Source of the DNA: Actinomycetes bacterium
GTDB lineage: Bacteria > Actinomycetota > Coriobacteriia > Coriobacteriales > Coriobacteriaceae
Length of the DNA: 5,192 nucleotides
Direction: 5' to 3'
Assembly (NCBI GenBank): GCA_023441725.1
Contig: JAEZNV010000159.1
Location: forward strand, 1 to 5,192
Every line of letters begins with the position of its first letter. The stretch's first letter is position 1. The notes under the pieces were generated by a model. That model saw only the letters and a program-made list of their open reading frames with translations, searched no databases and had not been told where the DNA came from. The translations under genes were made by a program, and so were the position numbers. Shown here piece after piece: positions 1 to 5,192 of the stretch.

Positions 1-2
1 AG

Positions 3-707
3 TTCGAGGGTCAGAAGAAGGCCTACGAGATTGCCGATCGCGCCGAGCTGGAGCAGGTCATTCGCGATGTGTACGCCAGCGGCTACACCGATGACCTCAT
101 CTTGCAGGACCGCGTGCCCGGCAACGACGAGTACATGCGCGTGCTTACCAGTTATTCCGACCGCAACGGCAAGGTTCGTATGATGTGCCTGGGCCATGTG
201 CTGCTCGAGGAGCATCAGCCCCATGGTGTCGGCAACCACGCTTGCATCATCACTGAGCCCAACGACGAGCTCATGGGTGGCGTGCGCAAGCTGCTTGAGG
301 ACCTTAAGTTTACGGGCTTCTCCAACTTCGACGTCAAGTACGACCAGCGCGATGGTTCGTTTAAGTTCTTCGACTTCAACACGCGTCAGGGCCGCAGTAA
401 TTACTATGTCACCAATAGTGGCTTTAACGTTGCTAAATACGTGGTGGATGAGTACGTCTATAACCGCCCGTTTGAGCCGGAGTTTGTGACGGCGCAGGAC
501 GAGGCGCTGTGGATGGTCGTTCCTATGGGCGTCGTTGACAAGTACGTCAAGGACCCCGAGCTGCGTGCGAAGGCACATCGTCTGGTCAAGGAGGGCAAGG
601 CTGCCGATCCTTCGTTTATGAAGGGCGACTTTGTCTTTAACCGCTGGCTGCGCATGTGGCACACCAAGCTGCGCCACTTTAAGCTGTTCATGACGAATTA
701 CAAGTAG
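3..707 (+). CDS. ATP-grasp carboxylate-amine ligase, C-terminal part (5' end outside window); possible D-aspartate ligase
   Basis: The frame is open from the first complete codon at base 3, so the GTG at 69 is internal and the gene starts upstream of the window; 234 residues are visible. ATP-grasp ligases join a carboxylate to an amine through an acyl-phosphate, using ATP and Mg2+. Seen here: LILQDRVPGND (visible residues 32-42), typical of the strand/loop in the ATP-binding subdomain; HGVGNHA (74-80); and FDFNTRQGRSN (123-133), which fits the late ATP-grasp metal-binding segment (usually E/D-x-N-x-R). The tail after about residue 160 is basic and aromatic and has no obvious membrane segment. 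The next gene is an aspartate/glutamate-type racemase, as in the Enterococcus faecium pair of aspartate racemase and D-Asp ligase, which supplies peptidoglycan cross-bridges. The ATP-grasp call is firm. The D-Asp substrate is inferred from context only; another amino-acid or peptide ligase is possible. Confidence 0.75.
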   Translation, partial: FEGQKKAYEIADRAELEQVIRDVYASGYTDDLILQDRVPGNDEYMRVLTSYSDRNGKVRMMCLGHVLLEEHQPHGVGNHACIITEPNDELMGGVRKLLEDLKFTGFSNFDVKYDQRDGSFKFFDFNTRQGRSNYYVTNSGFNVAKYVVDEYVYNRPFEPEFVTAQDEALWMVVPMGVVDKYVKDPELRAKAHRLVKEGKAADPSFMKGDFVFNRWLRMWHTKLRHFKLFMTNYK

Positions 708-716
708 ATCAGCGCG

Positions 717-746
717 GCGCCCGCCCGGTTTGCATCGGACGGGCGC
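717..746 (+). terminator. GC-rich hairpin after the ligase gene, weak terminator or intercistronic stem
   Basis: GCGCCCG (717-723) pairs with CGGGCGC (740-746). After one C/A mismatch, CCG (725-727) pairs with CGG (736-738), leaving an 8-base loop. The hairpin starts 10 bases after the ligase stop codon. No T-run follows, so full intrinsic termination is doubtful. It may only attenuate transcription, or protect the 3' end of the ligase message before the racemase gene, which begins 46 bases later. Confidence 0.4.
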
Positions 747-780
747 GGGTATGATACGCGCAATTGCGTGGGCGTCACCA

Positions 781-786
781 AGGAGG
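781..786 (+). promoter_or_regulatory. Shine-Dalgarno site that sets the racemase start
   Basis: AGGAGG ends 5 bases before the ATG at 792. The frame is also open from a GTG at 768, but that codon has no ribosome site, and the protein from ATG 792 begins directly with the family's usual MEKLGVIGGMG N-terminus. ATG 792 is therefore the chosen start. Confidence 0.85.
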
Positions 787-791
787 CGGCG

Positions 792-1538
792 ATGGAAAAG
801 CTGGGAGTTATCGGCGGCATGGGCGCCGAGGCCACGTCGTATTACTACGACCAGGTGGTACGTCATACGGCGGCTACCTGTGATCAGGAGCATATCGACA
901 TGGTGGTGCTTTCCAAGTCGACCATGCCTGACCGCACGCTGGCCATCAAGACCGGCGAGCATGCCGAGCTGTTGACGACCATGAAGGAGTGCGCTCAGGC
1001 GCTCGAGTCGCTGGGCTGCGCGCACATAGCGATTCCCTGCCACACGTCACACTACTTCTACGACCAGCTCCAGTCGTTTACGAAGGTGCCGATTATCCAC
1101 ATGCCGCGCGAGTCGGTGCGCTATGCTCTGGCGGGCGCGGTGATGGGGGAGTGCGAGTTCGACCCCAACCTGAGTATGCCGGCCGAGCCGGTGCGCAAGA
1201 TCGGCATCATGGGCACCGACGGTACCGTGGGCGCAGACGTCTATGGGCGCGAATGTGAGACCGCGGGCGTTGAGGTCGTCTATCCCAGCGAAAAGCGTCA
1301 GGCCGACGTGATGTCGCTCATCTACGACGATGTGAAGGCCGGGCGCGAACCCGATATGGACAAGTTCGACCGCGTGATGTGGGAGTTCGCCCGTAGCGGC
1401 TGCGACCGCATCATCCTGGCCTGCACGGAGCTTTCGGTGTTGCAGAAGTATCGCGAGATGCCCGAGATCACCCTCGATGCGATGGATGTCCTGGTACGCG
1501 AGTCCATCATTCGCAGCGGCGTCCCCTACCGCCTGTAG
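792..1538 (+). CDS. Aspartate/glutamate racemase family protein, probable aspartate racemase
   Basis: This 248-aa protein is of normal length for the PLP-independent Asp/Glu racemase family, which inverts the alpha carbon with two cysteines acting as acid/base from opposite faces. Visible features: N-terminal GVIGGMGAEAT (5-15), first catalytic motif IPCHTSHYF (81-89, C83), HMPRESV (103-109), second-half nucleus KIGIMGTDGT (136-145), and second catalytic motif ACTELSVL (210-217, C211). Both cysteines are present, so activity is expected. The usual CNTxH of the first motif reads CHTSH here, a substitution at the Asn next to the catalytic Cys. It is cytosolic with no signal peptide. The gene lies 84 bases after an ATP-grasp ligase on the same strand, suggesting that it makes the D-amino acid (probably D-Asp) that the ligase installs in peptidoglycan. 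The family call is strong. The Asp rather than Glu substrate rests on overall motif style and context. Confidence 0.85.
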   Translation: MEKLGVIGGMGAEATSYYYDQVVRHTAATCDQEHIDMVVLSKSTMPDRTLAIKTGEHAELLTTMKECAQALESLGCAHIAIPCHTSHYFYDQLQSFTKVPIIHMPRESVRYALAGAVMGECEFDPNLSMPAEPVRKIGIMGTDGTVGADVYGRECETAGVEVVYPSEKRQADVMSLIYDDVKAGREPDMDKFDRVMWEFARSGCDRIILACTELSVLQKYREMPEITLDAMDVLVRESIIRSGVPYRL

Positions 1539-1544
1539 CCCTCG

Positions 1545-1580
1545 ACCTGCCAAAAAGGGACAGGTCTATTTTTGGCAGGT
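1545..1580. repeat. Perfect 12-bp palindrome, REP-like, could also act as a terminator on the plus strand
   Basis: ACCTGCCAAAAA (1545-1556) is the exact reverse complement of TTTTTGGCAGGT (1569-1580), with a 12-base loop that contains GGGACAGG. It starts six bases after the racemase stop. On the plus strand the stem runs into TTTTA, which would allow some termination. The A/T part of the stem and the large loop are unlike the compact terminator at 1599-1635, so a dispersed palindromic repeat is an equally good reading. Confidence 0.6.
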
Positions 1581-1598
1581 TTTATCTGGGAAAACAGT

Positions 1599-1635
1599 AA
1601 GGCCTCGGCTCGTTTGATGCGAGCCGGGGCCTTTT
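1599..1635 (+). terminator. Intrinsic terminator between the convergent gene groups
   Basis: AAGGCCTCGGCTCG (1599-1612) pairs with CGAGCCGGGGCCTT (1620-1633): 14 positions including one T-G wobble, a 7-base loop, then a run of T to 1635. It ends plus-strand transcription from the racemase side. In the minus direction, coming out of ecfT, the stem is equally strong but the downstream tail is CCTTACTGTTTT rather than an immediate T-run. Bidirectional action is likely but weaker on that strand. Confidence 0.85.
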
Positions 1636-1662
1636 GCGTTTGTCGGTTGCTGCCAGCGATTG

Positions 1663-2409
1663 CTAGAACAGGAAGCCGATGGCAATAAGGGCGATGCTGA
1701 CGATAAGTACGGCGATATCCAGGCCTTTGATGGGGTAACGCTTATACGAACTCGCGCGCGTGCGCAGGTAGAAGCCGCGCTGCTCGGCGGCAAGCGCGGT
1801 GGCATCGGTCTTGCCCACGCTCGAGATAAGCAGTGGCACGCACAGCGGCAGCATGAGCTTGAGTTTCTTGACGGGATTCTTAGTGTCGTATTCGACGCCG
1901 CGTGCAGTCTGCGCCTCCATGATGGCGTTCATTTCCTGGCCAAATACCGGCACAAAGCGCAGCGCCGTGGTAAAGGTGAAGGCATAGCGATATGGCACGT
2001 GCAGCACCTCGACGCAGGCGTTGGCGAGGTCGTTGAGCTTGGTCACCATAAGCATGAGGATGAGTGGCAGCGCCACGCCCAACAGGCGTAGACAAGCCTT
2101 CGATCCGGTGATGAGGCCCGTGTCGGTGATAAAGCCCCACACTATGTTGCCGTCGCGCATAAAGGCCAGCTGAAGTACCAGCATGAAAAGCGCGAGCGGA
2201 ATCAGCAGCTTGAGTAGCGAAAGCAGACGGTCGATGACGCCGGCGTAGGCGCCCAGTGCAAGGGTGAGCGCCAAAAAGCCCAACAGCGCCACGTAGGTAT
2301 CGGACAGGAAGATGCCGATGATGATGGCGGCGGCGAGGCCCAGTTTGACGACCGGGTTCAAGCGGTGCAGCAGTGTATCGCCCGGCATGTAGTCGATGAC
2401 GTTAACCAC
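1663..2409 (-). CDS. ecfT: ECF transporter transmembrane component EcfT
   Basis: EcfT is the integral membrane scaffold that couples the two ATPases to the substrate-binding S subunit in ECF importers. The 248-aa protein is of usual size. Hydrophobic segments lie near residues 21-55 (probably two helices), 60-84, 105-124, 140-157, 185-197 and 228-248. The two cytosolic coupling-helix signatures are present: EAQTARG (165-171) and AAEQRG (207-212), each with the Arg-Gly that contacts an ATPase. The start is a GTG at 2409-2407, with GAGGAG (2425-2420) 10 bases upstream. It overlaps the end of the ATPase gene by 8 bases, so the two are translationally coupled and form one operon. An in-frame ATG at codon 8 has no comparable ribosome site. 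It is the last gene of the minus-strand group and runs into the terminator region at 1599-1635. Confidence 0.9.
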   Translation of the reverse strand: MVNVIDYMPGDTLLHRLNPVVKLGLAAAIIIGIFLSDTYVALLGFLALTLALGAYAGVIDRLLSLLKLLIPLALFMLVLQLAFMRDGNIVWGFITDTGLITGSKACLRLLGVALPLILMLMVTKLNDLANACVEVLHVPYRYAFTFTTALRFVPVFGQEMNAIMEAQTARGVEYDTKNPVKKLKLMLPLCVPLLISSVGKTDATALAAEQRGFYLRTRASSYKRYPIKGLDIAVLIVSIALIAIGFLF

Positions 2410-4153
2410 GGTGGACCATCTCCTCGGTAATGCGAACGATATCGGTGACCTCGCTCACCTGTGCAAAGGCGGGAGAGACAGAGGATGCTAGGCGACGAGA
2501 AAGCTCTATGACCTGGGGTGGCTCAACGTAGGCTCGCTGCATGAGCTCGATGTTCGAGAACAGCTCGTGCGTGCGGCCGCGGTCGAGGATGCGGCCGTCG
2601 GCCATCACCACGATGCGCTCGGCAAAGTCAGAGACGACTTCCATGTCGTGGCAGACCATGATTACAGCGCAGCCGCGCTCGGCCATGGTGCGCACGGTTT
2701 CCATGACGGTCATGCACTCGCGGTAGTCAAGGCCGCTCGTGGGCTCGTCGAGCACCACGATTTTGGGCTCTACGACTACGACGGAGGCGAGTGCCACCAT
2801 CTGGCGCTGACCACGCGAGAGCGAGAAGGGCGCCTCGTCGGCCGGCAAGCCAAAGCGGTCGATGACGAGTTGGGCGCGACGCAGTGCCTCGGCACGGTCG
2901 ATGCCGGCAAGCTCCAAGCCAAAGGCGACCTCGTCGAGCACGGTGTCCTTGCAGATCTGGCGGTCGGGGTTTTGGAAGAGCGTAGCGCCCTCGCGGGCGA
3001 TACGGCTCGTGGCGACGGCTGCGGTATCCAGTCCCGTGACGCGCACGCTGCCCGAGGCGGGCTTAAGCAGGCCTGTGAGCAGCTTGGTAAGTGTGGTCTT
3101 GCCGGCGCCGTTTTGGCCGACGATGCCCACGAGCTCGCCGGGATAGAGGGTCAGGTTGAGGTCGTGGACGGCGGCGCCGCCATTGGGATAGGCAAACTCA
3201 ACGTGATCGAAGGCGAGCACGGGCTCGGCGTCCTTGGCGTGCGGGCGCAACGACGGTGCGTGCGGTGAGCCGGCGGGTGCCTGAGTGTCGCTGTTTGCGT
3301 GTGCGGGGTCGACGATGCCCGTAATCAGGCGCTCGGCCTCATCAACATCCAAACAGGGAGTGCCGCTGGCCAGGCCATCGGCCTCGAGGCTGTTGAAAAT
3401 GCGCGTGACACGCGGGCAATCGACGCCGATGGCGCGGAGCTCATCGGTGTGCGCGAAGACCTCGTGCGGCTTGCCCTGTAGCGCGATTTCGCCATGATTG
3501 AGCACGAGCACGCGGTTGCAATACTCCGAAAGCAGGGCGACTTTTTGCTCAACGACAACGATGGTGATGCCGAGTGCACGGTTGGCCTCACGCAGGGTCT
3601 CGAAGACCAGCGTGGAGCTGGCGGGGTCGAGCGCCGCGGTGGGTTCGTCGAGCACGAGCACGCGCGGACGCATGGCGAGGATGGCGGCGATGGCAACCTT
3701 TTGCTTTTGGCCGCCCGAAAGCGTGGGGATCTCGCGGTCGCGCAGGTCGCTGATACCGACGGTCTTAAGCGTCTCGCTCAAGCGCTGCTCGATCTGGTCG
3801 TGCGGAACGCCAAAGTTCTCGAGGCCAAAGAGCATTTCGTCCTCAACGACCGAAGCGACCATCTGGGTATCGATGTCCTGCAACACGCTGCCGACGATCT
3901 GCGATATGTCGGTGAGCGAGACCTCGCAGGTGTCGTGGCCGTCAACTAACACGGAGCCATAAAAGGCGCCGGTGTAGTGGTGAGGTACGGCGCCCGACAG
4001 ACAGGCGGCAAGTGTGGACTTACCGGCGCCCGAAGGCCCGATAATGCCGATATAATCTCCCCTGTTCACGCCGAGCGAGATATGCTTAAGCGCCTGCTCG
4101 GTCTGCGTGCCATAGGAGAACGAGACATCGTCGACGTTGATGATCGTTTCCAT
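2402..4153 (-). CDS. ecfA: ECF transporter ATPase, two fused ABC domains (EcfA-EcfA')
   Basis: This 583-aa protein carries both ATP-binding subunits of an ECF importer in one chain. Domain 1 (about 1-280) has Walker A GPSGAGKST (39-47), Q-loop Q92, signature LSGGQKQ (145-151) and Walker B VLVLDEP (165-171, catalytic E170), but its H-loop position reads VVEQK with Gln203 in place of His. A linker rich in Ala, Pro, Ser and His spans about 283-310. Domain 2 has Walker A GQNGAGKTT (346-354), Q394, signature LSRGQRQ (445-451), Walker B IVVLDEP (465-471, E470) and a normal H-loop His502. The domains are thus unequal, as in ABC transporters with one degenerate and one consensus ATP site. The ATG at 4153 has AAAGG five bases upstream. 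ecfT follows with an 8-base overlap. The S-component gene lies 212 bases upstream on the same strand, suggesting a dedicated (group I) ECF system, although the ATPase/EcfT module could also serve other S subunits elsewhere. Confidence 0.93.
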   Translation of the reverse strand: METIINVDDVSFSYGTQTEQALKHISLGVNRGDYIGIIGPSGAGKSTLAACLSGAVPHHYTGAFYGSVLVDGHDTCEVSLTDISQIVGSVLQDIDTQMVASVVEDEMLFGLENFGVPHDQIEQRLSETLKTVGISDLRDREIPTLSGGQKQKVAIAAILAMRPRVLVLDEPTAALDPASSTLVFETLREANRALGITIVVVEQKVALLSEYCNRVLVLNHGEIALQGKPHEVFAHTDELRAIGVDCPRVTRIFNSLEADGLASGTPCLDVDEAERLITGIVDPAHANSDTQAPAGSPHAPSLRPHAKDAEPVLAFDHVEFAYPNGGAAVHDLNLTLYPGELVGIVGQNGAGKTTLTKLLTGLLKPASGSVRVTGLDTAAVATSRIAREGATLFQNPDRQICKDTVLDEVAFGLELAGIDRAEALRRAQLVIDRFGLPADEAPFSLSRGQRQMVALASVVVVEPKIVVLDEPTSGLDYRECMTVMETVRTMAERGCAVIMVCHDMEVVSDFAERIVVMADGRILDRGRTHELFSNIELMQRAYVEPPQVIELSRRLASSVSPAFAQVSEVTDIVRITEEMVHRG

Positions 4154-4171
4154 GGATACCTTTCATAGTCA

Positions 4172-4215
4172 TTGGGGACGTTCTTACATGACTAGTCGTT
4201 TAAGAACGTCCCCAA
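4172..4215. repeat. Perfect 15-bp palindrome just upstream of the ATPase gene, REP-like
   Basis: TTGGGGACGTTCTTA (4172-4186) and TAAGAACGTCCCCAA (4201-4215) are exact reverse complements around a 14-base loop. The loop itself contains the 8-bp palindrome GACTAGTC (4190-4197). The element ends about 8 bases before the ribosome site of the ATPase gene on the minus strand. No T-run follows on either strand, so it is not a standard terminator. It could be a dispersed repetitive palindrome, a regulator binding site, or an mRNA stem in the operon message. Confidence 0.75.
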
Positions 4216-4258
4216 AAGCTCGTTGTTTGGGACAGTCTTTGGTGGTGAAGTACGGAGG

Positions 4259-4359
4259 CGGCTTTACGAGGTGCCCCAGGTTGGCGCGAAAGAGGAACGA
4301 AGCGTACTTGGGTACGCGAGCGACGAATGAACGCCAAGATGGGGTGGCTCGTAAAGCCG
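4259..4359. repeat. 101-base foldback element with an internal hairpin
   Basis: The outer arms CGGCTTTACGAG (4259-4270) and CTCGTAAAGCCG (4348-4359) match exactly. Further in, after mismatches, CCCCA (4274-4278) faces TGGGG (4340-4344), and TTGGCG (4281-4286) faces CGCCAA (4331-4336). The centre holds a separate hairpin, GCGTAC (4302-4307) with GTACGC (4312-4317) around TTGG. The element lies directly after the S-component stop codon and fills most of the S-to-ATPase gap. It has no convincing ORF or T-run. The nested layout suggests a REP/BIME-type repeat or an RNA structure in the operon transcript. Confidence 0.65.
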
Positions 4360-4365
4360 GGCAGG

Positions 4366-4938
4366 TTAGTTGAGCTTAAGGGACTTCTGGATGGGCAGGT
4401 AGAGAGCGCCGACCAGGATGGCGTTAAAGACGGCGGTCATGGCGACGACGGGCAGCATGGCAGCGGCGAGCTCGCTCACCACGCCGAGCATGGCCATCTT
4501 GATGACCATGAAGATGACGCCCGAGACAAAGGTGGTCACGAAGGCTGCGACGATGGCGACGGCGGGCTTAACCTGGCCGTCCTTGGCGGCAGCGTTGACA
4601 ATGACGGCCATGAGCATGGCAGCGATGCCCTCGGCGGCAAAATCGACAAACGGCGAGGTGGTGGTGATCTGGATCACGGCGGCCGAGATCAGGCCGATGA
4701 CGAGTGCCTGACCGATGTTGGGGCGCACGACCAGGATAGTGAGGCAGAAGGCCGAGATAATGAACTCGGGGCTGATCATACCGCCCGAGATGCCGGAGAT
4801 AGCCTTGCCGACGGTGAAGTTGAGGATGAAGCCAGCGGCAAGCAGGATGGCGAGCAAGACAAGGGCACGGACGTCGAGTTTGCCGCGGTCGGCGGTCTGG
4901 ACGGTGCGGGGCTGGGCGGTGGTGGTGTTCTGAGACAT
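4366..4938 (-). CDS. trpP: ECF transporter S component, TrpP-like, probable tryptophan-specific subunit
   Basis: S components are small membrane proteins that bind the substrate and dock on EcfT. This 190-aa protein has a polar N-terminus (1-22), then hydrophobic segments near 24-42, 58-72, 76-93, 100-118, 125-148 and 155-182, about six helices. The stretch from GGMISPEF (52-59) through GQALVIGLISA (76-86) to ITTTSPFVD (91-99) resembles the TrpP family, recalled as having GGM-P-, GLI-ISA and TT-FP elements in the same order; this was not checked by search. The ATG at 4938 has AAAGGA (4952-4947) eight bases upstream. Upstream is a short ORF with three Trp codons followed by a terminator, independent evidence that expression responds to tryptophan. 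The ATPase and EcfT genes follow on the same strand. The S-component call is strong; the tryptophan substrate is probable. Other aromatic or indole compounds are the main alternatives. Confidence 0.82.
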   Translation of the reverse strand: MSQNTTTAQPRTVQTADRGKLDVRALVLLAILLAAGFILNFTVGKAISGISGGMISPEFIISAFCLTILVVRPNIGQALVIGLISAAVIQITTTSPFVDFAAEGIAAMLMAVIVNAAAKDGQVKPAVAIVAAFVTTFVSGVIFMVIKMAMLGVVSELAAAMLPVVAMTAVFNAILVGALYLPIQKSLKLN

Positions 4939-4985
4939 GGTGAAAATCCTTTCGGAGGGGAAGTGAAAGAGAAGAAAGCGGAGGC

Positions 4986-5115
4986 GCGCGATGCGAATGC
5001 GATCGGGCTCGAGATAGAAAAAGGCCCCCGGTCGAAACCGGAGGCCTTCTAATCACCTAGAGCGCAAAAACAGGTGTGAGGGACTCACCGTCGACCGATC
5101 GTATTCGCATCACGC
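4986..5115. repeat. Near-perfect 21-position inverted repeat enclosing the attenuator
   Basis: Bases 4986-5006 and 5095-5115 are reverse complements at 19 of 21 positions. In the minus-strand RNA, 4989/5112 becomes a G-U wobble, so 20 of 21 can pair; only 4999/5102 (C/A) fails. The upstream arm lies in the leader ORF right after the Trp codons, and the downstream arm lies past the terminator, between it and the S-component ribosome site. Such a long match in an 80-base loop is very unlikely by chance. It could form only after readthrough of the terminator. Confidence 0.75.
5018..5048 (-). terminator. Intrinsic terminator in the leader of the ECF operon (attenuator)
   Basis: Read on the minus strand, AAGGCCTCCGGT (5048-5037) pairs with ACCGGGGGCCTT (5032-5021): 12 positions with one U-G wobble, a UUCG loop, then a U-run from 5022 to 5018. 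The hairpin begins 36 bases after the leader ORF stop and the U-run ends 79 bases before the S-component start. A terminator this strong, directed at the operon it precedes, must be overcome for expression, which is the sign of an attenuator. On the plus strand no T-run follows. Confidence 0.9.
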
Positions 5116-5153
5116 CACCACCAGTTGTTGAGAGACTTCATCGTGTTCTTCAT
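5085..5153 (-). CDS. Tryptophan leader peptide (22 aa)
   Basis: The ATG at 5153-5151 follows AAAGGAG (5168-5162) with an 8-base spacer, a better ribosome site than most genes in the window. The ORF is 22 codons plus TGA (5087-5085). It begins MKNTMKSLNN and then has three consecutive Trp codons (residues 11-13, bases 5123-5115), followed by nine residues rich in Arg, Asp, Asn and Thr. Three adjacent TGG codons in so short an ORF, followed by a terminator, is the pattern of a regulatory leader peptide whose translation senses charged tRNA-Trp. The peptide itself probably has no function. It would be missed by gene callers with normal length cut-offs. Confidence 0.88.
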   Translation of the reverse strand: MKNTMKSLNNWWWRDANTIGRR

Positions 5154-5192
5154 GTTGGTGGCTCCTTTCGTGATGCCGTGGCGCGGTCGCAC

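What the first reader, a model, noticed from the sequence alone, without database searches (positions are those of the whole stretch)
4939..5192. Trp-codon leader ORF and attenuator in front of an ECF-type tryptophan importer
A 22-codon ORF with a strong ribosome site, three adjacent Trp codons and a following intrinsic terminator precedes a TrpP-like S component. Leader-peptide attenuation is classically known for biosynthetic trp operons. The ECF Trp transporters I know from Firmicutes are controlled by TRAP or T-box elements. Ribosome-mediated attenuation of an ECF importer appears uncommon and supports the substrate assignment from regulation alone.
Basis: partly seen in the sequence, partly recalled or inferred. 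Interest (0 to 1): 0.82.

Follow-up and report, generated by a model that had tools for sequence, protein, structure and literature searches.

The report
Tryptophan-sensing switch before tryptophan importer
A short tryptophan-rich mini-gene and an RNA hairpin in front of a gut bacterium's probable tryptophan importer most likely form a switch that turns import on when tryptophan runs short, and related bacteria carry the same kind of switch on other genes for obtaining tryptophan.

Summary
On the minus strand, a 22-codon ORF (5153-5085; MKNTMKSLNNWWWRDANTIGRR) with a strong ribosome site and a terminator (5049-5018) precede a TrpP-like ECF S component, a fused EcfA1A2 and an EcfT. All 79 relatives with readable upstream DNA have the leader, 78 with WWW. 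An element mostly 15-18 nt after the last Trp codon (CGGUC) pairs with the terminator's loop and 3' arm (GACCG). Its codons are constrained at RNA level (Gly GGT in 63 of 63) and it covaries on other genes. Predicted nascent folds switch from antiterminator (ribosome at Trp) to terminator (ribosome at stop): ribosome-mediated attenuation. Beyond the finding, the same attenuator precedes a TrpB-like enzyme (34 of 72 regions) and an SNF-family transporter (6 of 24). The model hits 95 of 246 genomes of the class; only 4 of these 95 have canonical TrpB and the same 4 indole-glycerol-phosphate synthase. It looks like a tryptophan-acquisition regulon of likely Trp auxotrophs. Expression was not tested and phylogeny not corrected for. 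A new variant of a known kind.

The parts
5162..5168 (-). Shine-Dalgarno AAAGGAG of the leader ORF
   Evidence: sequence; a purine-rich ribosome site was required for, and found with, the leader in 79 of 79 relatives
5085..5153 (-). 22-codon leader ORF MKNTMKSLNNWWWRDANTIGRR*
   Evidence: present in 79 of 79 relatives with readable upstream DNA
5115..5123 (-). three adjacent Trp codons TGG TGG TGG (sensor)
   Evidence: sequence; WWW in 78 of 79 relatives, WW in L068
5110..5116 (-). segment 1 GGCGUGA, pairs with segment 2 (and in Coriobacteriaceae-type loci with segment 5)
   Evidence: 89.7% of cells paired over 39 sequences, 14 cells changed on both sides (0 of 500 shuffles)
5091..5097 (-). 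antiterminator element CGGUCGA, pairs with 5029-5035
   Evidence: 99.1% of cells paired but not above shuffles, being nearly invariant; Gly codon GGT in 63 of 63 distinct leaders; covaries in TrpB-like leaders
5080..5086 (-). GAGUCCC, inner part of the predicted antiterminator; pairs imperfectly with the terminator 5' arm
   Evidence: MFE fold of the stalled state
5073..5079 (-). segment 2 UCACACC (UCACGCC in most C. aerofaciens-type relatives), pairs with segment 1; one mismatch in the window
5018..5049 (-). intrinsic terminator hairpin and T-tract; loop and 3' arm UCGACCG 5035-5029 pairs with the antiterminator element
   Evidence: hairpin -23.2 kcal/mol
4980..4998 (-). segment 5, post-terminator element AUUCGCAUCGCGC-GCCUCC, 13 bp complementary to the leader just after the Trp codons
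   Evidence: above permutation in 28 Coriobacteriaceae-type loci, not in 34 others
4366..4938 (-). TrpP-like ECF S component
2402..4153 (-). fused EcfA1-EcfA2 ATPase
1663..2409 (-). EcfT-like transmembrane component (CbiQ family)

Best explanation
A Trp-responsive, ribosome-mediated transcription attenuator of an ECF-type tryptophan importer. With enough charged tRNA-Trp the leader ribosome runs to the stop codon and covers the CGGUC element, so the terminator folds and importer transcription stops. When charged tRNA-Trp is short the ribosome stalls at WWW and leaves CGGUC (17 nt downstream in the window) free. CGGUC then pairs with the terminator's loop and 3' arm (GACCG), and GAGUCC with its 5' arm, giving an antiterminator and read-through into trpP-ecfA1A2-ecfT. 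Shown: the anatomy, its conservation, covariation across genes, and the predicted fold switch. Inferred: ribosome stalling, transcription termination and Trp as substrate. The same switch is inferred to run a Trp-acquisition regulon (ECF importer, TrpB-like enzyme, SNF-family transporter) in Coriobacteriia, mostly ones lacking TrpB, TrpA and IGPS.
For: Leader in 79 of 79 relatives. The element:terminator helix is 99.1% paired in 39 leaders. RNA-level constraint: Gly GGT in 63 of 63 and the next codon the rare Arg CGA in 49 of 63 distinct leaders (S-gene background GGT 68 of 1077 Gly, CGA 7 of 322 Arg); in 4 of 5 distinct SNF-family leaders the element lies beyond the stop codon. In TrpB-like leaders its sequence differs with matching terminators (CCCGGGTCTC:GAGATCCGGG, TCGGATTATCGG:TCGATAATCCGA, GGTAGGTTATCGA:TCGGTAATCTACC); matched pairs beat all 200 permutations for TrpP (19.2 v 18.6, small), TrpB-like (21.9 v 18.2) and all 89 together. 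The helix starts mostly 15-18 nt after Trp although the stop codon ends anywhere from +12 to +30. Stalled-state folds lacking the last 6 nt of the hairpin pair element and terminator in 83 of 89 unique loci against 343 of 890 with shuffled elements. Segment 1:2 covaries. Regulon: TrpB-like gene 34 of 44 regions in one group, SNF-family 6 of 24. R1 model in 95 of 246 genomes: TrpB in 4 of 95 v 78 of 151, IGPS 4 of 95 v 73 of 151, TrpA 7 of 95 v 78 of 151 (Fisher p 1e-16 to 6e-14).
Against: No expression data. At full length the terminator wins in 53 of 54 TrpP folds, and for the window already when 4 nt are missing, so the switch must be kinetic. At the 8-nt cut even shuffled elements pair in 534 of 890 (true elements 86 of 89). 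Within TrpP leaders the element helix does not exceed shuffles. Permutations and Fisher tests are not corrected for phylogeny or genome completeness. The window's own 1:2 helix has a mismatch, and RNAalifold's consensus for A2 proposed other leader pairs. Without a ribosome the antiterminator is still predicted in 28 of 54 TrpP and 23 of 30 TrpB-like loci at the 6-nt cut, so the basal state is unclear. In 14 loci around canonical TrpB no such leader was detected, nor in 28 further TrpB-like loci. Substrate specificity rests on a weak Pfam match plus regulation.
Confidence: 0.87

Rival explanations
1. Translation-level or Rho-based control: the leader is translated in response to Trp, but the output is access to the trpP ribosome site or Rho loading rather than intrinsic termination.
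For: Segment 5 lies shortly before the trpP SD and pairs with the leader in Coriobacteriaceae-type loci.
Against: A GC-rich hairpin core with a T-run is kept in 79 of 79 relatives, and the covarying element targets that hairpin, not the trpP SD. Segment 5 pairing is not above permutation in 34 other loci, which keep leader and terminator.
Confidence: 0.08
2. TnaC-like control: free tryptophan stalls the ribosome on the leader peptide and induces the operon when Trp is abundant.
For: TnaC shows that Trp-responsive leaders can induce (recalled; PMC8429421, start of abstract in the listing).
Against: The peptide outside WWW varies between gene types, whereas RNA elements are conserved at silent sites. 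An importer and a Trp-making enzyme in organisms without TrpB would be expected to rise on starvation. Adjacent Trp codons fit codon starvation.
Confidence: 0.03
3. The leader ORF is incidental; the terminator is constitutive and only sets the basal level.
For: Intrinsic terminators occur in many 5' UTRs (general knowledge; survey PMC2965389, passages).
Against: WWW or WW with a ribosome site in 79 of 79 relatives, near-fixed Trp-to-element spacing and recurrence on three Trp-related gene types.
Confidence: 0.02

Closest known systems
trp operon attenuators of Corynebacterium and Streptomyces (PMC1262725; first of three parts read, plus passages)
   Same: Leader ORF with two or three adjacent UGG codons, GC-rich terminator with a T-tract, alternative antiterminator; actinobacterial. 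One predicted target is a trpB2A operon of C. diphtheriae
   Different: There the targets are biosynthetic operons and a trpS; 'coriobact' and 'permease' do not occur in the text and 'transport' only in references. Here the targets are an importer, a TrpB-like gene and an SNF-family transporter, and the element pairs mainly with the terminator loop and 3' arm
Histidine leader-peptide attenuators in Gram-positive bacteria (PMC9413887, passages)
   Same: T-box and/or predicted attenuator control of the his operon and/or the hisZYX transporter; in the His-auxotroph Collinsella intestinalis only the transporter and hisR remain in the (HisR) regulon, a parallel to acquisition-only control here
   Different: Histidine, ABC transporter, attenuators in Firmicutes; Coriobacteriales there use the HisR repressor
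E. coli trpL attenuator (recalled)
   Same: Ribosome position on Trp codons chooses terminator or antiterminator
   Different: Different genes; E. coli antiterminator is 2:3, here element:3' arm plus a weaker inner helix with the 5' arm
trpP of Bacillus subtilis under TRAP, and Trp T-boxes in Firmicutes (recalled)
   Same: Regulated tryptophan importer
   Different: Protein- or tRNA-binding RNA, no leader peptide; no T-box found in the window
BmrCD and mgtCBR leaders (PMC4191407, PMC3641672; listing abstracts only)
   Same: Transporter genes under ribosome-linked attenuation
   Different: Antibiotic or (recalled) Mg signals, not the cognate amino acid

Membership tests
Ribosome-mediated (leader-peptide) transcription attenuator | Translatable short ORF with runs of the cognate codon | tested here: met
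   79 of 79 relatives, 78 WWW; translation itself not tested
Ribosome-mediated (leader-peptide) transcription attenuator | Intrinsic terminator between leader ORF and gene | tested here: met
Ribosome-mediated (leader-peptide) transcription attenuator | Mutually exclusive antiterminator exposed only when the ribosome stalls at the regulatory codons | tested here: met
   by prediction and covariation only; the no-ribosome state is ambiguous
Ribosome-mediated (leader-peptide) transcription attenuator | Expression responds to charging of the cognate tRNA | not testable with these tools
   needs RNA or reporter data
TrpP-type ECF S component | PF17099 above gathering score | tested here: inconclusive
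   23.2 bits against 27.2; precomputed PF17099 in many of 120 listed relatives; 27.4 bits for a fragment of a relative in L127
TrpP-type ECF S component | S-component fold | tested here: inconclusive
   ranks 1-4 are ECF S components (3p5n, 3rlb, 4muu, 4rfs; probability 0.91-1.00, TM about 0.5) but E is 0.07-0.4 and no match has E <= 0.001; model pLDDT 66
TrpP-type ECF S component | Beside ECF ATPase and T component | tested here: met
TrpP-type ECF S component | Transports tryptophan | not testable with these tools
   inferred from regulation
Rfam families (incl. T-box) | Match to a curated model | tested here: not met
   window: four matches, all below the gathering score; 18 attenuator loci: only a tRNA and an SRP RNA

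The most novel reading that the evidence does not exclude
Coriobacteriia run a dedicated tryptophan-acquisition regulon (ECF importer, SNF-family transporter, TrpB-like enzyme for indole salvage) by leader-peptide attenuators that recur on unlinked genes, kept or spread after loss of the biosynthetic pathway. In the Coriobacteriaceae type the switch has a second layer: an element made only in read-through RNA pairs with the leader beside the Trp codons and may shut off leader translation or shield the full-length mRNA.
Probability: 0.4. Interest if true: 0.75.

Novelty: new variant of a known kind. Interest (0 to 1): 0.6.

Why it matters
It gives a regulation-based substrate for an importer that sequence alone labels weakly, and shows classical attenuation serving acquisition in organisms that mostly lack TrpB, TrpA and IGPS. 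It also names two more genes under the same control, so the tryptophan economy of common gut commensals (Collinsella, Olsenella and kin) becomes testable by RNA-seq under tryptophan limitation. Three papers bear on the setting: predicted histidine attenuators on transporters (PMC9413887, passages), indole salvage by gut bifidobacteria (PMC11085991, listing abstract) and actinobacterial trp attenuators (PMC1262725, part 1 of 3 and passages).

Tried and rejected
C. glutamicum TrpP as a precedent: rejected. It is said to resemble SdpI and not to be a transporter (PMC11995493, passages). Known Rfam element: none reached threshold. The same leader around canonical TrpB (trp biosynthesis): none detected in 14 loci (the detector needs WW or WxW and a hairpin); Rfam on 10 of those 14 gave one T-box and one TPP. 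Weak R1 hits L150, L152 (tRNA-like), L153 and L157 (5S-like) were set aside by eye. RNAalifold's automatic consensus for A2 was not used as evidence, though R1 was built on it. PDB sequence search with A1: 0 matches. Plasmid search: no match. PMC6593275 (passages) says nothing on Trp in Collinsella.

Negative or weak results: TrpB-like leader absent in 10 of the 40 regions L232-L271; three of the ten (L238, L258, L269) may be badly placed, since no start motif was found there. Absent in 28 of 28 usable regions of L172-L201 (2 of 30 had too little upstream); 29 of those 30 genomes have canonical TrpB. SNF-family leader absent in 18 of 24 usable loci; 6 of 30 had no start motif. First SNF-family scans and the first scan of L172-L201 missed minus-strand genes and were redone on both strands. 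Segment 5 pairing is above permutation only in 28 loci that I picked by hand as Coriobacteriaceae-type, not in 34 others; 12 close C. aerofaciens-type rows of the 74 were left out. The strict pattern has at least five forward hits (G051, G066, G084, G116, G183) that look like coding DNA, and at least one R1 hit (G197) is a tRNA.

No paper found describing these attenuators: searches in an open-licence library; several lists were capped (one search showed 10 of 319), and subscription journals are missing.

Full report
What is there. The window's minus strand carries, in order, a Shine-Dalgarno (5168-5162), a 22-codon ORF with three adjacent Trp codons (5153-5085), a GC-rich hairpin with a T-tract (5049-5018), an S component (4938-4366), a fused ECF ATPase (4153-2402) and a CbiQ-family T component (2409-1663). 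The DNA before 5192 is not in the window, so the promoter is not seen. No whole genome is held for it. The closest relatives found are Collinsella.

Conservation. One genome scan with the S-component alignment gave 80 loci, the best 80 of 105 (Collinsella, Olsenella, Enorma, Thermophilibacter, Slackia and kin). L073 was dropped because only 33 nt lie upstream. All 79 others have a Trp leader ORF with a ribosome site, 78 with WWW and one with WW, and a conserved terminator-like core with a T-run.

Anatomy of the switch. Three pairings stand out. First, segment 1 (GGCGUGA, just after the Trp codons) with segment 2 (UCACGCC, after the stop): 89.7% of cells paired in 39 sequences, 14 cells changed on both sides, 0 of 500 shuffles as many. 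Second, the element CGGUC with GACCG in the terminator loop and 3' arm: 99.1% paired. It is nearly invariant among TrpP leaders, so it does not beat the shuffles in that test. Third, the terminator itself. The element is held at RNA level: Gly is GGT in 63 of 63 distinct leaders and the next codon CGA in 49 of 63, although GGT is 68 of 1077 Gly codons and CGA 7 of 322 Arg codons in the S genes.

Covariation across genes. A covariance model hit 16 of 16 genomes tested (16 of the 80 loci's genomes) and 95 of 246 genomes of the same class (Coriobacteriia, inferred from the Collinsella records; at least one weak hit, G197, is a tRNA artefact). A strict pattern hit 78 of 246, the reversed pattern 5; at least five forward hits look like coding DNA. 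Weaker model hits led to other genes: a TrpB-like PLP enzyme (NF009057) and an SNF-family transporter (PF00209), besides diverged TrpP. All four TrpB-like genes first met (L081-L084) had WWW leaders; of 40 more regions, 30 had WW or WWW leaders with a hairpin; of 28 usable regions in another group, none. So 34 of 72. There the element changes together with the terminator, for example CCCGGGTCTC with GAGATCCGGG and GGTAGGTTATCGA with TCGGTAATCTACC. Matched element and terminator score above all 200 permutations for TrpP (54 unique; 19.2 against a mean of 18.6), the TrpB-like set (30; 21.9 against 18.2) and all 89; windows upstream of the Trp codons score 12.5. Relatedness is not corrected for. 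The best helix starts 15-18 nt after the last Trp codon in 50 of 54 TrpP, 27 of 30 TrpB-like and 4 of 5 SNF-family leaders, although the stop codon ends anywhere from +12 to +30; in 4 of 5 SNF-family leaders the element lies beyond the stop. A near-fixed distance from the stall site is what ribosome gating predicts.

Predicted switch. For the window, RNA free from +11 after Trp (stalled ribosome), with the last 6 or 8 nt of the hairpin not yet made, folds into the antiterminator; with 4 or fewer missing it already folds into the terminator. RNA free only after the stop codon folds into the terminator. Over 89 unique loci at the 6-nt cut, the stalled state pairs element and terminator in 83, against 343 of 890 with shuffled elements; at the 4-nt cut 53 of 89 against 127 of 890; at the 8-nt cut 86 of 89, but shuffled elements also in 534 of 890. 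At full length the terminator wins in 53 of 54 TrpP loci, so the decision must be kinetic, as in known attenuators. Without any ribosome the antiterminator is still predicted in 28 of 54 TrpP and 23 of 30 TrpB-like loci at the 6-nt cut, so the basal state is unclear.

Physiology. Canonical TrpB (TIGR00263) is over cut-off in 0 of 16 genomes reached through the loci, with 13 of 14 control genomes positive. In the class, of the 95 genomes with the model and the 151 without: TrpB 4 against 78, indole-glycerol-phosphate synthase (PF00218) 4 against 73, the same four genomes, TrpA 7 against 78. Fisher p is 1e-16, 6e-15 and 6e-14, not corrected for phylogeny or incomplete genomes; the other trp genes were not searched, so auxotrophy is likely but inferred. 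Among the 40 TrpB-like regions the leader is present in 28 of 31 without TrpB and 2 of 9 with it (p 2e-4), and 29 of the 30 genomes of the leaderless group have TrpB. No such leader was detected in 14 loci around canonical TrpB. Inference: organisms without de novo synthesis control uptake, and where present indole-to-tryptophan conversion, by sensing charged tRNA-Trp.

Second element. In 28 loci picked by hand as Coriobacteriaceae-type a post-terminator stretch (window 4998-4980) pairs with the leader right after the Trp codons, 8-14 bp, above permutation (0 of 300); in 34 others it is not (100 of 300). Partners change together, as in L077 (GCGTGGTTCTCGTC with GACGAGGGCCACGC). Its role is unknown; it exists only in read-through RNA and may stop leader translation or protect the mRNA.

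Substrate. The S component matches TrpP only below the curated score, but many relatives carry the domain, and the predicted six-helix model (pLDDT 66) has ECF S components in the first four ranks of its PDB matches, at E 0.07-0.4. Regulation shared with a TrpB-like enzyme is the strongest argument for tryptophan.

Known and new. Trp attenuators are known or predicted before trp operons, a trpB2A operon and a trpS in Corynebacterium and Streptomyces (PMC1262725). Predicted histidine attenuators reach a transporter in Firmicutes (PMC9413887, passages). In 2010 leader peptides had been shown only in Proteobacteria and Actinobacteria, as that paper's authors put it (PMC2965389, passages). I found no paper on attenuated ECF tryptophan importers or on Trp attenuators of Coriobacteriia (open-licence library, capped lists). 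I rate it a new variant of a known kind.

Noticed in passing
window 4980-4998 (minus): Conserved post-terminator element (GCAUCACGC-GCCUCC type) pairing with the leader next to the Trp codons in Coriobacteriaceae-type loci; role unknown.
   Followed up: partly
L147, L149, L081-L084, L232-L271: Trp-codon leader attenuators in front of TrpB-like (NF009057) genes of Coriobacteriia (30 of the 40 regions L232-L271).
   Followed up: yes
L127, L133, L135, L140, L141, L143: Same attenuator before an SNF-family (neurotransmitter:sodium symporter) transporter; in L127 an SNF-family copy and a TrpP copy lie about 1.6 kb apart.
   Followed up: partly
window 4172-4215: Perfect 15-bp inverted repeat TTGGGGACGTTCTTA...TAAGAACGTCCCCAA between the S-component and ATPase genes; similar GTCCCC stretches appear upstream of the S gene in L052 and L057.
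   Followed up: no
L145 (leader at the R1 hit): A TrpP leader in which WWW is replaced by W-A-W (...AAWAWRDACPLGRD*, translated by hand), with the terminator and CGGTC element kept.
   Followed up: no
G109 (contig C19): An attenuator-carrying genome with TrpA, only a partial TrpB match beside it and no IGPS match; possibly a decaying pathway or a gap.
   Followed up: no
window 792-1535 (+): Asp/Glu racemase-family gene (best NCBIfam match cysteate racemase CuyB, 172.8 bits against a cut-off of 190) near the ECF operon.
   Followed up: no
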